From assembly GCF_011734195.1 (NCBI RefSeq), contig NZ_JAANTH010000002.1, positions 682,001 to 746,000 on the forward strand: a DNA stretch of 64,000 nucleotides, in the 5' to 3' direction. How positions within the stretch are numbered: position 1 is the first letter of the stretch; each line of letters begins with the position of its first letter. Origin of the DNA: Halobacterium sp. R2-5 (GTDB lineage Archaea > Halobacteriota > Halobacteria > Halobacteriales > Halobacteriaceae). Under the pieces are notes generated by a model. The model saw nothing but the letters and a program-made list of their open reading frames with translations, ran no database searches and was not told the DNA's origin. The position numbers and the translations under genes are program-made. Of the stretch, positions 1 to 64,000 are shown piece after piece.

Positions 1-107
1 TCGGCGCCATTCTCGGGGAGAAACGCGTCGACGTCGGCACGATCGTCGACGACGTGAAAGAGCGCAAGCCCGACGCCGACGTCGTCTCCGGCTCCGGCGA
101 CAACTAG
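1..107 (+). CDS. C-terminal fragment of an unidentified protein
   Basis: Only the last 34 residues and a TAG stop are inside the window; the frame is open to the left edge, starting at base 3. The visible tail is highly charged (a GTIVDDVKERKPDADV stretch) and ends in a Ser/Gly/Asp tail, with the G/C-rich third positions of the neighbouring genes. It converges on the next gene with about 100 bases between them. I do not recognise the family, and so little protein is visible that no function can be suggested. Confidence 0.55.
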   Translation, partial: GAILGEKRVDVGTIVDDVKERKPDADVVSGSGDN

Positions 108-208
108 CGGCTCCTCGGTCCTTCTCGCGACGACTGTCGGCTCCGTGAACAGTCACGGCTGCGCCTGTCGATCCAGATAGGGAGGAATCGCGGCGCTGTT
201 CGCGTGCG

Positions 209-757
209 CTACTGGAAGCCGCGCCCGACCCCGTCGTCATCGACGAGGTCGTCGAGCTCGGCGTCGAGCAGCTCTTCCGCGTCCGCGAACTCGTCGGCGA
301 GGTCGTCCATCGCGTCCGGCCGGCCGTACGGGTCGTACTCCATCGGCCCGAACGCCGGGCTCTCCAGGGCGTCCATCACGTCGTCGAAGAAGTCCTCCGG
401 GGTCGTCGGCGCGTCCGCGTGCGCCCGCACGACCTGCTCCAGCTCGCTCGCGCGGTCCTCCGCCTCGTCCTCGTCCTCGACGGGCTGCTGGACGGCGAAC
501 CGGCCCGAGTCGCCGTCCGGGAGGTAGTCCGCGAGCCCGCCGTCGACCTTCCGCGCGACCCGGGCGCCCACCCCGCGCACCTCGAAGGGGTTCTTCGCGT
601 ACGTCTTCAGGTGGTAGACGCCCCGCGACGGGTGCCCGAGGTAGAAATCCTCCCCGACGCCCGACGCCCGGTCGCCGGCGAGCGCGCGCCACTCGTCCGG
701 GTCGGCGTTCGACTCCACCACGTCAGAGACGATGTCCTCCCAGTCCCGTACTCGCAT
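209..757 (-). CDS. Conserved haloarchaeal protein, function unknown
   Basis: 182 residues, strongly acidic. The first 100 residues look like a folded domain, with a compact segment around residues 38-70 (YLGHPSRGVYHLKTYAKN) rich in aromatic and Gly residues. The rest is a Glu/Asp-rich helical region with an acidic tail. There is no signal peptide, membrane segment or recognisable motif. The ATG at 757 is the first good start, and the region just upstream holds a palindromic stretch and the divergent L21e promoter. Codon use and composition match the neighbouring core genes, so it is probably a genuine haloarchaeal gene. Its location beside the L21e-RpoF operon gives no firm hint of function. 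Confidence 0.7.
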   Translation of the reverse strand: MRVRDWEDIVSDVVESNADPDEWRALAGDRASGVGEDFYLGHPSRGVYHLKTYAKNPFEVRGVGARVARKVDGGLADYLPDGDSGRFAVQQPVEDEDEAEDRASELEQVVRAHADAPTTPEDFFDDVMDALESPAFGPMEYDPYGRPDAMDDLADEFADAEELLDAELDDLVDDDGVGRGFQ

Positions 758-864
758 TGCTCACGTCTAACGCACAGGCCGACTTGAGTGCGTCGCACGC
801 CGAACGGCTGCTGACTGCTTCAGTTGCGTGGCTCACGGGTCGCTTCGCTCCCCGCTCGCATTAA

Positions 865-889
865 CGTGGCCTCACTCCGTTCGGCCACG
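865..889. repeat. Short palindrome between divergent genes
   Basis: Two 7-base arms (CGTGGCC at 865-871 and GGCCACG at 883-889) enclose an 11-base loop. It belongs to the GC-rich hairpins with CTCACTCCGTTCGG-type loops seen in several haloarchaeal intergenic regions of this window. It sits just upstream of the L21e TATA element and could be a terminator-like or repeat remnant. Confidence 0.5.
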
Positions 890-901
890 CGCGTAACGTG
901 C

Positions 902-910
902 GTTTTATAA
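902..910 (+). promoter_or_regulatory. TATA element of the L21e operon
   Basis: GTTTTATAA lies about 34 bases upstream of the L21e ATG at 940, giving a predicted transcript with a leader of only a few bases, as is usual for haloarchaeal operons. Confidence 0.5.
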
Positions 911-939
911 CTTCGACGGGAGTAATCGGGCGTACGACT

Positions 940-1233
940 ATGCCGAGCTCCAACGGACCCCTCAACAGCTCACGCGAGAAGCTCTCGAACGACCCGCGCG
1001 ACCGCGGCACGTCCCCGCCCCAGCGCGCCATCGCCGAGTTCGACGAAGGACAGAAGGTCCACCTGAAGACCGACCCGAGCACGGCCGACGGCCGCTTCCA
1101 CCCACGATTCGACGGGCTCACGGGCGAAGTCATCGGCAAGCAGGGCGACGCGTTCAAGGTCGAGATCAACGACAACGGCAAGGACAAGGTCGTCATCGCG
1201 TCGGCGTCGCACCTCCGCGCCCAGCAGGACTAG
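940..1233 (+). CDS. rpl21e: 50S ribosomal protein L21e
   Basis: 97 residues, the normal length of the archaeal/eukaryotic L21e family, a protein of the large ribosomal subunit near the central protuberance. The sequence carries the typical N-terminal Gly/Pro-rich, basic segment ([19 protein letters not shown]) and the SH3-like barrel with [20 protein letters not shown] chose the ATG at 940: the in-frame region further upstream overlaps the TATA element and encodes nothing family-like. The stop is one base ahead of the RpoF start at 1235, so the two genes form an operon with the DUF655 and RsmA genes, an order widely kept in haloarchaea. Confidence 0.96.
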
Positions 1234-1234
1234 C

Positions 1235-1594
1235 ATGACCATCTTCAAGGAAACGCTCGACGAGGAGTTCCTCACCGTCTCCGAGGCCAAGGAGCTGCTG
1301 GCCGACGTCGAGGCCGAGCGCGCCGCCGACGAGGACCGCGAACTCCGCTTCGAGCTCGCGCGCGCGGTCGAACACGTCAACCGGTTCGCCGTCCTCGAAC
1401 CCGAGGAGTCCCGCGAGCTCGTCGACGAGCTGCTCGCGCTCGACCACCTCGACGACGAGGCCGTCGCGTACAAGATCGCGGACCTCCTCCCGCGGACGCG
1501 AACCGAACTCCGCGCCGTCTTCGCGCAGGAGCGGTACGCGCTCTCCGGCGACGAACTCGACGACGTTCTCGACGTCGTCGCGAAGTACGCCTGA
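1235..1594 (+). CDS. rpoF: DNA-directed RNA polymerase subunit F (Rpb4)
   Basis: 119 residues. RpoF/Rpb4 pairs with RpoE/Rpb7 to form the stalk of archaeal RNA polymerase, which binds exiting RNA and helps promoter opening. The sequence is the all-helical Rpb4/HRDC-like fold: a first part with the SEAKELLADVEAER helix, then the conserved EAVAYKIADLLPRTRTELRA block and the C-terminal LDDVLDVVAKYA helix. It lies one base after L21e and 60 bases ahead of the DUF655 gene, the order L21e-rpoF-DUF655-rsmA being conserved in archaea and supporting the call. Confidence 0.95.
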   Translation: MTIFKETLDEEFLTVSEAKELLADVEAERAADEDRELRFELARAVEHVNRFAVLEPEESRELVDELLALDHLDDEAVAYKIADLLPRTRTELRAVFAQERYALSGDELDDVLDVVAKYA

Positions 1595-1654
1595 CTCGGC
1601 GACGGCCGGCCGCAGTGCCGACGTTTAAGTGTCGGCTGGGCGTACCGGTTGCAC

Positions 1655-2224
1655 ATGAGTGATACGTCTTCGACGGACGACGAGGAGTACGCCGTCGTCC
1701 TCGATTTCCTCGCGCACGGCCGCTCCGACAGCGGCCGCGGCTACGGCGACGGCCCGCTCGCGTACGCCGTCTCTACGGACCGGTTCGTGCTCTACGAGCT
1801 GAGCCTCGACCCGACCGCGGACATCTCGATTCTCGACCGCGTGCGCATCCGCCCGGACTTCGAGGACGGCGTCGAGCGCGGGCACGTCGTCGACTACGAG
1901 GACCTCTCGGACGGCGCGCGCTCGGAGCTCGACTACGTCGTCGAGGACGTCGTGGAAGCGAACGAGCAGCGCTTCGTGGACTTCTACAACGACGCCCAGC
2001 CCATCTCCCTGCGGCTCCACCAGCTCAACCTCCTGCCGGGCATCGGCGACAAGCTCCGGGACAACATCCTCGACGAGCGCAAGCGCGACGGCCCCTTCGA
2101 GAGCTTCGAGGACGTCGAGGAGCGCGTCGACGGCCTCCACAACCCCGAGGAGATCATCGTCGAGCGCATCATCGACGAGATGCGCGAGGACGACCTGAAG
2201 TACCGGAACTTCGTGGACTCGTAG
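1655..2224 (+). CDS. DUF655 family protein with helix-hairpin-helix motif
   Basis: 189 residues. DUF655 proteins occur throughout archaea beside rpoF and rsmA; their role is not settled, but the helix-hairpin-helix (HhH) suggests nucleic acid binding, perhaps in ribosome biogenesis. Here residues 1-110 contain an OB-like beta region (ISILDRVRIRPDFEDGVERG), and the HhH is at about residues 123-140 (LNLLPGIGDKLRDNIL), followed by a helical tail. I chose the ATG at 1655 rather than the TTG two codons earlier because it directly follows the short upstream spacer and gives the usual MSD-type start. The gene is in the L21e-rpoF-rsmA operon. Confidence 0.9.
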   Translation: MSDTSSTDDEEYAVVLDFLAHGRSDSGRGYGDGPLAYAVSTDRFVLYELSLDPTADISILDRVRIRPDFEDGVERGHVVDYEDLSDGARSELDYVVEDVVEANEQRFVDFYNDAQPISLRLHQLNLLPGIGDKLRDNILDERKRDGPFESFEDVEERVDGLHNPEEIIVERIIDEMREDDLKYRNFVDS

Positions 2225-2275
2225 GCCGGAGGACAGAAGGTAGCCTTTAGGGAACGCCGGCGGATACTCCCGCCA

Positions 2276-3115
2276 ATGACTGACTCGCGGGACCCCGACG
2301 CGCTGATTCGTCGCGCTGGCCGCCCGAACCCCGACCGCGACCAGCACTTCCTCGTCGACGACCGCGTCCTCGACCGCATCCCGACGTACGCCGACGACTT
2401 CGACACCGCTCACGTCCTCGAAATCGGCGCGGGGACGGGCGCGCTCACCGACCGCCTGCTCGACCACGCCGACCGCGTGACGACCGTCGAGCGCGACCGG
2501 GAGTACGCGGCGTTCCTCCGGGAGGAGTTCGCCGACGAGATCGCCGCCGACCGCCTCGCCGTAGTCGAGGGCGACGCCCTCGACGTCGAGTTCCCGGAGT
2601 ACACGTGCTGCGTCTCGAATTTACCCTACGGCGTCTCCAGCGAGGTGACGTTCCGGCTGCTGCCGGACGGCCGGCCCGCCGTCCTGATGTACCAGCTGGA
2701 GTTCGCCGAGCGGATGGCCGCCGACCCGGGGACGAGCGACTACGGCCGTCTCTCCGTGGCGACCCAGCACTACGCGGACGTGGAGGTCGTCGAGACCGTG
2801 CCGCCGGAGGCGTTCGAGCCCCAGCCCCGCGTGGAGAGCGCGGTGGTGCGGCTGACGCCCCGCGACCCCGACTACGAGGTCGCCGACGAGCAGTTCTTCT
2901 TCGACTTCGTGAAGGCGCTGTTCACGCAGCGCCGGAAGACCGTGCGCAACGCCATCCGGAACACGGTCCACATCTCGGGGCTCGACGACGGCGACGCGGT
3001 CGTGGACGCCGTCGACGAGGAGATTCTGGGCGAGCGGCCGGGCGACCTCTCGCCGGCGACGTTCGCGGCGCTGGCGAACGTCGCGCTCGGCATCCAGGAG
3101 GGTAGCGGAGCGTGA
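2276..3115 (+). CDS. rsmA: 16S rRNA N6,N6-dimethyladenosine transferase RsmA/KsgA
   Basis: 279 residues, normal for archaeal KsgA/Dim1. It dimethylates two adjacent adenosines in the 3'-terminal hairpin of 16S rRNA late in small-subunit assembly, using S-adenosylmethionine. The N-terminal DQHFLVDD motif, the SAM-binding VLEIGAGTGALT loop (about residue 46-58), acidic VERD at the end of strand 2 and the catalytic NLPYGVSS motif (canonical NLPY) are all visible; the C-terminal helical domain (FDFVKALFTQRRKTVRNA) is also typical. It is the last rRNA-related gene of the L21e operon, and its stop overlaps the next start by four bases. Confidence 0.96.
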   Translation: MTDSRDPDALIRRAGRPNPDRDQHFLVDDRVLDRIPTYADDFDTAHVLEIGAGTGALTDRLLDHADRVTTVERDREYAAFLREEFADEIAADRLAVVEGDALDVEFPEYTCCVSNLPYGVSSEVTFRLLPDGRPAVLMYQLEFAERMAADPGTSDYGRLSVATQHYADVEVVETVPPEAFEPQPRVESAVVRLTPRDPDYEVADEQFFFDFVKALFTQRRKTVRNAIRNTVHISGLDDGDAVVDAVDEEILGERPGDLSPATFAALANVALGIQEGSGA

Positions 3116-4302
3116 CGACGACAACGTCGACGCCGCCGCCGTACGTCGACGTCGCTGTCGGCGGTCTCTCGACGGCCGAGCAGGTCGCCATCTCCCTGGT
3201 CACGGTCGCGGCGCTGCTCGGCGTCGTCCTGCTGTCCCGCCGGGAGTCCGCGCGCCGCGAGGGCCGGCGCTCCAGCCTGCTGGCGACGGTCGGCGCGACG
3301 GCGGCGCTGGTCGTCGCGACGGTCGTCATCGTCGTGGTGTGGGACGCGGAGACGACCGCGTGGGCGGCGCTGTCGGGATTCCAGGTGCAGGCCGCGATGT
3401 TCGTCCGGGCGTTCCTCACCGTGGTGTTCCTCGTGGCGGTGTACGTCGGCACGGGGTTCATCCACCGCGGCATCGAGCGCTTCCTCAAGCAGACGAAGGG
3501 CGTCACCGAACACCAGGCCGAGGTCACGTACCGCATCGTCCAGATCTCGGTGTACGTGCTCGCGGTCGTGGTCATCCTCGGGTTCTGGAACGTCAACCTC
3601 TCCGGACTGCTCATCGGGGCGGGGTTCGCGGGCATCGTGCTCGGCATGGCCGCCCGGCAGACGCTCGGGGCGGTGTTCGCGGGGCTGGTGTTGATGTTCT
3701 CGCGGCCGTTCGAGATCGGCGACTGGGTGAAGGTCGGGGACAAGGACGGCATCGTCACGGACATCACCATCGTGAACACGCGCTTGCAGACGTTCGACGG
3801 CGAGTACGTGATGCTGCCGAACGACTACGTCGGCGCGAACGAGGTGATAAACCGCTCGCGGAAGGGCCGCCTGCGCATCCACGTGGAAGTCGGGGTCGAC
3901 TACACGAGCGACATCGACCGGGCGATGGACATCGCGAAGGAGGCGATGGGCGAGGTCGACGACATCCTCTCGGTGCCACGGCCGCAGGTCGTCCTGAAGG
4001 AGTTCGGGGACTCCGCGGTCCTCCTGGACCTGCGGTTCTGGATCGACAAACCGAGCGCGCGCCGGCGGTGGCGCGCCCAGACCGCGGTCATCGGCGCGGT
4101 GAAGTCCGCCTACGACGAGGCCGGCGTGAAGATTCCGTTCCCGCAGCGCGAGGTTTCGGGGCGCGCGGAGACGGGCGGGTTCCGCGTGAACGACCAGCCG
4201 TCGGTGGCGGGCGAGCCCGAGCACGCCGACCAGCCGGGGTCGGCCGTGCGACAGGACGACGAGGTCAGTGACGCCGACGAGGGGGACGAGACGGATGAGT
4301 GA
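3112..4302 (+). CDS. MscS-family mechanosensitive ion channel
   Basis: 396 residues. Small-conductance mechanosensitive channels open under membrane tension and release solutes on osmotic downshock. Hydrophobic segments lie at about residues 22-41, 58-80, 97-116, 143-160, and a Gly/Ala-rich pore helix pair at about 163-197 (LIGAGFAGIVLGMAARQTLG), the hallmark of MscS TM3. It is followed by the beta domain (RPFEIGDWVKVGDKDGIVTDI, LPNDYV) and the alpha/beta cytoplasmic cage. The last 60 residues are acidic and likely disordered. Start is GTG at 3112, overlapping the rsmA stop (GTGA), so translation is probably coupled. Confidence 0.93.
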   Translation: MTTTTSTPPPYVDVAVGGLSTAEQVAISLVTVAALLGVVLLSRRESARREGRRSSLLATVGATAALVVATVVIVVVWDAETTAWAALSGFQVQAAMFVRAFLTVVFLVAVYVGTGFIHRGIERFLKQTKGVTEHQAEVTYRIVQISVYVLAVVVILGFWNVNLSGLLIGAGFAGIVLGMAARQTLGAVFAGLVLMFSRPFEIGDWVKVGDKDGIVTDITIVNTRLQTFDGEYVMLPNDYVGANEVINRSRKGRLRIHVEVGVDYTSDIDRAMDIAKEAMGEVDDILSVPRPQVVLKEFGDSAVLLDLRFWIDKPSARRRWRAQTAVIGAVKSAYDEAGVKIPFPQREVSGRAETGGFRVNDQPSVAGEPEHADQPGSAVRQDDEVSDADEGDETDE

Positions 4303-4873
4303 CCTCGCGGACCGCCGCGGCACGGAGACGACGGTGTACCAGCCGGCGGAGGACTCGCTGCTGCTGGCGGAGGCGGCCGTCGAGGAGGTCGACTCGCGAG
4401 CGCGCGCCCTGGAGGTCGGCACCGGCTCGGGGTACGTGGCGGCGACGGTCGCCGACGAGGTGGGCGCGCGCGTCGTCGGGTCGGACTTGAACCCGTACGC
4501 GTGCGCACAGGCTCGCGACCGCGGCGTGCCGGTGGTGCGCGCGGACCTCGTCTCGCCGTTCCGCGACGATGCCTTCGACGTGGTGCTGTTCAATCCGCCG
4601 TACCTGCCGCGGGACGAGGACGCCGAGCGGGACGACTGGATGGAGGTCGCGCTCTCGGGCGGGGAGACGGGCCGCGAGGTCGTGGAACCGTTCCTCGACG
4701 CCGTGGGCCGCGTGCTCGCGCCCGACGGCTTCGTCCTCCTGCTCGTGAGCACGCTGACGGGCGTGGAGGAAGTCGTGGAGTACGCGGGCGAACGCGGGTT
4801 CTCGGCGGCGGCGGTCCGCGAGGAGTCCCACTCCTTCGAGACGCTGACCGTCCTCAAGCTCTGGGATAACTGA
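4295..4873 (+). CDS. HemK2/Mtq2-type protein-glutamine or RNA/DNA methyltransferase
   Basis: 192 residues with a Rossmann methyltransferase fold: SAM motif ALEVGTGSGYVAA at about residues 37-50, acidic residue in GSDLNPYA, and the catalytic FNPPYLP (NPPY) typical of HemK/PrmC enzymes that methylate the glutamine of the GGQ loop of release factors. It lacks the extra N-terminal domain of bacterial PrmC, so it fits the shorter archaeal/eukaryotic HemK2 group, which acts on aRF1 with Trm112. I chose the ATG at 4295, overlapping the end of the channel gene by eight bases; the GTG at 4268 adds only residues from the acidic tail region. Substrate is inferred, not shown. Confidence 0.9.
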   Translation: MSDLADRRGTETTVYQPAEDSLLLAEAAVEEVDSRARALEVGTGSGYVAATVADEVGARVVGSDLNPYACAQARDRGVPVVRADLVSPFRDDAFDVVLFNPPYLPRDEDAERDDWMEVALSGGETGREVVEPFLDAVGRVLAPDGFVLLLVSTLTGVEEVVEYAGERGFSAAAVREESHSFETLTVLKLWDN

Positions 4874-4892
4874 AGAACATATTCCTGTACGA

Positions 4893-4902
4893 CAAATATT
4901 AA
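4893..4902 (+). promoter_or_regulatory. TATA element of the metE pair
   Basis: The AT-rich run AAATATTAAA ends 25 bases ahead of the ATG at 4928, which fits leaderless transcription of the metE gene pair. Confidence 0.5.
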
Positions 4903-4927
4903 ACAGGGGCATGGCGTATCGGTCGGT

Positions 4928-5917
4928 ATGGACCGCATCGCGACCACGCCCGGCCTGTTCCCGCTCCCCGACGACGCCAAGGAGGAGCTCGCGGACCTCA
5001 AGGGCCACCAGAAGCACGACCTCGTCAGCGGCGACGAGCGACCCGAAATCGAAGCCGCCTACGGCCGCGTCCGCGAGGAGCTCGTCGGCCTCCAGCGCGA
5101 CGCCGACCTCGACCGCGTTGTCGAGGGCCAGGCCCGCTGGGACGACATGCTCGCCCACCCCCTGACCGTCCACGACAACGTCGAGACGGGCGGTATCGTC
5201 CGCTACTACGACAACAACAACTTCTACCGCGACCCGATCGTGGAGGGCGAACTGACGTTCTCCGGCGATCTCGCCGAAGACCTCGAAGCAGCGAGCGAGC
5301 TCACCGACGACCTGCAGGCGGTCGTCCCCGGCCCGTACTCGCTGTCCGAGCTCGCGACCGACGACTACTACGGCGGCGACGCGGAGTTCCTCGCCGCCGT
5401 CGCCGACTTCCTCGCGGGCGAAGTCGAGGCGTTCCCCGACGTCGAGACGGTCTTCGTGCTCGAACCGTCGCTGGTCACGGACCCGCCCGCGGAGGGCGAA
5501 GACGAGCGCGCGAGCGACGCCATCGACACCGTCGCGAACGCGGCGGACGCCGACGTCGTCGCGCACACGTACTGGGGCGCCCTCGAAGAGAAAGTCCACG
5601 CGCACCTCCTCGACGCGGGCGTCGACGCGGTCGGCTACGACTTCGTCACGAACCACGAGGACAACCTCTACAACGTCACCGAGTACGGCACCAAGGACTC
5701 GGTGGCGCTGGGCGTCATCGACGGTCAGAACACGCTCGTGGAGTCCCCGGAGACCATCCGCGAGCGCGTCGACTGGTTCCGCGAGTCCGTCCCGGACGCC
5801 ATCGAGTTCGACGACGCGTACGTGACCGCGAACACGGGGCTGTTCTACCTGCCCGTGAACCGCTTCGAGCAGAAGGTGCAGGCGCTGGCCGACGCCACCC
5901 GGGAGGTGACGGCATGA
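4928..5917 (+). CDS. metE: Methionine synthase, cobalamin-independent, N-terminal-like subunit
   Basis: 329 residues. It has the fold of one half of cobalamin-independent methionine synthase (UROD/MetE-like TIM barrel): N-terminal TTPGLFPLP in place of the usual GSYP, VVPGPYSLSELA corresponding to the GP motif, and a VTANTGLFYLPVNRF end. In haloarchaea MetE is split in two consecutive genes, and this is the first, lacking the His-x-Cys zinc site. It probably assists the catalytic partner encoded next, whose ATG overlaps this stop (ATGA). An AT-rich stretch with ATATTAAA around 4895-4902 lies about 30 bases upstream of the ATG and is a good TATA element, so the transcript likely has almost no leader. 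Confidence 0.88.
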   Translation: MDRIATTPGLFPLPDDAKEELADLKGHQKHDLVSGDERPEIEAAYGRVREELVGLQRDADLDRVVEGQARWDDMLAHPLTVHDNVETGGIVRYYDNNNFYRDPIVEGELTFSGDLAEDLEAASELTDDLQAVVPGPYSLSELATDDYYGGDAEFLAAVADFLAGEVEAFPDVETVFVLEPSLVTDPPAEGEDERASDAIDTVANAADADVVAHTYWGALEEKVHAHLLDAGVDAVGYDFVTNHEDNLYNVTEYGTKDSVALGVIDGQNTLVESPETIRERVDWFRESVPDAIEFDDAYVTANTGLFYLPVNRFEQKVQALADATREVTA

Positions 5918-7023
5918 GCTCGAACCGCGAGCAGTTCCGGCCCGACGACCACGACAGCGACCACTTCCTGCTGACGACCGTCGTCGGCTCGTACCCGAAG
6001 CCGAAGTGGCTCGACCGCGCGAAAGACCTCCACGAGGACAGCGTTGCGACGCAGTCGCAACGAGGCGGAGGCGGTGAAACCGCCGGAGTGGCGGACTTCG
6101 GCGACGAGGAGCTCGAAGAGGCCGAGGACGACGCCGCCCGCCTCATCACCGAGGAGCACGAGCGCGCCGGCCTCGACGTGGTCGTGGACGGCGAGATGCG
6201 GCGCAACGAGATGGTGGAGTTCTTCGCGGACCGCATCGAGGGCTACGAGTTCAACGGCCCCGTGAAGGTCTGGGGGCACAACTACTTCGACAAGCCGAGC
6301 GTCGTCAGCGACGTCTCCTACGACGAGACGTGGCTCGTCGACGAGTACGAGTTCACCGCGAGCGTCGCGGACAGCCCCGTGAAGGTCCCGATCACGGGCC
6401 CGTACACGCTCGCGAACTGGAGCTTCAACGAGGCCTACGACGACGACGAGGCCCTCGCCTACGACCTCGCGGACCTCGTCAACGAGGAGATCGAGAAGCT
6501 CGTGGACGCGGGCGCGCGCTACATCCAGATCGACGAGCCGGCGCTCGCGACCACCCCGGACGACCACGCCATCGTCGGCGAGTGCCTCGAACGCATCGTC
6601 GCGGACATCCCCGAGGACGTCCGCATCGGGCTGCACGTCTGTTACGGCGACTACTCGCGCATCTACCCCGAGATACTCGAGTTCCCCGTCGACGAGTTCG
6701 ACCTCGAGCTCGCGAACGGCGACTACGACCAGCTCGACGTCTTCACCGAGTACGAGTTCACGAAGGACCTCGCGCTCGGCGTCGTCGACGCTCACGTCGC
6801 CGAGGTCGAGTCCGTCGAGGAGATCGAGGCGAACATCCGGAAGGGCCTGGAGGTCGTGCCGCCCGAGCGGCTCACGGTGAGCCCGGACTGCGGCGTGAAG
6901 CTCCTCCCGCGGGAGGTCGCCTACGAGAAGATGGCGAACCTCGTCGAAGCCGCGCGCAACGTCGAAGCGGATCTCGACACGGGTAACGTCGACGTGCCCG
7001 CTGCGTCGCCCGCCGACGACTAG
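5914..7023 (+). CDS. metE: Methionine synthase, cobalamin-independent, catalytic subunit
   Basis: 369 residues. It transfers a methyl group to homocysteine to make methionine; in archaea the donor is thought not to be free folate. The catalytic zinc ligands are visible as GLHVCYGDY (His-x-Cys) and SPDCGVK (C-terminal Cys), and TTVVGSYPKPKWL, ITGPYTLA and QIDEPALA are the core MetE motifs. It overlaps the preceding metE gene by four bases, and its TAG stop overlaps the convergent zinc-protein stop in a CTAG. Oddity: residues about 44-57 (ATQSQRGGGGETAG) are encoded by two adjacent DNA palindromes and interrupt an otherwise conserved acidic helix; see the repeat at 6042-6084. Confidence 0.93.
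   Translation: MSSNREQFRPDDHDSDHFLLTTVVGSYPKPKWLDRAKDLHEDSVATQSQRGGGGETAGVADFGDEELEEAEDDAARLITEEHERAGLDVVVDGEMRRNEMVEFFADRIEGYEFNGPVKVWGHNYFDKPSVVSDVSYDETWLVDEYEFTASVADSPVKVPITGPYTLANWSFNEAYDDDEALAYDLADLVNEEIEKLVDAGARYIQIDEPALATTPDDHAIVGECLERIVADIPEDVRIGLHVCYGDYSRIYPEILEFPVDEFDLELANGDYDQLDVFTEYEFTKDLALGVVDAHVAEVESVEEIEANIRKGLEVVPPERLTVSPDCGVKLLPREVAYEKMANLVEAARNVEADLDTGNVDVPAASPADD
6042..6084. repeat. In-frame double palindrome inside metE
   Basis: Two hairpins lie back to back: arms CGTTGCGAC (6042-6050) and GTCGCAACG (6054-6062) around GCA, then GGCGGT (6070-6075) and ACCGCC (6079-6084) around GAA. They encode a low-complexity Gln/Arg/Gly segment unlike the flanking acidic helix. The layout resembles the intergenic GC-rich palindromes elsewhere in the window, suggesting insertion of such an element without breaking the frame. 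Confidence 0.6.
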
Positions 7024-7292
7024 ACGGCTTCTCGCCGCAGGTCGTCGACGTGGTCTCGACAGACCACGTCCTGCATCACGGCGTCGCGTTCGGTCTGTGT
7101 CTCCGCGGCGACGACCGCGCTCGTGTCCTCGACGAGGTCGTAGCCGCCGGTAGCTCCGCAGTAGAGGCACTCGCCGCCGTCCGTGCCCGCGAAGTGCTCG
7201 GCGACGCACTGCTCGCAGACGGCCAGCGGTTCCACCCCGGCGGCGACGAGTCGGTACGCGGTCCCGGTCCTGTTGCAGACGACGCAGTCCAT
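7020..7292 (-). CDS. Small zinc-binding protein
   Basis: 90 residues with three CxxC pairs (CVVC at residues 3-6, CEQC near 26-29, CLYC near 42-45) and a final CRDH, giving eight possible ligands, enough for two zinc ions in a treble-clef or rubredoxin-like arrangement. The central part is acidic and Thr/Ala-rich. Small zinc-finger proteins are abundant in haloarchaea and mostly uncharacterised; roles in transcription or protein contacts are possible but not shown here. It converges on metE with overlapping stop codons (CTAG at 7020-7023). Confidence 0.75.
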   Translation of the reverse strand: MDCVVCNRTGTAYRLVAAGVEPLAVCEQCVAEHFAGTDGGECLYCGATGGYDLVEDTSAVVAAETQTERDAVMQDVVCRDHVDDLRREAV

Positions 7293-7464
7293 ACGGTGGT
7301 CTCGCGCGCCGGCTACGAGAAACCCCGGGATGGGCGAACACGTGAACGAGGCGTCCGTTTCGACCGTTTCACGCCGGGTACGGTCGTCTTACGCAGAGAT
7401 GGTCGGCGTTTCCCCGCACACCGGTCCAATTAACAAACACGGTGGACCGGCTTCGTGGAGACGC

Positions 7465-7737
7465 ATGGCTAGCAAGATGCAATCGGACAAGAGCGAACAG
7501 GCCGCCAAGAAAACGGGCCGAGACCCGTTCGTCCTCGGGTCGATGATCTCGATTCCGCTGTCGTGGTACTACTTCTTCGTGAAGGGCGACCGCCAGCGTG
7601 GGCTCTTCGTCGGCCTGTGGGCGCCGACGCTGCTGGCAATCGGGAGCTACTTCCGGCAAGCCAGGATGAACGAGATGATGCAGGAGGGCCCGGGCGACAT
7701 CGTCGGACGCGTCCAGCGGATGGTGCGCGAGCAGTAA
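7465..7737 (+). CDS. Small membrane protein, function unknown
   Basis: 90 residues. A basic, soluble N-terminus (ASKMQSDKSEQAAKKTGRDP) is followed by two hydrophobic segments at about residues 24-38 and 46-58 (SMISIPLSWYYFFV and GLFVGLWAPTLLAIG) forming a likely hairpin in the membrane, then an amphipathic Met-rich tail. The ATG at 7465 lies about 33 bases after a TATA-like AATTAACAAA at 7428-7437, whereas the frame upstream of it overlaps this element, so 7465 is the better start. I do not recognise a named family; similar short proteins are common in haloarchaeal genomes. Confidence 0.75.
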   Translation: MASKMQSDKSEQAAKKTGRDPFVLGSMISIPLSWYYFFVKGDRQRGLFVGLWAPTLLAIGSYFRQARMNEMMQEGPGDIVGRVQRMVREQ

Positions 7738-7815
7738 CGCGACCGCTGGCGCCCCTTTCTTCGAACGCCGAACCGCCTGTAGGCGACTGGACACAAGCGA
7801 CGGCTTACTATCGGC

Positions 7816-7833
7816 GTCCAGTGCGAACTGGAC
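7816..7833. promoter_or_regulatory. Dyad between TATA element and start of the sulfatase gene
   Basis: Perfect 7-base inverted repeat GTCCAGT-GCGA-ACTGGAC, lying between a TATA-like CTTACTATC (about 7804-7812) and the ATG at 7838. A dyad over the expected transcription start is a typical repressor site position; no regulator is identified. Confidence 0.4.
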
Positions 7834-7837
7834 TGCG

Positions 7838-9295
7838 ATGGCCGCCAAGCCAAACGTCGTGGTGGTGGTCGCGGACACCACCCGAGTCGACGACGCGTAC
7901 GATGCACAGGTCGCGCCGACGCTCGCGGACCTCGCGGAGTCGGGCACCCGGGCGACGCGGGCGTTCTCGGCGGCGCCGTGGACGCTCCCCTCGCACGCGT
8001 CGCTGCTCACGGGGACGCACACGTCGAGACACGGGGCGCACGCGGGCCACGAGCGCCTCGACAGCGAGCTCCCGATGCTCTCGGAGTGTTTCGCCGACGC
8101 GGGCTACGAGACCGCCTGCGTCTCCAGCAACACGTGGCTGAGCGCGGAGTCCGGCTTCGACCGCGGGTTCGACGCCTTCGAGCAGACGTGGCAGGTCGTC
8201 CAGTCCGGGAACGCGCTCGGCGGCCTCGTCGAGGAGACCGAGGAGCGCCGCGCCCGCGCGGTGGTCCGGGAGCTGTTCGACGGGAACCCGCTGGCGAACG
8301 CCGCGAACGCGGCCTACCGGTATCTCGTGCGGGACCGCTCGGACGACGGCGCCGCGCGCGCCACGGCGTGGATCACGGACTGGCTCGGCGAGCGCGACGG
8401 CGACCGACCGTTCTTCCTGCTGGCGAACTACCTCGAACCCCACTTGGAGTACCGGCCGCCGGAGCGCCTCGCCGAGCAGTTCCTGCCCGCGAACGCCACC
8501 TACGAGGAGGCGATGGACGTCCCCCAGGAGCCCTGGGCGTACCTCGCGGGCGACCTGTCGCTGTCGGACTCGGACCTCCAGTTGCTGCGCGCGCTCTACC
8601 GCGCGGAGGTGCGGTACGTCGACGAGCAGCTCGCGGCGCTGCGGGAGGCGCTCGCGGACGCCGGCGAACTGGAGGACACGATTTTCGTCGTGACCGCCGA
8701 CCACGGGGAGAACATCGGCGACCACGGGCTGATGGACCACCAGTACTGTCTCTACGACACGCTCGTCCACGTGCCGCTGGTCGTCGACGGCGGGAGCTTC
8801 CACGGACGGGGGGAGCTGACTGACCTCGTCAGCCTCGTGGACCTCGCGCCGACGCTGCTCGACGAGGCGGGCGTCGACGCGCCCGCGGCCCGGGAGTCGT
8901 TCCAGGGGCAGTCGTTCCACCCGGACGCGGACGCCGACTCCCGGGAGTTCGTCGTCAGCGAGTACGTCGAGCCGCAGCCGTCGATGGACGCGCTCGAACG
9001 CAACGTCGAGGACTTGTCCGAGCACGTCTACCAGTACGACCGGTCGCTGCAGGCGATCCGCACCGAGGAGTACAAGCTCGTCCGCGGCTCGGACGGCTCC
9101 CGCGAGCTCTACGACGTCGGCGCGGACGTCGGGGAGACGGAGAACGTCGTCGGCGAGGCGTCGGCCGTCGCGGACGACCTGGAGTCGACGCTCGACGACT
9201 GGCTCGCGTCCTTCAAGCGCGCGGCGACCGACGAGTCCGTGACCATCTCGGAGGACAGAAAGGAGCGCCTGGAGCAGTTAGGATACCTCCAGTGA
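7838..9295 (+). CDS. Sulfatase/alkaline phosphatase superfamily hydrolase
   Basis: 485 residues, no signal peptide, hence cytoplasmic. The N-terminal NVVVVVADTTRVDD holds the first metal-binding Asp residues; the nucleophile region reads APWTLPSHASLLTGTH, so the position taken by Cys/Ser (formylglycine) in true sulfatases is Thr, as in phosphatases and phosphotransferases of the superfamily. VTADHGENIGDHG supplies the second metal site. Haloarchaeal members often sit in cell-surface glycan loci, and this one precedes a trehalose synthesis gene, but no sulfated substrate is evident. It could act on phosphate or phosphonate esters. The gene is monocistronic and probably leaderless. Confidence 0.88.
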   Translation: MAAKPNVVVVVADTTRVDDAYDAQVAPTLADLAESGTRATRAFSAAPWTLPSHASLLTGTHTSRHGAHAGHERLDSELPMLSECFADAGYETACVSSNTWLSAESGFDRGFDAFEQTWQVVQSGNALGGLVEETEERRARAVVRELFDGNPLANAANAAYRYLVRDRSDDGAARATAWITDWLGERDGDRPFFLLANYLEPHLEYRPPERLAEQFLPANATYEEAMDVPQEPWAYLAGDLSLSDSDLQLLRALYRAEVRYVDEQLAALREALADAGELEDTIFVVTADHGENIGDHGLMDHQYCLYDTLVHVPLVVDGGSFHGRGELTDLVSLVDLAPTLLDEAGVDAPAARESFQGQSFHPDADADSREFVVSEYVEPQPSMDALERNVEDLSEHVYQYDRSLQAIRTEEYKLVRGSDGSRELYDVGADVGETENVVGEASAVADDLESTLDDWLASFKRAATDESVTISEDRKERLEQLGYLQ

Positions 9296-9397
9296 GTGCA
9301 GTCGTCGCTCGTGGGCGTGCTTACTCCGAGTAACAGCGGGCTACTGGGCGTCGGAGGCGATTACTCGTCGACGAGCGACGCGGTCGTCGCGGGAGTA

Positions 9398-9751
9398 TCA
9401 GTCGGAGTTCGGGGCGGCGTCAACGTCGTCGTCACCGCTGGCGTGGGGCTGGGGGGTGCCGCCGAGCAGCTGCTTGATGCGGTGGCCGAACGGGAGGCCG
9501 GCCGCGAGGGACTCGTCCTCGGGGTTGCGGAACAGCGCGATGAGCGACCACATCGTGCACGCGGCGAAGGAGCCGAACGCGGAGAAGTGCATCCCGAGCG
9601 TGAAGAACGTCAGTGAGTAGACGCCGCCGATGAGCATCGACGGGATGCTCGTGGCACGGGGGACCCGGGAGGCCTTGTCCCGCAGCGTGGGGTAGAGAAA
9701 CATTACGGAGGTCATGCTGCCGACGAGGAAGACGAAGTCTTGCCACATCAT
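9398..9751 (-). CDS. Haloarchaeal small multi-spanning membrane protein
   Basis: 117 residues with three predicted membrane helices at about residues 5-20 (FVFLVGSMTSVMFLYP), 37-56 (PSMLIGGVYSLTFFTLGMHF) and 60-75 (GSFAACTMWSLIALF), and an acidic cytoplasmic-type C-terminal tail. The conserved-looking LYPTLRDKASRVPRATS loop between the first two helices carries the basic residues. Two adjacent Met codons could start it; the first (9751) is taken. It runs opposite to both neighbours. A TATA-like TTACTTACC on this strand near 9822-9830 would give a leader of about 50 bases. Function unknown; similar short proteins are seen in other haloarchaea. Confidence 0.78.
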   Translation of the reverse strand: MMWQDFVFLVGSMTSVMFLYPTLRDKASRVPRATSIPSMLIGGVYSLTFFTLGMHFSAFGSFAACTMWSLIALFRNPEDESLAAGLPFGHRIKQLLGGTPQPHASGDDDVDAAPNSD

Positions 9752-10270
9752 TGGTAGTTAGTGGTGGAGGGGGTGTCGTTGAGTTGGGCCATCTTGCTCA
9801 CACCAGTACCAGGAACTGCAACGGTAAGTAAGGCTCGGTTACTGGCGTCTCAGGCCCAGTAGCGGCAGATTACGAGGAGAGGAGACGATTAACTCTCTCC
9901 TACGAGCAGAGGTTTTGGTTCCGCGAACGTGGCTACCCAATTCGGACCGGGTACTTACATCCGTATTATGATAGTAAGGCGTGCTCGCCGGCCGCGAGCC
10001 CCGCTGAGGGGGTGGCGTGTCGGCGGGCGCGCGCTCGGAGTAAGCGCGGCGTCTCGCCAGTAACCGCCACCATTCTGCGAGTAACTCCCTCCTAAACAGG
10101 TGTATTACGGCTCTAAACCCGTGAAATCGACTAAACGGACATGGTGGCTTATCCACCTCTCGTCCGTGTGTTTCGAGTAGGTACATGGCCGCAAACAGAC
10201 GGGCGGACCAACCCGCTGACCGGCGACGTATCGGCGGTCGGGCAACCGCACCGGACGAGGTCGAGACGCC
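9752..10270. other. Intergenic region with promoters and a nested palindrome
   Basis: 519 bases with no convincing gene on either strand. It holds the promoter of the leftward membrane protein near 9825, a TATA-like TATTATGATAG near 9963-9973 with no following open frame of any size, and a nested dyad at 10135-10167. The long leader of the trehalose gene lies at its right end. Confidence 0.6.
10135..10167. promoter_or_regulatory. Nested dyad upstream of the trehalose synthesis gene
   Basis: Outer arms ACGGAC (10135-10140) and GTCCGT (10162-10167) enclose inner arms GGTGG (10143-10147) and CCACC (10153-10157) around CTTAT. The AT-rich centre resembles a TATA element, so a regulator binding the dyad could block or aid basal factors. 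It lies 104 bases ahead of the GTG start. Confidence 0.4.
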
Positions 10271-12652
10271 GTGACCGAACGCGACCACGCGGACGACACG
10301 AGCGACCGCGGGGCGGCCGGCAGCTCCACCGATTCCGTCGTGGACGCGCTCGCGGACTACGAACTGCTCATCGCGTCCAACCGCGAGCCGTACACGCACA
10401 GCTACGACGACGGCGAGGTGACCGTCTCTCAGCCCGCGGGCGGGCTCACCGCCGCCCTCGACCCGATCATGCAGGAACTCTCCGGAACGTGGGTGGCGTG
10501 GGGGAGCGGCGACGCGGACTTCGACGTGGCCGACGACGACCACCAGGTCGAGGTGCCGCCCGAGGACCCCTCGTACACGATTCAGCGGCTCGCCCTCAGT
10601 GACCGCGAGCTCGACGGCTACTACTACGGGTACAGCAATCAGGTGCTGTGGCCGCTGTGCCACAGCATGCCGACGCGCGCGAACTTCGACGACGAGTTCT
10701 GGCAGCACTACCGGCAGGTCAACGAGGCGTTCGCGGACGCCCTCGTCGCGAGCGCCGAGGACGACGAACCCGTCATCTGGTTCCAGGACTACCACCTCGC
10801 GCTGGCGCCCCGGCTCGTCCGCGAGCAGCTCCCGGGTGCGTTCCTCACGCAGTTCTGGCACATCCCGTGGCCGTCGTGGGAGACGTACCGCTCCTGCCCC
10901 CAGCACCGCGAGCTCCTCGAAGGGCTGCTCGCGAACGACCTGCTCGGATTCCACAGCGACACGTACTGCGAGTCGTTCTGCGAGTGCGTCGCCGAGGCGT
11001 TCGAGGACGCCACCGTGGACGTCGACCGGGGGCTCGTCACGTACGACGGCCACACGACGCGCGTCCAGCACTGCCCGCTCGGCATCGACGCCGAAGCGCA
11101 CGCGGAGGCCGCGGCCGCCGACGACGCCGAAGCGTTCTGGACCGAGTTCCAGGCCGACCACGCGCTCGGCGAGAAAATCGCTGTCGGGGTCGACCGCCTC
11201 GACTACACGAAGGGCATCCTCCAGCGCCTGGACGCCCTGGAGTGGCTCTGGGAGCACCGCCCGGAGCGCCGCGGCGGGCTCACGTACGTCCAGAAGGGCA
11301 GCGAGTCCCGCACCCGGATCGACGAGTACCAGGAGCTCTGCGACGAGGTCGAGCGCCGCGTCGACGAGATCAACGATCGCTTCGCGACGGACGACTGGAC
11401 GCCCATCGTCTACGTCGACGACCACTACTCGCGGGCGGGGCTGGCGGCGCTGTACCGCCACGCCGACATGGCGCTCGTGAGCCCGCTGCGGGACGGCATG
11501 AACCTCGTCGCGAAGGAGTACGTCGCCTCCCAGATCGACGACGACGGCGTGCTCGTGCTCTCGAAGTTCGCGGGCGCGGTGGAGTCGCTGGGCGAGGACG
11601 CGCTCGTCGTGAACCCGAACGACACGGCGGCGTTCGCGGCGACAATCGAGGCCGGACTGTCGATGCCCGAGCGGACGCGGCGCCGGCGGATGCGGGCGCT
11701 CAGGCAGTGCGTGCACAGCGAGGACACGGCCGAGTGGGTGCGCGACCAGTTCCGCGGCGTCGGCGACGAGCGCGAGGTCGTCACGCCGGAGACGCCGCGC
11801 TGGCAGTCCTCGCCGGTGTCGGTCTGGAGCCGCAAGCAGTGGCTGACTGACAGCCTCCGGTCGGCGGACGGCCTGTTCGTGATGACGGACTTCGACGGCA
11901 CCGTCGCGGACATCGTCGACGACCCGGACAGCGCGGAGATGCGCGAGCGCGCTCGGGAGGCCCTGGAGACGATCGCCGCCCACCCGCGCGCGAGGGTCGC
12001 GGTCATCAGCGGGCGCGGGGTCGAAGACGTGCGCGAGCGCGCGGCCGTCGAGGACGCGCTGTACGCGGGCAACCACGGCCTCGAACTGCACGACGGCGAC
12101 GAGCGCACTGTTCACTCCGGCGGCAAGCACGCGCGGGACGTACTCCCCGCAGTCAGCCATGCCGTCGAACAGGAGTTCGCGGAGGTCGACGGCGTGTTCG
12201 TCGAGGAGAAGGGCGTCACCTCCACGGTCCACTTCCGGCAGGCCGACGTCGACGGCGAGGACGTCTTCGAGGACATCGAGGCCCTCCTCGACGAGTACGA
12301 CGACCAGGGCGCGCTTCGCGTGACGCGCGGCAAACAGATCGTCGAACTGCGCCCGGACGTCGACTGGGGGAAGGGCGCCGCCGTCGAACTGCTCGCCGAG
12401 CGGTTCTCGCCCGACGACGAGCAGTGGCTGACGGTGTACGTCGGCGACGACACCACCGACGAGGCCGCCTTCGAGGTCCTCGACGGACGCGGCATCGCGG
12501 TCGCCGTCGGGACGGACACGGACGCCACCGCGGCCCCCTACGTCGTCACCGACCCGAGCGAGGTGACCGACTTCTTCGGCTGGCTCGCCGGCGAGGGCCT
12601 CGCCAGCCTCGACGCCACCCGGCGCGAGGACCGCGTCGTCGAGCCGCGCTGA
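10271..12652 (+). CDS. Fused trehalose-6-phosphate synthase/trehalose-phosphatase
   Basis: 793 residues in two domains. Residues about 25-490 are a GT20 glycosyltransferase with SNREPY, a QPAGGLTAAL donor loop, FWHIPWPSWETYRSCP, GVDRLDYTKGI and PLRDGMNLVAKEYV, joining UDP- or GDP-glucose to glucose-6-phosphate. Residues about 530-780 are a HAD phosphatase with the DFDGTVADI nucleophile and GDDTTDE acidic motif, removing the phosphate to give trehalose. Trehalose and its sulfated derivative are known haloarchaeal compatible solutes. Start is GTG at 10271. A related product such as another glucosyl solute cannot be excluded. The gene stands alone, with a long leader carrying a dyad. Confidence 0.92.
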   Translation: MTERDHADDTSDRGAAGSSTDSVVDALADYELLIASNREPYTHSYDDGEVTVSQPAGGLTAALDPIMQELSGTWVAWGSGDADFDVADDDHQVEVPPEDPSYTIQRLALSDRELDGYYYGYSNQVLWPLCHSMPTRANFDDEFWQHYRQVNEAFADALVASAEDDEPVIWFQDYHLALAPRLVREQLPGAFLTQFWHIPWPSWETYRSCPQHRELLEGLLANDLLGFHSDTYCESFCECVAEAFEDATVDVDRGLVTYDGHTTRVQHCPLGIDAEAHAEAAAADDAEAFWTEFQADHALGEKIAVGVDRLDYTKGILQRLDALEWLWEHRPERRGGLTYVQKGSESRTRIDEYQELCDEVERRVDEINDRFATDDWTPIVYVDDHYSRAGLAALYRHADMALVSPLRDGMNLVAKEYVASQIDDDGVLVLSKFAGAVESLGEDALVVNPNDTAAFAATIEAGLSMPERTRRRRMRALRQCVHSEDTAEWVRDQFRGVGDEREVVTPETPRWQSSPVSVWSRKQWLTDSLRSADGLFVMTDFDGTVADIVDDPDSAEMRERAREALETIAAHPRARVAVISGRGVEDVRERAAVEDALYAGNHGLELHDGDERTVHSGGKHARDVLPAVSHAVEQEFAEVDGVFVEEKGVTSTVHFRQADVDGEDVFEDIEALLDEYDDQGALRVTRGKQIVELRPDVDWGKGAAVELLAERFSPDDEQWLTVYVGDDTTDEAAFEVLDGRGIAVAVGTDTDATAAPYVVTDPSEVTDFFGWLAGEGLASLDATRREDRVVEPR

Positions 12653-12754
12653 CCGGCGTCGCACTCGCCTCGCTATTTCGCGTGCCGCTGTCGGAGCGAA
12701 CGGCTACGCGGCGTAGTCGAAAGAGAAGTCGTCAGTAGACTGCTGTGCGGCGAC

Positions 12755-13237
12755 TCAGTGGTCGCCGGCGTCTTCGTAGACCCACGTCGCGGTGTCGAGC
12801 TCCCAGTCGACGAGCTCGTCCTCGTCGAAGAACAGCTCGATCTCGCGCTCGTTTGCGCCCTCGTCCTCGTGGTCGCTGCCGTGGATGATGTTCTGGCCGA
12901 GGTCGTTGCCGTAGTCGCCGCGAATCGTGCCGGGTGCGGCTTCCTGCGGGTCGGTCGCGCCCATCATGCGGCGGACCTGGCGGGTCGCGTCTGCGCCCTC
13001 CCAGACCATCGCGAACACGGGGCCGGACGTGATGAACTCGACGAGGCCGTCGAAGAACGGCTTGTCCTCGTGCTCGCCGTAGTGCTCCTTCGCGAGCTCC
13101 TCGTCGATCTGCATGAACTTCCCGCCGACCATCTTCAGGCCCTTGTCCTCGAGGCGGGAGACGACGTCGCCGATGAGGCCGCGCTGGACGCCGTCGGGCT
13201 TGACCATCACGAACGTGCGCTCGTCGTGGTGGCTCAT
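12755..13237 (-). CDS. ndk: Nucleoside diphosphate kinase
   Basis: 160 residues. It passes the gamma phosphate of ATP to other nucleoside diphosphates through a phosphohistidine. Visible are [16 protein letters not shown] at the N-terminus, the [20 protein letters not shown] region and the active-site histidine in NIIHGSDH. The acidic insertions and tail are typical of halophilic Ndk, a well known hexameric model enzyme of Halobacterium. The ATG at 13237 overlaps the L24e stop by four bases and begins MSHHDERTF, matching haloarchaeal Ndk; longer in-frame extensions run into L24e. It is last in the L7Ae-S28e-L24e-ndk operon. Confidence 0.97.
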
Positions 13238-13416
13238 TCCTGCGTCCCCTCTTCCTCGGTCCACTCGACGTCGCGGGGCTCGCGGCCGAGGTCCGCGTTC
13301 TTCTCGCACTTCGCGGAGCAGAAGTGGGTTGTGCTGCCGTCGTTGTGGACGAACATCGTCCCCGTACCGGGTTCGATGTCGTCGCCACAGTAGTCACAGG
13401 TGCGTGTCTGGACCAT
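13234..13416 (-). CDS. rpl24e: 50S ribosomal protein L24e
   Basis: 60 residues, normal for archaeal L24e. The zinc ribbon is clear: CDYCG near residues 7-11 and HFCSAKC near 31-37. The ATG at 13416 overlaps the S28e stop codon by one base, and the stop overlaps the ndk start by four, so the operon is tightly coupled. The start further upstream in the same frame would lie inside S28e and is not used. The protein sits on the large subunit near L3 and L14. Confidence 0.96.
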
Positions 13417-13643
13417 TACTGACCACCGATGGAGTCGGCCTCGCGGGCGGTCTCCTTGAGCTGGAGGACGTCGCCCACGCGAGTCGGGCCGAGGACGTTT
13501 CGCGTGATGATGCGTCCCTGGTTGGACCCCTCCTGGATGCGGCACTTCACCTGCATCGCCTCGCCGTGCATCCCGGTCTTCCCGACGACCTCGATGACTT
13601 CGGCGGGCGTGGAGCCCTCTTCTTCGGTTTCCTCTGCACTCAT
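13416..13643 (-). CDS. rps28e: 30S ribosomal protein S28e
   Basis: 75 residues. S28e is a small OB-fold protein near the mRNA exit region of the small subunit. The sequence has the family core [37 protein letters not shown] and the C-terminal [13 protein letters not shown]. It has a short acidic N-terminal extension ([11 protein letters not shown]) as in other halophiles. It lies six bases downstream of the L7Ae stop and overlaps L24e. Confidence 0.97.
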
Positions 13644-13649
13644 GGGTGG

Positions 13650-14012
13650 TTACTGGAGGTCCTCGATCTTGGTCGAGATGTCCTCGACGTCGCCCTCGGC
13701 GTCGCCGGTGTCGACGACGGCCGCGGCGGCGCTGCCGACCTCGAGGCCGGCGGCGTTGCCGAGTTCGTCCTGGGTCTCGACGAAGACGACCTGGATGCCC
13801 TTCTCCTCGGCGAGTTCGGGGAGGTGCATCACGATCTCTTCGGGGGAGACGTCTTCGGCGACGAAGACGATGTCGGCGTTACCGCGCTCGACGGCCTTCG
13901 TCGTCTCGTTGGTTCCCTTCTTGACTGTACCCGTGTCGCGAGCCACTTCGAGCGCTTCGAGGGCTCGCTCCTGGAGGTCTGCTGGAACGTCGTAGTCTAC
14001 GTACACTGGCAT
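13650..14012 (-). CDS. rpl7ae: 50S ribosomal protein L7Ae
   Basis: 120 residues. L7Ae binds kink-turn RNA in 23S rRNA, box C/D and H/ACA guide RNAs and RNase P. The core [20 protein letters not shown] and [17 protein letters not shown] is unmistakable. I chose the ATG at 14012 ([13 protein letters not shown]), seven codons inside the longest frame, because it matches the usual haloarchaeal start. It is first gene of the operon with S28e, L24e and ndk. Its leader on this strand may fold into a long stem (see 14029-14101), and L7Ae is known in other archaea to repress its own mRNA through a kink-turn, so autoregulation is possible but only inferred here. Confidence 0.96.
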
Positions 14013-14028
14013 GTGTTGTTCACCTAGT

Positions 14029-14101
14029 TCCACGGACGGGCTTGCGCTCCCCTGCCGGAGTTCAATCCCTGACGGCTAGGAGCATCATCGACCCCCGTGG
14101 A
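14029..14101 (-). promoter_or_regulatory. Possible structured leader of the L7Ae mRNA
   Basis: Arms TCCACGG (14029-14035) and CCGTGGA (14095-14101) can close a 73-base element, with inner arms GCCG (14054-14057) and CGGC (14073-14076). On the transcribed strand it contains an ATGATG resembling the start of a C box. A TATA-like CTTTTAACTT on this strand near 14127-14137 would start the transcript at about its outer edge. Confidence 0.35.
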
Positions 14102-14107
14102 CTGTAT

Positions 14108-14137
14108 CCTATATCTGGGGGACCCGAAGTTAAAAGC
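14108..14137. promoter_or_regulatory. Divergent promoter region of rpl7ae and tmcA
   Basis: AT-rich motifs CCTATATCT (14108-14116) and GTTAAAAGC (14129-14137) lie between the divergent genes and can serve as TATA elements in either direction. Which one serves which gene cannot be decided from sequence alone. Confidence 0.35.
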
Positions 14138-14216
14138 GCTTTCAAAGTGGGCCGCCGTGCGAGGCCGACGCAGGCGGGACGAAACGCCCTTCCCGCGGGT
14201 CGCCGAAACACGACCG

Positions 14217-16448
14217 ATGGTCGAAGACGCCGCGCGAGCGCTCCTGTCAGAGGCGCGCTCGGCGAACGAGCGCCGCGTACTCGTCCTCGCGGGCGACCGC
14301 GAGGCCTGTCTCTCGGCGGCCGACGAGGTGCTCGACGCGCTCCCGGTTCCGCTCACGGGGACGACGCTGGTCTCCACGCGAGACGCGCTCGCGTGCGAGC
14401 AGGTCGGCCCGCGAAACGCCGACGAACTCCTCGGGACGACCCGCGACGCGGTCGTCTTCGACGCTCACGAGGACTGCCGGCCGAACGCGCTCGGGCGCGT
14501 CGTCGGCGCGGTCGACGGCGGCGGCCTCCTGGTCGTGCTCGCGCCGCCGCTCGACGAGTGGCCCGCGCGCCGGGACGCTTTCGACGAGGGGCTCGCGGTG
14601 CCGCCGTTCGGCGTCGCGGACGTGACGGGCCGCTTCCGTCGCCGGCTCGTCGAGACGCTACGCGCCCACTCCGGCATCGCTATCTACGACGCGGACGCCG
14701 ACGAACTCGAACGCGACGGCCTGACAGAGCCCGCGCCCCGGCTCGCCGAACCGCTCCCGGAGCCGCCGGACGACCGAACGTTCCCGCGCGCGGCGTACGA
14801 GGCGTGTCTCACGGGCGACCAGGTGGACGCGCTCGCTTCGTTCGAGGCGCTGCTGGACCCGCCAGCCGCCGTCGTCGCGGAGGCCGACCGCGGGCGCGGG
14901 AAATCAAGCGCTGCCGGTCTCGCCGCCGCGTGTCTCGCGCGCGAAGGGCTCGACGTGCTCGTCACCGCGCCCGGTCGCCGCAGCGCCAGCGAGCTGTTCG
15001 CCCGCGCTCGCGAACTGCTCGCTAACCTGGACGCGCTCGCCAGCGACGACGATACTATCGAGACTGACGCGGGCGGCCGCATTCGATTCGCGAAGCCGCC
15101 GGAAGCCGCCAGCCTCCCCGGCGACCCGGACGCCGTCTTCGCCGACGAGGCCGCCGCGATTCCCGTGCGCCTGCTCGAATCGCTGCTGGACTGCGAGCGC
15201 CTCGCGTTCACGACGACCGTCCACGGCTACGAGGGCGCCGGCCGCGGGTTCGACGTGCGCTTCCGCGACCGGCTCGCCGACACCGACCACGACGTCGCGG
15301 ACGCGACGCTCGCGGACCCGATTCGGTACGCCGCCGGCGACCCCGTCGAAGCGTGGGCGTTCCGCGCGCTCGGCCTCGACGCCCGGCCGGCCGTCGACCC
15401 GCTCGTCGCGGACGCGAGCACGGAGACCGTCTCCTACGAGGCGCTCGCGCCCGAGGACCTGCTCGCGGACGAACACCTCCTCCGGGAGACGTTCGGCCTG
15501 CTCGTGTACGCCCACTACCGCACCGAGCCCAACGACCTCGCGCGCCTGCTCGACGCACCGAACCTCGCCGTGCGTGCGCTCCTCGACGACGGCCACGTCG
15601 TCTCCGTCGCGCTGCTCGCGCGCGAGGGCGGCCTCGGCGCGGATCTGCGCGCGGCGATGTACGAGGGAGCGCGCGTGAAGGGGAACATGATTCCGGACGT
15701 GCTCACCAGTCAGCTCCGCGACGAGGACGCCGCGGTTCCCGTGGGCTACCGCGTGATGCGCATCGCCACCCACCACGCCGCCCGCTCGCGGGGGCTCGGC
15801 TCGCGGCTGCTCGGCGAGGTGCGCCGCGAGTTCGCGGACGACGCCGACTGGCTCGGCGTCGGCTACGGCGCCACCCCGGAGCTGCTGTCGTTCTGGCGCG
15901 CGAACGGCTACTCGACGGTCCACCTCTCGACCACGCGCAACGACACCAGCGGCGAGTACTCCGCGGTCATGCTCGACGCCCTCTCCCACCTCGGCGAGCG
16001 CCTCTACGACCGCCACGCCGAGTGGTTCGCCGACCGGATTCCCGGCGTTCTCGCGGACTCGCTGCGGGACCTCGACGTGGACGTCGCGCGCGCCGCCCTC
16101 CGCGCCTGCGACGTCGACCCCTCGCTTGACCTCTCGGACTCCGCGTGGCGCGTCGTCGCGGGTGCCGCCCACGGCCCCGGGATGTACAGCGTCGACCCCG
16201 CGCCGTTCCGCCGGCTCGCCCGCCACCACCTCGTCGCCGGGGACGCCGACATGCTCGCCGCGCGCGAGGAGCGCCTGCTCGTCGCGAAGCTCCTGCAGGC
16301 GCGGCCGTGGGACGACGTCGCCGACGAGCTCGGCTTCCACTCCACGAGCCAGGCGATGCGCGCGCTCGGCGACGCGTTCCGGCCGCTCGTCGAGACCTAC
16401 GGAACTCGGGCCGCACGCGACGAGCTCCGGCGGTTCGCCGACGACTGA
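14217..16448 (+). CDS. tmcA: tRNA(Met) cytidine acetyltransferase TmcA
   Basis: 743 residues. TmcA makes N4-acetylcytidine in RNA (tRNA anticodon and, in some archaea, rRNA and mRNA) using acetyl-CoA and ATP. Domain order is as expected: N-terminal DUF1726-like domain (1-130), RecA-like helicase core with Walker A EADRGRGKSSAAG at about 224-236 and FADEAAAIP as Walker B, then a GNAT domain with ATHHAARSRGLGSRLL, and a C-terminal helical tRNA-binding part. I chose the ATG at 14217 because the frame upstream crosses the promoter region and encodes an unlike basic peptide. Gene is divergent from the L7Ae operon. Confidence 0.93.
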   Translation: MVEDAARALLSEARSANERRVLVLAGDREACLSAADEVLDALPVPLTGTTLVSTRDALACEQVGPRNADELLGTTRDAVVFDAHEDCRPNALGRVVGAVDGGGLLVVLAPPLDEWPARRDAFDEGLAVPPFGVADVTGRFRRRLVETLRAHSGIAIYDADADELERDGLTEPAPRLAEPLPEPPDDRTFPRAAYEACLTGDQVDALASFEALLDPPAAVVAEADRGRGKSSAAGLAAACLAREGLDVLVTAPGRRSASELFARARELLANLDALASDDDTIETDAGGRIRFAKPPEAASLPGDPDAVFADEAAAIPVRLLESLLDCERLAFTTTVHGYEGAGRGFDVRFRDRLADTDHDVADATLADPIRYAAGDPVEAWAFRALGLDARPAVDPLVADASTETVSYEALAPEDLLADEHLLRETFGLLVYAHYRTEPNDLARLLDAPNLAVRALLDDGHVVSVALLAREGGLGADLRAAMYEGARVKGNMIPDVLTSQLRDEDAAVPVGYRVMRIATHHAARSRGLGSRLLGEVRREFADDADWLGVGYGATPELLSFWRANGYSTVHLSTTRNDTSGEYSAVMLDALSHLGERLYDRHAEWFADRIPGVLADSLRDLDVDVARAALRACDVDPSLDLSDSAWRVVAGAAHGPGMYSVDPAPFRRLARHHLVAGDADMLAAREERLLVAKLLQARPWDDVADELGFHSTSQAMRALGDAFRPLVETYGTRAARDELRRFADD

Positions 16449-16496
16449 GCGCGTCGGTCGCCACACTGATAGCCGCGTTCCACGAACCACGAACCA

Positions 16497-17717
16497 GTGA
16501 AGCGCCCGCACTCCGTCGTGCTCGCGGTCGTCGCCAGCACGTTCTTCGTCGGCTTCGGGGGCGGCGTCGTCTTCCCGATTCTCCCGAACCTCGAGCGCGT
16601 GCTCGGCATTACGCCGTTCTTCGTGGGCCTCATCCTGAGCGCGAACCGGTTCACGCGCCTGCTCGCGAACGCGCCCGCGGGCTCGCTGGTCGACCGTGTC
16701 GGCACGCGCACGCCGCTCGTCGCGGGGCTGTTCGTCGAGGCCGTCGCGACGTTCGGCTACGTCGTCGCGTTCAACGCGCCGCTCCCCGAGGCGTGGTTCA
16801 TCGCCGCGCGCGTGCTCTGGGGGCTCGGCAGCGCGCTCGTGTTCGCGACCGCGTACACCATCGCCGCGGATGTCAGCGACGAGGGCTCTCGCGGCACGAG
16901 CATGGGCGTCGTGCGCGGCGGCATCACGCTCGGGTTCCCCGCGGGGCTCGTGCTCGGCGGCGTGCTCAGCGACCTCTACGGCGTCACCGCGGCGTTCGTC
17001 GCCGCCGCCGCGTTCGCGCTGCTCGCGAGCCTCATCGCGTACGCCGTGGTCCCCGAGACCCACGTCTCCGAGCAGCGGACCGCGGTCCGGCCGTGGGAGA
17101 TCGACACCGCGGTGCCGACGCTCGCGGTCGGGTTCGTGAACTTCGGGCTGTACTTCGCGTACCTCGGCGCGCTGTTCTCCACGCTCGTCCTGTTCGTCGA
17201 CGCCATCGGCGTCGCCGTCTGGGGGTACGGCCCGCAGGGGATGTCCGGCCTCCTGATGGCGGTCACGGTGCTCGCGGCGTCCGGGTTCATGCTCGCCGGC
17301 GGCAAGCTCAGCGACCTCCGGGGCTCCCGGCTCCCGACGCTGCTGGCGTTCCTCGTCGTCTCGTTCGCCGGGTTCGTGCTCCTCGCGGCGGCCGAGACGC
17401 TGTGGACGCTCGTCGCCGCCTGCGTCTGCATCGGCGCCGGACAGGGCGGAACGAGCGGCCCGCTGATGGCCCTGCTCGGCGACCTGACGCCAGGCGACCG
17501 GATGGGGCGCGCGATGGGCACGAACAACGTCCTCGGCGACCTCGGCGGCGCGCTCGGCCCGCTGGTCACGCTTCCGCTCATCCGCATGGTCGGCTACGCG
17601 CCCATCTACGTCGCGTGCGCGCTGATTCCGCTGGTCGCGGGCGGCGTGCTCGTCGGCGGCGTCTACGCCAAGACCGGTAGCGTCCACCCGAGCACGGCCC
17701 AGCTCCGCGGCGACTGA
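16497..17717 (+). CDS. Major facilitator superfamily transporter
   Basis: 406 residues with about twelve predicted membrane helices, starting right after a three-residue basic N-terminus. The loop after helix 2 carries a motif A variant (AGSLVDRVGTRTPL), and a related AGGKLSDLRGSRLPT follows helix 8, marking the two six-helix halves. It is typical of drug/sugar:proton antiporter type MFS proteins; the substrate cannot be read from the sequence. Start is GTG at 16497, 48 bases after the tmcA stop. It may be cotranscribed with tmcA and the DUF456 gene, although the functions seem unrelated. Confidence 0.88.
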   Translation: MKRPHSVVLAVVASTFFVGFGGGVVFPILPNLERVLGITPFFVGLILSANRFTRLLANAPAGSLVDRVGTRTPLVAGLFVEAVATFGYVVAFNAPLPEAWFIAARVLWGLGSALVFATAYTIAADVSDEGSRGTSMGVVRGGITLGFPAGLVLGGVLSDLYGVTAAFVAAAAFALLASLIAYAVVPETHVSEQRTAVRPWEIDTAVPTLAVGFVNFGLYFAYLGALFSTLVLFVDAIGVAVWGYGPQGMSGLLMAVTVLAASGFMLAGGKLSDLRGSRLPTLLAFLVVSFAGFVLLAAAETLWTLVAACVCIGAGQGGTSGPLMALLGDLTPGDRMGRAMGTNNVLGDLGGALGPLVTLPLIRMVGYAPIYVACALIPLVAGGVLVGGVYAKTGSVHPSTAQLRGD

Positions 17718-17762
17718 CCCGTCCGCCGACGGACACTAACCGCTCGCTCGCCAACGAGCGCT

Positions 17763-18236
17763 ATGGACGTGCTCGTCGTCGTCGCGTTCGCGTTCCTCCT
17801 CGGCGGCGTCGCCGGGAGCGTGCTCCCACTCTTACCGAGCGGCGCGCTCTCGCTGGTCGGCGTCGCAATCTACTGGTGGGCGACCGGCCGCCCCGGTCTC
17901 CTGCTGGGCGCGGCGCTCGTCGGCCTCGCCGTCGTCGCCACGCTCGTCGACTGGCTCGCGGGCTTCGTCGGCGCGCGCGCCAGCGGCGTCGACACGCGGA
18001 CGTCCGCGCTCGCCGGCGTCGTCGGCCTCCTCGCGATGTTCGCCGCCGGTCCCGTCGGCCTGCTCGTCGGCGTCGCTGCTACCGTCTTCGCAGTCGAGTT
18101 CCGGGAGACTCAGGACGTCGCCGAGAGCGGCCGGCGCGCTGGCTACGCCACCGTCGGGGTACTCGCGTCCGCCGCGATGCAGCTCGTGCTCACGGGCGCG
18201 ATACTCGCCGCCGTCGCGTGGGTGCAGTTCGCCTAG
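17763..18236 (+). CDS. DUF456 family membrane protein
   Basis: 157 residues with four to five predicted membrane helices and Gly/Ala-rich composition. The N-terminal half reads AFLLGGVAGSVLPLLPSGALSLVGVAIYW, and the loop with FVGARASGVDTRTSALAG is characteristic of DUF456, a widespread but uncharacterised family with internal glycine-zipper-like motifs. It follows the MFS gene by 45 bases and may be in the same operon. Its stop overlaps that of convergent gltX within a CTAG at 18233-18236. Confidence 0.85.
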   Translation: MDVLVVVAFAFLLGGVAGSVLPLLPSGALSLVGVAIYWWATGRPGLLLGAALVGLAVVATLVDWLAGFVGARASGVDTRTSALAGVVGLLAMFAAGPVGLLVGVAATVFAVEFRETQDVAESGRRAGYATVGVLASAAMQLVLTGAILAAVAWVQFA

Positions 18237-19990
18237 GGGTGCGCGTAGTACGCGACCGACTCGGCGTCGTCGTGGCGGTCACAGCGCGCGAACCCGACGC
18301 GGACGAACTGGACGACCGTGTCCGGATCGACGTCGGCGAACCCGGGCTCGGCGTAGCCGGTGACGTCCCCCTCCGGGGTGCGCAGGCGGACCGCGACGTT
18401 GTCGTCGGCGGGCGCCCAGTGGACGACGTCGACGTCCTCCTCGCGCACGATGTCGATGTCCGCGTCGAGGAATTCGAAGCGCTCGCCGTCGTAGCGCACC
18501 GGGCCGTACCCCTTCAGCCAGACGCGCTCGCCGTCGGTGGGCAGGTCGCCCTCCTCGATTACGACGCCGCCCTCGACGGGAATCGAGCGCTCGCCACGGT
18601 CCTCGTGCTCGGGGTGGACCGGCGGGTGCGCACTGTCCGGGCCGCCCTCCACGGGGACCTCGACGGCGGCGAAGGACTCCTCGGCGCCGGACCCGCGCGG
18701 GTCGAAGCCGTCGCGAACGAAGAACTGCCGGGGCGCGTCGTCGTCGACGAGGTCGCGGTTGTTCGAGTAGACCGAGGACATCGCGAGGTCGACGTTGCTC
18801 GTCGAGGTGCCGAGTTCGACCATCGCGTCGACGATGGCCTCCCCGCGGATGCCGCGGCGCTGAACGCTCGGCAGGGTGGGGGCTCGCGGGTCGTCCCAGC
18901 CGTCGAGCTCGCCGTCGTCGATGAGCTCGCGGATCGTCGACGTGGACATCGAGACGTCGTACGCGTCGACCTGGACGTGGCCCCAGTGGATGACCTCGGG
19001 GTACTCCCAGCCGAAGTAGTCGTAGACGAACTGCTGGCGCTTCGCGGAGTCCTGGAGGTCGATACCGCGGACGATGTGCGTGACCCCGGTGAGGTGGTCG
19101 TCGACGCCCGACTGGAAGTCCAGCATCGGCCAGCAGCGGTACTGCTCGGCCTCCTCGCGGGGGTGCGGGGTGTCGATGATGCGGAACGCCACCCAGTCCC
19201 GGAGCGCGGGGTTCTTGTGCTCGATGTCGGTCTTCACGCGGAGCACCATCTCGCCGGAGTCGTACTCGCCGTCGACCATCGCCTCGAACTCCTCGCGGAC
19301 GGTCTCGACGTCCTTCTCGCGGTGCGGGCACGGCTCCGCGTCGTTCTTCAGCTCGGAGAACTCCTCGCCCGGACAGCTACACGTGTACGCGCCGCCGAGG
19401 TCGATGAGGTCGCGGGCGTGCTCGTAGTACGTCTCCAGGCGGTCGCTGGCGCGGTACACCTCGGCGGGCTCGAAGCCGAGGTACTCGATTTCCTCGAGAA
19501 TCTCGTCGTACGCCCACAAAAGCGGGCGCTTGGTCTCCGGGTCGGTGTCGTCGAAGCGCACGACGAACTCGCCGTCGTACTCCTCGGCGTACGTCCCGAT
19601 GACCGCGGGCATCCGCGCGTGGCCGATGTGCCACGGGCCGTTCGGGTTCGGCGCGCAGCGCATCCGAATCTCGTCGTAGTCGTCGGCGTTCGGGAGGTCC
19701 GGCAGCACCTGGTCCTCGCCCTCGTCCTCGGCGTCGAGTTCCTCGACGCGCTCGGGCGCGAGTTCGGCGAGTCGCTCGCGTTTCTCGTCGCGGTCCATCG
19801 CGTTCACGTTCTCGATGACGGGCGCGACGACGCCGGGGATCTCGTCGCCGTGCGGTCGGAAGTCGGGGTTCTCGCCCATCAGCGGCCCCATGATGGCGCC
19901 GACTTGGGCGTCGCTGCCGTGCTTGAGCGCGTTGAACAGCGCCGCCGTCTCGGCTTCGCGGCGCACGCGCTCGCGGAGTTCGTCGTCCAT
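18233..19990 (-). CDS. gltX: Glutamyl-tRNA synthetase, archaeal type
   Basis: 585 residues, class I aminoacyl-tRNA synthetase of the archaeal GluRS/eukaryotic GlnRS-like group. In many archaea it is non-discriminating and also charges tRNA-Gln, later amidated by GatDE. The archaeal helical N-terminal extension (1-105) precedes the Rossmann fold with PNPNGPWHIGHAR (HIGH motif, about 113-125). DVSMSTSTI represents KMSKS, and a C-rich CSCPGEEF...CPHR segment is a likely zinc site. The C-terminal beta-barrels bind the anticodon. The start at 19990 is the first Met and gives a normal length. It converges on the DUF456 gene. Confidence 0.96.
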   Translation of the reverse strand: MDDELRERVRREAETAALFNALKHGSDAQVGAIMGPLMGENPDFRPHGDEIPGVVAPVIENVNAMDRDEKRERLAELAPERVEELDAEDEGEDQVLPDLPNADDYDEIRMRCAPNPNGPWHIGHARMPAVIGTYAEEYDGEFVVRFDDTDPETKRPLLWAYDEILEEIEYLGFEPAEVYRASDRLETYYEHARDLIDLGGAYTCSCPGEEFSELKNDAEPCPHREKDVETVREEFEAMVDGEYDSGEMVLRVKTDIEHKNPALRDWVAFRIIDTPHPREEAEQYRCWPMLDFQSGVDDHLTGVTHIVRGIDLQDSAKRQQFVYDYFGWEYPEVIHWGHVQVDAYDVSMSTSTIRELIDDGELDGWDDPRAPTLPSVQRRGIRGEAIVDAMVELGTSTSNVDLAMSSVYSNNRDLVDDDAPRQFFVRDGFDPRGSGAEESFAAVEVPVEGGPDSAHPPVHPEHEDRGERSIPVEGGVVIEEGDLPTDGERVWLKGYGPVRYDGERFEFLDADIDIVREEDVDVVHWAPADDNVAVRLRTPEGDVTGYAEPGFADVDPDTVVQFVRVGFARCDRHDDAESVAYYAHP

Positions 19991-20039
19991 TGTCCGTGTG
20001 TTACCCCGAGGGCGGCAAATCCGTTGGGATTCGCGGTCG

Positions 20040-20396
20040 CTACTCGGCCCGCTCGGGGTTCTCTGCGAGGTGGTAGGCGTCGTAGATGCCGTACACCCAG
20101 ATGGCCAGCAGGAACGGGATGCCGACGAGGAAGACCGACAGCAGGCCGGCGACGAACGACCCGAACAGGAACAGGAGGCCGCGGCCGAGGTGCCCGAGGT
20201 AGATCTGTCCCGCGCCCGGAATCAGGAGGGACGCGACGGCCGCGATGCCGGCGTCGTTGTCGAAGCCGCTGCTCGGGGACCGTTGGCGGACGCCGCACTC
20301 CGGACAGATTTCGGCGTTCTCCCGGATGATCTCGCCGCACTCCCGGCAGTAGACTTCGTTCTCGCCGGGCGTGTCGCGCGCGTCGTCGGTGCTCAT
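20040..20396 (-). CDS. Zinc-ribbon membrane protein (TM2-like)
   Basis: 118 residues. An N-terminal zinc ribbon (CRECGEI at about 17-23 and CPECGVR at about 31-37) is followed by a linker and two or three membrane helices (IAAVASLLIPGAGQIYLG, GLLFLFGSFVAGLLSVF, PFLLAIWVYGIYDAY). The pattern of glycine-rich first helix, GAGQIYLG turn and DAY end is that of TM2-domain proteins, whose role is mostly unknown. The ATG at 20396 was chosen over an upstream in-frame Met because it begins the usual MSTDDA-type N-terminus. It runs leftward, 49 bases ahead of gltX, and is divergent from the iron-box-controlled gene. Confidence 0.8.
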   Translation of the reverse strand: MSTDDARDTPGENEVYCRECGEIIRENAEICPECGVRQRSPSSGFDNDAGIAAVASLLIPGAGQIYLGHLGRGLLFLFGSFVAGLLSVFLVGIPFLLAIWVYGIYDAYHLAENPERAE

Positions 20397-20464
20397 GTTC
20401 GAGACTGGGGCGGCGCGCGGCATAACAGTTGCTGCGGGTCCACGGGAGTCCCCCTCCCGATGCG

Positions 20465-20489
20465 TTTATATTTGATTAGGCTAGCCTAA
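20465..20489 (+). promoter_or_regulatory. TATA element with DtxR/SirR-type iron operator
   Basis: TTTATATTT at 20465-20473 is followed at 20476-20489 by the perfect palindrome TTAGGCTAGCCTAA. This fits the DtxR/IdeR/Idr box family (core TTAGG...CCTAA), which manganese- or iron-loaded repressors bind in bacteria and in Halobacterium. Lying directly downstream of the TATA, it would block initiation when iron is plentiful. It controls the FAD protein gene at 20566. Confidence 0.75.
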
Positions 20490-20565
20490 AACACGTGCGA
20501 CGGAGCCACCGAACCGGGCGACGGGAACGACACGCGAGGGCGGGACGAGCGAGCGGGGGCGCAGC

Positions 20566-21468
20566 GTGACTGCCGACGAAACAGACGGGCCGGACGACCG
20601 ATGGGACGTCGCCATCGTCGGCGGCGGGCCGGCGGGCTGCTCGACGGGCGTCTTCACCGCCCGGTACGGCCTCGAAACCGTCGTCTTCGACCGCGGGCGG
20701 TCGTCGCTGCGGCAGTGCGCGCACCTCGAGAACTACCTCGGGTTCCCGGCGGGCATCGACGTGGAGACGTTCTACGCCCTCGCCCACGACCACGCCGAGG
20801 AAGCCGGCTGCCAGGTCGTCGAGGACCTCGTCGAATCCGTCGAGCGCGCCGACGACGGGTTCGTCCTCGAAACGCAGTCGGGAGAGCCGGTGCGCGCGAA
20901 TCGCGTCGTCGCGGCCACACGCTACGACGCGGACTACCTCCGCCCGCTCGACGCCGACGACGAGATGTACGAGAGGCACGTCCACGACGGTGACGAGGAG
21001 GAGTACTTCGACCGCGCGTACGCCGACGGCGACGGCCGGACGCCAATCGACGGCCTGTACGTCGCTTCGCCGGTCGAGGAGGCGTCGAGACAGGCGATCA
21101 CCGCGGCCGGCCACGGCGCGCTCGTCGGGAAGCACGTCGTCGGCGACGTCCGCCGCGAGCGCGGCTACCCCGAGGGACTGGCCGGGCGCGTCGACTGGCT
21201 GCGCCGCGAGGCCGCCCGCGACGACGAGTGGGGCGACCCCGACCGCTGGCGCGAGTACTTCGAGAACCACGTCCCCGACGACCACGACCTCGACGAGGAC
21301 GAACTCGCGGAACTCCGCGAGCAGGAAGTCGAGGACCGCCTCGACAGGTACGTCACCGACGAGGCAATCGAGGACCGCCGCCGGCGCGCCCACGACCGCA
21401 TCCTCGAACACCTCGACGATGACCGCATCCGGGCGTACCTCGACAAAACCGACGACGACTCCGCCTAG
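20566..21468 (+). CDS. FAD-binding oxidoreductase, thioredoxin-reductase-like, no NAD(P)H domain
   Basis: 300 residues. Residues 13-30 form the dinucleotide-binding AIVGGGPAGCSTG, the RQCAHLENYLGFPAGID region resembles thioredoxin reductase, and TPIDGLYVASPVEEASRQ at about 163-180 is the second FAD motif. The NAD(P)H-binding domain normally inserted between these halves is missing, and the catalytic CxxC is absent. A charged helical extension fills residues 205-300. The promoter carries a strong DtxR-type iron box, so expression should rise on iron starvation; a role in ferric-siderophore handling, reduction or redox sensing is plausible but inferred. Start is GTG at 20566, with a leader of roughly 70 bases; no second gene follows in the operon. 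Confidence 0.82.
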   Translation: MTADETDGPDDRWDVAIVGGGPAGCSTGVFTARYGLETVVFDRGRSSLRQCAHLENYLGFPAGIDVETFYALAHDHAEEAGCQVVEDLVESVERADDGFVLETQSGEPVRANRVVAATRYDADYLRPLDADDEMYERHVHDGDEEEYFDRAYADGDGRTPIDGLYVASPVEEASRQAITAAGHGALVGKHVVGDVRRERGYPEGLAGRVDWLRREAARDDEWGDPDRWREYFENHVPDDHDLDEDELAELREQEVEDRLDRYVTDEAIEDRRRRAHDRILEHLDDDRIRAYLDKTDDDSA

Positions 21469-21491
21469 CGGCGGCTGTTTAGTTCGGCATG

Positions 21492-21603
21492 CGCGCGGCG
21501 AAGCCGCGCGTTTCACTCGCACGAGCGAAGCGAGTGCGAGGAGTTTTTAGCGTAGCTTTTTGCAAGCGGGGGTTCCCTGCGGGAACCCCCCGCAGTAAAA
21601 AGG
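21492..21603. terminator. Palindrome cluster serving as bidirectional terminator
   Basis: Three hairpins lie between convergent genes: CGCGCGGC/GCCGCGCG (21492-21499, 21503-21510), CTCGCAC/GTGCGAG (21516-21522, 21534-21540), and GGGGGTTCCC/GGGAACCCCC (21568-21577, 21581-21590) with a three-base loop. T-runs follow on both strands (GTTTTTAG and CTTTTTGC on plus, CCTTTTTAC on minus), the usual haloarchaeal termination signal. The design is that of the mobile-looking palindromic repeats elsewhere in the window. Confidence 0.6.
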
Positions 21604-21610
21604 TCCTCGT

Positions 21611-22657
21611 TTAGTACCCGCGTTCGACGAGGTACTCGGCGACCTGCCCGAGTCGCTGGCTGGCCTCGTTGTCCGGGAGGACGTCGAGGTGGCCTTTGGC
21701 TTCGTCGACGAGTTCGTCCGCGCGGTCGCGGGCGTACTCGATGCTGCCGACGTCGTGGAGTTCCTCGACGGCGTCCTCGATGTCTGCGTCGGTGACGTCC
21801 TCGGGGTCGTCGGCGTCGAGGAGGCTGTCGACGTCGACGCCGTGGTCGGCGGCGTGCAGCGTGATGACGGTCTTCTTGCCCTCGACGAGGTCCGACCCGC
21901 GCTGTTTGCCGAGCTCCTCGGAGGGGACGGTGAGGTCGAGGACGTCGTCGTGAATCTGGAACGCCTGCCCGGCTTTGACGCCGTAGTTGTACAGCGACTC
22001 GACGGTGTCCTCGTCGGCGCCGAGGAGGATGGCGGGCAGCGACGCGGCCGCGGCGTACAGCACCGCGGTCTTGAGCTCCACCATCTCCATGTACTCGTCG
22101 GGGAGGACGTCGCTGCGCGTCTCGAAGTCGACGTCGAGAGCCTGTCCTTCACAGATGTGCGTGCAGGTCTCGGCGAGCGTCCGCATCGCGCCCATGCCGC
22201 GGTCGGCGGGCGCGCCCGTCCGGAGCATGATCTCGAACGCCTTCGAGTAGAGCGTGTCGCCGGCGAGAATCGCGGTCTCCGTGTCGTACTCGCGGTGGAC
22301 CGCGGGCACGCCGCGCCGCAGGTCGTCGTCGTCCATGATGTCGTCGTGGATGAGCGTGAACGACTGGATGACCTCGATGGAGACCGCGGACGCCATGATG
22401 TCCACGTGTTCGCCCGTCAGGTCCGGGAACTCGCGGTAGTCCGTGCTCCCCGGTTCGACGTCGGCCAGCGCCTCGGCGGTCAACAGCAGGACCGCCGGCC
22501 GCAGGCGCTTCCCGCCGGCTTCGAGGATGTAGCGGGCCGCCTCGTAGAGGCGCTCGGGTCGCTGCGCGGGGAGTTCCTCGTCGATGGCGGCGTTGACCTT
22601 CTCGCGGCGCTCGCGGACCGCGGCGAGCACCGCCTGTTCGCGGGCGTTCTGGGACAT
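21611..22657 (-). CDS. idsA: Geranylgeranyl diphosphate synthase (polyprenyl synthase)
   Basis: 348 residues of the trans-prenyl synthase family. It condenses isopentenyl diphosphate with allylic diphosphates to make the C20 (or C15/C25) precursor of archaeal ether lipids, carotenoids and quinones. The first Asp-rich motif is DDIMDDDDLRRG (about residues 113-124) and the second is DDVLD near residue 240, with GGKRLRP near the N-terminus. The residue five positions before the first motif is Phe, as in archaeal C20 synthases. It starts directly after the stop of RNase J (no gap), so the two genes are cotranscribed, an arrangement conserved in haloarchaea. Confidence 0.93.
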   Translation of the reverse strand: MSQNAREQAVLAAVRERREKVNAAIDEELPAQRPERLYEAARYILEAGGKRLRPAVLLLTAEALADVEPGSTDYREFPDLTGEHVDIMASAVSIEVIQSFTLIHDDIMDDDDLRRGVPAVHREYDTETAILAGDTLYSKAFEIMLRTGAPADRGMGAMRTLAETCTHICEGQALDVDFETRSDVLPDEYMEMVELKTAVLYAAAASLPAILLGADEDTVESLYNYGVKAGQAFQIHDDVLDLTVPSEELGKQRGSDLVEGKKTVITLHAADHGVDVDSLLDADDPEDVTDADIEDAVEELHDVGSIEYARDRADELVDEAKGHLDVLPDNEASQRLGQVAEYLVERGY

Positions 22658-24004
22658 CTACTCGACGAGCTGGATGGTGTTGCCGTTCTGGGTGACGTGG
22701 AGGTCGCGGCCGACCTTGTACCCCTGGCTCTTCGCGAGGCTGACGTACGGCGCGAACCCCTTCATGTTCTGGTGGGCGGGGATGACGTGCTGGGGCTGGA
22801 GCGCGTCCAGCATCTGGTAGTGGCCTTCCTCGCGGAGGTGGCCGGAGACGTGGATGTCGTCGTAGATGCGCGCGCCCTGCATCCGGAGCAGCTGCTCGCT
22901 CTGGTAGCGCTGGCCCTCGTTGGTCGGCTCCGGGATGACGCTCGCGGAGAAGATGACCTTGTCGCCGTCCTCGATGTCGTAGGGAGTCTCGCCGCGGCCC
23001 ATCCGGGTGAGCATCGCGCGGGGCTCGCCCTGGTGGCCGGTGACGATGGGGAGGAAGTTCTCCTTGCCCTCGTTCATCACGCGCTTGAACGCGCGGTCGA
23101 CGGACTTCCGGTGGCCGAACATCCCGAGGTCGTCGGGGAAGTTCACGCGGCCCATGCGCTCGGCGGTGCCGGAGTACTGCTCCATCGAGCGGCCGAGCAG
23201 GATGGGCTCGCGGCCGATGTCCTTCGCGAACTCCACGAGCGAGGACACCCGGGAGACGTGACTGGAGAACGTCGTCGCGACGATGCCGCCGTCGTAGTCC
23301 TCGACGCTCTGCATCACGTCCTTGAGGTGGCGCCGCGCCGTGCTCTCGGAGGGCGTGCGGCCCTTCTTGCCGGCGTTGGTGCAGTCCTCGATGTAGCAGA
23401 GGACGCCCTCGTCCTGGCGGCCGATCTCCCGGAACCGGTCCATGTCGATGGGGTCCTCGAGGACCGGGCTGTGGTCCATGCGCTTGTCGAGGCCGTAGAC
23501 GACCGCGCCCTCCGGCGTGTGGAGGACGGGGTTGATGGCGTCGATGATGGAGTGCGTGACGTGGACGAACTCGAGCTCGCAGCGCTCGCCGATGTCCATC
23601 GTCTCGCCGGCCTCCATCTCCACGAGGTCGTTGTCGACGCCGAACTTCTGCTCGCCCTCGATCTGGCCTTTCACGAGTTCGAGCGTGAACGGCGACGCGA
23701 CGATGGGAGCGTCGTAGCGGTGCGCGAGCTTCGAGATGGCGCCGATGTGGTCGAGGTGGCCGTGCGTCGGCACGATGGCCTGGACGTCGCCCTCGAGGTC
23801 GCTCATCACGCGGTCGTCCGGGATGGCGCCCATGTCGATGAGGTCGAGGCTGTGCAGCTTCTCCGTCTCGACGTTGTCGTGAATCAGGACCTGCGAGAGG
23901 TTGAGGCCCATGTCGAAAATGACAATGTCGTCACCGGCTCGGACGGCAGTCATCTGCCGACCGACTTCTTCGTATCCGCCGATTGTTGCGATTTCGATTT
24001 CCAT
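22658..24004 (-). CDS. rnj: Ribonuclease J
   Basis: 448 residues, a metallo-beta-lactamase/beta-CASP nuclease. Archaeal RNase J is a 5'-3' exoribonuclease in mRNA decay and rRNA processing. The metal-binding THGHLDHIG motif lies near residue 80. The beta-CASP region holds the [15 protein letters not shown] and [11 protein letters not shown] segments, and the C-terminal [26 protein letters not shown] and VIPAHQN are the distal motifs. There are no KH domains, separating it from archaeal CPSF1/2. Start at the ATG 24004. It heads the RNase J-idsA pair. Confidence 0.95.
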
Positions 24005-24230
24005 GGTTTTCGAGCACTGAAACCCGCTGTGGGGTGTCGTGTCTGAAACAGCCGCGGGCTGGCGACGACGGCCGCGGCGTCTTGCAGCCGTCGGCTACCG
24101 CCGCGTAAACGCCCGCGACGCTGCTCTTGAACGCCCTACGTCCCGCGGTGTTAAAAACGGCGGGGATTGCCGCGCCTTGCCTGTACTATCGGCCGAAACG
24201 GCCTTGTCGCTGGCCTGAGAGGAGCCGCAC

Positions 24231-24416
24231 ATGTCCGACGCGACGTTCCACGTCTACGAAGACGACGCCGGGCAGTACCGCTGGCGACTCGTCCACAGCA
24301 ACGGCAACATCATCGCGGACAGCGGCGAGGGCTACGCCTCCAAGCAGAAAGCCGAGCAGGGGCTGCAGAGCGTCAAGAAGAACGCGCCGGACGCGGACGT
24401 GGAGGTCGAAGACTAA
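24231..24416 (+). CDS. HVO_2922 family small protein (DUF1508/YegP-like)
   Basis: 61 residues. One copy of the YegP/DUF1508 fold: FHVYEDDAGQYRWRLVHSNGNIIADSGEGYASKQKAEQG contains the conserved WRL...NG..IA.S.E.Y.SK...E pattern (shown here in parts). Bacterial relatives have two tandem repeats; haloarchaeal forms have one and probably dimerise. Function unknown; some are linked to stress. It is transcribed away from RNase J, about 70 bases after a TATA-like TTAAAAAC near 24151, and converges on the isopentenyl phosphate kinase gene with overlapping stops (CTAA at 24413-24416). Confidence 0.85.
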   Translation: MSDATFHVYEDDAGQYRWRLVHSNGNIIADSGEGYASKQKAEQGLQSVKKNAPDADVEVED

Positions 24417-25150
24417 CCGTCGATTCGCGTGCCGGCGTCCTCGCCGGCGAGGAACGCCGAGAGGGCGTCCGGCCCGAACACGAACGACGGCGCGCCGAGG
24501 TCCAGCAGCGCGCGGACCTTCGCGGCCATCCCGCCCGTGACGTCGGTGGCGTCGCTGCCGCCGAGCGCCGCCGCCACGTCCTCGTAGTCGGTGATCTCCC
24601 TGACGACGTCCCCGGACTCGTCGAGTACGCCCGGAACAGTCGAGCAGAGACCGACGCGGTCGGCGGCCAGTTCCCGCGCCGCGTGCGTGACGAGCTCGTC
24701 GCCGCTGACGATCGTCGCGCCCTCGCCCACCCGCGTGAGCACGTCGCCGTGGAGCACTGGCACGAACCCCTCCCCGAGCATCGCCGCGAGCTGTCCCGTC
24801 TCGAAACGGAGGTCGCCATCGCTCGTCCGGTGGCCGACGGAGAACGGGTGGACGGGCACGGCCGGGACGCCAGCCTCCGCGAGCGCTCCCACGACCGCGT
24901 CGTTGAGTTCCTCCATCGCGCCGGCGACGTCCCGGACCGCTTCCGCGTCTCGCTTCCCCTCGCTGCTGGAGATGCCGTGTTCGGCGGCGTGCGGGTGCCC
25001 GAAACTCCCGCCACCGTGGACGACGACGAGGTCTTCGAGGGTCGCGTCCCCGAGCGCGGCGGCGAGCCCCGCGAGGCGCTCGTCGGCGACGGTCTCGGGC
25101 TGGTCCTTCTCGGTGACGACGCTGCCGCCGAGCTTCACGACGACGGTCAT
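24413..25150 (-). CDS. ipk: Isopentenyl phosphate kinase
   Basis: 245 residues of the amino acid kinase family. It phosphorylates isopentenyl phosphate to isopentenyl diphosphate, the last step of the alternative archaeal mevalonate route. VVKLGGSVVTEKD at the N-terminus binds phosphate, and HGGGSFGHPHAAEHG contains the signature catalytic His. GDVLT, SGDELVTHAA and DVTGGMAAKV mark the nucleotide-binding part. The ATG at 25150 overlaps the mevalonate kinase stop by four bases, so both are translationally coupled and act in one pathway; a longer in-frame start would lie inside that gene. The downstream idsA uses the product. Confidence 0.95.
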   Translation of the reverse strand: MTVVVKLGGSVVTEKDQPETVADERLAGLAAALGDATLEDLVVVHGGGSFGHPHAAEHGISSSEGKRDAEAVRDVAGAMEELNDAVVGALAEAGVPAVPVHPFSVGHRTSDGDLRFETGQLAAMLGEGFVPVLHGDVLTRVGEGATIVSGDELVTHAARELAADRVGLCSTVPGVLDESGDVVREITDYEDVAAALGGSDATDVTGGMAAKVRALLDLGAPSFVFGPDALSAFLAGEDAGTRIDG

Positions 25151-26133
25151 TCGACGCGCACGCCCTCCGTCGCGAGTTCGGCGCGGAACGACTGCGCGCA
25201 GTCCGGCGTCAGCGACAGCGCCGTCTCCACGCCCTCGCCCTCGTCGAGCGCGACGATGCAGCCGCCGCCGCCCGCGCCCGTGAGCTTCGCGCCGAGCGCC
25301 CCCCCGTCCCGGGCCGCCCACACGAGGTTGTCCAGCGAGCGCGCGGAGACGCCGAGCGCCGACAGCAGCCCGTGGTTGAAGTCCATCAGGCGGCCGAGCG
25401 CGTCGAGGTCACCTGCTGCGAGCGCGTCCTCGCCCTCCCGCACGAGGTCGCCGATGGCCTCGACGGTGTCCGCCGCGAAGTCGTACTCCTCGCGGAGGCC
25501 CCGGACGCCCGCCACGAGCTCCCCGGTGTCGTGGCTCGCGCCGTCGTACCCGACGACGAACGGCAGGTCGGGCGCGTCGATGGTGCGGCAGTCGTCGCCC
25601 TCCACGCGGACCGCGCCGCCCATCGCCGAGCAGAACGTGTCCGCGCGGGACGCCTCGCCGTCCTGGACCGCGTGCTCGACGCGGTACGCGCGCTCTGCGA
25701 CCGCTTCGGGGTCGAGGGCGACGCCGAGCTCTCGCGTGGCGGCGTCGATGCCCGCGACGGCGACCGCGGCGCTCGACCCGAGGCCGGCGCCCAGCGGAAT
25801 CTCGCTCTCGATCTCCACGTCGAAGCCCGCGTCAGGCTCGCCGGCGGCGTCCCGCGCCTGCGCGAGCGCCTCCTCGACGTACCCCATCGCCGCCTCGACG
25901 AGCGACGCCGGCACGTCCACGTCCGGTTGCGCGTCGCTGCCAGTGCCGTACTCCACGGTGAACCCGTCCAGCGAGAGGTCCGGCGAGGACACCCGCACCC
26001 GGTCGTCGTCGCGCGCCGTCACGGTCACCCGCGCCCGCCGCTCGATGGCACACGGGACCGCGGGCTCGCCGTAGACGACGGCGTGCTCGCCGAAGAGGTA
26101 GACCTTCCCCGGCGCACTCGAAGTCGTAGTCAT
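25147..26133 (-). CDS. mvk: Mevalonate kinase
   Basis: 328 residues of the GHMP kinase superfamily. It phosphorylates mevalonate with ATP in isoprenoid synthesis. SAPGKVYLFGEHAVVYGEPA at the N-terminus, the ATP-binding PLGAGLGSSAAVAVAG near residue 110 and the C-terminal AKLTGAGGGGCIVAL are all canonical. The ATG at 26133 gives the MTTTSSAPGK start expected; the much longer open frame upstream reads through the promoter region of the divergent lipoprotein gene and has no family similarity. Coupled to ipk by a four-base overlap. Confidence 0.96.
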   Translation of the reverse strand: MTTTSSAPGKVYLFGEHAVVYGEPAVPCAIERRARVTVTARDDDRVRVSSPDLSLDGFTVEYGTGSDAQPDVDVPASLVEAAMGYVEEALAQARDAAGEPDAGFDVEIESEIPLGAGLGSSAAVAVAGIDAATRELGVALDPEAVAERAYRVEHAVQDGEASRADTFCSAMGGAVRVEGDDCRTIDAPDLPFVVGYDGASHDTGELVAGVRGLREEYDFAADTVEAIGDLVREGEDALAAGDLDALGRLMDFNHGLLSALGVSARSLDNLVWAARDGGALGAKLTGAGGGGCIVALDEGEGVETALSLTPDCAQSFRAELATEGVRVE

Positions 26134-26241
26134 ACCTCGGCGTGTGGCCCACGCCGTTACAGAAGTTCCGGAACGCCCCGGGGCGACAGTTGGGTGAGAG
26201 TTCGGCAAACAGCTATCTAGAAGTGTTACCAAGTAACGCAC

Positions 26242-26742
26242 GTGCTCCGGAGACGCCTGCTCGCCGTCCTCGGCGCCGGCGCAGTCGGGACACTCGCCGG
26301 CTGTACGACCGGCGCCGACGGCGGCGGTGACGAGACGACGGAGGCGAACAGTTCGACCACCGTCGCGGTCGAATCGACCGACGACTACGGGGACGTACTG
26401 GTGGACGCCGAGGGAGTCAGCCTCTACGTCTTCGACGAAGACCCCGCCGGCGAATCGTCGTGCTACGACGACTGCGCGAGTACGTGGCCGCCGCTGACCG
26501 TCGACGGCGACCCCACGGCCGGGGCCGGCGTCGAGGCGGACCTCGGCACGACCGAGCGCGACGACGGCGGGACACAGGTGACGGCCGGCGGTCGGCCGCT
26601 GTACCACTACGCGAGCGACAGCGGGCCCGGCGACACGTCGGGACAGGGCGTCGGCGACGTGTGGTGGTTGGTCGCGCCTGACGGCTCGAAGATCAACGGC
26701 TCGTCGGCCGACGCGACGACGTCCGACGGCGGGCTCTACTGA
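26242..26742 (+). CDS. Lipoprotein with secreted repeat domain (COG4315 type)
   Basis: 166 residues starting at a GTG. The N-terminus RRRLLAVLGAGAVGTLAGC is a twin-arginine signal with a lipobox, so the mature protein should start at Cys21 and be anchored outside the membrane. After a Thr/Glu/Asp-rich spacer come two repeats of the lipoprotein_15 type: VLVDAEGVSLYVFDEDP with SSCYDDCASTWPPL, and GRPLYHYASDSGPGD with VGDVWWLVAPDG. The two Cys in CYDDC likely form a disulfide. Bacterial relatives are exported proteins of unknown function. It is divergent from mvk. Confidence 0.88.
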   Translation: MLRRRLLAVLGAGAVGTLAGCTTGADGGGDETTEANSSTTVAVESTDDYGDVLVDAEGVSLYVFDEDPAGESSCYDDCASTWPPLTVDGDPTAGAGVEADLGTTERDDGGTQVTAGGRPLYHYASDSGPGDTSGQGVGDVWWLVAPDGSKINGSSADATTSDGGLY

Positions 26743-26815
26743 ACCGGCACGCCGGGCTATCAGCCCCGGCGAGCGTCGCCGCAAACTTTTGCGTGCGCAC
26801 CGTCAACGTGGCGGT

Positions 26816-27631
26816 ATGCGCCCCGTCATCGACCACGTGCCGTTCGCCGCCGCGGAGTTAGACGCCATCGTCGAGCGCTTCGAATCCGCCGGCTTCGACC
26901 CGACCTACGGCGGCGAACACCCCGACGCCGGCACGGAGATGGCGGCGCTCGTGCTGCCCGACGGCTCCTACCTCGAACTCGTCGCGCCCACCCGCGAGGA
27001 TCCCGCGTGGTGGGGCGAGTTCTTCGAGCACGCCGACCCGCTCGGCGGGCCGACCGACTGGTGCGTCGAGACGGGCAGCGTCCACGCCGAGTGTCAGCGC
27101 GTCATCGAGCAGGACGTGGAAGTCCACGGCCCCTCCCACGGCAGCCGCGAGCGCCCGGACGGCACGCTCGTCGAGTGGGACAACGCCTTCCTCGGCCCGC
27201 AGGACGAGCACCTCCTGCCGTTCGTCGTCAGCGACCGCACGCCCCGCGAGTACCGCGTCCCCGACAGCGAACTGTACGGGTCACCGGTCTCGGGCATCTC
27301 GTGGGTCGTGCTCGCGACCGGCGACCTCGACGCCACCGCCGAGCGCTTCCAGCGGCTCTACCGCCTCCCGAACCCCGAGCGCGACTACGACGACACGTAC
27401 GGCGAGCTCGCTCGCTTCCCCGGCCAGGACGTCGTGCTCTGCGAGCCGGACGGCGGGCGCGTCCGCGACCGCCTCGACAGATTCGGGCCGTGTCCGGCGA
27501 CCGTGCTGTTGAGCGCGGACGTCGACGACGCCCGCCACCAGCACCCCCTCGACGGCGGCCGCGAGTGGTTCGGGAAGCGCGTTCGCTTCGTCGACGGCCT
27601 CGACGGCTACCTCGGCGTCGTCTCGCGGTAG
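26816..27631 (+). CDS. VOC superfamily (glyoxalase-like) protein
   Basis: 271 residues with two betaalphabetabetabeta modules, as in the Glyoxalase_3 type: residues 1-130 begin PVIDHVPFAAAELDAIVERFE and hold YLELVAPT, and residues 155-260 repeat the pattern with SWVVLATGDLDATAERFQ. The His in IDHV and the Glu in YLEL are candidate metal ligands. VOC proteins include dioxygenases, glyoxalases and resistance proteins; this subgroup is uncharacterised in haloarchaea. The ATG at 26816 was chosen, nine codons inside the longest frame, because it aligns with the first beta strand. It and the lipoprotein gene are inserted between the isoprenoid and ribosomal blocks. Confidence 0.85.
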   Translation: MRPVIDHVPFAAAELDAIVERFESAGFDPTYGGEHPDAGTEMAALVLPDGSYLELVAPTREDPAWWGEFFEHADPLGGPTDWCVETGSVHAECQRVIEQDVEVHGPSHGSRERPDGTLVEWDNAFLGPQDEHLLPFVVSDRTPREYRVPDSELYGSPVSGISWVVLATGDLDATAERFQRLYRLPNPERDYDDTYGELARFPGQDVVLCEPDGGRVRDRLDRFGPCPATVLLSADVDDARHQHPLDGGREWFGKRVRFVDGLDGYLGVVSR

Positions 27632-27689
27632 CTACAGCCGTCGCTGGTCGGCGAAGCTCCGTGGAAAAGTACAACGTCGAGAAGCCGGG

Positions 27690-28436
27690 TTACAGTCCGT
27701 CCTCGAAGTCTTCGAGGGCGTACGTCGGCTCGGCGCCGCGGCGGTCCAGGGTCTCGTTGGCGAGCAGCCAGTAGACCACGGAGAGCGCGCGACGGCCCTT
27801 GTTGTTCGTCGGGACGACGAGGTCGACGTTGCTCGTCTGGTTGTTCGAGTCGCACATCGCGATCACGGGGATGCCGACCGTGATCGCCTCCTTGACGGCC
27901 TGCGCGTCACCGATGGGGTCGGTGACGACGAGGACGTCCGGCTCGATGTAGCCGTCGTACTGCGGGTTCGTCAGCGTCCCCGGGATGAAGCGGCCGGTCC
28001 GGGCGCGCGCGCCGACCGCTTCCGCGAACTTCTCCGCGGGGAAGCGACCGTACTGGCGGCTGGACGTGACCAGAATCTGCTCGGGGTCGTAGTTCTCCAG
28101 GAAGTCCGCGGCCGTGCGGATGCGATCGTCCGTCTTCGAGACGTCGAGCACGTAGAGGCCGTCGGTGCGGACGCGGTGGATGAACCGGTCCATGTCGTTG
28201 GTCTTCTGCTGGGTACCGATGTGGACGCCGGCGCCGAGGTAGTCCTCGACGGGGATGAGCAGGTCGGCCTCCTCGTCGGACATGACGTCCTCGGTGGCCG
28301 CCGCTCCCGGCTCCTCTTCGGTGGGCTGTTCGTCTGTCTGGGCGTCGCTCTCGGCGGCCTCGGCGGCAGACTCCGCTGCCTGCTCGTCCGGGGCGTCCTC
28401 GAGGTCGGCCTCTGTGTCGGATTCGTTCTCGCTCAT
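27690..28436 (-). CDS. rps2: 30S ribosomal protein S2
   Basis: 248 residues. The ribosomal core ([63 protein letters not shown]) is preceded by a roughly 55-residue Glu/Asp/Ala-rich extension, a haloarchaeal peculiarity. S2 joins late in small-subunit assembly near S1 and the mRNA exit. The ATG at 28436 overlaps the enolase stop by four bases, and the gene is the last of the L18e operon. An internal Met near residue 52 would remove the acidic extension but lacks the coupling. Confidence 0.96.
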
Positions 28437-29629
28437 GCTTCGTCCGCGATGCGGATGAGTTCGTTCAGCTTGGCGGTTCGCTCGCCGCCGACCGTCCCCG
28501 TCTTGATGTACGGGGCGTCGGCCGCCACGGCGAGGTGTGCGATGGTCGTGTCCTCGGTCTCGCCGCTGCGGTGGGAGACCACGGCCTCGTAGCCGTTCCG
28601 GGTCGCCAGCTCGATCGCGTCGAACGCGTCCGAGAGCGTCCCGATCTGGTTGGGCTTCACGAGGATGCTGTTCGCCGCGCCGACCTCGATGCCGTCGCGG
28701 AGGCGCTCGACGTTCGTCACGAAGAGGTCGTCCCCGCAGACGAGCGTCTCGTCGCCGACGCGCTCGGTCAGCGTCGCGAACGCCTCGAAGTCGTTCTCGT
28801 CGAGGGGGTCCTCGACGTACGCGAGGTCGTACTCCTCGACCAGCCCGGCGACGTACTCGATCTGCTCCTCCGTGGAGCGGACCTCGTCGCCGTAGACGTA
28901 CTCGCCGTCCTCGTAGCGCTCGGCGGCCGCCATGTCGAGACCGAACGTGACGTCGAAGCCGAACTCCTCGGCGACGTCCCCGGTGGCCTCGTCGACGATT
29001 TCGAACGCCTCGGCGTCGTCGATAGACGGCGCCCACGCGCCCTCGTCGCCCTTCGCGGCGGCCTCGCCGCGTTCCTCGAGGAGTTCGCCCACGCGCTCGT
29101 GGACGGCGGCGTTCGCGAACACCGCCTGTCGGACGCTCGGCGCGCCGACCGGAGCGGCGAGGAACTCCTGAATCGCGGTCGCGTCCGCGGCATGTTCGCC
29201 GCCGCCGACGACGTTCCCGAGCGGCACCGGGAAGTTCCGACCGCGGAACGCGCCGCCGAGATGCTGGTACAGCGGCGCACCGAGCACGTCCGCGGCGGCC
29301 TTCGCGGCCGCCATGCTGACGGCGACGGCGCTGTTCGCGCCGACGTCGGAGAAGTCCTCCGTGCCGTCAGCCGCGTGGAGCGCGGCGTCGACGCCGCGCT
29401 GGTCGCCGGCGAACTCCCGGCCTTCGAGGCGGGGTGCGACGTGCTCGCGTGCCGCCGCGATGGCCTCCTCGACGGGGAGTTCGACGGCCTCGTGTTCGCC
29501 CGTGCTGGCGCCGGACGGCGCCGCCGCACGGCCGAACCCGCCGTCCTCGGTCACGACCTCCGCCTCCACGGTCTTGTTGCCGCGGGAGTCGAGAATCGGT
29601 CGGAACCGGACGGACTCGATGCGCGTCAT
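28433..29629 (-). CDS. eno: Enolase
   Basis: 398 residues. It dehydrates 2-phosphoglycerate to phosphoenolpyruvate. The sequence has [16 protein letters not shown] and [11 protein letters not shown] at the N-terminus, the metal ligands in the GLDMAAAE and EDPLDENDF segments, [20 protein letters not shown] with the catalytic Lys, and [17 protein letters not shown] near the end. Enolase within the ribosomal protein/RNA polymerase operon is a typical archaeal arrangement. The ATG at 29629 lies one base after the RpoK stop; frames further upstream would run through RpoK. Confidence 0.97.
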
Positions 29630-29630
29630 C

Positions 29631-29810
29631 TCAGTTGTCCCTCCGAACGGTGAACGGGAGCGCCTTCTCGTCGTACTCCTCGGCCGCGATGAGGATGGGT
29701 TCCGTCTGGTCGGTGTCGACCAGCACGGGCGCCCCGTACGACACCTGCAGCGCTCGCGCACCGATGATGCGGGCCTTCTCGTACCGATTGAAGTGTTGTG
29801 TTTCGCTCAT
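29631..29810 (-). CDS. rpoK: DNA-directed RNA polymerase subunit K (Rpb6)
   Basis: 59 residues, too short for many gene callers but clear. The translation begins [20 protein letters not shown] and continues [12 protein letters not shown], matching the [20 protein letters not shown] core of archaeal RpoK, and ends LPFTVRRDN. Subunit K helps to clamp the largest polymerase subunit. Its ATG overlaps the last base of the RpoN stop and its stop is one base ahead of enolase, the conserved rpoN-rpoK-eno order of haloarchaea. Confidence 0.96.
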
Positions 29811-30010
29811 TACTGGTAGGGCGAGACCACGTCGACGAGGTCCTGGTGGGCGATGAGCATCCGGCGGCAGCAGTGCCGGTCCACGCCGAGGTCGTCCAGC
29901 ACGTCAGCTGGGTCCTCGTCGCCGTCGTGGGTTTCGGCTCGCGCCTTGAACTCCTCCCAGTACTCGCCGACGACGTTACCGCAACTGAAACACCGGACTG
30001 GTACCATCAT
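29810..30010 (-). CDS. rpoN: DNA-directed RNA polymerase subunit N (Rpb10)
   Basis: 66 residues. The zinc-binding CFSCG near the N-terminus and the CC pair in [17 protein letters not shown] are the invariant ligands of Rpb10/RpoN, which stabilises the assembly platform of the polymerase with subunits D and L. An in-frame ATG pair begins the protein (MMVPVRCF); the first is used. It lies 12 bases after S9 and overlaps rpoK. Confidence 0.97.
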
Positions 30011-30022
30011 GGATGTATCACC

Positions 30023-30421
30023 TCAGCGGTAGGACTTCTGGTAGCGAGCGCGAGCGCCGGGGCCGCCCCACTTCTTGGATTCGGACTGCCGGACGTCGTT
30101 GACCAGCAGACTGCGGTCGAACTCCCGGTACGCGTCCCGGAGTTCCGCGTCGCTGTAGTGCTCGACGAGCCCGCGAGCGATGGCGGTGCGGACCGCGTCC
30201 GCCTGGCCCGCGAAGCCGCCGCCGGAGACGTCGATGTCGACGTCCACGTCGTCCCGGAGGTCGTCGCCCGCGATGCGGAACGGCTCCAGCATCTTCAGGC
30301 GCGCCATCTCCGGCTCGACGAGCTCGACGGGCTGGGAGTTGATTCGCACACGACCCTCTCCGTCGCTCACGGTCGCGCGAGCGACTGCCGTCTTCTTCTT
30401 GCCGGATGTGTTGGTTACCAT
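30023..30421 (-). CDS. rps9: 30S ribosomal protein S9
   Basis: 132 residues. The family hallmarks are [22 protein letters not shown] at the start and the basic C-terminus ending [11 protein letters not shown], whose tail reaches the P-site t[23 protein letters not shown] is the central motif. It overlaps the 3' end of L13 by seven bases in the L18e-L13-S9 operon. Confidence 0.97.
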
Positions 30422-30852
30422 GTGACGTTAGCACCGAGTTCCTCTGAGACCGCGCCGACGGTGACGAACCGGATCGTGGAGAGTCGGTCCAGCGACGTCC
30501 CCTCCACGACTTCGCCGTCCTCGTCGAACGGGTTGCCGACGTACACGCGGACGTTCTCGAACGCCTCGCGGCCGTCCTGCTGCTTGTACGGCAGCATGCC
30601 GCGGATGGCGCGCTTGACGATGCCGTCCGGGCGCTTCGGGTAGTACGGCCCGCTGTCGGAGCCGACCTCCGCGCGCTTGTTGTACGTCTCGAAGATGTCC
30701 TCCTCCGTACCGGTGATGACCGCCTGCTCGGCGTTCACCACGGCGACCGACTCGCCGTCGAGGGCGCGCTCGGCGACGTTGCTCGCCACGCGGCCCATGA
30801 TGCAGTCCCGCGCGTCGACGACCACGTCGGCGTCGAATTCCGCGAGACTCAT
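30415..30852 (-). CDS. rpl13: 50S ribosomal protein L13
   Basis: 145 residues, an early-assembling large-subunit protein. [21 protein letters not shown] at the N-terminus and [20 protein letters not shown] in the middle are the family signature. The start ATG at 30852 overlaps the L18e stop by four bases. The C-terminus has the acidic substitutions typical of halophiles. Confidence 0.97.
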
Positions 30853-31202
30853 CGAATCACCCGCACGTCGGAGCCTTCGGGGTTCTGTTCGACTGCCTGT
30901 TCTAGGTGGACGGCCTCGCCGTCGGCGTGCTCGATCTTCGTCTCCGCGCTGCCGGAGAAATCCACGGCAGCGACGGTGACGGACTTGCGGAGCGCGCCGG
31001 ACCCCAGCACCTTGCCGGGGACGACGACGGTCTCGTCCTCGTTCGCGTAACGTTCGATGCGACTCAGGTTCACCTCGGCGTGCGTGCGGCGCGGCTTCTC
31101 CAGCCGACCCGCGACGTCGTGCCAGACGTCCGCGCCCGAATCTCGGGCGACGGACTTCAGTTCGGCGATGAGACTGCTGAGTCTCGGACTTGTCTTACTC
31201 AT
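30849..31202 (-). CDS. rpl18e: 50S ribosomal protein L18e
   Basis: 117 residues. L18e is the archaeal/eukaryotic relative of bacterial L15. The sequence has NPRLSSLI-like [20 protein letters not shown], then [15 protein letters not shown] and [27 protein letters not shown] split over the middle. It starts 34 bases downstream of the tRNA-Leu gene, which probably shares its promoter. Confidence 0.96.
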
Positions 31203-31235
31203 GCTCGTACTCCTGGAAAGTTGTGAGAAGTCGAG

Positions 31236-31320
31236 TGCAGGGAGCAGGATTTGAACCTGCGAACCCCTACGGGACAGCGCCCTGAACGCTGCGCCTTTGG
31301 CCTAACTTGGCTATCCCTGC
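31236..31320 (-). tRNA. tRNA-Leu (anticodon CAG)
   Basis: 85 bases, class II tRNA. The acceptor stem pairs GCAGGGA with TCCCTGC, the D-arm is GCC/GGC, and the anticodon stem CAGCG/CGCTG encloses the loop TTCAGGG, so the anticodon is CAG. A long variable arm (CCCGTAGGGG) and the T-arm GCAGGTTCAAATCCTGC complete it. No intron and no encoded CCA. A tRNA-Leu directly ahead of L18e is the classic start of this haloarchaeal operon. Confidence 0.96.
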
Positions 31321-31445
31321 ACGGCCGCGATGGCGCTTCGCTTCTCTGTAGCTCCCGACCCTTCTTACCGATTTCGATTGCCGGGCCCGAGGCTCCAGGG
31401 GCAGGAGTGGGCGTCGGCGCGGTAGTGTGGGTCGGAGCGATCATG

Positions 31446-32189
31446 TTACAGTTGGACTGCCTGTTCGAGTTCGTCCGCGCGGTCGACCAGGGAGTCGACC
31501 GCACGGAGCACCAGCTCGGTGACGGGCATCGAGCCGTCGGATTCGACGTGGAAGACGAACGCGCCGGGGACGTCCTCGACCTCGACCTCCTTGCCGGGGT
31601 ACCGGTTCGAGAGGTCGTTGTCGAAGTCGTCGGTCGGCACGAGTTCGCCGTCCTCCTCGATGACGCCGCGGAGCATCTGTCGCTCCTCGTCGGCGTACTC
31701 GTCGACGTCGCCGACGACGTTCACGCGCTGGAGGTGCCGGTAGCCGACCGCGACGCCGCCCTGGTGTTTGGCGTGGTCGCGGCCGTAGCCGAGCTTCGCG
31801 TCGGCCTCCAGTTCGAGGCGCTGATCGTCTTTCAGCTCGATGATGGGGATGTTCGTGTCGGCGGCCTCGACCTCGGGGTCCTGACAGACCAGGTCCCCGG
31901 AGTACGCCGTCCCCGGGCCCTCGACGTCGAGCGCGAGCGTGACCGTGTCGCCCTCCGCGAAGTCCTCGGGCGTCGTCAGCGGGACGAGGCCGAGGCGCAG
32001 CGCGAGCTGTTCGTCGAACATCACGCTGGAGTTCTCGACGAATCGCACGCTGTCGATGGACAGCGTCGGCACGTCGGCCAGGATGGCGCGACGGATGCCG
32101 TTCGCGAACGCCGGCGTGATGTTGCGGACGACGAACCGGGCTTCCCGGTCGTCGCGGTCGATGAATTCGACGTCGAAGTCCGTGCTCAT
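31446..32189 (-). CDS. rpoD: DNA-directed RNA polymerase subunit D (Rpb3)
   Basis: 247 residues. Subunit D with L starts polymerase assembly like the bacterial alpha dimer. Key blocks are [21 protein letters not shown]-type N-terminus (split here) and [10 protein letters not shown], then the insert domain and the C-terminal dimerisation region with [20 protein letters not shown]. The cysteine clusters that bind a 3Fe-4S or 4Fe-4S cluster in some archaeal D subunits are missing: only two Cys-free segments and one CQDPEVE remain. It is last in the S13-S4-S11-rpoD operon. Confidence 0.96.
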
Positions 32190-32191
32190 GC

Positions 32192-32575
32192 TTAGTACCC
32201 GCTGTTCTTCGGCGGACGCGTCCCGTCGTGGGGGACGGGCGTCACGTCCTCGATGCGACCGATCTCGAGACCGGCGCGAGCGAGCGCGCGGATGGCGGCC
32301 TGCGCGCCCGGACCCGGGCTGCGCTGGAGGTTGCCACCCGGGCCGCGCACGCGAACGTGCACCTTCTCGATGCCCTGGTCTAAGACGTCTTCGGCGAGCT
32401 GTTCGGCCATCTGCATCGCGGCGTACGGCGACGCCTCGTCACGGTTCTGCTTGACCACCGTGCCGCCGCTGGACTTTGCGAGCGTCTCGGCGCCCGTCTC
32501 GTCGGTGACGGTCATGATGGTGTTGTTGAACGAGGCGTGGATGTGCGCGATGCCCCATTTGGTGTCGTCAGCCAT
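32192..32575 (-). CDS. rps11: 30S ribosomal protein S11
   Basis: 127 residues. S11 lines the platform near the E-site. [58 protein letters not shown] (split across the central loop) and [14 protein letters not shown] are diagnostic. It lies six bases after S4 and two bases ahead of rpoD, as in most archaea. Confidence 0.97.
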
Positions 32576-32581
32576 ATTGTG

Positions 32582-33094
32582 TTACTCCTGTGCACCGGCG
32601 CGAGCCGGGTGCAGTTCGTCTGTGAGGTCGCTTCGTTCGTCGAACGTGATGGCGTCCTCCTCGGAGACCTCGACCGTGTAGGAGGGCTCCGTGACGCGGC
32701 TCCCGTCGACCGTGACGTGGCCGTGGGAGATGAACTGCCGGGCCTGCCCGACAGTGTTCGCGAGGCCCTCTCGGTAGACGACCGTCTGGAGGCGGCGTTC
32801 GAGGACGTCCGTCACGTCGAGCGACAGGACGTCGTCGAGGCTCTCCTGGTTGGAGAGCACGCCGATGCGCTGCAGGCGGGAGACGAACTCCTCGCCGCTG
32901 GCCTCCTCGGTCCGACCGAGCAGGCGGCGCGCCTCGCGGCGGAAGTTCCGCAGCTGAGACTGCGCCCGCCACAGCTCTTCTTTGTTCTTCAGGCCGTACC
33001 GGGAGAGCAGGTCGCTCTCCTCGGAGATGCGTTCGCCCTGGTAGGGGTGGTTCGGCGTCTCGTAGAACTTGGTGTTCTCACCGGGGAGCGCCAT
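32582..33094 (-). CDS. rps4: 30S ribosomal protein S4
   Basis: 170 residues. A primary 16S rRNA binder that starts small-subunit assembly. The N-terminal [17 protein letters not shown], the S4 RNA-binding domain [10 protein letters not shown]...[24 protein letters not shown] (about residues 105-155) and the acidic tail are visible. The ATG at 33094 overlaps the S13 stop by one base. Confidence 0.97.
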
Positions 33095-33600
33095 TATTCT
33101 TCCTCACCCGCTGCTTCTTCTGCCTGTTCTTCCTTGATAGCCTCGACGTTGACGCCGATGGTACCTTCCGTACGACCGGTGGACTTGGTGCGCTGACCGC
33201 GGACCTTCTGCCCGCGCTCGTGTCGGATGCCCTTGTAGGACCGAATCATCTGCATCCGGTTGATGTCCTGGTCGCGCGTCAGGTCGACGTCGTTGCCGGT
33301 GACGTGCTGAGTCTCGCCGGAGTAGAAGTCCTTCCGACGGTTCACGAGCCACTCCGGAGCGTGGTCCGCGAACTCGTTGACGGCCGTCTTGATGTCTTCG
33401 ATGACGTCGTCATCGAGACGGCCAATCGTCGCGGTGCGGTCGACGTCCGCGTTCTCCGCGACGACTCGCGACACTCGTCGGCCGACGCCGTCGAGTTCCG
33501 CGAGCGCACGCTCGACGGTCTTGGTGCCGTCGAGGTCTGTCTGCCCGATGCGGACGAAGTACTGAATGTCCTCGTCCGCGTCTTGTTCTTCCGAACTCAT
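33094..33600 (-). CDS. rps13: 30S ribosomal protein S13
   Basis: 168 residues. S13 sits in the head and contacts the large subunit and P-site t[30 protein letters not shown]-like [11 protein letters not shown] and the basic [20 protein letters not shown] are characteristic. I chose the ATG at 33600 (MSSEEQD...), as the longer frame runs into the tRNA-Ser gene. The acidic N-terminal and C-terminal ends are halophile-type. It heads the S13-S4-S11-rpoD operon, right after tRNA-Ser. Confidence 0.97.
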
Positions 33601-33622
33601 GTTTTGGTGTTGTGTGGAAAGG

Positions 33623-33705
33623 CGTCGTGGCGGGGATTTGAACCCCGGAGGCTTACGCCACAGAGTTAGCAACCCTGCGCCTTGACCAGGCTAGGCTACC
33701 ACGAC
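33623..33705 (-). tRNA. tRNA-Ser (anticodon GCT)
   Basis: 83 bases including the G discriminator. Acceptor arms GTCGTGG and CCACGAC pair perfectly; the anticodon stem CAGGG/CTCTG encloses TTGCTAA, giving anticodon GCT for AGC/AGT codons. The long variable arm TGGCGTAAGCC and T-arm CGGGGTTCAAATCCCCG confirm a class II tRNA. It precedes S13 by 22 bases and probably belongs to the same transcript. Confidence 0.96.
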
Positions 33706-33856
33706 ACGCTTTCGGGTGTATCTTCGCCCTCTCGGACTCGGGACCCGGCGCCCCTACAGTGACTGCGTTCGTGAGAAATCGCGGCCCGTACTTAAACGTC
33801 ACGAAAGGTGGCCCGGACGCCGTGCGGATGACTACCAGATACTGTCGCCGAACGCG

Positions 33857-34819
33857 TCAGACGACTTCGATGTACTCGTCGTTGACCTCCCAGCCGCCGT
33901 CGCCGTCCTCTACCATGTACTCGCCGTAGTACGGCACGCGGTTCTCGACGGTCTCCCGGAACGCCTCCCGGATCTCGGGCTTGGACATCTCGCCCATCGA
34001 CCGCAGGTCGTCGTTCCGGTTCAGACACCCTTTCAGGTAGCCCTCGTGCGTGACGCGCACGCGGTGACAGTTCGCGCAGAACTCCTCGTTCCCCACGGGG
34101 TCGACGATTTCGACCATCCCACCGTTCACCCAGTACCGTCGCCGGTCGTGCATCTCGCGGTGCTCGACGCGGTCGGCGCGCTCCTCGAGCCAGCCGTGGA
34201 CGTCGTCGATGTCCACCGCCCACTCCGGGTGGCCCGCGATTTCGGGCATGTACTCGATGAGCTGGAGCTGGAGCGCGTCGTTCTCGGCGACGTGGTCGAC
34301 CATTTCCGGGACGTAGCCCGCCGTCTTGCGGAACACGACCATGTTGAGCTTCACCGGGTCGAGGCCCGCGTCCACGGCGGCCTCGACACCCTCCAGGACT
34401 TTCTCGTAGGCGCCGCTCTTCGTGAGCGCCTTGAAGTCCTCCGCGTCGAGGGCGTCCTGGGAGACGTTCACGCGCTCGAGGCCCGCGTCAACGAGGTCCG
34501 CCGCGCGCCCAGGCAGGAACGTGCCGTTCGTCGTCATCGACACCTCTATCGAGTCGGGCGTGCGCCGGATGATCTCCGCTAAGTCGTCGCGGAGCATCGG
34601 CTCCCCGCCCGTGAGCTTCACCTTCTCGACGCCGAACTCCTCGACCACTTCGAGGAACCGCACGACGTCGTCCGCGCTCATTTCGTGGTCGCGCGGGTCC
34701 ATCGGGCCGCGTGTGTCCCCCAGTCCCTCGTTGTGACAGTAGACGCAGTCGAAGTTACAGCGATCCGTGAGGGAGACCCGGACGCCGGAGACCTCACGCC
34801 CGAACGAGTCCGAGAGCAT
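33857..34819 (-). CDS. moaA: GTP 3',8-cyclase MoaA
   Basis: 320 residues, a radical SAM enzyme that begins molybdenum/tungsten cofactor synthesis by converting GTP to 3',8-cyclo-7,8-dihydro-GTP. The radical SAM cluster motif is [15 protein letters not shown] (residues about 18-32); KLTGGEPML follows, and the second 4Fe-4S cluster ligands are in [18 protein letters not shown] near residues 255-275. The ATG at 34819 gives [10 protein letters not shown], normal for the family; frames further upstream cross the divergent promoter. The C-terminus ends in EYIEVV, without the Gly-Gly tail known in bacterial MoaA. It supplies the cofactor presumably used by the AOR-type enzyme at 48.4 kb. Confidence 0.93.
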
Positions 34820-34971
34820 GCGAGACTGTCGCACGTACAGACGCTTAAACTCGTGGGTGGAAGCGGCGATTTCGTAACCGTCTGTAGTTACGTTCCTGGC
34901 GCGGCGTGAGGTTCCGGCCGCACGTTCGTTCGACACAACCCTTATCGGCGCACCACCGCCTACTCGCGGCC

Positions 34972-36015
34972 ATGAACGAAGACGACGTACGGGACCTCCT
35001 CCGCGACGTCGAGGACCCGTCGCTCGGCGACGACATCGTCTCACTCGGCCTCGTCAACGACCTCGACGTCGACGGGGACAAAGTCACAATCTCGCTCGCG
35101 CTCGGCGCGCCGTACTCTCCCACGGAGACGGACATCGCCGGCCGCGTCCGCGAAGTTCTCGAAGACGCCGGCCTCGAAACCGACCTCACCGCCGCCATCC
35201 CCGACCGCAGCGGCGGCGACGTCCTCCCCGGCGTCAAGAACGTCATCGCCGTCGCCTCCGGCAAGGGCGGCGTCGGCAAGTCCACCGTCGCGGTCAACCT
35301 CGCTGCCGGCCTCGCCGACCGCGGCGCGCGCGTCGGCCTCTTCGACGCCGACATCTACGGCCCCAACGTCCCCCGGATGGTCGACGCCGACGACCACCCC
35401 CGCGCCACCGAGAGCGACACCATCGTCCCGCCCGAGCGACACGGCATGAAACTCATGAGCATGGCGTTCATGGTCGGCGAAGACGACCCCGTCATCTGGC
35501 GCGGCCCCATGGTCCACAAGGTCCTCACGCAGCTCGTCGAGGACGTCGAGTGGGGGAACCTCGACTACCTCGTCGTCGACCTCCCCCCGGGCACCGGCGA
35601 CACCCAGCTCACCATGCTCCAGACGGTCCCCCTCACCGGCGCCGTCGTCGTCACTACCCCGCAGGACGTCGCCGTCGACGACGCCCGCAAGGGCCTCCGC
35701 ATGTTCGGCCGCCACGACACCACCGTCCTCGGCATCGCCGAGAACATGAGCGGGTTCGTCTGCCCCGACTGCGGCGGCACCCACGACATCTTCGGCAGCG
35801 GCGGCGGCAAGGACTTCGCCGACGAGAACGAACTCCCGTTCCTCGGCTCCATCCCCCTCGACCCCAGCGTCCGCCAGGGCGGCGACCAGGGCGCGCCGGT
35901 CGTCCTCGACGACGACAACCAGACCGGCGAAGCGCTCCGCGAATTCGTCGCCGAAACCGCCGACATGATCGGCCTCGTCCACCGCCGCAACGCCAGCGGG
36001 CCAGCCAAACACTGA
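34972..36015 (+). CDS. mrp: Mrp/ApbC-type iron-sulfur cluster carrier ATPase
   Basis: 347 residues. An N-terminal MIP18/DUF59 domain (residues 1-80, [19 protein letters not shown]) is fused to a deviant Walker A P-loop ATPase: [18 protein letters not shown] at about 94-111, [29 protein letters not shown] pair near residue 265 is the site of the bridging Fe-S cluster in homologues. It delivers Fe-S clusters to apoproteins. The ATG at 34972 is the first one after a TATA-like CTTATCG at 34941-34947, giving leaderless transcription; the longer frame includes that element. Divergent from moaA, itself an Fe-S enzyme. Confidence 0.94.
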
Positions 36016-36024
36016 CGACTCCTC

Positions 36025-36240
36025 ATGTCTGACTTCGACGACGCCGAGAAACGCGACGCGCTCCGCGAGGTCGCCGACGAACTCCGCGAGAACGACTCCG
36101 AGGAAGCCGAACGCGTCGCCGCCATCGTCCACCGCGTCAGCGACATCTACGACGACGGCGAGGATGTCGACGCCCAGCACGTCTACCTCAACATGCGGAA
36201 CATCCTCCAGATCTCCGAGCAGGGCGGCATCGAGCGGTAG
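36025..36240 (+). CDS. Small acidic haloarchaeal protein, function unknown
   Basis: 71 residues, almost entirely helical and charged, with two helices (AEKRDALREVADELREN and EEAERVAAIVHRVSDIYD) followed by VDAQHVYLNMRNILQISEQGG. No known motif. It begins nine bases after the Mrp stop, so it is likely cotranscribed and may bind the same complex. Composition matches the core genome. It converges on the exported-protein pair, three bases apart. Confidence 0.75.
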   Translation: MSDFDDAEKRDALREVADELRENDSEEAERVAAIVHRVSDIYDDGEDVDAQHVYLNMRNILQISEQGGIER

Positions 36241-36243
36241 CCC

Positions 36244-37176
36244 CTATCTTCGCCGCCAGAGGACCGCTCCGACCAACGCCAAGACGACGAGCACCGCACC
36301 CGCACGCCGTTCCGTCGGGGATAGCGCTTCGTCGTCGACGTACCCCTCGCGGTACTGGCGCGCCGTCTCGTTGCTGTAACTGACGTCGGCCGTGCCGCCC
36401 GGCATTTGCTCGAAGTGGTCGTCCCACGCGTTCGCTGTCTCGTTCGGTTTCGCCATGAACTCCTTCTGGTCGAACTTTCCCTCCGGCTGGCCGGTGTCGT
36501 TGAACACCATCACCTTGCCTGCGACGACGTCGTCCGGGGCTTCGTCGAGCTCGAATCTGAACTCGCTCGAACTCCCGGGTTGCGGCGCGCCGATCTCGAA
36601 CTCGCCCTGAGTTTCAAACGTCTCTGCGCGCACGTGGAGTGCGTACGCTCGCTCCCCCGGATTGTGGACGGTAGAGACGAGCTCTGTCGAGTTCTCGCTT
36701 CGAACTACCTGGACATCACTCACATACGGAGTTGGAACGTCGGGACTCGACGCGTTCAGGTGGTGTGTGAAATTGAACATGAACTCCCGTTCACTCGCAA
36801 CTATACGTACTGAGTGGTTATCTTGAGTTGTGTCAAGATAACTGGTCACATTCTTCGATACAAATTTCGATTCTCCACCCTCTAACTCTGGCATCTCAGG
36901 ACTAAATCCAACACCGTCAACCCATAGCCCAAATTCACTTGGGTACTTCATCCCTCCTTTATTTTCGACCCCAACACAGACGCGGTTAGCAGTCTCTAAA
37001 AAACTTACAAAGAACTCTACATGTAAGTTAAATTCTTTATCTATATCAACTGCTCTATGTTTCTTTGCATCCTCACACGGACTTTCAGATTGATCTGTCG
37101 GAACCGCAGTAGCGCTTGGAACGATAGCTAGAGAGAGTACAACGAGGACGACGAGGAAGACATTCTTACCGGCCAT
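36244..37176 (-). CDS. Membrane-anchored exported protein, partner of the PKD protein
   Basis: 310 residues. A Sec signal (NVFLVVLVVLSLAIVPSATA, cleavage near residue 24) is followed by an extracellular region with two CARDB-like or beta-sandwich stretches (VHVEFF..., VSDVQVVRSENSTELVSTVHNPGERAYALHV near residues 155-190), several N-glycosylation sequons, and a C-terminal membrane helix (AGAVLVVLALVGAVLW) ending in RRR. It would be held outside the cell with a tiny cytoplasmic end. Its ATG overlaps the end of the large PKD gene by 11 bases. The first half (36.8-37.2 kb) is much more AT-rich than the rest of the window. No family is recognised. Confidence 0.8.
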   Translation of the reverse strand: MAGKNVFLVVLVVLSLAIVPSATAVPTDQSESPCEDAKKHRAVDIDKEFNLHVEFFVSFLETANRVCVGVENKGGMKYPSEFGLWVDGVGFSPEMPELEGGESKFVSKNVTSYLDTTQDNHSVRIVASEREFMFNFTHHLNASSPDVPTPYVSDVQVVRSENSTELVSTVHNPGERAYALHVRAETFETQGEFEIGAPQPGSSSEFRFELDEAPDDVVAGKVMVFNDTGQPEGKFDQKEFMAKPNETANAWDDHFEQMPGGTADVSYSNETARQYREGYVDDEALSPTERRAGAVLVVLALVGAVLWRRR

Positions 37177-40100
37177 ACTTTTCCTCTATTTTCTCCGTTA
37201 ATATATCTTCAATTCTTTCTACACTAATAACTCCGTCTTCCGTGTGTTCGACTATCCGGGAGACCTCTCGGCTCTCCATCTCCGGCAACCGCTTCGTATC
37301 TTCACGTGTGACGTACTTCGTGAGCGTAACGTTCGCTCGGCCGACTGTCTCGACTACTGAGTCTCCGTCGTTGAGACTACCGACTTCCGCCGTCCTCGTT
37401 CCGGTCTGCTTACTGAGAACCCACTGCTGACTGGGCACGATGTCCGCGATTCGAACGTCACGAGAGTTAGCCGCACTCTCAGCCATGATTTCGCTGTGTA
37501 CGGTTTTCCACGGCTGCCACTCGTACGAGGCTGGGTCGACGAGCGTGCGGTTCTCCGCCAAGTACACGTCTCGCATCTCCGAGCGTTCGTGTTCCACTTC
37601 GTACTCGTACTGGCGCTCGTACTCCGGTTCACGGACTGTCACGTGACGCATATCGCCCGTGTACTCGTGCGAATAGCTCCAAGGATGTGTTGACCAGTAT
37701 GTCTCCTCGACGGTCCGACTTCGTGTGACTTCCTTCGTGCGGGTTACCGTATGCTCCTCAGTCACTGTCTCGGTCGTCTGATACGACATGCAGCCGAACA
37801 TCCCGCACTTCTCTTTGTAGACGATTTTCGACTCCTCAGTCGTATACGTGTCCTCGTACGTTTCGGTCGTCTCGTAGGTCTCGGTCGTCTCGTACCGGAA
37901 CTCCTTCTCCGTCCGGTACTTCCCGTCGCGGACGAGCTTCTGCCGCGTGTCCCCCGTGAAGGTTCCAGAACCGCCGCGGTTGGACCGCCACTCGTTCTCG
38001 GTCGTCGTCCACGTATATTTCTCAGTCGTCGTGCCGTCCGCCGACCACTCGGGATGCGTTTCTAGGAAGAACTCTCTACGTCCTCGCTCGTAGAACCGCA
38101 TCTTGTCCACATCGTACTCGACGGGGTCGGTCTTTACGTACTTCTCCAACTGGAATTCGCGGCCTGCTTGATTCACCTGCTGGACGTGGTATCCAGAATC
38201 CACGAGGTCGTCTCGAACCCCCTCGTTAGCCGTTCTTCGAACGGTGTGTTCGGGTCGCTCGACGAGATACGACACCGACGTTGAGACGTCCGCTATCTCG
38301 CTGTACGCGGATGCGTACACCACGGGCTGCGGTACCGTCGTGGTGTACTCCATCTGCGGGTGAAGCGTGGGATACGACGACAGGTTAACCGGGCCATCAC
38401 GGAACGCCTTCGCCGGAATTTCGACCGTCCAGTGGTGCCATCGCCCTCTGCCTTCCGGGTCTGGATCGGCGACTTCTCCTGGCCTCTCTTTGCTATTCAC
38501 CCGATCGACTACGGACCCGTGTTCCGGGCGAACGCCGAACGAGAGTTTCTCTTTGTACGTCGCCCTCGACAGGTAGTAGCGTTCGGATTTCACCGAAACA
38601 GTAATAGTCTCGTTCGGATAGAACGGGCCACTTTCTTCGATCGTCGGGTCTTCGAGTTCCGGAGCGAACCAATCGAGTAGACCGGACGAGTTCGTCGTCT
38701 GCTGCTGACCGTCGACCAGTTGTAGCCACACGGTATTCGTCACCTCAATCCCGATTCGAGACTGATTTCGGCCCGCATCGACCCCGTACCAGTGGTACTC
38801 TAACGGAGAACCGTCGGGGTCGAAGGATTTCCGCGCGTCGAACACGATCCCCCGCAACCGATTGTGTTCCGTTTGCGGATCGATGGTCTCCATACGAATC
38901 TCCGGTGATGAGAGCGTGACCGGAACTGAATCGCTCGTTCGGTTGGTGTAATCATTTACGCGCCACCGAACCTCCGAGAAGCCGCTAATGTCTGCTATTC
39001 GCTCCCTGTATGACGACTTCTCGAGAATTAGGTAACCTTTCTCATCAACTGATTTCTTTAATTCTGAATTTTCCCCTGCTCCAGTCACGCGTATAATGGC
39101 CTCTATTTTCCCCGGCTCCACACCGTTCAAATCGACTTTCACGCGGTAGGTCGCCGTGTACCTCGACTCGTCGATGCGTGGGTGGTACTGGTCGAGTGGG
39201 CCGTCCCGAACGAAGCCTGCCGACACGACTTCTGGTGGTCCAGGTACCGCCACGGTTCGGATGGCGACGTCGGTCTGTCCGCGAGCGTCGCGAGCGCGTA
39301 CCGTGATCGTGTGGTCGCCCGGTTCGAGTGAGTCGAGATACGTCTTCGCGGCCAGTTTGTCCCCGCCTTTACGGCCGTCGCGGCCGTCCGTGGCGAACGT
39401 CTCAACCTGCTCGCCGTCGACGTGCACCGTCACGGTCTGGAGGTTCTCGTAGTCGTCGGTGGCTTCGATGGTGACGGGGGCGACGCTGTTGTTCTCGACT
39501 TCGACAGTCGTCAGTTCGGGTGCGGGGTCCGCGACGACGGTCCGGGTCCCGTCCGAGAACGTGGCGACGTCGCCGTCTGTCGCGGCGTAGAGCTCGTGGA
39601 CGCCGGGAGTGAACGAACGCGTAGTGGTGGTGCCGCGGGCGACCTGCCGTCCGTCCTGCATCCACACCCCGGACGCGTCGTTCGTGAGTTCGTACTCGGC
39701 AGTCAGATCACCGTGTCCCGTGATGACCTGCGGGCCATCGACGTCGGCGTTACTGCCTCCCGTCGCGGTGTCGTCGGTCGAGGTGCCCCCGTCAGTTGGG
39801 TCAGTGACGGTGATGGGGCTCTTCGCGGTGTCGCGCTGGTCGTCTTCGTCGACGGCGGCGACGGAGACGGTGTGCGTGCCCGTCGTCGGGAAGCGGACCG
39901 TTCGCGTGGTCGTCGTCGCGTCGCCGGAGACCGACTCCGTCGCGACGTGTTCGCCGTCGACGCTCCAGACGAGTCTGTCGAGCGGTGCGCTACCGGCGTC
40001 GGCGTCGACGGTGAACCGCGCCGGGTCGCCGATGGTCGTCTCTGTCGGTGACGCGAGCGACGCGGTTGGCGGATCGCCGGGTTTGACAGTGACGTAGAGA

Positions 40101-40456
40101 GTGTCCGTCGTCGTGGCGCCGTCGTCGTCGGTGACGGCGAGCGTGACGCGGTACGTGCCCGTGGCTTCGGCTGAGAACTGCGTCTGTTCGCAGTCGCTGC
40201 AAGTCGGTGTGGTGGCGTTCGTGACGTCACCGGACTCGGCGGCGACGGTCCAGTCGTAGCGCTCGATGGTGCCGTCGGGGTCGCGGGACCCGCCGGCGTC
40301 GAGGTAGACTGTGGTTCCGCGGGTAACCGTCTGGTCGAGGCCCGCGTCGGCGAGCGGCGCTTTGTTCGATGCGTCGACACCGGTCGACGCGGCTGTGCCT
40401 GGGGTCGTGACGGCCGCGAGGACGAGACACGCGGCGAACAACCAAGCTGCTTTCAC
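37166..40456 (-). CDS. Large exported PKD-domain protein
   Basis: 1096 residues. A Sec signal (KAAWLFAACLVLAAVTTPGTA) precedes two PKD domains (about 31-125 with PLADAGLDQTVTRGTTV and DPDGTIERYDW, and 126-220), a Thr/Asp/Gly linker, further beta-sandwich domains and a C-terminal region (from about 813) with a Thr/Glu/Tyr-rich repetitive segment (843-923) containing CGMFGC. No membrane anchor or PGF-type sorting signal is seen. I chose the GTG at 40456 over one at 40477, since the TATA-like TTTATGTAG on this strand (centre about 40490) predicts a start near 40464, which excludes 40477. Lower GC and several Cys, rare in haloarchaeal exoproteins, are odd. A surface or adhesion-like role is inferred only. 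Confidence 0.85.
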   Translation of the reverse strand: MKAAWLFAACLVLAAVTTPGTAASTGVDASNKAPLADAGLDQTVTRGTTVYLDAGGSRDPDGTIERYDWTVAAESGDVTNATTPTCSDCEQTQFSAEATGTYRVTLAVTDDDGATTTDTLYVTVKPGDPPTASLASPTETTIGDPARFTVDADAGSAPLDRLVWSVDGEHVATESVSGDATTTTRTVRFPTTGTHTVSVAAVDEDDQRDTAKSPITVTDPTDGGTSTDDTATGGSNADVDGPQVITGHGDLTAEYELTNDASGVWMQDGRQVARGTTTTRSFTPGVHELYAATDGDVATFSDGTRTVVADPAPELTTVEVENNSVAPVTIEATDDYENLQTVTVHVDGEQVETFATDGRDGRKGGDKLAAKTYLDSLEPGDHTITVRARDARGQTDVAIRTVAVPGPPEVVSAGFVRDGPLDQYHPRIDESRYTATYRVKVDLNGVEPGKIEAIIRVTGAGENSELKKSVDEKGYLILEKSSYRERIADISGFSEVRWRVNDYTNRTSDSVPVTLSSPEIRMETIDPQTEHNRLRGIVFDARKSFDPDGSPLEYHWYGVDAGRNQSRIGIEVTNTVWLQLVDGQQQTTNSSGLLDWFAPELEDPTIEESGPFYPNETITVSVKSERYYLSRATYKEKLSFGVRPEHGSVVDRVNSKERPGEVADPDPEGRGRWHHWTVEIPAKAFRDGPVNLSSYPTLHPQMEYTTTVPQPVVYASAYSEIADVSTSVSYLVERPEHTVRRTANEGVRDDLVDSGYHVQQVNQAGREFQLEKYVKTDPVEYDVDKMRFYERGRREFFLETHPEWSADGTTTEKYTWTTTENEWRSNRGGSGTFTGDTRQKLVRDGKYRTEKEFRYETTETYETTETYEDTYTTEESKIVYKEKCGMFGCMSYQTTETVTEEHTVTRTKEVTRSRTVEETYWSTHPWSYSHEYTGDMRHVTVREPEYERQYEYEVEHERSEMRDVYLAENRTLVDPASYEWQPWKTVHSEIMAESAANSRDVRIADIVPSQQWVLSKQTGTRTAEVGSLNDGDSVVETVGRANVTLTKYVTREDTKRLPEMESREVSRIVEHTEDGVISVERIEDILTEKIEEKYGR

Positions 40457-40483
40457 GCTACTCTCAATTGAACCCACTATCTA

Positions 40484-40496
40484 CTACATAAAATTT
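40484..40496 (-). promoter_or_regulatory. TATA element of the PKD protein pair
   Basis: On the minus strand AATTTTATGTAGT lies in a very AT-rich spacer. Its distance to the GTG at 40456 (about 34 bases from the centre) predicts a short leader and argues against the upstream GTG at 40477. Confidence 0.5.
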
Positions 40497-40678
40497 CATA
40501 GCTAAATTTCAAGTATTATAATCGGCGTGTCTGCCAGCGTTCTCCCCGCGACGACGCGGTTTTCCGCCGGTCTGCGGCAGTCCTTAATCATCTTTCCGTG
40601 ATAATGGATGGCAAACGATTTAGTGTGGGTCAGTCCTACACCCTACTAACGGTCCGAGCACGGGCCAGAGGTTACACT

Positions 40679-42562
40679 ATGACTGATGACGAACTCATTT
40701 GGCGAGTGGCGGGGGGTTCCGGCGACGGAATCGACTCCACGAGCCAGAACTTCGCGAAGGCGTTGATGCGTTCGGGCCTCGACGTCTTCACGCACCGGCA
40801 CTACCCGTCCCGCATCCGCGGCGGCCACACGTACGTGGAGATTCGGGCCCGGGACGGCAACGTAACGTCCCGCGGGGACGGCTACAACTTCCTGCTCGCG
40901 CTCGGGGACTCGTTCGCGCGCAACCCCAGCGAGAACGCCGTCTACGGCGACGAGGAAGTGAAGCCGCTCGCGGAGAACCTCGACGACCTCCGCGAGGGCG
41001 GGGTCATCGTCTACGACGAGGGCCTGCTCGACGAGGCGGACATCCCGAACTTCGAGGAGCGCGCCGAGGAGAACAACTGGCACGTCTACCCGCTCGACCT
41101 CCGCGGCCTCGCGAAGGAGCACGGCCGCGAGGTCATGCGGAACACGGCCGGTGTCGGCGCCACCGCGGCGCTCGTCGACATGGACCTCGAGCACATCGAG
41201 GACCTGATGTCGGACGCGATGGGCGGCGACATCCTCGAGCAGAACCTCAAAGTCCTGCACGACGCCTACGAGCAGGTCAACGAGATCGACGACCACCCGG
41301 ACCTGACGGTCCCGCAGGGCGAACACGACGAGGACCAGGTCCTCGTCTCCGGGAGCCACGGCGTGGCGTACGCGGCCATCGACGCTGGCTGCCGGTTCAT
41401 CTCCGGCTACCCGATGACGCCGTGGACGGACGCCTTCACCATCATGAGCCAGACGCTCCCCGACATGGGGGGGATCTCGGAGCAGGTCGAAGACGAGATC
41501 GCCGCGGCGGCGCTCGCGGTCGGCGCGAGCCACGCGGGCGTGAAGTCGATGTCCGGGTCGTCCGGCGGCGGCTTCGCGCTGATGAGCGAGCCGCTGGGGC
41601 TCGCGGAGATGACGGAGACGCCGCTGGTCCTGCTCGAAGCGATGCGCGCGGGTCCCTCCACGGGGATGCCGACGAAGCCCGAGCAGTCTGACCTCGAGCA
41701 CGTCCTGTACACGAGTCAGGGCGACAGCCACCGCGTAGCGTTCGGTCCGAGCGACCCGAAGGAGTGCTACGAGCAGACCCGGACGGCGTTCGAGATCGCC
41801 TACGAGTACCAGATTCCGGCGATCGTCGTCTACGACCAGAAGCTCTCCGGCGAGTACCGGAACGTGGACGCCTCGTTCTTCGACCGCGAGCCGAACCCGA
41901 CGCTCGGGAGCACGCTCACGGAGGACGAGATCGCGGAGGCCGCCCACGACGCGACTGGGAAGTTCAAGCGCTTCCAGCACGACGTCGAGGACGGCGTCAG
42001 CCCGCGCTCGATTCCCGGCCAGAAGGGCGGACGCTTCCTCGCGACGGGCAACGAGCACTGGCCGACCGGCCACATCGCGGAGGACCCGGACAACCGGACC
42101 GCGCAGATGGACCGGCGCGTCCAGAAGGTCGACGCCATCCGCGACGACCTCGACGAGCGCGACCAGCAGGTCGTCTACGGCGACGAGGACGCGGACTTCG
42201 GCCTCATCGTCTGGGGCAGCCAGCAGGGCACCGTCGAGGAGGCGGTCCGGCGGCTGAACGACGACGGGAACAGCGTGAAGGCGCTGGGCGTCAGCGACCT
42301 CTCCCCGTTCCCGGCCGAGCGCGTCCGGGAGTTCGTCGAGAGCGTCGACGAGGCCATCGTCGTGGAGATGTCCGTGACGAAGCAGTTCCGCGGCCTCATC
42401 CAGAAGGAGGTCGGGGACTTCGGCGGGAAGCTCTCCAGCCTCCTGAAGTACAACGGCAATCCGTTCGAGCCCGCGGAGATCGTCGAAGCGGTCGAGCTCG
42501 AACAGAACGGCGGCGGCGAACCGACCGCCCAGACCACCCTCGAACCCGCGGCAGGTGACTAA
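40679..42562 (+). CDS. korA: 2-oxoacid:ferredoxin oxidoreductase, alpha subunit
   Basis: 627 residues; the gamma-type domain is fused ahead of the alpha domain as in haloarchaeal KorA. It oxidatively decarboxylates a 2-oxoacid (probably 2-oxoglutarate) to the acyl-CoA and reduces ferredoxin, replacing the NAD-linked complex of the citric acid cycle. WRVAGGSGDGIDSTSQ and RHYPSRIRGGHTYVE mark the N-terminal gamma domain; SGSHGVAYAAIDAG, GYPMTPWTDAF and MSGSSGGGFALMSE mark the alpha domain. I chose the ATG at 40679, preceded by GAGG ten bases upstream; in-frame starts further left lie in the promoter area. The beta subunit follows three bases later. Confidence 0.93.
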   Translation: MTDDELIWRVAGGSGDGIDSTSQNFAKALMRSGLDVFTHRHYPSRIRGGHTYVEIRARDGNVTSRGDGYNFLLALGDSFARNPSENAVYGDEEVKPLAENLDDLREGGVIVYDEGLLDEADIPNFEERAEENNWHVYPLDLRGLAKEHGREVMRNTAGVGATAALVDMDLEHIEDLMSDAMGGDILEQNLKVLHDAYEQVNEIDDHPDLTVPQGEHDEDQVLVSGSHGVAYAAIDAGCRFISGYPMTPWTDAFTIMSQTLPDMGGISEQVEDEIAAAALAVGASHAGVKSMSGSSGGGFALMSEPLGLAEMTETPLVLLEAMRAGPSTGMPTKPEQSDLEHVLYTSQGDSHRVAFGPSDPKECYEQTRTAFEIAYEYQIPAIVVYDQKLSGEYRNVDASFFDREPNPTLGSTLTEDEIAEAAHDATGKFKRFQHDVEDGVSPRSIPGQKGGRFLATGNEHWPTGHIAEDPDNRTAQMDRRVQKVDAIRDDLDERDQQVVYGDEDADFGLIVWGSQQGTVEEAVRRLNDDGNSVKALGVSDLSPFPAERVREFVESVDEAIVVEMSVTKQFRGLIQKEVGDFGGKLSSLLKYNGNPFEPAEIVEAVELEQNGGGEPTAQTTLEPAAGD

Positions 42563-42565
42563 CCC

Positions 42566-43504
42566 ATGAGCAAGGCATTCAGCGCGATCGGAGAGGATAG
42601 GGAGGTCGAACGGGACGAGTTCACGCCCGGCGTCGAGCCGCAGCCGACGTGGTGTCCGGGCTGTGGCGACTTCGGCGTCCTGAAGGCGCTGAAGGGCGCG
42701 ATGGCGGAGCTCGGCAAGGACCCCGAGGAGGTCCTGCTGTGCACCGGCATCGGCTGCTCGGGGAAGCTCAACAGCTACTTCGAGAGCTACGGCTTCCACA
42801 CGATTCACGGTCGCTCGCTGCCCGTGGCCCGCGCCGCGAAGCTCGCCAACGACGACCTCGAGGTCGTCGCGGCGGGCGGCGACGGCGACGGCTACGGCAT
42901 CGGCGGGAACCACTTCACGCACACCGCCCGCGAGAACCACGACATGACCTACATCGTGTTCAACAACGAGATCTTCGGCCTGACGAAGGGCCAGACGTCC
43001 CCGACGTCGCCGAAGGGTCACAAGTCGAAGACTCAGCCTCACGGGAACGCGAAGGACCCGGTTCGGCCGCTCTCGATGAGCCTGTCGGCGGGCGCGTCCT
43101 ACATCGCCCGCACGGCGGCCGTGAACCCGAACCAGGCCCAGGAGATCCTCGTCGAGGCCATGGAGCACGACGGCTTCTCGCACGTCGACTTCCTCACGCA
43201 GTGCCCGACGTGGAACAAGGACGCCAAGCAGTACGTCCCGTACGTCGACGTGCAGGACAGCGACGACTACGACTTCGACGTCACTGACCGTCGCGAGGCC
43301 GCCGACATGATGTACGAGACGGAGAACGCCCTCCACGAGGGCACCGTCCTCACCGGCCGGTACTACAAGGAGGAGGACCGGAACTCCTACCAGCAGGAGA
43401 AACGCTCTCGCGGCGACATGCCCGAAGAGCCGCTCGCCGAGCGGTACTTCGACGACGACTACGAGTGGGAGCGCTCGTACGACCTCATCGAACGCCACAA
43501 GTAA
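42566..43504 (+). CDS. korB: 2-oxoacid:ferredoxin oxidoreductase, beta subunit
   Basis: 312 residues. It holds thiamine diphosphate and the single 4Fe-4S cluster of this enzyme type. Cluster ligands are in WCPGCGDFG and GIGCSGK near the N-terminus, and the thiamine/Mg site is GGDGDGYGIGGNHF with the usual NNEIFGLTKGQTSPTSP downstream. The fourth ligand is probably the Cys in the TQCPTWN segment. Ferredoxin, not NAD, is the electron acceptor in halophiles. Spacing to korA is three bases, so the subunits are made together. Confidence 0.94.
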   Translation: MSKAFSAIGEDREVERDEFTPGVEPQPTWCPGCGDFGVLKALKGAMAELGKDPEEVLLCTGIGCSGKLNSYFESYGFHTIHGRSLPVARAAKLANDDLEVVAAGGDGDGYGIGGNHFTHTARENHDMTYIVFNNEIFGLTKGQTSPTSPKGHKSKTQPHGNAKDPVRPLSMSLSAGASYIARTAAVNPNQAQEILVEAMEHDGFSHVDFLTQCPTWNKDAKQYVPYVDVQDSDDYDFDVTDRREAADMMYETENALHEGTVLTGRYYKEEDRNSYQQEKRSRGDMPEEPLAERYFDDDYEWERSYDLIERHK

Positions 43505-43661
43505 CCTCTCGGCCCGCTAATCGCCCATTTTTGCGGTAGTGCCGTCGTCCCTCCCAGTAGTAACGCCGGCCGTGGGACGTCGAACAGCGACGCCGATACC
43601 AGGTCGTTTGCGCGCTCGACGTGTCGCTTCGCGAGCACGCCACGCGACTTTCCCGTTCGGA

Positions 43662-43671
43662 AGATATTTTT
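43662..43671 (+). promoter_or_regulatory. TATA element of the Lrp-type regulator gene
   Basis: AGATATTTTT lies 15-25 bases upstream of the ATG at 43686 and about 30 bases from the alternative GTG at 43695, so transcription is leaderless or nearly so. It does not decide firmly between the two starts. Confidence 0.5.
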
Positions 43672-43685
43672 TCACAGGCGCCAAA

Positions 43686-44123
43686 ATGAGGGGTGTGAGC
43701 ACCGAATCGACGGAAGACCGAATCCTCGCCGCGCTCGAGGAGGACGCGCAGGCGTCGTACGCCGACATCGCCGCGCGCGCGGACGTCTCGAAGCCGACGG
43801 TCCGGAAGTACATCGACAAACTCGAAGACGAGGGCGTCATCGTCGGGTACTCCGCAGACGTCGACCCGAAGAAACTCTCCAGTCAGTCCATCTCGCTCGT
43901 TGGTATCGACGTCGCCTCCGAGCGGTACGTGGAGGCGACGCGGGCGCTGAAGGAACTGGACGCAGTCCACGCGCTGTACACCTCTAGCGGCGACCACATG
44001 CTGATGGCGGAGGTCCGCGCCGCGGACGGCGACGCGCTCGGCGAGGTCATCAGCGACGACATCCTCGGTATCGACGGCGTCACCGCCGCCCACCCGTCTT
44101 TCCTCCAGGAGCGTCTGAAGTAA
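43686..44123 (+). CDS. Lrp/AsnC-family transcription regulator
   Basis: 145 residues. The N-terminal winged helix-turn-helix reads DRILAALEEDAQASYADIAARADVSKPTVRKYIDKLED in segments, with the recognition helix near residues 33-45, and the C-terminal ACT-like RAM domain (SISLVGIDVASERYV to HPSFLQERL) binds effectors and drives octamer formation. Haloarchaeal Lrp proteins control amino acid and redox metabolism. The alternative GTG at 43695 would remove three residues and fits the TATA spacing about equally well. It follows korAB and could regulate it, which is inference. Coding for small DNA-binding domain plus RAM is complete. Confidence 0.9.
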   Translation: MRGVSTESTEDRILAALEEDAQASYADIAARADVSKPTVRKYIDKLEDEGVIVGYSADVDPKKLSSQSISLVGIDVASERYVEATRALKELDAVHALYTSSGDHMLMAEVRAADGDALGEVISDDILGIDGVTAAHPSFLQERLK

Positions 44124-44169
44124 CGCCGCTCGCCGCCGGAGTTTTGCGCCGGCCGCCCCAAGCACTCGT

Positions 44170-44646
44170 ATGGCGACTTTCGAGCGGGAGCTGCGGGTTC
44201 GCGCGCCGCTGTCCGAGGCCTGGGCGTTCCACTCCACCGAGGAGGGGTTGCTGGCGCTGACGCCGGCGTGGCTGAATCTCCGCGTCGAGCGCATCGAGCG
44301 CCCCGAGGGCGGCGGGGACAGCGACGTGCTGACGGAGGGCACGCGGATTCACGCGTCCGTCCGGCCGTTCGGCGTCGGGCCGCGGCAGGCGTGGGTATCG
44401 TACATCACGGAGCGCGAGGAGCGCGAGGACACCGCGTACTTCGTGGACGTGATGGAGGACGGGCCGTTCCCGGAGTGGGAGCACACGCACGCGCTGTACG
44501 CGGACGGCGAGCAGACGCTGCTGCGGGACCGCGTGAAGTACCGGACGCCCGCGGGCCGGCTCGGCGACGAGGCCGCACGCTTCGGGCTCGCGCCGATGTT
44601 CTGGTACCGCCACCGGAGAACCCGCGACATTCTCGACGGGCCGTAG
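44170..44646 (+). CDS. SRPBCC family ligand-binding protein
   Basis: 158 residues of the START/Bet v1-like fold: FERELRVRAPLSEAWAFHSTEEGLLALTP is the usual first strand and helices, followed by antiparallel strands (RQAWVSYITEREERED, FPEWEHTHALYADGEQTLLRDRVKY) and a C-terminal helix. Such proteins bind hydrophobic ligands or assist polyketide or ubiquinone-like cyclisation, and cannot be assigned a ligand here. It is preceded by a 46-base gap to the Lrp gene and followed by a flavoprotein gene with its own TATA element. Confidence 0.82.
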   Translation: MATFERELRVRAPLSEAWAFHSTEEGLLALTPAWLNLRVERIERPEGGGDSDVLTEGTRIHASVRPFGVGPRQAWVSYITEREEREDTAYFVDVMEDGPFPEWEHTHALYADGEQTLLRDRVKYRTPAGRLGDEAARFGLAPMFWYRHRRTRDILDGP

Positions 44647-44677
44647 CTTTATCGGTAGAGCGGGCGACTAGTGGCGT

Positions 44678-45232
44678 ATGACAGACGTCATCGTCGCCGG
44701 CGGGGGTCCCGCCGGCCTGGGCGCCGCCCTGTTCACCGCGAAGAACGACCTCGACACCGTCGTCTTCGACACCGACGAGACGTGGATGCACAAGGCCCAC
44801 CTCTACAACTACCTCGGCATCGAGTCCGTCGGGGGCACGGAGTTCGTGGAGGACAGCCGCGACCAGGTCGACGAGTTCGGCGTCGACCGCCGCCAGGGCG
44901 AGGAGGTCACGGGCGTCGAGCAGTCCGGTGACGGGTTCGCTGTGACGACCGACGACGACGAGTACGAGGCCGACTACGTCGTGCTCGCGACGGGCGCGAA
45001 CCGCGAGCTCGCCGAGGACCTCGGCTGTGCGTTTACGGACGAGGACGTCGTCGACGTGGACGTCGACATGGAGACCAGCGTCGACGACGCGTACGCGACG
45101 GGCGCGATGGTGCGCGCCGAGGAGTGGCAGGCCATCATCGCCGCGGGCGACGGCGCGGCGGCCGCGCTCAACATCCTCTCGAAGGAGAAAGGCGAGCACT
45201 TCCACGACTTCGACGTGCCGGACGAGGAGTAA
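44678..45232 (+). CDS. Short FAD-binding oxidoreductase lacking the NAD(P)H domain
   Basis: 184 residues. The FAD-binding DVIVAGGGPAGLGAALFTAK at the N-terminus and the second motif TSVDDAYATGAMVRAEEWQ near residues 128-147 are those of thioredoxin-reductase-like proteins, but the NAD(P)H domain (about 120 residues) is absent, as are the redox cysteines. ADYVVLATGA is the intervening strand. It resembles the FAD protein at 20566 in plan, without its helical tail. An electron donor other than bound NAD(P)H, or a sensing role, seems likely. A TATA element at 44647-44654 (CTTTATCG) lies 28 bases ahead of the ATG. Confidence 0.8.
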   Translation: MTDVIVAGGGPAGLGAALFTAKNDLDTVVFDTDETWMHKAHLYNYLGIESVGGTEFVEDSRDQVDEFGVDRRQGEEVTGVEQSGDGFAVTTDDDEYEADYVVLATGANRELAEDLGCAFTDEDVVDVDVDMETSVDDAYATGAMVRAEEWQAIIAAGDGAAAALNILSKEKGEHFHDFDVPDEE

Positions 45233-45318
45233 CGAGCGTCGAGTCGCGGTCGCAGTCTGTTTTCCGTCGGTCCGTGAGTCCAGTCGCGAGTGTCGCGGTC
45301 CTCACGCGACTGATTCTC

Positions 45319-45336
45319 GGCGGAGTTCGCTCCGCC
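45319..45336. terminator. Hairpin with TTCG loop ahead of the DICT gene
   Basis: GGCGGAG (45319-45325) and CTCCGCC (45330-45336) pair around TTCG, a very stable tetraloop in RNA. It lies between the flavoprotein stop and the TATA element (ATTTATGA, 45343-45350) of the next gene, so it may end the upstream transcript or be an operator. No T-run follows on the plus strand. Confidence 0.4.
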
Positions 45337-45374
45337 ACGCGGATTTATGAGGTGTCGCCGATACGGTGACAGCG

Positions 45375-46115
45375 ATGGCTGAGGACGCGCCCGCGCTGCC
45401 GGACATCGTCGACCAGGTCGACGAGCGCGCGCTCACGCTGACGCTGTACAACGTCGACGTGCCGCGGACCGCGCTCGGGGACGTCCAGTCGTACTTCGAC
45501 GTGCAGTCCGTGGACCTGCGGCGGGCCGCGACCGACGACGGCGTCCCGCGGAATTTCGTCGTGCTCCACGACGACGCCGAGTACGTCGCGGCGGCGTCGT
45601 TCGGCGAGCTCTACCGGGTCGTCCGCCCGGACTCGCCGCTCGTGACCGTGGACGACCCCGGCGACATCGAGTACCCGGACTTGCTCCGACACGTCGACCA
45701 GTCCGTGTTCACGAACTACGGCCGCGACCGGATGGTCGTCGCGTCCCGGGAAATCGAGTCCAGCGCCCACCAGTTCGGCGGGCGGCTGCACGCGGGCTTC
45801 CAGCGGCTGTCGAACCTCCGCCCGCAGTACGGCCTCTACGAGCGCCTCGCCGCGGCCGGCGTGGAGACCCACATCTACGGCCGGCCGAACTGGGACGTAC
45901 CGACGGACGCCCACCGGATCCACGCCTACGAGGACGGCGAAATCACGGACACCTGGTTCGTGGTGCTGGACGCCGACGCGGACGCGGACAAGCGCGCGCT
46001 GCTCGCGGAGGAACGCCAGGACGGCCAGTTCTTCGGCTTCTGGACGTTCGACGCGGACGTCGTCGACACGGTTCTCGCACGCCTCGAAGCGTTCCCGGCG
46101 ACGGGCCCCGCGTAG
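45375..46115 (+). CDS. DICT-domain sensory protein
   Basis: 246 residues that consist almost wholly of a DICT domain: ALTLTLYNVDVPRTAL, RNFVVLHDDAEYVAAASF, the SREIESSAHQFGGRLHAGFQRLS core and WFVVLDADADADKRALLAEERQ with FFGFWTFDAD. In other proteins the domain is attached to GGDEF, kinase or HTH modules and is thought to sense light or redox signals; here it stands alone. The ATG at 45375 is 28 bases after the TATA at 45343-45350, so it is preferred to the GTG at 45366. It converges with the thioesterase gene with no gap. Confidence 0.82.
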   Translation: MAEDAPALPDIVDQVDERALTLTLYNVDVPRTALGDVQSYFDVQSVDLRRAATDDGVPRNFVVLHDDAEYVAAASFGELYRVVRPDSPLVTVDDPGDIEYPDLLRHVDQSVFTNYGRDRMVVASREIESSAHQFGGRLHAGFQRLSNLRPQYGLYERLAAAGVETHIYGRPNWDVPTDAHRIHAYEDGEITDTWFVVLDADADADKRALLAEERQDGQFFGFWTFDADVVDTVLARLEAFPATGPA

Positions 46116-46514
46116 TCAGGCCTCGGCGGCCGCGAACGCGTCCCGCCACGACTCGGGGACCGGCCGACTCTCGCCAGTCTCCTCGTCGATGGTGACCTGT
46201 ACGGACTCGGCTTCGACGGCGACCGTCCCTTCGTCGCGGACCTCGTACGCCATCGTGAAACTCGACCCGCCGACGCCCGTGACGGCGACGGCGACCTCGA
46301 CCTCGTCGGCGTGCGCGACCGGCTGGTAGAAGTCCACGTCGAGGTGCGCGACGACCATCGAGAGGTCCTCGAACTCGAAGTCCGCGTGCTCGGCGAAGTA
46401 GTCCACGCGGGCCTCCTCGAGGTACGTGACGTAGGCGGCGTTGTTCACGTGCCCGAGGGTGTCGTGGTCCTGGTAGCGCACGTCGACGGCGGTCGCGAAC
46501 GGGAACTCGGTCAT
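46116..46514 (-). CDS. Acyl-CoA thioesterase, hotdog fold
   Basis: 132 residues. VRYQDHDTLGHVNNAAYVTYLEEARV contains the Asp (or Glu) and His residues of the 4-hydroxybenzoyl-CoA thioesterase/YbgC group (shown in part), and VVAHLDVDFYQPVAHADEVEV is the typical core strand-turn. Such enzymes hydrolyse acyl-CoA; the physiological substrate in haloarchaea is unknown. It follows the XPB helicase gene by 43 bases on the same strand and may share its transcript, without functional connection. Its TCA stop abuts the DICT gene stop. Confidence 0.88.
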   Translation of the reverse strand: MTEFPFATAVDVRYQDHDTLGHVNNAAYVTYLEEARVDYFAEHADFEFEDLSMVVAHLDVDFYQPVAHADEVEVAVAVTGVGGSSFTMAYEVRDEGTVAVEAESVQVTIDEETGESRPVPESWRDAFAAAEA

Positions 46515-46557
46515 CGTCGGAAGTCCGCTCGCCGGCCGCTTGAAGCCCGCGATTCAC

Positions 46558-48372
46558 TCAGTCCTCGCTGCCGACCGCCTGCTCGCTGCCGGACTCCGTG
46601 ACGCGGACGCCCTTCGCGGCGAGGTGGCGCATCCGGCTGCGGGCGTCGTCCTCCTCCTCGGTGCCGCGGGTCGCGAGCACGAACAGCAGCGATTGACCGC
46701 CCGGACGCATCGTCCGGCCGGCGCGCTGGGCGCCCTGCCGGCGGCTGCCGCCGAGTCCGGACGCGACGATCGCGAGCTCGGCGTCCGGCAGGTCGATGCC
46801 CTCGTCGCCGATGCGGGAGACGACGAGCGTGTCCAGCGCGCCCGTGCGGAACCGGTCGAACAGCGCTTCGCGCTCGGCGTGGCGGGTCTCCCCGCTGACG
46901 AACGGCGCGTCGATGGCCTCGGAGAGGCGCTCGCCCTGTTCGAGGTAGTCGACGAACACGAGCGCCTGCTTGTCGCCGTGCTGGCGCAGCAAGTGCTCCA
47001 CCTCCTCGTCTTTCGCGGGGTTCTCCGCGGCGAGGCGGCGGCGCGTGTGCCCGCTCTCGGCGGCGTACTCGTAGCGCGCGTCGTCGTCGCGCCACGGCAC
47101 GTACCGAATCTCGACGGTGGGCTCCGCGACGTAGCCCGCGTCGAACAGTGCGTCCCAGTCCGTGCCGATGGGCGGCCCGATGAGCGTGTAGATGTCCGCC
47201 TCCTTGTCGTCCTCGCGGACGGGGGTCGCGGAGAGCCCGAGGCGGTGCTTGCTCTGGAGGTCCGCCGAGCGCCGGAACACCTCGCTCGGGATGTGGTGGG
47301 CCTCGTCGTAGACGATGAGACCCCACTCGCGGTCGTCGAAGACGTGGCGGTGGCGGTCCATCCCCGCGGTCTGGTAGGTCGCGATGGTGACGGGGCGGAC
47401 TTCCTTCGTGCCGCCGTGGTACTCGCCGATCTGGTCGCGTTCGAGGCTGGTGTGCGCGAGCAGCTCCTCGCGCCACTGGCTCGCGAGCTCGCGGCTCGGC
47501 ACCAGGATCAGCGTCTCGCCGCCGACGGCTTCGAGGACGCCCATCGCGGCGACGGTCTTCCCCGAGCCCGGCGGCCCGACGAGCACGCCCGAACTCGCGT
47601 CCACGAAGCGCTCCACCCAGTCGGTCTGGTAGTCCCGGAGGTCGAGGTCGAGGTCGACGTCCAGCGGCTCGCCGGTCTCGAGGTCGCGGTCGTCCTGCAC
47701 GGGGTAGCCGGCCTCGTAGAGCGTGCGCTTCAGCTCCGCGACCTTGTTTTCGGCGACCCACGCCTCCGTGTCCGAGATCGGCGCGCGAATCACGTCGTCG
47801 CCGAGGTGCTGGTCGGCGACGTTCCCCAGCAGGCTCTCTGTCTTCGCTTCGAGGACGACGTAGCCGTCCTCGTGCGTGACGAGGCGGAACCGCGTCGCGC
47901 GCGTCCACTGCTCTTCCACCCAGTCTTTGAGGCCGGGGCAGTCCCGCGGCAGCACCTCGTCCATCGCCGCGAGCAAGTCGTCGAGGCTCTCGAACGGCGC
48001 CGCCCACACGTCCTCCTCGCGGACGACGTACCGGTAGCTCCCCGTCCGCGTGGTGTCCGCGAGGTGCGCGAACCGCGACAGCTGCGCGCGCGTGAACTGC
48101 GCGGGCTGGTCGACGACGATTTCCCTGCGGTCCGGGAACGGCACGACCCGCTCGCGGTCCGTGAGTTCCAGCCAGTCCCGCGGATACCACACGACGGGGT
48201 CGTTCTCCACGTCCGCGCGCTCCACGTCGCCCGCCTCGGCGAGCTCCGCGAGCGCGTCGGCGGCCTCAGCCTGCGTGCAGTCGAGCTCCCGGGCGACCTG
48301 CGCTGCGGTCGCGACCGGCCGACCCGCGGCTTCGAGGGCGTCGTGGAACGCCTCCTTGGAGATGTCGGTCAC
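46558..48372 (-). CDS. XPB/Rad25-type DNA helicase
   Basis: 604 residues, superfamily 2. The helicase core is complete: LRDYQTDWVERF, Walker A LVGPPGSGKTVAAMG (about residues 265-279), DEAHHIPSE, SATPV, VFVDYLEQGERL, and motif VI QRAGRTMRPGG. About 240 residues precede the core; residues 5-55 (KEAFHDALEAAGRPVATAAQVARELDCTQAEAADAL in part) look like a winged helix-turn-helix. XPB opens DNA at damage or during transcription in eukaryotes; archaeal versions are implicated in nucleotide excision repair with Bax1, which is not in this window. Haloarchaea often have two XPB paralogues; this is the long one. Confidence 0.92.
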   Translation of the reverse strand: MTDISKEAFHDALEAAGRPVATAAQVARELDCTQAEAADALAELAEAGDVERADVENDPVVWYPRDWLELTDRERVVPFPDRREIVVDQPAQFTRAQLSRFAHLADTTRTGSYRYVVREEDVWAAPFESLDDLLAAMDEVLPRDCPGLKDWVEEQWTRATRFRLVTHEDGYVVLEAKTESLLGNVADQHLGDDVIRAPISDTEAWVAENKVAELKRTLYEAGYPVQDDRDLETGEPLDVDLDLDLRDYQTDWVERFVDASSGVLVGPPGSGKTVAAMGVLEAVGGETLILVPSRELASQWREELLAHTSLERDQIGEYHGGTKEVRPVTIATYQTAGMDRHRHVFDDREWGLIVYDEAHHIPSEVFRRSADLQSKHRLGLSATPVREDDKEADIYTLIGPPIGTDWDALFDAGYVAEPTVEIRYVPWRDDDARYEYAAESGHTRRRLAAENPAKDEEVEHLLRQHGDKQALVFVDYLEQGERLSEAIDAPFVSGETRHAEREALFDRFRTGALDTLVVSRIGDEGIDLPDAELAIVASGLGGSRRQGAQRAGRTMRPGGQSLLFVLATRGTEEEDDARSRMRHLAAKGVRVTESGSEQAVGSED

Positions 48373-48417
48373 TACACCGGGGTAAGGCGCGCGCGAAAAA
48401 ACGGGTTTCGAGTCCGA

Positions 48418-50352
48418 TCAGTCGTCGGCGGACGCCGCGCCGCTCGCGGAGACGCCGGTGCCGGGACCGAGGTCGATGCCGAGCTCGTCGAGCTTCTCGT
48501 CGGGGACGACGCCGTCGACCCAGCCGCGGTCCTGGTAGTACTCGTCTTTCATCGCGTCGAGCTCGCAGAGCTCGCCCTCGATGCCGCCGCCCGCGGGTAC
48601 CGCGTCCTCGGCGCCCTCCACGAAGCGGTCCGGGAGGGTGTCGTCGTCGCCGTCGAAGCCCGCGAGGTTGTTGTAGTAGCGTTCGAGGTTGTAGATGCGC
48701 TCGCCGGCTTCCAGGAGCTCGTCCTCGTCGACCGAGCGGCCGGTCATGCCGTTGTACTGGTCGATGTACTCGTCGACGCCCTCCGCGAACGCGTTGAACT
48801 TGCAGATGTCGAAGGAGTCCGAGATGGCGTGGAGGTCCTGGAAGGTCGCGGTGAGCTCGCCCTTGCCCTCCCAGTCGGTCGGGTCGACCTTCTCCGGGAT
48901 GCCGAGAATCTCGGCTGCGGGCGTGTACCCGCGGAGGTGGCAGCCGCCGCGGTTCGAGGTGGCGTACCCGATGCCCATGCCTTTGAGGCCGCGCGGGTCG
49001 TACGCCGCGATGGCCTGGCCCTTGACGTCGAGGCGGCAGTCCTGAGCGTCGAGTGCCCCTGCGGCGCGCTTCTGGCCCTCCGCGAGCGTGTCCGCGAGGT
49101 CGCCGTCGCGCTCGCCGATCTTCTCGATCATCTCGGTCATCGCGTCGATGTCACCCCAGTCGATGCCGGCGTCGTCGTCGACGTAGCCCTTCTCGGTGGC
49201 TTCCATCGCGAACGCGAGCATGTTCCCGGTCTCGATGCTGTCGATGCCGATGTCGTTACACCGGTCCATCATGACCGCGATCATGTCGCGGTCGTCGTTC
49301 ATGGAGTTCGGCCCGAGCGCCCACGCGGGCTCGTACTCGTAGGACTCCATGCGGACGTTGAGGTCCTGGCCCTTGTGGTGGACGTCGACTTCGACTTCCT
49401 TCTTGCAGGCGACCGGGCAGGAGTGACACGTCGGGTCGTCGACGAGGATGTTCTCCTCGACGTTCTCCCCGGAGACCTTCTCGGAGTCGATGTTCGGCTC
49501 GTCGGGCTCCGCTTCCGCCTCGGTGCTCGTGGAGGTGAAGCGGCCGTTCCGGGTGGGGAGGCCCTCCATCTCCTCGGTGAGGTTCATCAGGACGTTCGTC
49601 CCGTAGACGGAGAGCCCGCCCTCGTTGGGTGCGGTGACGTCGGACTCCTGGATCGCCTGCATCGCGGCCTTGTGGCCGTTCATGAACGTCTCGCGGTCGG
49701 CGGGCTTGGGCATCTCCGTGGAGGATTTGACGACGACCGCTTTGAGGTTCTTCGACCCCATGACGGCGCCCGTGCCGCCCCGGCCGGAGGCGCGGTCGTC
49801 CTCGTTGATGATGCAGCCGTACCGGACCTCGTTCTCGCCGCCCGGCCCGATGGCCATCGCGGAGAGGTTCTTGCCGTACGCGCCCTCGACTTCCTCCTCG
49901 AGGGTGTCGATGGTGTCGTGGATGCCCTCCCCCCAGAGGTGGCTGGCGTCCCGGAGTTCGAGTTCGCCGTCCTCGACGACCGCGTAGACGGGCTCGTCTG
50001 CTTTCCCCTCGAACAGGAGGCCGTCGAAGCCCGCCCACTTGAGGCGCGCACCGCTCCACCCCCCGTGGTGGGAGTCAGTGACGGTGTCCGTCAGCGGGGA
50101 CTTCGTCACGACCGCGATGCGGCCGCTCATCGGCGTCTGCGTGCCCGTCAGCGGGCCGGTCATGAACGCGAGGAGGTTCTCCTCGGAGAGCGGCTCGACG
50201 TCCGGGCCGTTCTCGAAGACGTACTTCACGCCGAGGCCGCGCGCGCCGATGTACTTGCGCGCGTCCTCGTCGTCGATGCTCTCGTAGTCGACGTCGCCCG
50301 CGCCGAGGTCTACGCGCGCGACGTTGTCTCGGAATCCACCTAGGTCAGTCAT
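48418..50352 (-). CDS. Aldehyde ferredoxin oxidoreductase family protein
   Basis: 644 residues, a tungsten- or molybdenum-bis-pterin enzyme. The N-terminal domain (VARVDLGAGDVDYESI, ARKYIGARGLGVKYV, LLAFMTGPLTGTQTPMSGR) is typical, as are SHHGGWSGARLKWAGFDGLLFEG for pterin binding, the cluster ligands CHSCPVAC near residue 310 and the fourth Cys in FDICKFNAF. The subfamily substrate is uncertain; it may oxidise aldehydes or act on another carbonyl. The ATG at 50352 follows a divergent promoter region shared with the small protein at 50540. Tungsten cofactor synthesis is consistent with moaA at 33.9 kb and the MoaD-like genes nearby. Confidence 0.93.
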   Translation of the reverse strand: MTDLGGFRDNVARVDLGAGDVDYESIDDEDARKYIGARGLGVKYVFENGPDVEPLSEENLLAFMTGPLTGTQTPMSGRIAVVTKSPLTDTVTDSHHGGWSGARLKWAGFDGLLFEGKADEPVYAVVEDGELELRDASHLWGEGIHDTIDTLEEEVEGAYGKNLSAMAIGPGGENEVRYGCIINEDDRASGRGGTGAVMGSKNLKAVVVKSSTEMPKPADRETFMNGHKAAMQAIQESDVTAPNEGGLSVYGTNVLMNLTEEMEGLPTRNGRFTSTSTEAEAEPDEPNIDSEKVSGENVEENILVDDPTCHSCPVACKKEVEVDVHHKGQDLNVRMESYEYEPAWALGPNSMNDDRDMIAVMMDRCNDIGIDSIETGNMLAFAMEATEKGYVDDDAGIDWGDIDAMTEMIEKIGERDGDLADTLAEGQKRAAGALDAQDCRLDVKGQAIAAYDPRGLKGMGIGYATSNRGGCHLRGYTPAAEILGIPEKVDPTDWEGKGELTATFQDLHAISDSFDICKFNAFAEGVDEYIDQYNGMTGRSVDEDELLEAGERIYNLERYYNNLAGFDGDDDTLPDRFVEGAEDAVPAGGGIEGELCELDAMKDEYYQDRGWVDGVVPDEKLDELGIDLGPGTGVSASGAASADD

Positions 50353-50508
50353 AAGTTGTGTTCTATCGTTACATACGGACTGTTCCCCGATAGTGATTCC
50401 CACGTCGACGTAACTTATTTCGGTTACAATCGGGATTCTTCCGGGGTCGCTGTACCGGGGCCGACTGCCGCTCGGCCCCGCTCCGTCTCGGGGTTCCGGC
50501 GGCGGGAG

Positions 50509-50517
50509 CTTTATGCT
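50509..50517 (+). promoter_or_regulatory. TATA element of the SAMP-like gene cluster
   Basis: CTTTATGCT lies with its centre 27 bases upstream of the ATG at 50540, the optimal spacing for a leaderless haloarchaeal transcript, and excludes the in-frame ATG at 50513, which lies within this element. Confidence 0.55.
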
Positions 50518-50539
50518 CGTCGCCACGCCACGTGCCACC

Positions 50540-50926
50540 ATGGAGACGGTGTCACTCGGCGTCCCGGAACCGATTCTCGACGCGCTGCCCGCCGACAGCG
50601 AGGACACGCGCAAGGACATGCAGCAGGCGGTCGCGGGCTGGGAGCGCCGGCTCAACGACGCCATCGAGTCGGCCGACTCCGAGGAGGAAGCGGTCTCGTA
50701 CGTCGTCGACGCCGTCGAGCGCTTGGAGTCGCGCCTGGAGCGCTTCGACGAGTTCGTCCCGGAGCTCCGCGCGTGGGGGCAATCCCCGATCTACGCGATC
50801 TCGTGGCGGAACCTCTACGCCGAACTGATCGCTCAGCTCTACGACCACGACGAGCTCGGCGCGGCGCTGGACCGCGAGCGGAACCAGCGCCTCGTCGAGG
50901 ACGGAATCAGGTTCGGGAACGCATGA
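50540..50926 (+). CDS. Small alpha-helical protein upstream of the SAMP-like gene
   Basis: 128 residues, mostly helical and acidic (PEPILDALPADSEDTRKDMQQA, AVSYVVDAVERLESRLERFDE), with a more hydrophobic WGQSPIYAISWRNLYAELIAQLY segment near residues 83-105. No known motif. The ATG at 50540 was chosen because the in-frame ATG at 50513 overlaps a TATA element 27 bases ahead of it. Its stop overlaps the start of the ubiquitin-like gene by four bases, so it is coupled with that gene and may act with it; it is divergent from the AOR gene. Function unknown. Confidence 0.75.
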   Translation: METVSLGVPEPILDALPADSEDTRKDMQQAVAGWERRLNDAIESADSEEEAVSYVVDAVERLESRLERFDEFVPELRAWGQSPIYAISWRNLYAELIAQLYDHDELGAALDRERNQRLVEDGIRFGNA

Positions 50927-51207
50927 ACGTCGAACTGCGCTTCTTCGCGACGTTCCGGCAGGCCGTCGGCACGAAGGTCGTCGAGCGCGAGTACGACGAC
51001 GGGACGACGGTCGGGGACGTGCTCCGCGAACTCGAAGCCGAGTACGACGGCCTCGACGGCCAGCTCGTGGAGAACGGCGGGCTCCGTCCGCACATCAACG
51101 TGCTGAAGAGCGGGCGCGAGGTGCTCCACCTCGACGGGATGGAGACAGAGCTCGCGGACGGCGACAGCCTCAGCATCTTCCCGCCGGTCGCGGGCGGCCG
51201 CCGATGA
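50923..51207 (+). CDS. Ubiquitin-like small archaeal modifier / MoaD family protein
   Basis: 94 residues with a beta-grasp fold (VELRFFATFRQAVGTKVVE, VGDVLRELEAEYDGL, HINVLKSGREV, DGDSLSIFPPVAGG). It is closest in pattern to the haloarchaeal modifier SAMP3, which both acts as MoaD in molybdopterin synthesis and conjugates to proteins. The functional C-terminus should end in Gly-Gly; here Gly91-Gly92 is followed by Arg-Arg, so activation would need removal of two residues or the extra residues would block it. Start overlaps the preceding gene (ATGA) and the stop overlaps the next, all translationally coupled. Confidence 0.85.
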   Translation: MNVELRFFATFRQAVGTKVVEREYDDGTTVGDVLRELEAEYDGLDGQLVENGGLRPHINVLKSGREVLHLDGMETELADGDSLSIFPPVAGGRR

Positions 51208-51470
51208 GGCGCCGCAAAGAGTTCCGCGGCATCTCCGTGCGCCTCGCGCGGAACTACCTGGAGAGCCTCGGCGGCACCGTCGTCGACGACGACACCGTGG
51301 AGGGCGACGGCTGGCGCGCGGAGCTCTCCGCGGAGAAGGTCGCAATCGGCCCGAGTCTCGAACTCACGGAGGTCACCGTGGACTTCGAGGCCGACGACGA
51401 CTTCGGCGACGCGGCGTTCGAGCAGCTGATCGAGGACTTCTCGCAGAAGGCGATGCGCGCGGGCGGCTAG
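51204..51470 (+). CDS. Small protein coupled to the SAMP-like gene (DUF1952-like)
   Basis: 88 residues: a basic N-terminus (RRRKEFRGISVRLARNYLESLGG) followed by alternating strands (WRAELSAEKVAIGPSLELTEVTVDF) and an acidic helical end (AAFEQLIEDFSQKAMRAG). The pattern is like DUF1952, a domain found fused C-terminal to MoaD-like proteins in some bacteria, which fits its position right after the MoaD-like gene with a four-base overlap. I hold this only as a resemblance. It may bind or guard the modifier. The stop overlaps that of the convergent gene in a CTAG. Confidence 0.72.
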   Translation: MRRRKEFRGISVRLARNYLESLGGTVVDDDTVEGDGWRAELSAEKVAIGPSLELTEVTVDFEADDDFGDAAFEQLIEDFSQKAMRAGG

Positions 51471-51826
51471 CGGTCGACGGTTTCGAGGCTGTCGATCAGT
51501 CGCCGGGAGAACTCGACTTCGGTGAGGTCGCCGTCAGCGAGCGCGACGAACCACGCTTCTTCGGCCCGCCAGCTCCCGAGCGGGTCGTCGTCGAGGTCCG
51601 TCACCGTGGCTTCGACGCTGCGCACGGGCCAGTCGCGTCGGTCGAACAGTTTCCGGAAGTCGTTGACGACGTCCCCGACCTGCTGGTGGGGAATCTCGCC
51701 GTTCGCGTCGGCGGCGGCGGACTGGTAGGTGAGGTGGTAGCCGTCGTCGTCGACGGCGACCTCCCGGAGGTAGCAGCCGTGGTTCGTGAGCCGGGATTCG
51801 AGCGCGAACTCGCTGTCCTCGTCCAT
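51467..51826 (-). CDS. Haloarchaeal protein of unknown function
   Basis: 119 residues, acidic. Beta-rich middle (GCYLREVAVDDDGYHLTYQSA) and two helical parts (VGDVVNDFRKLFDRRDW and EVEFSRRLIDSLETVD). No signal, membrane helix or cysteines beyond one. I chose the ATG at 51826 as the first Met giving a compact acidic protein; a much longer open frame above it is antisense to the MoaD-like gene and is not a gene. It converges on the DUF1952-like gene with overlapping stops and is divergent from the MoaD-like gene. Confidence 0.7.
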   Translation of the reverse strand: MDEDSEFALESRLTNHGCYLREVAVDDDGYHLTYQSAAADANGEIPHQQVGDVVNDFRKLFDRRDWPVRSVEATVTDLDDDPLGSWRAEEAWFVALADGDLTEVEFSRRLIDSLETVDR

Positions 51827-51925
51827 CGTCGGCACGTCGTCGGGCAGCGGGATAGACGTTTTCCCCCAACTCGAGGCGAACACGTTCGGGGCGGTGTTTA
51901 GGCGTGCGGGCGCCGAACTACCGGT

Positions 51926-52327
51926 ATGAGCGTCCAGGACCGCGAGGAGGCCGACGGACAGCGCGCCGAGACCACGGTGGAGGTCCGCGCGACCGGGCAC
52001 GTCCGCCGCGAACTCGGCACGCACAGCATGGAGTTCACCTTCGAGGGCGACACCCTCGGGGAGTTCCTCGACGCGTTCTTCGACGAGTACGGCCTCGAAG
52101 AGATGCTGCTCGCGGAGACCGAGGAAGAGGAGACCGCGGCGACGTGGGCGAACTACCCCGGGGACCCGCCCGGCCGCTGGGAGCGCAACCCCGAGGGCGA
52201 GCGCACCCGGGCGTACGCTCGCGTGCTCGTCAACGGCCGCTTCAACGAACTCCTCGACGGGTTCTCCACCGAACTGGAGGACGGCGACCGCGTCGCGCTC
52301 ACCTACCCGTTCTCGTACTGCTTCTAG
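51926..52327 (+). CDS. MoaD/ThiS-like protein without the Gly-Gly tail
   Basis: 133 residues. An acidic N-terminal tail is followed by a beta-grasp-like domain ([77 protein letters not shown]), with a roughly 35-residue insertion ([21 protein letters not shown]). MoaD relatives end in Gly-Gly for sulfur transfer; this one ends YPFSYCF, so it cannot form a thiocarboxylate in the usual way, unless a Cys thiol at the tail acts instead. Members of this haloarchaeal group accompany AOR-type enzymes. It might be a structural subunit of a pterin enzyme or an antagonist. Stops overlap with msrB (CTAG). Confidence 0.78.
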
Positions 52328-52752
52328 CCCTCGGGCTCGAAGTCGAGCGCGACCGAGTTGATGCAGAAGCGCTCTCCCGTAGGCTCCGGGCCGTCCTCGA
52401 AGACGTGGCCGAGGTGGCCGCCGCAGGTCGCGCAGACGACCTCCGTGCGCTCCATCCCGCGGCTGTGGTCGGGCCGGCGCTCGACTGCGTCGCTGTCGGC
52501 GGCGTCCCAGAAGCTCGGCCACCCGCAGTGCGCGTCGAACTTCGTGTCCGCGTCGAACAGCACCTCGCCGCAGCCCGCACACCGGTACGTGCCGTCGTCG
52601 TCGCGGTCGACGTGCTCGCCCGAGTAGGGCCGCTCGGTGCCGGCCTCGCGGAGGACTTCGTACTCCTCGTCGCTGAGCCGCTCGCGCCACTCCGCCTCGC
52701 TCTCCGGGACGTCTCGGGCGTTCGCGCCGCCGGCTTCGGAGCTGTCACTCAT
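52324..52752 (-). CDS. msrB: Peptide-methionine (R)-S-oxide reductase MsrB
   Basis: 142 residues. It repairs methionine-R-sulfoxide in oxidised proteins. Zinc ligands CAGCGE and CATCGG, the GWPSFWDA motif and the catalytic Cys in RFCINSVAL are all present, as is [13 protein letters not shown] at the N-terminal side. An N-terminal acidic extension of about 20 residues is halophilic. The gene converges with the MoaD-like gene with overlapping stops and lies 48 bases after the esterase gene region on the other side. Confidence 0.95.
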
Positions 52753-52800
52753 ACCAGCACGTAGGCACCGACGGCGGGTAAACGTACAGGTCGTCGCGGC

Positions 52801-53436
52801 TCAGAGGCTCCCGAGGATGTCGGCGGCGTGTTCGAGCTCGTCCTCGTTGACGGTGTGGCCCATGCCCTCGTAGATGCGCTCGGTGACGTCCGCGTTCATC
52901 GACTCGAAGACGTCGCGGGTCTCGTGGACGCGCTCCTCGGGGATGTGGGGGTCGCGGTCGCTGCACCCGAGGAAGACGGGGGTCTCGTCGAGGTCGCCGT
53001 CGTAGTCATGGGTCGTCCCCTCGGGGCCGTGCAGGCCGCCGGAGAACGCGACGAACCCGCCGAAGCGCTGGGGGTTGCGCGCGACGAACTCGCTGCCGAG
53101 ACACGACCCCTGCGAGAACCCGAGGAGGGCGACGCGGTCGGCGGGCACGTGCTCGGTGACGTCCGCGAAGACGTCGCTCACGAGGCCGAGCGCGGAGCTC
53201 AGCCACGGTTCGTTCTCCTCGGTTGGTTCGAGGAAGCTGTTCGGGTACCAGGTCGCGCGGGCGGCCTGCGGCGCGACGAACGCGGTGCCCTCGCTCGGGA
53301 GGTCGTCGGCGAACCCGAGCATTCCCTGCGCTCGCGCGCCGCGGCCGTGCAGCAAAATTACGGCCCGCTCGGCGTCCGCGAGGGAGGGGCCGCGGTGCTC
53401 GACTGGCTGTCCGGCGTGGGGGTCGGCGTCGCTCAT
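52801..53436 (-). CDS. Alpha/beta hydrolase (carboxylesterase/phospholipase type)
   Basis: 211 residues. The fold is that of the small phospholipase/carboxylesterase group: VILLHGRGARAQGML (oxyanion loop), the nucleophile elbow GFSQGSCLGS (Ser near residue 113), catalytic Asp in FLGCSDRDPHIP and His in GMGHTVNEDE. No export signal, so probably cytoplasmic and acting on short esters or acyl-glutathione-like thioesters. The ATG at 53436 begins MSDADPHAGQ; a longer in-frame extension adds a basic stretch unlike the family. Transcribed with msrB in the same direction, 48 bases apart. Confidence 0.88.
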   Translation of the reverse strand: MSDADPHAGQPVEHRGPSLADAERAVILLHGRGARAQGMLGFADDLPSEGTAFVAPQAARATWYPNSFLEPTEENEPWLSSALGLVSDVFADVTEHVPADRVALLGFSQGSCLGSEFVARNPQRFGGFVAFSGGLHGPEGTTHDYDGDLDETPVFLGCSDRDPHIPEERVHETRDVFESMNADVTERIYEGMGHTVNEDELEHAADILGSL

Positions 53437-53580
53437 GCGGCCACGTACTCCACCCACACGTAAACCGTTCAGCTAACCTCGGAGCCATCCGGTGACGGAC
53501 GCGTCACCGAGAGCGCAGTTTCACTGTGATACCTGATTCCAGCCGGAACCACTATGCGTGGGGGCTGCCTACGTGCTCGC

Positions 53581-53943
53581 ATGGCAGACGAGCGATACAG
53601 CGAGGAGGCCTGCAGCGTCATCGACTCGCTGGAGCAGATCGGCTCCCAGTGGCGGCTCATCGTGCTCCACGACCTCCAGGAGGGAGAGAAGCGCTTCAAC
53701 GAGCTGAAGCGCTCGACGGACGCCAGCTCGCGGACGCTCTCCCGCGTGCTCGACGACCTCCAGGAGATGGGGTTCGTCAACCGGCGCCTCGAAGAGGAGT
53801 CCCCGGTGGCGACGTACTACTCGCTGACCGCGAAGGGCGAGTCGCTGTTCCCGGTGTTCGACGCCATCGAGGAGTGGGCCGAGGAGTGGCTCGGCGACGA
53901 GGAGGACACCGCCGACGCCGTCACGTCGCTCGCCGACACCTGA
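53581..53943 (+). CDS. HxlR-family winged-helix transcription regulator
   Basis: 120 residues. CSVIDSLEQIGSQWRLIVLHDLQEGEKRFNELKRS (in parts) is the signature first half, with Cys at residue 11, and the recognition helix lies near TDASSRTLSRVLDDLQEMGFV, followed by the wing. HxlR proteins answer to aldehyde, reactive sulfur or oxidative signals, and the nearby Cys may be redox-active. The ATG at 53581 gives the usual length. It is divergent from the esterase and convergent with the NhaC antiporter; MsrB, esterase and regulator together suggest a stress-response group, an inference. Confidence 0.88.
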   Translation: MADERYSEEACSVIDSLEQIGSQWRLIVLHDLQEGEKRFNELKRSTDASSRTLSRVLDDLQEMGFVNRRLEEESPVATYYSLTAKGESLFPVFDAIEEWAEEWLGDEEDTADAVTSLADT

Positions 53944-53980
53944 ACGCGTTCTCCATCCGTGACGCGGTCCGGACCCGGAG

Positions 53981-55531
53981 TCAGTCGCTGGGCTGCGGGG
54001 CGCCCGGGCCGGTGATATCGAACTCCGAGAACACGTACACGAGGCCGCCGAGCAGGATCACGCCGGCCGGCAGCAGGAGGTACGGCGTCACGGAGAGGTA
54101 CCCCCAGACGAGGAACAGCGCGATGGCGACCACGAACGCCGTCGCGGCGTAGTAAATCTGGGTGCGGACGTGGTCGATGTGGTCGGCGCCCGTGAACGTC
54201 GAGGACAGCACGGTCGTGTCGCTGATCGGCGAGCAGTGGTCGCCGAAGATGGCTCCGGAGAACACCGCGCCGATGACGGGGCCGAGCGCGCCCATGCCGG
54301 AGACCTCGACCGCCAGCGGCACCGCGATGGGGGTGATGATTCCCATCGTCCCCCACGACGTCCCGGTGGTGAACGACGTGAACCCGGCGGCGACCGCGAC
54401 CACGACCAACAGCAGTCCCGGCGTCACGAGCCCCTCCGCGACGGACGTGACGTACTGGCCGGTGCCCAGTTCCGTGGTCACGGTGCCGATAGACCACGCG
54501 AGTACGAGAATCGTGTTCGCGGTCATCATGATCTTCATCCCGTCGACGAACGTCTCGACGCTCTCGCCGAACGAGAGGATGCCGTGGCGGAGCCCGAAGT
54601 ACCCCGCCGAGAGGACCATCCCGGCCGCGCCCCAGACCAGCGACAGCGCCCAGTTCGCGGCGCCGAGCACGCCCACGAGGTCGCCGCCCGCTCTCCCGGT
54701 CCAGTAGACGCCGACGAGCGTGACCGCGACCAGCATGACGATCGGGACGACGAACGACCGCACCATCGGCTTCGTCGTCTCGGGTTTGCCGAGGTCGCCC
54801 TCGATGTCCTGCATCGGCTGGGCGTCGTCGCGCAGCACCTTCCCGGTCGAACTCGCGCGCGCCTCGGCGGTCTTCATCTCGCCGAAGTCCCGCCCCGAGA
54901 TGACGATGATGCCGACCATCAGGACGGCCAGCAGGCAGTAGAAGTTGAACGGGATCGAGCGCAGGAACGTCACGAACGCCGCGGGCGCCGTCTCGGAGAT
55001 GCCGGCGGCGCTGTACCCCTCCTCTATCATCGACACCTGGAACGCGATCCAGTCCGAGAACATGAACGTCGCGACGGGCGCGGCCGTCGAGTCGACGACG
55101 TAGGAGAGCTTCTCGCGGCTGATGTCGTGGCTGTCGGTGACGTCGCGCATCGCCGTCCCGACGATGGCGGTGTTCGCGTAGTCGTTGAAGAACACCAGCA
55201 TCCCGAGAACCCACGCCGCGACGCCGGCCTGCCGCCGGTTCTCCAGCCGCGAGGCGGCCCAGTCGCGGACGGCGAACGACCCGCCGAGCCGCCAGATGAA
55301 CCCGACGCCGGCGCCCAGCAGGAACGTGAACACGAGGATGGACACGTGGAACTCCGTCGCGATGGACGCGATGATCCAGTCGAACGTCGTCCCGAGGCCG
55401 TGCCCGCCCGTGTAGATTATCGCGCCCGCCCACACCCCCACGAGCAGTCCCGGTATCGCGCGCCGTGACACGATGGCCGCGACGATGGCTAGCACTGGCG
55501 GTACCACCGAAAGTGCGCCATAGGTTGCCAT
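53981..55531 (-). CDS. NhaC-family Na+/H+ antiporter
   Basis: 516 residues with about twelve membrane helices. It likely exchanges sodium for protons, or malate for lactate as NhaC relatives such as MleN do. The FFNDYANTAIVGTAMRDV and SDWIAFQVSM loops, GTSWGTMGIITPIAVPL and IFGDHCSPISDTTVLSST are the family motifs. A cytoplasmic loop at about 205-255 is acidic. The ATG at 55531 lies 20-25 bases after a TATA-like CATACATAG on the minus strand (55545-55553), so transcription starts at or near the ATG. Confidence 0.92.
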   Translation of the reverse strand: MATYGALSVVPPVLAIVAAIVSRRAIPGLLVGVWAGAIIYTGGHGLGTTFDWIIASIATEFHVSILVFTFLLGAGVGFIWRLGGSFAVRDWAASRLENRRQAGVAAWVLGMLVFFNDYANTAIVGTAMRDVTDSHDISREKLSYVVDSTAAPVATFMFSDWIAFQVSMIEEGYSAAGISETAPAAFVTFLRSIPFNFYCLLAVLMVGIIVISGRDFGEMKTAEARASSTGKVLRDDAQPMQDIEGDLGKPETTKPMVRSFVVPIVMLVAVTLVGVYWTGRAGGDLVGVLGAANWALSLVWGAAGMVLSAGYFGLRHGILSFGESVETFVDGMKIMMTANTILVLAWSIGTVTTELGTGQYVTSVAEGLVTPGLLLVVVAVAAGFTSFTTGTSWGTMGIITPIAVPLAVEVSGMGALGPVIGAVFSGAIFGDHCSPISDTTVLSSTFTGADHIDHVRTQIYYAATAFVVAIALFLVWGYLSVTPYLLLPAGVILLGGLVYVFSEFDITGPGAPQPSD

Positions 55532-55965
55532 ATCTAGAGCTTTCTATGTATGTTTCCGTGAACGTTTCGGTGGTCTCGACGACTGCCGGGCCCGGCGCTG
55601 CGACCGTCCGCGGCGGGGCGCGGTCAGAACGACAGCAGCGCGGCGACCACGCGTCTCCCGGCTGTACTCGCCGCGGGGCTTGGAGACGCGTCGCGTCACC
55701 CCGAGTCGAGGCCCGGGGCGTCCGGTGCGCGAGTCGTGTGAGCGCCCTCGGCGACGCGATGGATAAGCCGAATCCCGGTGCGGAGTGAAAGTGAAACTCT
55801 CGATAGCTAGACCAGAAAGACTCGAAAACAAACGCTTCACGCCCGCAATCACAGCGACGGCGCTCCGTCTGACGCCGCTCCACTTTCACCCGCAGACGGG
55901 TAGCGGAACCGTGCTGGGTCGCACCGAACCGGCAGACCTTACGGCGCTCCCGGGCAAGCACGCCC
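55532..55965. other. Intergenic region with no gene found
   Basis: 434 bases between the divergent NhaC and DUF5820-like genes. Its left edge holds the NhaC promoter. The rest has stop codons in all long frames, a mixed composition with an A-rich stretch at 55788-55833 and no clear hairpin, tRNA or conserved RNA. A gene for an RNA cannot be excluded, but nothing supports one. Confidence 0.55.
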
Positions 55966-56349
55966 ATGAGCGCGTTCGACGACCTCCCCGACGGCTGGCG
56001 GGTGTGGAACGACGACGAGGGCGGCGCGATTCTCGTCTACCGGCCCGACGTCTTCGACACCCAGCAGTACCCGGCCGCCTGTCTCCCGACGATTCGCGTC
56101 ACGCCGCGCCCGCCCACGCAGCGCAAGCGCCGCGCGAACTCCCAGTCCTCGGGCTGGTTCGTCTTCCTCCGCCTCGAACCCGAGGTGCGCGTGAAGGACG
56201 CCGACGCCCGATTCGACTCCCGGGAGGCCGCAGAAACGGGCGCGGTCGACCTCGCGGAGCGCTTCGCCGCGGGCGGCGTCGACCACCGCGGCGCCTACCA
56301 GATTCCCCGCGAGGACTACCTCGACGCGCTCGACGAACTCACGGGCTAA
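55966..56349 (+). CDS. Small protein, DUF5820-like, function unknown
   Basis: 127 residues. DLPDGWRVWNDDEGGAILVYRPDVFDTQQYPAACLPTIRVTPR is a compact beta-rich domain with conserved-looking Trp and Pro residues, followed by basic KRKRRANS-type residues and an acidic helical end. It resembles a haloarchaea-restricted family I know as DUF5820, with moderate confidence. No motif gives a function. It begins at the ATG 55966 and shares its stop with the convergent kinase in a CTAA at 56346-56349. Confidence 0.7.
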   Translation: MSAFDDLPDGWRVWNDDEGGAILVYRPDVFDTQQYPAACLPTIRVTPRPPTQRKRRANSQSSGWFVFLRLEPEVRVKDADARFDSREAAETGAVDLAERFAAGGVDHRGAYQIPREDYLDALDELTG

Positions 56350-56795
56350 GCGCTCTCCGCGAGCCACTCCCGAACGCGTTCGTACGCGAGGTCCACCGCC
56401 TCCTCCATACGGAGAACGTCCGTGTCCACGACGAAGTCGGCGTCCGGCCGGTCGAACTCGTCGTAGATCACCTTCACCGCGCGTTCCGATACACCCTCTC
56501 GCTCGTGGTTCCGGCGGATGCAGGTGTCCCGGTCGGCGGTCACCAGAATCACGTACACGTCCGGGAACTCCCGGATTCGCTGTTGGTACTTCGACTCGTA
56601 GAACGTCCCGTCGAGCAGCCAGTTCGCGTCGGGCGCGTCCGCTACGCGCTCGAACAGCCGCTCGTAACGCGGCGACGACAGGTCGTCCGTGTGAACCACG
56701 CGGAAGTCAAGCCCATGGGCTTCCAGTCGTCGCTCCAGCCCCAGCGCCACCGTCGTCTTCCCCGCCGCGGGCGGCCCGCACACGACCAGTATCAC
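56346..56795 (-). CDS. P-loop kinase of the adenylyl-sulfate/seryl-tRNA kinase type
   Basis: 149 residues. Walker A GPPAAGKTTVALGLERRL near the N-terminus, HTDDLSSPRYERLFE in the position of the acceptor-binding Asp motif, and WLLDGTFYESKYQQRIRE as the second strand are the features of small kinases such as PSTK or AAA-like uncharacterised kinases. The substrate is unknown. I chose the GTG at 56795 (MILVVCGPP), because the P-loop strand should lie at the very N-terminus; the longer in-frame extension is a basic stretch from the repeat-rich region. Monocistronic. Confidence 0.78.
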   Translation of the reverse strand: MILVVCGPPAAGKTTVALGLERRLEAHGLDFRVVHTDDLSSPRYERLFERVADAPDANWLLDGTFYESKYQQRIREFPDVYVILVTADRDTCIRRNHEREGVSERAVKVIYDEFDRPDADFVVDTDVLRMEEAVDLAYERVREWLAESA

Positions 56796-56965
56796 GGCTA
56801 GGCTCTCGGTGGTTCGTCGGGTAGGTGTTCGGGTTAGGTCTCGTGCTCGTACGAGTGTGTGCGTCGGTCGTTGACGATGGTTTCTCGAAAGCCCCGAGGC
56901 TGTAGATTCGGTGCGCTCGCTGCGCGTCCCGTCACTCGCTGTGCTCATTCCTGCGGTGCTTGTTC

Positions 56966-56985
56966 CGGGAGAGCAAGCTCTCCCG
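56966..56985. repeat. Palindrome GAGAGCAAGCTCTC type, copy 1
   Basis: CGGGAGAGC and GCTCTCCCG around AA (56966-56985). A second copy with a changed but still paired outer stem lies at 62015-62034, so pairing rather than sequence seems to be kept. Confidence 0.55.
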
Positions 56986-57038
56986 ACGTTCGCCTCACTG
57001 CGTTCGGCTCACCGTCGGCCGGGTTCGCCGAGCGAGCA

Positions 57039-57098
57039 GCCCCTTTCAGTCCCGCCCAGTACTGACTGACCAACCGGATCGGGTGGACTGAAAGGGGC
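57039..57098. repeat. Inverted repeat with 14-base arms
   Basis: GCCCCTTTCAGTCC at 57039-57052 and GGACTGAAAGGGGC at 57085-57098 are exact reverse complements, separated by 32 bases that include TACTGACTGACCAACCGG. The right arm is followed by GACGCGCTCGCG. It may be the two ends of a small mobile element or a transcription signal on both strands. Confidence 0.6.
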
Positions 57099-57247
57099 GA
57101 CGCGCTCGCGTTCACTTGTTCGCTCGCGACGCAAGCACCGAACGAAGTGAGGCGCGCAGCGAGCGAGCGGACGCGAGCGCGCCGGGGCTTTCTGGGCGTT
57201 CCCACTGCCTCACGCAGAGACAAAGCACTCCCCGAAAACAACGACTC

Positions 57248-59371
57248 CTAGTCCCGAATACGGCTGCCGCCCGGCGGCATGTACTTCTGAATCTCGTCGG
57301 GGCTGGCGACCTTCCGGACGAACGACTCGTCGGCGAAGCGCTCGCGGAGTTCGCGGTAGATGCGCTTGGCGGCGTCGCCCTGCGCGTACCGCCCGGGCTC
57401 CAGTTCCACCATCGTCTCGACGTCCTCGCGGACGGCGTCGATTGGGCCGCCGAGGACGCGCGTGTGCGGCTCGCAGGTGACGCCGACGCCCCACTCCGCG
57501 GCGAGGTCCCGGAAGTACGTGCGGTCGCCGCGAATCGCGAACCCGCCCTTCTCCAGGTACTCGCCGCTCTCGGGCGTCTTCGACACCTGGTCGGGCGACA
57601 CCATGTAGGCGTCACCGGCGCCGCGGCCGTCCTTCCAGACCGAGGAACAGCAGACCGCGAACTGTGCGGCCTGCCGCTTGCTCTTCTCGGGCACTTCGAT
57701 GTCCTTCGACGGTTCGCTCGGCGCCGAGGTCTTCAGCACGGTAACCGGGCCGCCGTGGGCCGAGGAGTGGAAGAACCGGTCGTAGCGGTCCATGTAGTTC
57801 TTCACGAGCTCCTCGTTCTGGTCGGCGTCCCGGCCGCCGATGACGAGGAAACCGTCCGACGTGCGGAACCAGCGGAACCGCTCGTACCACTGCTCCTGCT
57901 TGCGAATCGGAATCGACGAGCGGGAGAGCCAGTCGACGTCTTTCGCTTCCTCCTCGTCGTCGGGTTCGGCGGGCTCGTCCTCCCACTCGTCGCGGCGCTG
58001 TTTGGCGGCTTCGAGGTCCTCCCGGGTGTTCTCGATGGCCGCGCGGGCGCCCTCCTGTTTCTCCTCGATGCGCTTGGCCTCCTTGTAGTGCTCGTCGGCG
58101 TTCTTCTCGACGCCCGCTTCCGGGTCGAGCTCGATGGTGTGGTCGTCGATTTCGACGCGCACCGTTCCCTCGGACTCGTTCACGCCCGCGAACGCGTCCG
58201 CGCCGGTGACGTCGCCGGCGGCCTCGCGGAACGTCTCCGCGATCTCCTGCCAGCCGTGACCCGCCTCGCGGGCGTCACGCACCGTCGAGAGGAGGTCGTC
58301 GACGAGGTCGTAGTTCGCGTACAGCAGTTCGGCCTTCTCGCGTTCGGCGTCGGCCTGCTCGGCGAAGTCCTCGATGGCCTGCTCCTGCTGTTTGATGATG
58401 TGCTCGTGCTTCTGAATCTCCTGCTCGAAGTCCGGCTTCTGGGTGGTCTCCCCGCTCTCCTCCTCCTCGGTCGTGTCGAGGTTCGTGAAGTAGTCGTCGA
58501 GGGCGTCGTTGAACCGGTCGAACGCGTCCGACGGGAGGTCCGAGCGCTCGTCGAGCGCGAGCGGCGTCACGTCCACGCGCTGCCCGCGCGCCGCCTTCCC
58601 GTCCTCGTTCTCGCCCTCACCCGGCTCGAAGTAGACGCGCGGGTCGAGGTCGCCGGACTGGATCGCGTCCAGCAGCCGTTCGCTGGCGTCGTAGAGCGCG
58701 CGGAACTCCTCCTCGGTGGCGTCGTCGATATCCTTCGTCTTCTCGACGCCCGCCCGCGTGCAGAGCTCTTCGCCGTACAGCCCGCCGAAGTTCAGCTGGG
58801 TGGCGAGCGTGCGCACGAGGTCGGTGTCAGATTCGCGCATCTTCGCCGCGAACCCCTCGTAGTCCAGTTCGAGGGGGTTGACGCGCGCGCTCGGGAAGCC
58901 GTACTGGGAGCCCGGCGCGACCGTCCGGGACTGCAGGCGGACGGTGTCCAGGGAGTCCACGACCTCGCCGTTCTGGTCGACGACGGCGATGTTGCCGTCC
59001 CCGAACAGCTCCGCGACGATGGTGGTGTCCTGGTCCTCGCGGCGGAACTCGAACTCCAGAATCCGGTCGAAGCCGTGCTGGCGCACCTCGTGGAAGTCCG
59101 CGCCCGAGAGGCGGTTCCGCAGCATCTTCGCGAAGTTCGGGGGGCGGCCCGGCGCCGCCGGCACGTGCTCGGGCGCCGCGACGTGCGCGCGCTTCGTCTC
59201 CCCGACCTCTATCAGTAGTTCCACGCGGCCGCGGTCGAAGTCCCGCATCTTCAGGCGGAGGAGGTCGTCGCCGTAGAGGTAGGCCTTGTCGACTTTCGCC
59301 CCCTGGTAGCCGTTGAGTTCGGCAGTGAGGGCGACGAGGTCGACGCTCGTCAGCTCCCGCTTCTGGTCCAT
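57248..59371 (-). CDS. rqcH: Ribosome rescue factor RqcH (NFACT family)
   Basis: 707 residues. RqcH/Rqc2/NEMF binds stalled 50S subunits with peptidyl-tRNA and adds C-terminal alanine tails that mark the nascent chain for decay. The NFACT-N domain starts MDQKRELTSVDLVALTAEL and holds the Asp-Arg pair (HGFDRILEFEF) needed for tRNA binding; a helical coiled-coil region (about 320-500, KHEHIIKQQEQAIEDFAEQ) follows; and the NFACT-R domain near 520-640 reads RWFRTSDGFLVIGGRDADQN and YDRFFHSSAHGGPVTVLK. The end GGSRIRD is normal. Complete and well conserved. The gene stands alone between repeat-rich spacers. Confidence 0.95.
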   Translation of the reverse strand: MDQKRELTSVDLVALTAELNGYQGAKVDKAYLYGDDLLRLKMRDFDRGRVELLIEVGETKRAHVAAPEHVPAAPGRPPNFAKMLRNRLSGADFHEVRQHGFDRILEFEFRREDQDTTIVAELFGDGNIAVVDQNGEVVDSLDTVRLQSRTVAPGSQYGFPSARVNPLELDYEGFAAKMRESDTDLVRTLATQLNFGGLYGEELCTRAGVEKTKDIDDATEEEFRALYDASERLLDAIQSGDLDPRVYFEPGEGENEDGKAARGQRVDVTPLALDERSDLPSDAFDRFNDALDDYFTNLDTTEEEESGETTQKPDFEQEIQKHEHIIKQQEQAIEDFAEQADAEREKAELLYANYDLVDDLLSTVRDAREAGHGWQEIAETFREAAGDVTGADAFAGVNESEGTVRVEIDDHTIELDPEAGVEKNADEHYKEAKRIEEKQEGARAAIENTREDLEAAKQRRDEWEDEPAEPDDEEEAKDVDWLSRSSIPIRKQEQWYERFRWFRTSDGFLVIGGRDADQNEELVKNYMDRYDRFFHSSAHGGPVTVLKTSAPSEPSKDIEVPEKSKRQAAQFAVCCSSVWKDGRGAGDAYMVSPDQVSKTPESGEYLEKGGFAIRGDRTYFRDLAAEWGVGVTCEPHTRVLGGPIDAVREDVETMVELEPGRYAQGDAAKRIYRELRERFADESFVRKVASPDEIQKYMPPGGSRIRD

Positions 59372-59583
59372 GCTCCCGTTCTTGACGGGGGGAACCCCTC
59401 TGCCTTACGGTATGGGTGGTGCGGCGAAGCCGGACCACCAGACGCGAACGCGGAGCGAAGCGATGCGCGAGCCGCGGGGCCGACCGCAGGGAGGCCACGT
59501 TACGACGCGCGCGGCGGTGGATTCTCCGACCCTGCGAGCGCGCCCTGGTGTTATCTCCCCCGTCGAGCAACCGACCAGCACCG

Positions 59584-59790
59584 ATGAGCAAGCTCGCGCG
59601 GAAGTTCGACGCGCTGTCGTTCGAGAAACAGAGTATCGTGCTGGCGGCGGTGTTCGACCCGCTCGGGTTCGTCGCCGGCTACCTGCTCGGGCCGTCGGTC
59701 GGCGTCGAACCCATCGTGGGCGGCGCGCTCGGAGTCGTCGCGGCCAGCATCCCGACCTCGTTGCACGTGATGCGGCAGGCAGCGACCTGA
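59584..59790 (+). CDS. Small membrane-associated protein, function unknown
   Basis: 68 residues. SKLARKFDALSFEKQSIVLAAVFDPLGFVAGYLLG and VEPIVGGALGVVAASIPTSL suggest one or two membrane segments, rich in Gly and Val. No family recognised. I chose the ATG at 59584, since the long upstream extension in this frame crosses a palindromic spacer and is basic and low in structure. It converges on the ZIP gene, four bases from its stop. Confidence 0.65.
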   Translation: MSKLARKFDALSFEKQSIVLAAVFDPLGFVAGYLLGPSVGVEPIVGGALGVVAASIPTSLHVMRQAAT

Positions 59791-59794
59791 CGTG

Positions 59795-60601
59795 TCACGC
59801 CAGACTCACGTCGAGGTACAGCATCACGACCACGCCGAGCATCAGGCCGAGCGTGGCGGCGCGCTCGTGGCCGTTCGCGTGGGTCTCCGGAACGATCTCG
59901 TCGCTGATGACGAACAGCATCCCGCCCGCCGCGAACCCCATCGCGTACGGCAGAATCGCGCCCGACACCGAGACCGCCCACGCGCCCAGCAGCACCATCG
60001 GAATCTCCACGAGCCCCGCGCGAACCCCCGTGAGCGCGGCGTACGTCTTACGGTCGAACCCCGCGTTCACCGCGGCGACCGAGACCGCCAGCCCCTCCGG
60101 GATGTTCTGCATCCCGATGGCGAGCATCAGCGACAGCCCCTCGCCGACGTTCCCGCTCCCGAACCCGACGCCGACCGCCAGCCCCTCCGGCATGTTGTGG
60201 ATGGTGATGGCGACGATGAACAGCAGCAGCGGCGCCAAATCCGCCTGCGAGACCGTCTGGTCGCTGCGCTCCCGGCCCGTGATGAGCACGTGCACGTGAG
60301 GCACCCAGCGGTCCGCGCGGTCCAGCAGCGCCACGCCCAGCGCGATGCCCACGATGACCTCGACGAGGCCGTTCTGGCCGCCGAGCTCGATGCCCGGTAG
60401 GATGAGGCTCGTGAAACTCGCCGCGAGCATCACCCCCGCCGCGAACCCCAGCGCGCCGTCCAGCGAGCGCTGAGAGGGGTCACGCCAGACGACCACGAGC
60501 AGCGCCCCGAACAGGTTCAAGCCCGCGATGACGAACCCCGCGACGAGCGCCTGCATCACGGGGTCGCTGCCCGCTACCCGCAGGAACCACGACTCCAGCA
60601 T
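59795..60601 (-). CDS. ZIP-family metal transporter
   Basis: 268 residues, about eight membrane helices, GufA/ZIP type, moving zinc, iron or related divalent metals inward. The transmembrane metal-binding segments HNMPEGLAVGVGFGSGNVGEG and QNIPEGLAVSVAAVNAGF (in parts) are diagnostic, with the His-rich DRWVPHVHVLI loop before them. The ATG at 60601 gives MLESWFLRVAGSD; the longer in-frame open region is antisense to surE. Convergent with the small protein gene, divergent from surE, with no obvious operator in the 99-base gap. Confidence 0.92.
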   Translation of the reverse strand: MLESWFLRVAGSDPVMQALVAGFVIAGLNLFGALLVVVWRDPSQRSLDGALGFAAGVMLAASFTSLILPGIELGGQNGLVEVIVGIALGVALLDRADRWVPHVHVLITGRERSDQTVSQADLAPLLLFIVAITIHNMPEGLAVGVGFGSGNVGEGLSLMLAIGMQNIPEGLAVSVAAVNAGFDRKTYAALTGVRAGLVEIPMVLLGAWAVSVSGAILPYAMGFAAGGMLFVISDEIVPETHANGHERAATLGLMLGVVVMLYLDVSLA

Positions 60602-60700
60602 ACTCGCTTCCTCGGGAGCCGCCGGCTTAAACCCGGGCGTTGACGCCCCGCCGTCGCCGAGACCGGAACGGCTACACGCCGCGAGCCAGTACCGCCCCCA

Positions 60701-61477
60701 ATGACCGAGTCGCTGTCCGTGCTGCTCACCAACGACGACGGCATCGACGCCCCCGGCATCCGCGCGCTCCGCGACCGCCTCGCCGACGACGGGCACGACG
60801 TCACCGTCGTCGCGCCCGCCGACGAACAGTCCGGCACCGGCCAGACCCGGACGTTCGAGACCCTCGACTACGAGGAACGCGACGACGGCTACGCCGTCCA
60901 CGGCACCCCCGCCGACTGCGTCGGCGTCGCCGTCGCCGCCCTCGACTTCACGCCAGACATCGTCGTTTCCGGCTGCAACGACGGCCCGAACCTCGGCGCG
61001 CACATCCTCGCGCGCTCCGGCACCGTCGGCGCCGCCATGGAAGCCTCCTTCCTCGGCCTCCCCGCGATCGCCGTCTCCATGTACGACTGGGAGTTCGACC
61101 CCGCCGGCGACTGGGAGCCCACGTACGACCAGTTCCACGTCCCCGCCGACGCCGCCGCCGACATCCTCCCCGACTTCGTCGCCGGCGACGTCCTCCCCAC
61201 CGCCGACTACCTCTCTGTCAACGCCCCCGCCACTGAGTACGCCGACAACCCCGTCAAACGCGTCACCCGTCCCACCGAAGAGTACGAGCTCCAGGCCACC
61301 GTCACCGAGAACGGCGTCAACGTCGAAGACCGCTTCTGGGATCAGTTCCTCGACCGCGACGTCCCCGACCCCGCCGGCACCGACCGCCACGCCTGCGTCG
61401 ACAACGAGATCAGCGTCACCCCGCTGACCGTTCCTCACTCGGTCGCCGACGGCGCCACGCCGGGCGGCCTCCTGTAA
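60701..61477 (+). CDS. surE: 5'/3'-nucleotidase SurE
   Basis: 258 residues. SurE removes phosphate from nucleoside 5'- and 3'-monophosphates and is a metal-dependent survival protein. Metal-binding TNDDGIDAPGIRAL at the N-terminus, VVAPADEQSGTGQTRTF and CNDGPNLGAHILARSGTVGAA (in parts) form the active site. The C-terminus is halophile-acidic. Start at ATG 60701. It is followed by a repeat-rich 600-base spacer. Normal length. Confidence 0.94.
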   Translation: MTESLSVLLTNDDGIDAPGIRALRDRLADDGHDVTVVAPADEQSGTGQTRTFETLDYEERDDGYAVHGTPADCVGVAVAALDFTPDIVVSGCNDGPNLGAHILARSGTVGAAMEASFLGLPAIAVSMYDWEFDPAGDWEPTYDQFHVPADAAADILPDFVAGDVLPTADYLSVNAPATEYADNPVKRVTRPTEEYELQATVTENGVNVEDRFWDQFLDRDVPDPAGTDRHACVDNEISVTPLTVPHSVADGATPGGLL

Positions 61478-61484
61478 CCACTTT

Positions 61485-61640
61485 TTGCTCTGCGTGGGGC
61501 GCCGGAGGCGCCCCACTCGGCAAAAACTTGGTGAAAAAGCACTCCTCCTTCACTCCGCGCCTGCGGCGCTCCGTTCGGTCGTCGGCCTCCGCTCCCTCGC
61601 TACGCTCGGTCGCGGAGTGAATCGCGCTCGCTCCGCTCGC
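61485..61640. repeat. Intergenic palindromic repeat, copy A
   Basis: CTTTTTGC-type arm, then GTGGGGCGCC-GGA-GGCGCCCCAC (61494-61516), then CTCGGCAAAAAC, so a TTTTTGC/GCAAAAA stem encloses an inner 10-base hairpin. It continues into AAAAGCACTCCT and a run of CGCTCC/GGAGCG-like segments. A similar order recurs at 61878-62070. It directly follows the surE stop and may also terminate its transcript. Confidence 0.6.
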
Positions 61641-61793
61641 GCGAATGTTCGTGCCGGCCGCGTAAGTTCAAGTAGTAGAACGGGACCAACCCCGCGCGTG
61701 ACCTGAATTCCGTCGCGGGGCGCTCCGATCCGAGCAATCGGTACGCTGAGTGCGGCGACCGCCCCGCGAGAACGAGCCGCCTGTGGGCCCCTT

Positions 61794-61866
61794 ACAGCCG
61801 CTTGCTGACGTACGGGCCGTCCTGCCGGTATCCCAGTTTCTGCTTGTAGTACTGGCGCGCGCCGAT
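61794..61866 (-). pseudogene. Duplicated 3' end of elp3
   Basis: 73 bases that match the end of elp3 (62089-62161) at 72 positions, offset by 295 bases. In the gene's frame it encodes the same last 24 residues (ARQYYKQKLGYRQDGPYVSK core and RL) but ends in TAA instead of TGA. Nothing upstream of it on the minus strand matches elp3, so it is an orphan tail rather than a gene. It may mark the old end of elp3 before a repeat moved in. Confidence 0.8.
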
Positions 61867-61877
61867 GCCACGACGAC

Positions 61878-62070
61878 CTTTTGCGCTGCGTTCGGCGCAG
61901 TGCGCCTCACTCGGCAAAAGCTCGGCCAAAAGCACTCCTTACTCCCTCCGGTCGTTCGTCGGCCCGCTCGCTCACCCCGTTCGCTCGCGGTGAATCCGTC
62001 GTCTCGGGTCCGCCGCGAGAGCAAGCTCTCGCGTGCCGTCGTTCGCTTCGCTCACGAGGACTTCGAACCG
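61878..62070. repeat. Intergenic palindromic repeat, copy B
   Basis: CTTTTGC (61878-61884) and GCAAAAG (61914-61920) enclose an inner CTGCG-TTCGG-CGCAG hairpin; CTCGGCAAAAGC and AAAAGCACTCCT follow, as in copy A. It contains CGCGAGAGC-AA-GCTCTCGCG at 62015-62034 and sits between the duplicated tail and the end of elp3. Confidence 0.6.
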
Positions 62071-62086
62071 CTTGGCGACCGAACGC

Positions 62087-63733
62087 TCACAGCCGCTTGC
62101 TGACGTACGGGCCGTCCTGCCGGTAACCCAGTTTCTGCTTGTAGTACTGGCGCGCGCCGATTCCCGAGATGACGCTAAGCTTCCCGAAGCCAGCGTCGGC
62201 GGCCATCTCCTCGGCGCGCTCCATGAGGCGCTGGCCGTAGCCCTGGTGCTGGTGCTGGCCGTCAGCCGTGTCGTCGCCGACGCCGACTTCGCCGCCGTAG
62301 ACGTGGAGCTCGCGGAGCAGCGCCGCGTCCTCCAGTTCGTCCCGGACCGGGTCGTTCGGGAAGCGCAGGCGTGCGAAGCCGACGAGGAGGTCCTTCTCGA
62401 AGTCCTCGAAGCTGATGAAGTGCTCCGTGCCGCCCGCGGCGTCGTACGTCGTGACGTCGAGTTCGACGTTCTCCGGGTCCTCGTCGTTCATCCCGGCCTC
62501 CCGGCAGCGGATGCACTCGCAGGTGTAGCCGTGTTCGTCCATCTTCTCCCAGGCGAGCTGGCGGAGGTTCGACTTCCAGACACCCGCGTCGATGTGGTCC
62601 GCGGGGATGTCCCGCTGGACGCGCTGGAGGCGCGTGTACCGCGGAATCATGTCCATGATTTCCGCGACGAGCTCCGCGGCCTCCTCGTTTCGCAGCGGCT
62701 CGAACTCCTCGTTGCGCCACATGTCGTACGTGACGGTGTCGCGGACGACGAGCGTCGGGTAGATCTTGAGGTAGTCCGGCTTCCAGTTCTCGTCCTCGAA
62801 CAGCCGCCGGAAGTCCTCCAGGCACATCTCCTTGCTCATGCCCGGCTGGCCCGGCATCATGTGGAAGCCGACCTTGAACGCGGCGTCCCGCAGCCGACGG
62901 TTCGCGTCGATGGACGCCTGCACGCCGTGCCCGCGGTGCATCTCGCGGTTGATGCGCTCGTAGGTCGTCTGGACGCCCACCTCCACCTTGGTGCCGCCGA
63001 GGTCGAGCATCCGACTCACCTGCTCGGGGTCACACCAGTCGGGCTTCGTCTCGAACGTCGTCCCGATGTTCCGGATGTCGCCGTGCTCGTTCTCCGCGAT
63101 GACGTCTTCGAGGTAGGAGAACTCGTACTCCTCGGGGTCTTGCGCGAACGACTCCGTATCGGAGGGATTGGGTTCCTGCTCGGGGTCGAAGTCGTTGAGG
63201 GCTTCGAGCGCGCGCTTCGCGAACCACTCCTGGTAGTCGTGGCTGCGCGCGGTCATCGTCCCGCCCATCACGATGAGCTCGACCTTGTCGATCGGATGGC
63301 CGATCTCCCGGAGCTGGTGGAGCCGCAGCGTCACCTGGCCGTACGGGTCGTAGTCGTTCTGCACGCCGCGAGCGGCCGCGGGCTCGTGGCCCGTGTACGA
63401 CTGACTCGACGAGAACTCGCTGGCGGGGCCGCCCGGACAGTACAGGCACTTGCCGTGCGGGCACATGTGCGGGCTCGTCATGATGGCGACCGGCGTCACG
63501 CCCGACGCGGTCCGCACGGGCTTGCGCTGGAGGACGTCTTCGAGGTCCTCGCGGCGGTCCTCCGGCGCGAAGTCCAGCAGGTCGGAGTGCTTGGGCACCT
63601 TCGACGCGGAGTGCTCCGAGCACACCTCGAGCTTCGCGCTCTCGACGTCGTCCTCGTCGACGTCCCCCTCGAGGATGCGTTCGACGAGCTCCTCGCAGGC
63701 GGCCTCGAATGCGGAATCGGCGTCCGCGCTCAT
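62087..63733 (-). CDS. elp3: tRNA uridine-34 carboxymethylation enzyme Elp3
   Basis: 548 residues. Elp3 adds the acetyl-derived carboxymethyl group to wobble uridines of tRNA, working alone in archaea. The radical SAM domain has the cluster motif CPHGKCLYCPGG at about residue 98, with VELIVMGGTMTAR and VEVGVQTTYERIN; the C-terminal GNAT domain (about 390-548) contains GVGDDTADGQHQHQGYG and GIGARQYYKQKLGY. The ATG at 63733 is first and gives normal length. Its last 24 codons are duplicated 295 bases downstream. Confidence 0.95.
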   Translation of the reverse strand: MSADADSAFEAACEELVERILEGDVDEDDVESAKLEVCSEHSASKVPKHSDLLDFAPEDRREDLEDVLQRKPVRTASGVTPVAIMTSPHMCPHGKCLYCPGGPASEFSSSQSYTGHEPAAARGVQNDYDPYGQVTLRLHQLREIGHPIDKVELIVMGGTMTARSHDYQEWFAKRALEALNDFDPEQEPNPSDTESFAQDPEEYEFSYLEDVIAENEHGDIRNIGTTFETKPDWCDPEQVSRMLDLGGTKVEVGVQTTYERINREMHRGHGVQASIDANRRLRDAAFKVGFHMMPGQPGMSKEMCLEDFRRLFEDENWKPDYLKIYPTLVVRDTVTYDMWRNEEFEPLRNEEAAELVAEIMDMIPRYTRLQRVQRDIPADHIDAGVWKSNLRQLAWEKMDEHGYTCECIRCREAGMNDEDPENVELDVTTYDAAGGTEHFISFEDFEKDLLVGFARLRFPNDPVRDELEDAALLRELHVYGGEVGVGDDTADGQHQHQGYGQRLMERAEEMAADAGFGKLSVISGIGARQYYKQKLGYRQDGPYVSKRL

Positions 63734-63776
63734 TACTCCGTAGAAGCCCCCGAGCGCGAAAAAGCGTGTCGTTGCG

Positions 63777-64000
63777 TTACGCGAGCTGGTCGGCGATGGC
63801 GTCGACGACGGCGTCGACGACCGCTTCCTGCTCGCCGGAGAGGAACTCGATGCGGCCGTCGCGGGCGCCCCGCGGCTCGACGCCGGCGTCCGGGAGCTCG
63901 TCGGCGACCGTCTCGCCGGCCGCGCGCACGTCGACCGCGCCGTCGCTGCGGACGCGGATCTCGTCGCCGCTCACGCCGACGAGCACGTCCGCGCGGTCGC
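63777..64000 (-). CDS. C-terminal part of an unidentified protein, cut by the window edge
   Basis: The frame runs from the right edge of the window (reading leftward) through a GTG that is probably internal and ends in TAA at 63777. The visible 74 residues (LVGVSGDEIRVRSDGAVDVRA, VADELPDAGVEPRG, QEAVVDAVVDAIADQLA) have one beta-rich and one helical part. It is not recognised. It runs in the direction of elp3 and may share its transcript. Confidence 0.6.
   Translation of the reverse strand, partial: DRADVLVGVSGDEIRVRSDGAVDVRAAGETVADELPDAGVEPRGARDGRIEFLSGEQEAVVDAVVDAIADQLA

Follow-up and report, generated by a model that had tools for sequence, protein, structure and literature searches.

The locus lies within a 64,000-nucleotide stretch of Halobacterium sp. 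R2-5 DNA that was analysed at its full length (the window), and comprises a TATA element, an operator and one open reading frame. The TATA element TTTATATT (20465–20472, forward strand) belongs to the promoter of a flavoprotein gene. Immediately 3' of it lies TTAGGCTAGCCTAA (20476–20489), a 14-base exact inverted repeat of the DtxR class of iron operators; a palindrome at this place had been reported in a preliminary description of this DNA, and the report was correct. The open reading frame downstream (20566–21468, forward strand; predicted GTG start) encodes a thioredoxin reductase (TrxR)-like flavoprotein of 300 amino acids without an NAD(P)H domain, as identified from the frame itself, profile matches and an AlphaFold2 model. 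The gene is solitary, with unrelated genes on both sides and an operator of its own; a FecCD transporter with its own operator sites is located elsewhere in the same genome.

With up to three mismatches allowed, the operator palindrome had a single match in the window, with no mismatches of its own. Shuffled controls searched at the same tolerance gave a mean of 0.25 matches, with at least one match in 20 of 100 shuffles. The pattern TTAGGN4CCTAA is present at 10 places genome-wide, and the reversed pattern at one. Across the orthologous promoters of the window and four congeners (five in all), the GTTTAT of the TATA element and both five-base half-sites of the operator are invariant; of the four central bases, the first three are variable. 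Together with the conservation across the family described below, the shuffles and the genome-wide counts rule out a chance palindrome.

The protein retains both FAD halves of TrxR. The first spans residues 13–118 (20602–20919, forward strand), with GGGPAG at residues 19–24, and the second spans residues 163–198 (21052–21159, forward strand), with the sequence GLYVASP...RQAITAAG. Residues 14–118 matched PF07992 with a score of 30.4 bits (cut-off 26.1). The thioredoxin reductase equivalog TIGR01292 scored 76.5 bits, with its best stretch at residues 13–125, and thus missed its curated cut-off of 343 bits. The place of the TrxR NADPH domain is taken by a short linker (residues 118–163; 20917–21054, forward strand), which is 34–52 residues long in 114 of 114 family members, and no CxxC motif was present in any of the 114. 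The profile positions, the linker length and the lack of CxxC agree with the earlier statement that the gene product has FAD halves and lacks both the NAD(P)H domain and CxxC. The match to PHROGs was confined to the first FAD half, and PF08021 (SIP FAD_binding_9) was absent from the Pfam matches of the flavoprotein up to an E-value of 1.

The TrxR-type flavin-site residue Q176 is invariant (114/114). In 111 of the 114 members the second FAD motif has proline (P169 in the window protein) in the position of the TrxR Asp, and FAD binding is therefore treated here as putative. Two cysteines are frequently conserved, C25 in 95 and C51 in 109 of 114 members; with neither of them invariant and no CxxC in the family, they were rejected as a redox pair. 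The AlphaFold2 model, built from 21 sequences, had a mean pLDDT of 88.3 and a pTM of 0.86. Its best match in the PDB was TTHA0370 (2CVJ), with a Z-score of 25.2, an rmsd of 1.6 over 178 residues and 32% identity, while ordinary TrxRs and their relatives matched with Z-scores of 22–24.

The C-terminal domain (residues 199–300; 21160–21465, forward strand) is helical in the model and carries Trp211, which is invariant (114/114) in the family alignment. When folded separately, this domain of about 100 residues had a pLDDT of 85.9. It had no match in the PDB at E ≤ 0.001, which is no proof of a new fold, and no Pfam family match. The preliminary description had called this region a charged helical tail; it is helical, but it is a confidently predicted domain (approximately residues 200–300) rather than a loose tail. 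The word "truncated", used of the whole protein at the same time, undersells it, as all 114 scored members share the architecture, which marks a stable family. A decayed or truncated thioredoxin reductase is thereby ruled out. The orthologues in loci L002–L028 had no internal stops, and the orthologue in L030 had one.

A second NADPH-domain-less thioredoxin-reductase-like protein, of the short type (184 amino acids), is encoded in the window at 44678–45232. It is one of 11 other NADPH-less haloarchaeal relatives that were aligned, mostly shorter proteins, all of which have an Asp-Trp or Asp-Phe pair immediately after the FAD core. From this alignment, Trp211 may be part of the core mechanism of the NADPH-less members. 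Two loci (L105, 5971–6861 and 6858–7604; L088, 7439–8320 and 6693–7442) encode a longer and a shorter flavoprotein of this kind directly next to each other in overlapping frames, in the manner of a pair. Elsewhere in the window, the stretch 36001–40477 is of lower GC content (0.56–0.61 in 36001–40000, against mostly 0.65–0.73 elsewhere), and the 1103- and 310-amino-acid proteins encoded there look exported by eye.

The scored set consisted of 114 long-type members, including that of the window. Loci were taken from 40 stretches around best matches, 20 loci (L104–L123) drawn from the best 80 loci listed in a collection with one genome per species, 60 places hand-picked from a scan of 194 genomes (one per genome, roughly by score), and the window. 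This gave 121 loci with a profile match, of which seven below 330 bits (L088, L116, L118–L121 and L123) were excluded before counting. As the loci were picked from best matches, strong, long-type members are over-represented and the sampling is not random. It includes five near-identical duplicate pairs, and members were therefore additionally counted by clusters of 80% identity.

A match at E ≤ 1e-40 was present in 173 of the 194 genomes of the order. By hand count, the match is strong and of the long type (E ≤ 1e-85) in 118 of these, and the other 55 have weaker matches alone, so the flavoprotein is not universal for iron uptake. Among the best 80 loci listed, L104–L123 were all Halobacteria by title, L124 came from a Thermoplasmatales bin and was a short relative, and the others were weaker matches, nearly all of them partial over the first FAD half. 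Among the papers listed in our literature searches, none was recognised as dealing with the protein family itself; one probable member is tabulated in PMC11218638 and is discussed below.

The exact operator TTAGGN4CCTAA precedes the flavoprotein gene, or the binding-protein gene or genes directly upstream of it, in 91 of the 114 long-type haloarchaeal members. Sites were scored within 400 nt 5' of either gene. A first scoring had given 93 members; the second window ends at the profile start and cuts off two sites, and the lower figure is used. The reversed pattern was found in one of 114 members, and 29 permuted palindromes gave a mean of 0.03 and a maximum of 1 among the same 114. Of 1948 random 400-nt windows taken from other parts of these loci, 44 contained a site, and some of these may be genuine sites of neighbouring transporter genes. 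Counted by 80%-identity clusters, 65 of 80 have at least one site-bearing member, and 63 have a site in every member. No exact site was present in the scored windows of 23 members, seven of which have a site with one mismatch.

Operators also occur in pairs. With up to one mismatch allowed and duplicates included, 63 of the 89 site pairs closer than 120 bp are exactly 36 bp apart. Such pairs are seen in iron-operon promoters of several loci (L009, L010, L055, L056, L113, L260, L268 and others), and in those of L009 and L010 a BRE/TATA-like sequence was noted by eye between the two operators. The window promoter has the downstream operator of such pairs only.

Two of the 10 genomic sites precede genes for iron-carrier binding proteins (Peripla_BP_2), both lipoproteins, at C1:337314 and C2:408712. 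In the same locus as the first, a further site (C1:338508) lies 5' of FecCD permease and ATPase genes. At C1:1274245, the site lies 5' of the gene for an SBP_bac_1/6 binding protein, and a permease gene comes next. The remaining sites lie 5' of genes without a clear iron link, including a DUF7551/7552 gene, a gluconate-2-dehydrogenase subunit gene and a gene for a CopD-like membrane protein (CopD match just below the Pfam cut-off). A gene of the reversibly glycosylated polypeptide (RGP) type, which adjoins a binding-protein transporter, has two operator-like sites 29 bp apart (L095, 9454–9496; C1:1275453–1275495), and is an odd gene to find in an iron regulon.

The DNA-binding domain of DtxR (PF01325) had 11 matches in the genome at E ≤ 0.001, five of them above the cut-off and three of them strong (at least 48 bits); the three strongest are at C1:977747, C1:984468 and C1:362715. 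Full Pfam scans of two of the three strong proteins showed one to have three domains, including FeoA, and the other to be 147 amino acids long. The gene of the 147-amino-acid protein lies near sufBCD-like genes of Fe-S cluster assembly, named by eye (L098, 12211–12654 and 13295–16868; C1 at approximately 984–989 kb). The operator sites 5' of iron-transporter genes in this genome and of most family members elsewhere, together with the three strong DtxR-family matches, support the assignment of the palindrome to DtxR-class iron control in the preliminary description. It is close to certain that the gene belongs to the iron-uptake regulon, read here as the DtxR-family (FerR/Idr/TroR-type) iron-starvation regulon of haloarchaea.

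Genes of an iron-siderophore-type ABC transporter adjoin the flavoprotein gene in 94 of the 114 members, and the window copy is one of the 20 without them. In overlapping classes, a binding protein lies upstream in 71, a FecCD permease downstream in 39 and a binding protein downstream in 13 of the 114 members; the labels were assigned by BLAST to clusters, with Pfam identity checked on examples from two loci. A frequent order is binding protein, flavoprotein, FecCD permease and ATPase, with the frames touching. The gap between binding protein and flavoprotein is at most 10 nt or an overlap in 60 of 71, and that between flavoprotein and FecCD permease is at most 4 nt or an overlap in 37 of 39, with the nearest in-frame ATG or GTG assumed as the start. 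Halobacterium hubeiense has a binding protein, HHUB_RS14505, an iron ABC permease, an ATPase and four binding proteins in this order, and Haloarcula hispanica has HAH_RS18680, a permease, an ATPase and a binding protein. An operon of the same kind in a further genome (G010) was read from Pfam matches as Peripla_BP_2, flavoprotein, FecCD and ABC_tran. These FecCD-type operons around family members bear out the suggested tie to ferric chelates.

Expression data are available for one probable orthologue. In Haloferax mediterranei under denitrification, E6P09_02485, annotated as an NAD(P)/FAD-dependent oxidoreductase, is lowered, with a log2 fold change of −4.06 (PMC11218638, Table 2). The neighbouring permease E6P09_02480 (−4.04) and ATPase E6P09_02475 (−3.04) fall too, as do siderophore biosynthesis genes (PMC11218638). 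The orthology is probable from the annotation and the Haloarcula-like gene order. The experiment compared oxygen and nitrate conditions at equal iron, according to the authors (PMC11218638); the result is therefore one of co-regulation and no test of iron. The gene is tabulated there without comment on mechanism in the part of the paper concerned (PMC11218638).

The operator, regulon context, operon linkage, architecture and conservation are observed. On this basis and by analogy, we favour at a probability of roughly 0.55 that the protein is an iron-starvation-induced ferric-siderophore reductase, similar to IruO but without the NADPH domain; FAD binding, reductase activity and donor are putative. 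As the operator overlaps the zone just 3' of the TATA element, a metal-loaded DtxR-family repressor bound there in the presence of iron would block transcription of the gene, and iron shortage would free the promoter. The cytosolic FAD protein would then act on the cargo of a FecCD-type siderophore importer, most likely by reducing the imported ferric siderophore and so releasing Fe2+, as with IruO in Staphylococcus. Since the NADPH domain is missing, the electrons for the flavin probably come from another protein. In haloarchaea the likeliest such donor would be ferredoxin, which could dock at the place vacated by the NADPH domain. The C-terminal domain, with Trp211, might cover the flavin or form a docking or substrate site. 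In iron-starved Haloferax volcanii, ferredoxins are down approximately two-fold (PMC11349517), a drop that fits poorly with ferredoxin as the donor and counts against it.

The known cytosolic reductases were also sought in the haloarchaea. SIP (PF08021) was present in none of 96 haloarchaeal genomes, this genome included, and is ruled out as the reductase of the group. The FhuF domain was found in 32 of the 96, with none in this genome. All but one of the FhuF matches listed lie in open frames of at least 545 residues (one in 264) and many are paired, and the matches appear to fit the C-terminal parts of IucA/IucC better than stand-alone FhuF. IucA/IucC itself had no match in this genome, so siderophore synthesis by this route was rejected here, and the importer would therefore serve foreign siderophores. 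The real ferric-siderophore reductase could also be an ordinary TrxR-like enzyme that depends on NAD(P)H and is encoded elsewhere in the genome.

The flavoprotein might be a non-reductase partner of the importer, using its FAD to sense redox state or to handle apo-siderophore, or protecting the importer, while iron undergoes no net reduction. The loss of the usual FAD-motif Asp in nearly all members, the lack of CxxC and a C-terminal domain without a PDB match at the threshold used would suit such a role, but the invariant Q176 at the flavin site and the failure to find SIP and FhuF in this genome argue against it, and we regard it as unlikely.

Were NAD(P)H used directly, at the flavin face or via the C-terminal domain, the protein would be a compact ferric reductase fed by an ordinary donor. 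There are flavin reductases that lack a separate Rossmann domain, and several orthologues are publicly annotated as NAD(P)/FAD-dependent oxidoreductase. However, the NADPH domain is missing, with a linker of 34–52 residues in all 114 members, and GxGxx[GA] strings past approximately residue 100 are present in only 8 of the 114 members; this reading is less likely again, and the annotated name is probably misleading. The preliminary description had proposed a donor other than NAD(P)H; the missing domain on which this was based is confirmed, and it implies either such a donor or another mode of NAD(P)H binding.

Transporters of the FecCD/Peripla_BP_2 type carry haem and cobalamin too, and a cargo of this kind in place of ferric siderophore is improbable. 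While IruO also serves haem oxygenases (PMC10294844), the operons here are preceded by iron-type operators, and the probable orthologue is co-regulated with siderophore genes in H. mediterranei (PMC11218638).

According to a 2020 study of Haloferax volcanii, Fe3+ has to be reduced, and no gene for export, import or reduction is known in that species (PMC7407949). The flavoprotein is a good candidate for the enzyme that releases iron from imported ferric siderophores in haloarchaea, having an iron operator, an adjoining importer in most scored members, a redox-type fold and a wide distribution in the order. The family makes the question of how archaea release siderophore iron addressable by gene deletion and a simple spectroscopic assay, and if the reductase reading is true, a TrxR fold would be at work without its NADPH domain. 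A broader proposal, which we hold only tentatively and at well below even odds, is that haloarchaea have a ferric-siderophore reductase class of their own, in which a TrxR FAD core minus the NADPH domain and plus a helical Trp domain is driven by ferredoxin or another protein rather than by NAD(P)H, and is often co-translated with the importer.

Several known systems can be compared. SIP and FhuF carry out cytosolic ferric-siderophore reduction, the role proposed here for the haloarchaeal flavoprotein, but belong to different protein families, and their folds differ from that of the TrxR-like flavoprotein. The pyridine-nucleotide-independent TrxRs of Gloeobacter (5J60, 6XTF) share the TrxR-like fold, and the title of 6XTF describes it as 'bound to its electron donor', the donor being ferredoxin; these enzymes retain both the second domain and CxxC, and their substrate is thioredoxin. 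The closest solved fold, TTHA0370 of Thermus thermophilus (PDB 2CVJ and 2YWL; thioredoxin reductase-related), likewise lacks the NADPH domain and, by alignment, the usual FAD-motif Asp. It has 180 residues without the C-terminal domain, and is not known to be linked to iron; the one paper found to name it deals with halogenases.

In outline, both the operator class and the regulators acting on it are known from the haloarchaeal Idr1/Idr2, Idr/SirR/TroR and ferR signal work (as cited in PMC11349517), and all fhu operons of Haloferax volcanii are said to bear the ferR regulon signal (PMC11349517). The fhu/FerR-Idr regulon of Haloferax volcanii and Halobacterium salinarum thus shares with the flavoprotein operons the DtxR-family control of siderophore ABC transporters; the main text of PMC11349517, when searched, contained no mention of FAD, a flavoprotein, thioredoxin, a reductase or an oxidoreductase. 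IruO of Staphylococcus aureus and the TrxR-like FNR1 proteins are also among the closest comparisons. IruO, a TrxR-like flavoprotein described as iron-regulated through a Fur box and as reducing hydroxamate ferric siderophores, is the precedent for such a protein in ferric-siderophore reduction (PMC10294844). The haloarchaeal flavoprotein would work like IruO, yet it lacks the NAD(P)H domain that IruO has, adds a C-terminal helical domain, and is placed under a DtxR-type rather than a Fur-type operator.

Follow-up and report, generated by a model that had tools for sequence, protein, structure and literature searches.

Related domains and surface proteins

PKD domains often accompany hydrolases of polysaccharides or proteins. 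Archaeosortase-processed proteins (PGF-CTERM type) are exported haloarchaeal surface proteins that are rich in Ig-like domains and carry a C-terminal hydrophobic tail. To our knowledge, few haloarchaeal surface complexes have been described besides the S-layer, pili and archaella.

A pair of genes in a 64,000-nucleotide stretch of Halobacterium sp. R2-5 (the window) has parts that recall these systems. Residues 31-124 of the larger protein resemble the PKD families PF18911 (PKD_4) and PF00801; their closest solved relatives are the PKD domains of collagenases, and they are weakly related to a cellulose-binding protein. Unlike the PKD domains of enzymes, however, this one belongs to a much longer protein that has no enzyme. 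The smaller protein consists, in its model, of two Ig-like domains of the CARDB/FN3 type, although it matches no such family at the curated cut-off. It differs from proteins of the PGF-CTERM type in that its helix and basic tail come without a PGF motif, and the large protein does not have such a tail. Foldseek also matched the large-protein model to the Ig-string ectodomains of adhesion proteins (carcinoembryonic antigen, cadherins). These matches reflect the string of Ig-like domains, and at about 10% identity, with TM-scores below 0.3 and a low-confidence query, the resemblance is of kind only.

The PKD domain and the Ig-like string are ordinary, whereas Pfam and NCBIfam have no family for the window's small protein or for the C-terminal module of its large partner. 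The module has no sequence match in Pfam, NCBIfam or the PDB. The small protein matches no family at the curated cut-offs of Pfam and NCBIfam and has no convincing sequence relative in the PDB. Our literature searches found no paper on this protein pair. We tentatively propose, with a probability of roughly 0.4, that the pair is a two-subunit tethered surface complex serving adhesion, recognition or envelope spacing.

Gene layout and linkage

The small gene lies directly downstream of the large one, both on the minus strand (Table 1). An earlier sequence-only reading had described this layout, and its coordinates, gene lengths, 11-base overlap and count of 1096 residues were all correct on re-check, as was the GTG start that gives this length. 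The GTG start is supported by relatives that lack an in-frame start upstream. On one flank of the pair are apbC/mrp (34906-36015) and a 71-residue frame, and on the other are korA and korB, with korA divergent from the large gene. Homologues spanning the full length, down to about 30% identity, were found for both proteins, and dN/dS is about 0.13-0.21 for each gene taken whole. Both open frames are therefore real genes and not chance occurrences.

Table 1 Features of the gene pair, with positions in the window
Feature	Position	Strand	Basis
Large secreted protein gene, 1096 aa, GTG start	37166..40456	minus	full-length homologues
Predicted signal peptide of large protein, about residues 1-23; no conserved lipobox	40388..40456	minus	hydropathy
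PKD domain, residues 31-124	40085..40366	minus	Pfam PKD_4 (PF18911), E 2.6e-16
C86-x-x-C89 pair in PKD domain	40190..40201	minus	invariant in 12 family members
String of Ig-like domains, residues 129-713, including PKD-like stretch 537-571	38318..40072	minus	Pfam, AlphaFold2 model
C-terminal module, residues 714-1036	37349..38317	minus	no Pfam, NCBIfam or PDB sequence relative
Repeat 1, base: W..R.G.G.FTGDTR...Y.T...Y.Y, residues 821-850	37907..37996	minus	alignment
Predicted long antiparallel beta-ribbon, residues 851-919	37700..37906	minus	equal-length arm changes; modelled strands at low pLDDT
Ribbon tip C884-GMFG-C889, probable disulfide	37790..37807	minus	
Repeat 2: YWS...YTG..R.VTV..PEYERQYEY...YEW, residues 920-981, with short hairpin	37514..37699	minus	alignment
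Overlap of large and small genes, 11 bases	37166..37176	minus	
Small partner gene, 310 aa	36244..37176	minus	homologues
Signal peptide of small protein, about residues 1-24	37105..37176	minus	
Two Ig-like (CARDB/FN3-type) domains, about residues 39-242	36451..37062	minus	model and Foldseek; CARDB in 2/12 homologues
Predicted C-terminal membrane helix, residues 287-309, then basic tail	36250..36318	minus	hydropathy and model

The two genes are an obligate pair. A search of 391 haloarchaeal genomes with the C-terminal module of the large protein found this module in 49 genomes from 17 of 86 genera, and in all 49 the small gene follows immediately downstream, on the same strand. At the 37 loci beyond the window's family, the surrounding DNA gives the same arrangement each time, with the small gene 3' of the large one (37/37); the stop-to-start distances are mostly small, the two genes overlapping slightly or lying some tens of bases apart. 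Within the window's family, the full large protein is encoded in 12 of 26 genomes, and the same 12 encode an adjacent small protein. Homologues thus occur only as adjacent, co-directional genes, as expected if the two form a unit, and the mostly unlinked homologues that would speak against this were not seen.

Strong matches to the small protein without a nearby large gene were limited to a remnant in genome G017 and a truncated second copy in G216. The latter (L145, on contig G216:C30) is near a contig end, and no large gene is present in the 7 kb read there. Many weaker matches come from long, unrelated frames and appear to reflect similarity common to Ig domains in general. The locus in G042 is broken by a contig end, and in G113 the small gene is interrupted by an internal stop and lacks a clear start. 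At L129 (G168:C15) two overlapping frames, 447 and 611 residues long, take the place of a single large gene, reflecting a frameshift or a sequencing error. An alignment-based scan of the genome contigs returned five named loci; a single-sequence scan of the contigs gave no match.

Presence and loss of the pair

Searching for korA in the 26 genomes of the window's family showed what lies between mrp/apbC and korA in all of them but G016, in which the stretch has no mrp. Both genes occupy the slot in 12 genomes, and neither is intact in the others. Where the pair is absent, mrp is in most cases found next to korA; the gap is too small for either gene, and the slot is empty or holds remnants only. 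In G017, one deletion of about 4 kb took most of both genes: it begins just past the start of the large gene and ends at about codon 267 of the small one, of which a short tail is left. In G004, the slot contains a 416-residue N-terminal piece of the large protein, with no C-terminal module and no partner. Judging from these two genomes, the partner and the C-terminal module disappear together. Across the window's family, the pair is a cleanly delimited cassette that occupies a single chromosomal position and is present or absent as one. Since strains with and without it occur naturally and the two genes can be deleted, its role is directly testable. One genome without the pair (G018, locus L158) has about 1 kb of sequence between the mrp side and korA.

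The distribution is patchy and confined to the class Halobacteria; searches outside the class gave only partial, borderline matches. The korA or mrp neighbours are kept across several families, and the pair was apparently inherited vertically and lost many times. We rejected a mobile or viral origin given these conserved neighbours and the lack of any relative in viral contigs or plasmids.

The small protein

Hydropathy and a model of moderate quality suggest that the small protein is anchored in the membrane by its C-terminal helix. A hydrophobic segment ends every complete small protein (43/43), and in most of them basic residues follow. In the AlphaFold2 model (mean pLDDT 64), two Ig-like domains precede a helix at residues 287-309. 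The sequence-only reading had already recognized the signal peptide and C-terminal anchor of the window's copy. No PGF-type sorting motif was seen before the helix in the small-protein tails, and the score for GVDTG_CTERM (NCBIfam) is 12.1 bits, far under the cut-off of 29.

A CARDB match was found in 2 of 12 homologues (best E 4.5e-4), and the Pfam CARDB profile did not match the window's small protein. Matches to TMEM106B-like proteins were rejected as too weak (E 0.04).

Conserved cysteines had been suspected in both proteins. This suspicion holds for the large one, in which C86/C89 and C884/C889 are invariant in the 12 members of the window's family. In the small protein, the conservation is mainly within the genus: the C34/C67 pair is kept in 9 of 12 family members, all from the window's genus, but is absent from the remaining 3, which are from other genera.

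Export signal, PKD and Ig-like domains of the large protein

No homologue of the large protein has a hydrophobic segment within its last 60 residues, so the earlier observation that this protein lacks its own anchor was borne out. It does not qualify as a haloarchaeal lipoprotein either, in that the cysteine in its signal peptide is not conserved among homologues.

The PKD domain at residues 31-124 (PKD_4, 59.9 bits against a cut-off of 27) is the best conserved domain of the large protein, with a mean identity of 58% across homologues. Two PKD domains had been claimed, which is a loose description. This one is strong, but the second is a PKD-like stretch at residues 537-571, which matches PF21027 (whole-protein score 37.4 bits, cut-off 27); no second PKD_4 stretch was found with Pfam. 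According to the AlphaFold2 model (mean pLDDT 56), about six or seven Ig-like domains reach up to about residue 713. The models of both proteins were built from alignments of only 5-6 sequences, and their confidence is low.

A PKD domain akin to collagenase PKD domains, with a weak link to a cellulose-binding protein, would suit a scavenging or substrate-binding exoprotein. We nonetheless consider this function very unlikely, because the pair has no catalytic domain according to Pfam and NCBIfam, and no gene for a hydrolase or transporter adjoins it; its neighbours in the window are korA/korB, apbC/mrp and moaA.

The same genome has a PKD-rich long frame of 1267 aa (G000:C1:501993-503123) that is related to the large protein via PKD domains only. 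In most homologues outside the window's family (L104-L142), the last 15 residues of the large protein contain an extra cysteine pair, for example CNGETNC or CARGGYYSRC; this pair is absent from the window's family.

A beta-ribbon in the C-terminal module

The sequence-only reading had pointed out the Thr/Glu/Tyr-rich C-terminal module with its CGMFGC pair. According to our alignment, the motif W...TG.TR...(Y)...Y.Y occurs twice in the module, around residues 821-857 and 920-952. Between the two copies is a stretch (residues 851-919) that is rich in Thr, Glu and Tyr and would fold back at a C-x4-5-C pair. A ribbon that rises from the first motif copy and has the C-x4-5-C at its tip is newly recognized here.

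We measured the arms of the putative ribbon in the 42 proteins with a C-x4-5-C, the left arm being the distance between the TG.TR motif and the first cysteine, and the right arm that between the second cysteine and the YW motif. The lengths (left, right) are (47,32) in 22 proteins, (45,30) in seven, (31,16) in five, (46,32) in five, (33,18) in two and (46,26) in one. The difference between the arms is 15 in 36 of the 42 proteins, which means that both arms gain or lose equal numbers of residues. Mapped on a tree of the rest of the large protein, there are about four separate changes of arm length: to 45/30 in the window's genus, to 33/18 inside that genus, to 31/16 in one family and again in G085. 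Given that the arms change by matching lengths at separate points of the tree, residues 851-919 are best read as a long antiparallel hairpin. The AlphaFold2 model has the same two long strands (851-885 and 888-922), at a pLDDT below 50 in the C-terminal module. Arms that change length in step are an unusual case in which structure appears readable from sequence alone.

The ribbon tip is not essential everywhere. In one clade (L116, L117, L122 and L136), a stretch of ribbon length is kept and both tip cysteines are gone; two of these four proteins have a PDG-type turn at the tip. In five other large proteins the ribbon is short or missing, and four of these have a single repeat. The shortest variants (L141-L144), with one repeat and no long ribbon, share a gene neighbourhood that differs from that of the other loci.

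In close relatives, dN/dS indicates that the ribbon region is under purifying selection and is not hypervariable, which speaks against an arms race and for a target that stays constant or a structural role. This selection, and the few discrete values to which ribbon length is limited, would also fit a structural pillar or spacer between the membrane and the S-layer that is not an adhesin. However, a general part of the envelope would not be expected to be lost repeatedly and to occur in just 49 of the 391 haloarchaeal genomes, and we regard such a pillar as unlikely. A long Thr-rich hairpin with about 30 residues per arm could also recall the membrane-inserting beta-hairpins of beta-barrel pore-forming proteins. 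This is the least likely of the rival explanations and highly improbable, given that charges are present on both faces of the ribbon and that in the window protein charged residues do not alternate significantly along it (p 0.92 and 0.25).

Proposed surface complex

In the tethered complex that we propose, both proteins would be exported via Sec-type signal peptides. The small protein would be held in the membrane by its C-terminal helix and display its two Ig-like domains outside, where it would retain the large protein, which could not hold on alone. The large protein would stand off from the membrane as a string of Ig-like and PKD domains, and its C-terminal module would project a stiff beta-ribbon, each arm about 30 residues long (about 10 nm if fully extended), with a tip closed by a disulfide. 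The ribbon may reach a conserved partner, such as the S-layer, another envelope protein or a neighbouring cell, or may serve as a spacer. We infer the contact between the two proteins, the disulfides, the standing-off geometry and the role in adhesion, recognition or spacing.

A more specific version is somewhat doubtful: that the pair represents a new kind of haloarchaeal surface machine, in which an anchorless Ig-string protein sits on a dedicated anchored subunit and a length-tuned, disulfide-tipped ribbon touches a conserved target at or beyond the S-layer.

Matched divergence of the two proteins

For 20 genomes, we compared the distances of the small protein with those of segments of the large protein, using korA as a control. 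After correction for korA, the small protein tracks Ig-like domains 5-7 most closely (partial r 0.78), followed by the repeat/ribbon region (partial r 0.67), each with 0 of 300 permutations. Tracking is weakest for the tail of the large protein (partial r 0.02) and for its PKD domain (0.24). This matched divergence is suggestive of Ig-like domains 5-7 and the repeat/ribbon region going with the partner, but it could also be lineage history that korA captures incompletely.

These data bear on another explanation, in which the small protein is a dedicated membrane-bound helper for export or folding, and the large protein ends up as a free exoprotein. The obligate pairing fits such a helper equally well, as does the restriction of the anchor to the small protein, and the cysteine pairs and long strands of the large protein may need folding help outside the cell. 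By contrast, the small protein resembles a display protein with a pair of Ig-like domains and not a known foldase, no oxidoreductase family in Pfam or NCBIfam matches, and the matched divergence spans a wide part of the large protein instead of one segment. A helper of this kind therefore seems improbable to us. Together, shared loss and matched divergence support the two proteins as a functional unit.
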